7,275 nt of DNA from Chloroflexota bacterium. Its GTDB lineage: Bacteria; Chloroflexota; Anaerolineae; DTPP01. This document shows, piece by piece, positions 1 to 7,275 of the stretch. Each line of letters opens with the position of its first letter. Position 1 is the first letter of the stretch. A program made the translations under genes and the position numbers. The stretch covers positions 1-7,275 of the forward strand of contig JAAYZY010000274.1 of NCBI GenBank assembly GCA_012514615.1. The letters are read 5' to 3'. Below the pieces are notes generated by a model. It was not told the origin of the DNA, ran no database searches, and saw only the letters and a list, made by a program, of their open reading frames with translations.

Positions 1-1
1 C

Positions 2-1237
2 CGCTACTACCTGGAGCTCAATCGGCGGCTCAGGGCCGTGACGCCGGCCTTTTCTGCTTTCGGCGGCCCCCACGCCACCTTCTTCCCGGAGATGATCGAG
101 GAAGACGACCTGGTGGACGGCCTGTGCATCGGCGAAGGGGAGGAGGCGTTGGTGGAGCTGGCCGACGCCCTGCAGGCCGGCACATGGAGGCCCGACGTCC
201 TGAACTGGCACTTCCGGGTCAACGGCGAGATCGTGCGCAACCCCGTGCGGCCGTACGTCGCAGACCTGGACGCCCTGCCCCTGCCGGACCGGGCACTGGT
301 CTACGACGTGGACGCGGCCACCCGCGGCAGCAAGCTGAAGCACTTCATCACCAGCCGCGGCTGCCCCTACGACTGCACCTACTGCTTCAACCATGCCCTA
401 GCCGACATCTACCGCGGCAAGGGGCGCCGCGTGCGCCAACGCAGCCTGGATTCGGTGTTCGCCGAGATCAACGCCACCCGAGCGGAGTACCCGCTGGAGT
501 TCGTCGGCTTCCTGGACGATACCTTCATCCTCTTCCGCGAGTGGATTGACGAGTTTGCCCGACGCTACCCCAGGGAGATCGGCCTGCCGTTCTTCTGCAA
601 CGTGCGGGCCAACCTGGTGGACCAGTGGATCGTGGACCGCCTCAAGGCGGCCGGCTGCGCCAGCGTGGGCATGGGCATCGAAACCGGCGACGACCGCCTG
701 CGCAACGAAATCCTCAAACGCAACCTGACCAAAGAGCAGGTCATCAGCAGTTGCCAGATGTTCCGCCAGGCCGGCATCCAGGTGATCACCACCAACATGG
801 TGGGCCTGCCCACCGGCGGCATTCGGGAAGACTGGGAGACGGTGGAGCTCAACGCCCGCTGCAGACCCGGCTACGCCAACGCCTACATCTTCCAGCCGTA
901 CCCGCGCACACAGTTGGGTGAGCTGGCGCGCCAGAACGACCTGCTGGAAGGCGACATCGACGACATCGGCCTTTCTGCCTGGGATCACTCCATCCTCAAG
1001 TTCCCCCCCGACGAGAAGCGCCAGATCGAGAACCTGCAACGCCTCTTTGGCCTGGCGGTAGAATGGCCTTGGCTCATCCCCCTGGTGCGCTGGATGGTCA
1101 AGTGGCCGCGCAACCCGCTCTTCTGGTGGGCCTACAAGCTGTGGAAAGGCTACACCATCAAGACCCGCATCCACCCGGTCAAGCTCTCGCCGCGGGAGGC
1201 CATCACCATCGTCATCCGCTTCCTCAAGCTGGAGTAG
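2..1237 (+). CDS. B12-binding domain radical SAM protein (5' partial)
   Basis: The frame is open from the first base, so the true start lies left of the window; 411 residues are visible. Residues 1-55 are the tail of a cobalamin-binding (Rossmann) domain, with the typical FGGPHATFFPE strand-loop and a GEGEEAL helix. A short linker (LPLPDR) leads to the radical SAM domain. Its CxxxCxxC motif is Cys121, Cys125 and Cys128 (RGCPYDCTYC), which binds the 4Fe-4S cluster that cleaves S-adenosylmethionine. The MGIETG strand at 224-229 is also typical of this class. The last 80 or so residues are rich in Trp, Lys and Arg and may form an accessory or membrane-facing region. Family members include BchE-like cyclases, methyltransferases and lipid-modifying enzymes, so the substrate cannot be told from sequence. 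The gene ends in TAG, 116 bases before degV on the same strand. The family assignment is firm; the reaction is unknown. Confidence 0.93.
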   Translation, partial: RYYLELNRRLRAVTPAFSAFGGPHATFFPEMIEEDDLVDGLCIGEGEEALVELADALQAGTWRPDVLNWHFRVNGEIVRNPVRPYVADLDALPLPDRALVYDVDAATRGSKLKHFITSRGCPYDCTYCFNHALADIYRGKGRRVRQRSLDSVFAEINATRAEYPLEFVGFLDDTFILFREWIDEFARRYPREIGLPFFCNVRANLVDQWIVDRLKAAGCASVGMGIETGDDRLRNEILKRNLTKEQVISSCQMFRQAGIQVITTNMVGLPTGGIREDWETVELNARCRPGYANAYIFQPYPRTQLGELARQNDLLEGDIDDIGLSAWDHSILKFPPDEKRQIENLQRLFGLAVEWPWLIPLVRWMVKWPRNPLFWWAYKLWKGYTIKTRIHPVKLSPREAITIVIRFLKLE

Positions 1238-1341
1238 GAAGCGCGTCCCCCGGGGTCGGACGGTGTTACCATCTGTAGTTCCACTCGCCCGATGCCGGCC
1301 GGTTTGCCCACGCCACAGCGGCGCAATCTCGGTGGAACCTC

Positions 1342-1347
1342 AGGAGG
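1342..1347 (+). promoter_or_regulatory. Ribosome-binding site of the DegV gene
   Basis: AGGAGG lies six bases before the ATG at 1354. This near-perfect Shine-Dalgarno sequence fixes the start of the DegV protein. The rest of the gap after the radical SAM gene (1238-1341) shows no convincing -10/-35 pair, and only a short CCCCGGGG palindrome near 1248-1255. Confidence 0.85.
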
Positions 1348-1353
1348 ACGCCC

Positions 1354-2199
1354 ATGCCCCCCGTCCGCATAGTCACCGACAGCGCCTGCGACCTGCCCCC
1401 AGAAGAGTCGGCGCGGCTGGGGATTACGGTGGTGCCGTTGGTGGTGGTCTTCGGCACCGACCAACACGCTGACCTCAGCCTTACGCCCGAGGAGTTCTGG
1501 GCCAAGGCGGCCCAGGCCCACCCCCAGACCTCGCAACCGTCTCCCGGCAGTTTCGAGAAGGCGTTCCGAAGCTTGGTGGAAGCTGGCCACGACGTTCTCT
1601 GCATCACCATCACGGGCAAGCACAGCGGCACCTACAACTCGGCCCGCACCGCTGCAGCCGCCTTCCCCGAGCAGCGCGTCGCCGTGTGGGACTCCCTCTC
1701 CCTCTCCTGGGGCCAGGGCTTTCAGGTGCGCAAGGCCGCCCAGATGGCCCACGCTGGAGCGAGCATCTCCGACATCCTCCAGCGCCTGCCGGACATCCAG
1801 CAGCGGGTGCGAGTCTTCATCCTGTTGGACACCATGGACTTCATTGAGCGGGGCGGGCGCGCCGCAGCGCTGATGCCTGTGGTGAAGCGGGTGGCCAAGG
1901 CGTTCCGCATCAAGCCGATCCTCACCATGGTGGAAGGCGAGCTCAGCCTCTGCTCGGCCGTGCGCTCGACGGCCAAGGGGGTGCAGAAGCTGCTGGCCGA
2001 AGCGACGGCTCTGCCGGTGGAGATGGCCAGCGTGCTGCACGTACGCAACGCCCAGGAGGCCCAGCATCTGGCCCAGGCGTTGGCCGAGGTCGCCGGCCTG
2101 CCCCTGGCGGAAGTGGGCATCGCCGAGACCGGCGCCGCCCTCTCCACCCATGGCGGGCCAGGCGTAGTGGCCTTCGCCGCACTCACCCGGGCGGCATGA
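1354..2199 (+). CDS. DegV family fatty-acid-binding protein
   Basis: A complete 281-residue protein, the usual size for DegV/FakB-like proteins. The family binds a single fatty acid between two alpha/beta domains; FakB members present it to the kinase FakA for phosphorylation. Visible hallmarks in order: N-terminal VTDSACDLP (7-15), the TSQPSP loop (59-64), ITGKHSGTYNSA (86-97; the Ser-Gly-Thr turn usually lies by the lipid carboxylate), DFIERGGRAA (162-171) matching the family's LxxGGR element, IKPIL (186-190), and the C-terminal STHGGPGVVA loop (264-273). His90 stands where many relatives have a hydrophobic residue, which may be neutral. The ATG is supported by AGGAGG six bases upstream. 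No FakA-like kinase gene is in the window. The end overlaps the convergent helicase reading frame by 17 bases. Family assignment is firm; a fatty-acid role is from family knowledge. Confidence 0.95.
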   Translation: MPPVRIVTDSACDLPPEESARLGITVVPLVVVFGTDQHADLSLTPEEFWAKAAQAHPQTSQPSPGSFEKAFRSLVEAGHDVLCITITGKHSGTYNSARTAAAAFPEQRVAVWDSLSLSWGQGFQVRKAAQMAHAGASISDILQRLPDIQQRVRVFILLDTMDFIERGGRAAALMPVVKRVAKAFRIKPILTMVEGELSLCSAVRSTAKGVQKLLAEATALPVEMASVLHVRNAQEAQHLAQALAEVAGLPLAEVGIAETGAALSTHGGPGVVAFAALTRAA

Positions 2200-2698
2200 C
2201 CGCGCCCCCGGGTCGGCCCAGATCGCTCGGCCGGGGGACGCTGTTCCACAACAGGAGCTCAAGCAGCCGCGCCGCGCCCGCTTTGTCCAGCGGGTCATTG
2301 TTGTTCCCGCACTTGGGGCTCTGCACGCAGGAAGGGCAGCCGTTGCGGCAGGGGCAGGACCGGATGAGCTCCAGCGCGGCCTGCCAGAGCTCCGGCAACT
2401 GAGCGAAGCCTCGCTCGGCAATGCCCACGCCGCCAGGGTAGGCGTCGTAGATGAAGACCTGGCCCTGTTCCGTGTCGGGGTGCCGAGCGGTGGAAAGGCC
2501 GCCGATGTCGTTGCGGTCGCACAGGGCAAAGAGCGGCAGCAGGCCGATGCAGGCGTGCTCTGTGGCATGGAGCGCCCCGGCGGGGTCGCGGCCCTCGGCC
2601 GCCAACGCGCCCAGCAGCTCCGCGGGCACGTCGAACCACAGGGCCGCCGTCTCGAAGGTCTGCGGGGGCAGGTCCAGCCACTCTTGGCTCAACACCAC
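2183..2698 (-). CDS. C-terminal DUF1998 / zinc-binding part of a split DEAH helicase
   Basis: This open frame encodes up to 171 residues from a GTG at 2698, but it lies in the same frame as the helicase core upstream and is clearly its missing C-terminus. It starts with LDLPPQTFETAALWF (8-22), continues with the conserved HATEHA (44-49) and DAYPGGVGIAERGF (85-98), and ends with a cysteine cluster (Cys115, 117, 121, 124, 130) followed by GNNN and PLDK. This is the DUF1998/MZB region, which binds zinc in MrfA-type helicases. As an independent gene its start is poor: GAGG directly abuts the GTG codons at 2698 and 2695, leaving no normal spacing, and TTG at 2692 is only three bases further. Translation would need reinitiation or readthrough of two upstream TAG codons. 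It may be a pseudogene fragment. It stops in TGA, overlapping the convergent degV by 17 bases. Domain identity is firm; independent expression is doubtful. Confidence 0.8.
   Translation of the reverse strand: MVLSQEWLDLPPQTFETAALWFDVPAELLGALAAEGRDPAGALHATEHACIGLLPLFALCDRNDIGGLSTARHPDTEQGQVFIYDAYPGGVGIAERGFAQLPELWQAALELIRSCPCRNGCPSCVQSPKCGNNNDPLDKAGAARLLELLLWNSVPRPSDLGRPGGAVMPPG
2185..2213. terminator. Possible bidirectional hairpin between convergent genes
   Basis: ACCCGGG at 2185-2191 is the exact inverse complement of CCCGGGT at 2207-2213, with a 15-base spacer that can add a few G-C pairs. The structure covers the stop codon of degV and begins inside the last codons of the opposing helicase frame, where a shared terminator would be expected. 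There is no T-run on either side, so a classical intrinsic terminator is not demonstrated; in GC-rich DNA a seven-base arm can also occur by chance. Confidence 0.3.
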
Positions 2699-2707
2699 CT
2701 CAGTGTA

Positions 2708-2737
2708 CTACTGGACGCGCTTGTAACCCAGTACCTA
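2708..2737 (-). other. Two in-frame amber codons splitting the helicase
   Basis: On the minus strand TAG occurs at 2737-2735 and again at 2710-2708, eight codons apart and in the same frame as both flanking helicase parts. Between them the frame reads VLGYKRVQ, and after the second stop YTEVVLSQEWLDLPP. The GYKR element is what I expect at this point in DUF1998 helicases, so the frame looks intact and only the two codons are wrong. Each could arise by one base change from a sense codon (CAG Gln, or TGG Trp). Both stops sit in a near-repeat: AGTAGGTAC and AGTAGTAC on the coding strand. Confidence 0.88.
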
Positions 2738-4561
2738 CTCCACCACGCGGATGCTCCCCAAGTAGGCGGTCGTGGCCGGGTAGCCGGTGTGCCGCAGCGA
2801 GCGCAGGATGCGCACGTCGTTCAGTTGCCGCGGCTGGGTGTGGTAATCCACCTCTGCTGGCCGCAGGATGGCCACCCCTTGGTCCAGGTCCAGGCTCTGC
2901 ACCAGGAACGTCTCCCCCTGGTGCAGGTAGACGGCCCCAGGGTGCACGCGGTAGGCCGCCGTGCTGGCCTCGATCTCCTCCAGGGTGCGGTAGCCGTCAG
3001 CCTCATTGAGCAGGGCAAAGCGAGAGCCGCTGGCCGAACGCAGGTTGACCCGCTGGGCCGGGTAGCCAAGCCCCCCGAAGTGCCAGCGGCCCAGGCGGTA
3101 GTCCAGCGTTCCGTCGCCCTCCAGGTGCAGCACCGCGTCCACAAAGCCGGGGCCAAAGAGCACCTCATCATCCACCGGGTGGTCGGGTTGCGCCGTGCCC
3201 AGCGGAAGCTCGTGGGCCGCACGGGGCAGGTGCTGCCGCAGCACATAGGGGTTGTCGGGCTTGATGAGGGCTTCTTCGTGGGGCCGCCCGAACAGCTCCT
3301 GAGGGTGGCGCATGAAGTACTGATCCAGCGGGTTGTCGGCGCCGATGAGGATGCCCAGGCCGTTGCGCCGGCCCCGGCCGGCGCGGCCCACCCGCTGCCA
3401 GAGGCTGGAGATGCTGCCAGGGTAGCCCACCAGCACGGCTGCATCCAGCGATCCCACGTCGATGCCCAGCTCCAGGGCGCTGGTGGCCGTGACCCCCAGC
3501 AGGTGGCCGCGGAAAAGCTCTTGCTCGATGGCCCGGCGGTCCTCCGGGCGGTAGCCGGCGCGGTAGGCCTTGATCCGCCCGGCCAGGGATGGCTCTTGCC
3601 GAGCCAGCGCCTCCCGGGTATAGCGCAGCACCAGTTCCGCCACCCGCCGGCTGCGGGTGAAGACGATGGAGCGCAAGCCGCCTTGCACCAGGGCCCGCAG
3701 CAGCAGTGTGGCCTCGGTGTTGGCGCTGCGGCGGGCCGACTGGGCCTCATCCACGAAGGGCGGGTTCCACAGGACGAAGTGTCGCGTCCCCTGGGGCGCG
3801 CCGTCGTCGTCTACCACCCGCACCGTCTGGCCAGTGAGCCGCTGGGCATGCTCGCCGGGGTTGGCGATGGTGGCCGAGCAGAGCACAAACAGCGGCGCAG
3901 CTCCGTAGAAACGGCACAGCCGCCAGAGCCGCCGCAGCACGCAGGCCACCTGGGACCCGAAGATGCCGCGGTAGACATGGGCCTCATCCAGCACCACGAA
4001 ACGCAGATGGGCCAGGAACTCTGCCCAGAGGGCGTGGTTGGGCAGAATGCCCAGGCTGAGCATATCGGGGTTGGTCAGCAGGATTCGCCCCCCCTTGCGC
4101 AGGCGAGTGCGGGCCGCTTGGGGTGTGTCGCCGTCGTAGGTGCCCACAAGGAACGGCCCCAGCGCCTCGGTGAGCCCGTGCAGGGCCCGCATCTGATCTT
4201 GCGCCAAGGCCTTGGTGGGGAAGAGGTACAGCGCCCGCGCCCGCCGATCGCTCAACAGCGCCTCCAGGGTGGGCACAGTGTAGGTCAGCGTCTTGCCGCT
4301 GGCCGTGGAGGTGGCTAGGATGACGTGCTCCCCTTCCCGCACGGCGTTGATCGCCTGGGCCTGGTGAGAGTAGAACCCGCGCACACCGCTGGCCTGCAGC
4401 GTTTCGTCCAGCGAGCGCGGCAAGGGGCGGCTCAGTCGACCGTAGCGGGCCGGCCGCCCACCCAAACGCTGCACGTGGACCATCTGGCCTTGTACCCAGG
4501 GCTGGCGGCGCAGCCCCTGCAGGAACTCCCCCGGGTTCACCGCGTCGTCGCTCCCCCTCAC
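2735..4561 (-). CDS. DEAH-box superfamily 2 helicase core (MrfA/YprA/Hrq1-like), cut short by TAG
   Basis: An ATP-dependent DNA helicase. B. subtilis MrfA of this group works in repair of mitomycin-type DNA damage; that role here is inferred only from family. Residue numbers count from the furthest in-frame GTG at 4588. Visible motifs: Q-motif-like FYSHQAQAI (72-80), Walker A ATSTASGKT (92-100), motif Ia PTKALAQDQ (124-132), LTNPDML (171-177), Walker B DEAH (201-204), motif III SATI (238-241), IVFTRSRR (308-315), motif V TSALELGIDVG (369-379) and motif VI QRVGRAGR (398-405). A DUF1998-side beta-rich region follows to residue 617. I prefer GTG at 4561 (608 aa) because GGGAGGGG lies six bases upstream; GTG at 4588 has only a weak CAGG. 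The frame ends in TAG, and the rest of the family's C-terminus continues in the same frame after a second TAG. All ATPase motifs look intact, so the core could still fold, but the zinc domain is missing from this piece. The LPRAAHE segment near 454-460 has Arg where relatives usually have Cys. Confidence 0.9.
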   Translation of the reverse strand: MRGSDDAVNPGEFLQGLRRQPWVQGQMVHVQRLGGRPARYGRLSRPLPRSLDETLQASGVRGFYSHQAQAINAVREGEHVILATSTASGKTLTYTVPTLEALLSDRRARALYLFPTKALAQDQMRALHGLTEALGPFLVGTYDGDTPQAARTRLRKGGRILLTNPDMLSLGILPNHALWAEFLAHLRFVVLDEAHVYRGIFGSQVACVLRRLWRLCRFYGAAPLFVLCSATIANPGEHAQRLTGQTVRVVDDDGAPQGTRHFVLWNPPFVDEAQSARRSANTEATLLLRALVQGGLRSIVFTRSRRVAELVLRYTREALARQEPSLAGRIKAYRAGYRPEDRRAIEQELFRGHLLGVTATSALELGIDVGSLDAAVLVGYPGSISSLWQRVGRAGRGRRNGLGILIGADNPLDQYFMRHPQELFGRPHEEALIKPDNPYVLRQHLPRAAHELPLGTAQPDHPVDDEVLFGPGFVDAVLHLEGDGTLDYRLGRWHFGGLGYPAQRVNLRSASGSRFALLNEADGYRTLEEIEASTAAYRVHPGAVYLHQGETFLVQSLDLDQGVAILRPAEVDYHTQPRQLNDVRILRSLRHTGYPATTAYLGSIRVVE

Positions 4562-4567
4562 CCAGCG

Positions 4568-4575
4568 CCCCTCCC
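4568..4575 (-). promoter_or_regulatory. Ribosome-binding site supporting the GTG start at 4561
   Basis: GGGAGGGG on the minus strand lies six bases before GTG 4561. It is clearly better than anything before the longer GTG at 4588, so it decides the helicase start. The 69 bases between 4588 and the glycosyltransferase stop show no clear promoter or terminator. Confidence 0.6.
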
Positions 4576-4657
4576 ATGGGGGACGCACCCTGGGCGTCCA
4601 AGGCGCTCAGGCAGCGGGCCCTGCTGCGCCACGGCCGCACACAGGCCAGTCCGGGCG

Positions 4658-6178
4658 CTAACGGGCATCGCTCGCCCCCTCCACACGCTGGAAGATCCCC
4701 AGCGCCGCGGCGTCGGGCGCCGGGGCGTAGCCCTGCCGAAAGCGCCGGTCAGCCAGCAGCAGGTCGGTGCCGGTCCAGTTGGTGCGCATCGAGCCGCTCT
4801 GGAGGGCGCCGGCGATGATGTTCACCTGCACCCAGTCTGGGCGCTGTGCCAGGATGTAGTCCACGTCCCAGCGGCCGAAGCCGTTGCCTCGGGCTAGCAA
4901 GCCGCCGGGGAACTGCGGCGGCCGACGGGCGATGTGCGCGTCGGTCAGGCCCACCATGTCCACCACCCGGGTCTCCAGCGGCAGCATGTAAGCGATCTGG
5001 CCGGCGTCCGTGACCGCCACCACCTGGCCCGGCTGGACGGCCTCTAGCAGGTAGGCCGCCTGGGGGTTGGCCGGCGGGGCCCACGGCCCGGCCCCTACCC
5101 CCTGCACGAAGCGCAGATCCAACAGGTTGAAGCTGAAGAGGGCCGCTGCGCCCATGAGCAGGCAGGCCACCCAGCCCCTGGCTGCCCCACCCAGCCTCTC
5201 AGCCAAGGTCGCCGCCCCGGCCACGGCCAGGGCCACCCACACCGGCAGCACATGCACCCCCACCCGCCCCAGGGGCATCCAGTCGCCGCCGCCCATCACC
5301 GCCGCCAGGAGATAAGCGCCAACCCACAGGGACGCCAGGGGCGCTCCAGACGCTGCCCGCCCTCCCCCAAACCACAACGCCGAGGCCAGGCCCACGGTGA
5401 AGAGCACCCCCCCGCCCTGCGTCAGGAGCTGCCCCAGAGTGAACAGACCTTCCAGCAAGGGGCGCGCCTGGAGGCCCGCGGTCTTGACAACCACGGTGTT
5501 GGGCAGGGGGTAGCCGTAGGTGACCCAGCGCCAAGCCAGATGCGTCAGGTAGGGCACAGCGAAAGTCGCCGCCCAGCAGGCCAGGTCGGACCCCAACCGC
5601 CGGCGCCAGCACCGCCAGGCCAGGGCCAAGGCGAAGAAAAGCACGCCCTCGGGGCGAGTGAGGGCGGCCAAGGCCAAGAGCGCTGCAGACCAGGGCCGGC
5701 CGACCTGCCGTTCTTCCACCAGGTACCGCCAGAGGCCCAGGGCCGCCAGGGCGGCGAACAGCGGCGTCTCCAGCCCGCTCACGGCCCACGCGGTGAACGA
5801 CGGTTGGCTGGCCAGCAGCAGCGGGGTTAGCCCGGCCCACCACCCAGGCAGACCCCCCGCGGCCAGCAAGCGTCGGCTGACCCCCCAGGCGGCCGCCAGA
5901 GCCGCCCCGCCGCAGGCCACCCCCAGCAGTTTGGCCCCCAGCACCAGGTCCAGCGGGAGCCGGGCCAGCAGCGCGAGCAGCGCCAACCAGAGGAAGTTGG
6001 AGTACCCCTCCACCCGCTCCCCTACGTTGTAGACCCAGCCGTGGCCAGCGGCGAACTGCCGCACATAGCGCAGGCCGATGTAGACATCATCCACCAAGAA
6101 GCCGTGCAGGAGGTAGACGCCGCCCAGGAAGACAGCCAAGCCCAGCCCCAGCAGCGCCGCCTCCCCGCGGTCTCTCAG
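4658..6178 (-). CDS. Polytopic GT-C-type membrane glycosyltransferase
   Basis: About 506 residues if started at CTG 6178. The first half is a string of hydrophobic helices (I count roughly nine or ten, the first at about residues 8-28). The last 140 or so residues look soluble. After helix 1 comes [23 protein letters not shown] with an Asp pair (30-31), the acidic loop expected of GT-C enzymes, then [11 protein letters not shown] (54-64). Other conserved points are SGLETPLF (134-141), TRPEG (174-178), YGYPLPNT (221-228), GGGDWMP (296-302) and a late GLTDAHIAR. This pattern resembles the AftB/LphB-like group, which uses polyprenyl-phosphate-linked sugars; donor and acceptor are unknown. The frame is open back to 6478, but residues encoded before 6178 are Arg-rich shadow of the GT4 gene, whose EX7E motif occupies that DNA. 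The only start with a spaced ribosome-binding site is CTG 6178; TTG 6139 is an alternative that would shorten helix 1. It stops in TAG. Confidence 0.88.
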
Positions 6179-7274
6179 CCAACGCCTCTTGGTACACCGC
6201 CAGCGTCTGCTTGGCCGCCCGCTCCCAGGAATACTCCCCCGCTCGGGCCAGCCCGGCCTCCCGCAAGGCGCGTCGCCGCTCGTGGGCCCGCAGCAGTTCG
6301 CTGATCCCCTCGGCCATGGCCGAGAGGTCCCGCGGGTCGTAGTAGGTAGCCGCCGGGCCGGCCAGCTCTCGCAGCGCCGGCGTGTCCGAGCAGGCAACCG
6401 GCACACCGCAAGCCAGCGCCTCCAGCACGGGCAGGCCAAACCCTTCGTACAGCGACGGGAAGACGAACGCCTCCGCACCGGCCACCAAGGCCGGCAGGGC
6501 CTGGCCCGGCACGCTGCTCAGCCAGCGCACCCGGCCGCCCAAGCCCAGCTGCTCCGCCGTCTGACGCGCCTGGGGATAGCGCGGGTCTTCGTGGCCCGCC
6601 ACCACCAGGGGCGGCGGCGTGCCAGACCAACCTGCCACCACCTGAGCCCAAGCCTGGATCAGCCGAGTCAAGTTCTTGTGCGGCTTGTTCGTGCCCAAGT
6701 ACAGCACGTACGGCTGCGGCAGCCCCAGGCGCTCCAGCACCGGCCAGACCTGCACCTGCGGCAAGGGCCGGAAGGCGGGATCGGCCGCACCGGGGATGAC
6801 GCGCAAGCGCGCCGCCTTCACCTGGTAGTACCGGCGCAGGTCCGCCGCCGTCGTCTCCGAGGGAACGATGATCCGCTGGGAGCTGAGCAAGGCCAAGCGC
6901 GTGGCCGCTTCGAACGCCCAGCGCGCCGCCACCGAGGGGAGCCCCTTGGGGTGCAGGCGTGAGATGACATCGTAGATCGTCACCACCGATGGGCACGGCG
7001 TCAGGTAGGGCCGCACGTAGTAGGGCGCGTGGAAGAGGTCCAGCCGCAGTCGCCGCATCATCATGGGCACGTCCACCTGCCCCTGCCACGACCGCAGCGG
7101 CACCAGGCAGGGTACCCAGGCGATCCGCGTCTGCCGCTGCAGCCCTGACAGATCGAAGGAGATGTTGCGCGCCGTGGGATCGTGCAGCAGCGCCAGCGAG
7201 AGGTCGGGCTCCACGCGGATCAGGGCGTGCAGCAGGTTCACGGTGTAGCGCCCGATGCCCGGGTAACGGTCCTG
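6087..7274 (-). CDS. GT4 family glycosyltransferase (5' partial)
   Basis: The frame is open to the right edge, and 395 residues are visible. The GTG at 7241 is probably not the start, because the codons before it read [13 protein letters not shown], the glycine-rich N-terminal element of GT4 enzymes; some 10-25 residues are missing. The fold is GT-B. Visible points, numbered from the window edge: HAPYYVRP (82-89), [12 protein letters not shown] (98-109), VPSET (137-141), [10 protein letters not shown] (159-168), [10 protein letters not shown] (192-201) opening the C-terminal nucleotide-sugar domain, [10 protein letters not shown] (225-234), and EGFGLPVLE with the EX7E pair Glu277/Glu285. It probably transfers a sugar from a nucleotide donor at the cytoplasmic membrane face; the sugar is unknown. 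The last 28 residues, Gly/Ala/Arg-rich, lie where the DNA also encodes the next gene, and look like a non-conserved tail. It ends in TGA about 92 bases inside the membrane glycosyltransferase gene, suggesting an operon. Confidence 0.93.
6185..6190 (-). promoter_or_regulatory. Ribosome-binding site for the membrane glycosyltransferase, inside the GT4 gene
   Basis: AAGAGG on the minus strand is six bases before CTG 6178. It lies within the coding region of the upstream GT4 gene, which fits translational coupling. It is the main reason for choosing an atypical CTG start, because no ATG, GTG or TTG occurs in frame close by except TTG 6139, which lacks such a site. Confidence 0.45.
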
Positions 7275-7275
7275 A

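Follow-up and report, generated by a model that had tools for sequence, protein, structure and literature searches.

An interrupted helicase frame

The locus studied here raises the question of how a helicase frame can carry two in-frame TAG codons and still look like a working gene in the rest of its length. The frame (4588..2183, minus strand) lies in the window, by which we mean the whole 7275-base stretch of DNA analysed, itself a complete contig. It is read as ...RVVE-TAG-VLGYKRVQ-TAG-YTEVVLSQEW..., with the stops at 2737-2735 and 2710-2708 and a final TGA at 2185-2183. A sequence-only reading had placed both TAGs in one frame with no indel, and had offered as options a very recent pseudogene, a consensus error, a genuine split into two polypeptides and decoding of UAG. 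Its description was confirmed: both pieces match the TIGR03817 profile in the same frame, and frame 4588..2183 contains no further internal stop, frameshift or indel. As for the options, we consider it very likely that the frame is disrupted and that no recoding is involved, real inactivation and consensus error being taken jointly, and we place the recent inactivation of the gene by nonsense changes just short of an even chance.

The genes of the contig are arranged as follows:

ending at 1237, plus strand: radical-SAM protein
1354-2199, plus strand: DegV-family protein
4540-2183, minus strand: helicase
ending at 4658, minus strand: membrane glycosyltransferase-like protein
frame ending at 6087, minus strand: GT4 glycosyltransferase

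No tRNA gene was found anywhere in the 7275 bases, and no promoter-like sites were found in 2150-4800. The named closest relatives of the helicase, among the matches listed, are from Anaerolineae and other Chloroflexota, and the helicase belongs to a Chloroflexota/Anaerolineae-like organism. A phage origin was rejected, viral contigs having given only one helicase match (39%).

The helicase is a repair helicase of the MrfA/YprA type (TIGR03817). Alignment to relatives points to the GTG at 4540 as its likely start, and the stretch GAGGGGGAG lies upstream of it. The DEAD/H core and the C-terminal helicase domain expected of this family are present, and the MZB/DUF1998 zinc domain is encoded in the DNA (91 bits), with its cysteines kept in the alignment. 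The features of the frame are:

2738..4540, minus strand: helicase portion preceding the first stop, 601 codons long when counted from the GTG at 4540 (Pfam DEAD, Helicase_C, WHD_HRQ1)
3863..4369, minus strand: DEAD/DEAH domain PF00270, residues 74-242 of the frame starting at 4588
3374..3688, minus strand: Helicase_C domain PF00271, residues 301-405 of the frame starting at 4588
3032..3265, minus strand: HRQ1-type winged helix PF22982, residues 442-519 of the frame starting at 4588
2735..2737, minus strand: first in-frame TAG, codon 618, at a Gln column
2711..2734, minus strand: VLGYKRVQ, the eight sense codons separating the stops
2708..2710, minus strand: second in-frame TAG, codon 627, at a Gln column
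2183..2707, minus strand: stranded C-terminal part of the helicase (TIGR03817)
2324..2560, minus strand: MZB/DUF1998 zinc-binding domain PF09369, residues 50-128 of the frame 2186-2707

The upstream piece covers the RecA-like domains, the winged helix and part of what, following the domain description in PMC12458937, would be the OB/connector region. It matches profile positions 1-575 with 643.8 bits, and the downstream piece matches positions 589-739 with 208.8 bits; scored separately, both fall below the TIGR03817 cut-off (874.1 bits), and no continuous polypeptide exceeds it. The domain order and the MZB domain are shared with MrfA/YprA of Bacillus subtilis (PDB 6ZNP, 6ZNQ, 6ZNS; TIGR03817), and P0002, a relative of the window helicase, matched 6ZNP both by sequence (E 3.5e-164) and, as a structure model, by fold (E 6.5e-71, 35% identity). 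Unlike in MrfA, the MZB domain of the window sits behind two in-frame stops. The MrfA residues at the two Gln columns are Leu and Met (aligned by eye).

Conserved glutamine columns at both stops

The sequence-only reading had proposed aligning homologues at the two codons. Among the 119 homologues compared (the best 120 of 7998 proteins, minus the window's own), the first-stop column held Gln in 116 sequences and Arg in the other 3; in the second-stop column the counts were 111 Gln, 5 His and 3 Arg. In a wider set the first column was less conserved (Gln in 26/79, Thr in 30/79), and the second held Gln in 62/78. At the codon level, 30 distinct loci with identity of at least 58% spanned both sites after removal of duplicates, and CAG was found at the first site in 27 of them and at the second in 23. 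Because both stops stand on conserved Gln columns, both TAGs likely derive from CAG by C-to-T changes on the coding strand.

Such an origin fits suppression, yet in a GC-rich gene it is also the commonest way for a stop to arise. Codons one C-to-T or G-to-A change away from a stop number 57 (30 CAG, 12 TGG, 10 CAA and 5 CGA, with both stop sites entered as CAG), and since CAG provides 30 of these 57 one-transition routes, the Gln match tells only weakly. More unusual than the Gln match is the spacing of the stops, which is closer than chance favours: only 41 of the 1596 pairs of stop-prone codons (2.6%) are nine codons or fewer apart. This close spacing hints at a shared cause, which could be a cluster of mutations made in one event, or a single faulty molecule or read. 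Third-position GC in the 20-codon stretches that hold the stops was 16-18/20, the gene minimum being 14.

TAG as a terminator on the contig

Two of the five contig genes end in TAG where their homologues end. The radical-SAM gene does so at the column where three loci terminate (L112 with TGA, L113 with TAA, L114 with TGA), and three more (L117-L119) end within two residues of it; overall six of the eight loci agree, L115 and L116 being those that did not align to the gene end. The membrane glycosyltransferase likewise stops with TAG at the C-terminus of its homologues (by eye). A count of internal TAGs in other genes had been suggested in the sequence-only reading. The other four contig genes have none, and contain only their two TAG terminators, despite 84 CAG and 16 CAA codons in the five gene stretches counted. 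Since two of these four genes terminate with TAG and none of the four has it internally, UAG is a stop here, and genome-wide recoding of UAG was rejected. The use of TAG as a terminator in neighbouring genes provides a quick test for recoding. The case also carries a caution, as an in-frame TAG at a conserved Gln is the expected look of ordinary nonsense lesions in GC-rich metagenome contigs.

Little decay in the rest of the frame

The sequence-only reading had found no other decay, which held within the helicase frame but not for the contig, where a second lesion lies near 6177. At near-invariant columns the window departed in 6 of 245 cases with the first stop included, and in 5 of 244 without it. 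Six or fewer such departures were seen in 107 of the best 119 homologues, so that the window stands high among the homologues but within their range. Private residues amounted to 18/603 upstream and 3/153 downstream of the stops, whereas the other alignment rows together showed ~1.1% in both parts (rows with few aligned residues were omitted). The window helicase resembles a somewhat isolated lineage, with no downstream excess of private residues, and these counts leave an old pseudogene unsupported.

Downstream of the stops, the helicase was 0.745-0.784 identical to its six closest relatives, which were 0.843-0.935 identical to one another; for residues 15-410 the corresponding values were 0.728-0.756 and 0.812-0.952. 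In a ranking by the downstream-to-upstream identity ratio it came 17th lowest of 120, and the downstream shortfall may be a mild sign of relaxation. When neutral mutation was simulated until two stops had arisen, runs took a median of 49-62 mutations, and the missense changes falling at near-invariant columns had a median of 9-13; five or fewer of these changes occurred in 19-31% of runs and three or fewer in 10-18%. The few departures of the window are compatible with drift.

A possible recent inactivation of the helicase

The recent-pseudogene option survives: the stops are at conserved Gln, relatives have CAG there, and TAG is a terminator on the contig. Under the standard code the product would be ~601 residues long and would break off inside a long beta strand, leaving the zinc-binding MZB/DUF1998 domain unattached. 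In the structure model of P0002 (mean pLDDT 83.7), the two glutamines are Q602 and Q611; Q602 is predicted to lie within a long strand (591-610) that is preceded by strand 566-586, and Q611 to come right after strand 591-610. The two coding-strand C-to-T changes, perhaps made in one clustered event, would be so recent that the remaining frame still looks intact, and the shortened helicase would probably be non-functional. Loss of the helicase was perhaps tolerated, since a second member of the family is often present in related genomes. Such a second helicase, with 43-51% identity, was found in seven of the nine Chloroflexota relatives' genomes probed (G001-G007; only partial in G003), and another, G008, has a 38% helicase fragment near a contig start.

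Single nonsense codons also occur in other members of the family. In the genome_contigs set, 1 of the 80 loci (L041) is interrupted within the gene body, by a TGA at the codon aligned to window residue 735 (Trp in the window), and two stops were found in none of the 80. Among the Anaerolineae matches listed, two (L120 and L121) have a TAG inside; that of L121 falls at window residue 356 (Gln in the window) and that of L120 in a poorly aligned stretch. The window is like the ordinary nonsense lesions of pseudogenes and metagenome contigs, with a stop one transition from CAG, L041 and L121 being similar; unlike them, it has two stops very close together with little other decay. This lack of clear decay argues against recent inactivation, as does the fact that its departures at near-invariant columns stay within the range of the homologues. 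So do the ~2.6% probability of two independent stops within nine codons and the number of mutations that drift alone would need for the second stop.

A possible consensus or library error

That the TAGs are false base calls, arising for example from cytosine damage on a low-coverage molecule, and that the real gene is intact, has a substantial probability, although clearly below even. The helicase cluster of the window has one member, on a single metagenome contig. No near-identical copy from the same population was found in the best 120 of 7998 scored proteins (top match 76%), nor was one found for the C-terminal piece, whose top match besides itself was 69% (best 120 of 3684 scored). The two changes, both of the C-to-T type, on one strand and 27 bases apart, are consistent with damage to a single molecule. 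The absence of a downstream excess of private residues also favours an error. Errors dense enough to produce two stops should, however, also bring many missense changes, and few were seen.

Further evidence comes from the junction between the two glycosyltransferase genes. In the relatives of the membrane glycosyltransferase (P0241-P0247) the first residue is Met, at a position occupied in the window by Leu (CTG; by eye), and there is no ATG, GTG or TTG in the 34 codons preceding that CTG. The GT4 frame has 395 aa, and its alignment ends at residue 361-366 (~6177) in the five loci, out of 12, that have a GT4 match; over 6087-6215 (minus strand) the frame overruns into the neighbouring membrane glycosyltransferase gene. 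The overrun and the missing start codon would both be accounted for if the junction differed in length by a single base, and relatives with an intact junction exist. The lesion suggests error or real decay. It lowers the trust to be placed in the contig consensus, and with the single contig it keeps alive the consensus-error option of the sequence-only reading, but the length difference could be real.

A proposed suppression or readthrough of UAG

In a third explanation, UAG would be decoded as glutamine, through a suppressor tRNA or inefficient readthrough, and some full-length helicase would be made. We regard this as improbable. As both stops are TAG and both stand on conserved Gln columns, suppression is slightly more alive than it would be at a random position, and private residues are not in excess downstream of the stops. 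UAG-to-Gln codes (code 15 phages and some eukaryotes) likewise have TAG where relatives have Gln; unlike in those codes, TAG also terminates genes on the window contig, at the ends of relatives, and no other gene contains it internally. The RNA folds around the stops were ordinary (z-scores 0.92, -0.25 and 0.22), with no stable structure as for programmed readthrough. Of the UAG decoding proposed from the letters, the genome-wide form failed at the two terminators, and the folds gave no supporting signal for local readthrough or a weak suppressor. Moreover, two leaky stops in series would yield very little product, and the share of CAG among the routes to a stop makes the Gln match a weak argument.

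PMC8629427 points in the same direction. It describes the bacterial reassignments known before its screen as concerning UGA, and warns that in-frame stops of pseudogenes, which come about through transitions in certain codons, can mislead. The number of bacterial stop codons that its screen marked as candidates was 290. The specific case of an inefficient amber-suppressor tRNA(Gln), with UAG tolerated at Gln positions in a few genes, most genes still ending at it and the double stop keeping the helicase low, appears highly improbable. If UAG did serve both as Gln and as a stop in a free-living Chloroflexota lineage, such ambiguity would be unusual for a bacterial code; the evidence does not support it.

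A proposed split into two polypeptides

The idea that the core helicase and an MZB protein assemble as two polypeptides, like DrmA/DrmB of DISARM, is hardly credible. According to PMC12458937 and PMC9142583, DISARM encodes the helicase and the OB-CON-DUF1998 module separately, as the window pieces would be, and short MZB proteins occur elsewhere, some on long contigs. In DISARM, however, the module is a complete gene adjacent to the helicase. PMC12458937 describes a beta-sheet connector joining the OB fold and DUF1998, and the strand pair 566-586/591-610 of P0002 may be this connector; the first stop would fall inside strand 591-610 of the model and would not leave OB-CON-DUF1998 whole. No clear ribosome-binding site was seen on inspection ahead of the GTG at 2698, and no DISARM genes were detected on the contig by Pfam and NCBIfam.

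A query with the C-terminal part was matched 122 times in the 294 Dehalococcoidia genomes, 121 of which had a match. Counted by hand, 104 of the 122 belong to frames no shorter than 700 aa; of the other 18, six or more begin within 750 bases of a contig start. Four of the 122 matches hold an internal stop, some perhaps a natural gene end. The Anaerolineae search gave a match in 302 of 396 genomes. The same split was not found to be conserved in the Dehalococcoidia, the 80 genome_contigs loci or the Anaerolineae matches listed. With the first stop predicted to cut a long beta strand and relatives mostly carrying the gene unsplit, a functional split is unlikely, and this option of the sequence-only reading is disfavoured.

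Short MZB-only proteins encoded on long contigs were seen among the best 120 of 3684 (P0141, P0148, P0156, P0168, P0192 and P0224). Several short MZB-only proteins start near the same region, and are perhaps the products of broken or mis-started helicase genes.
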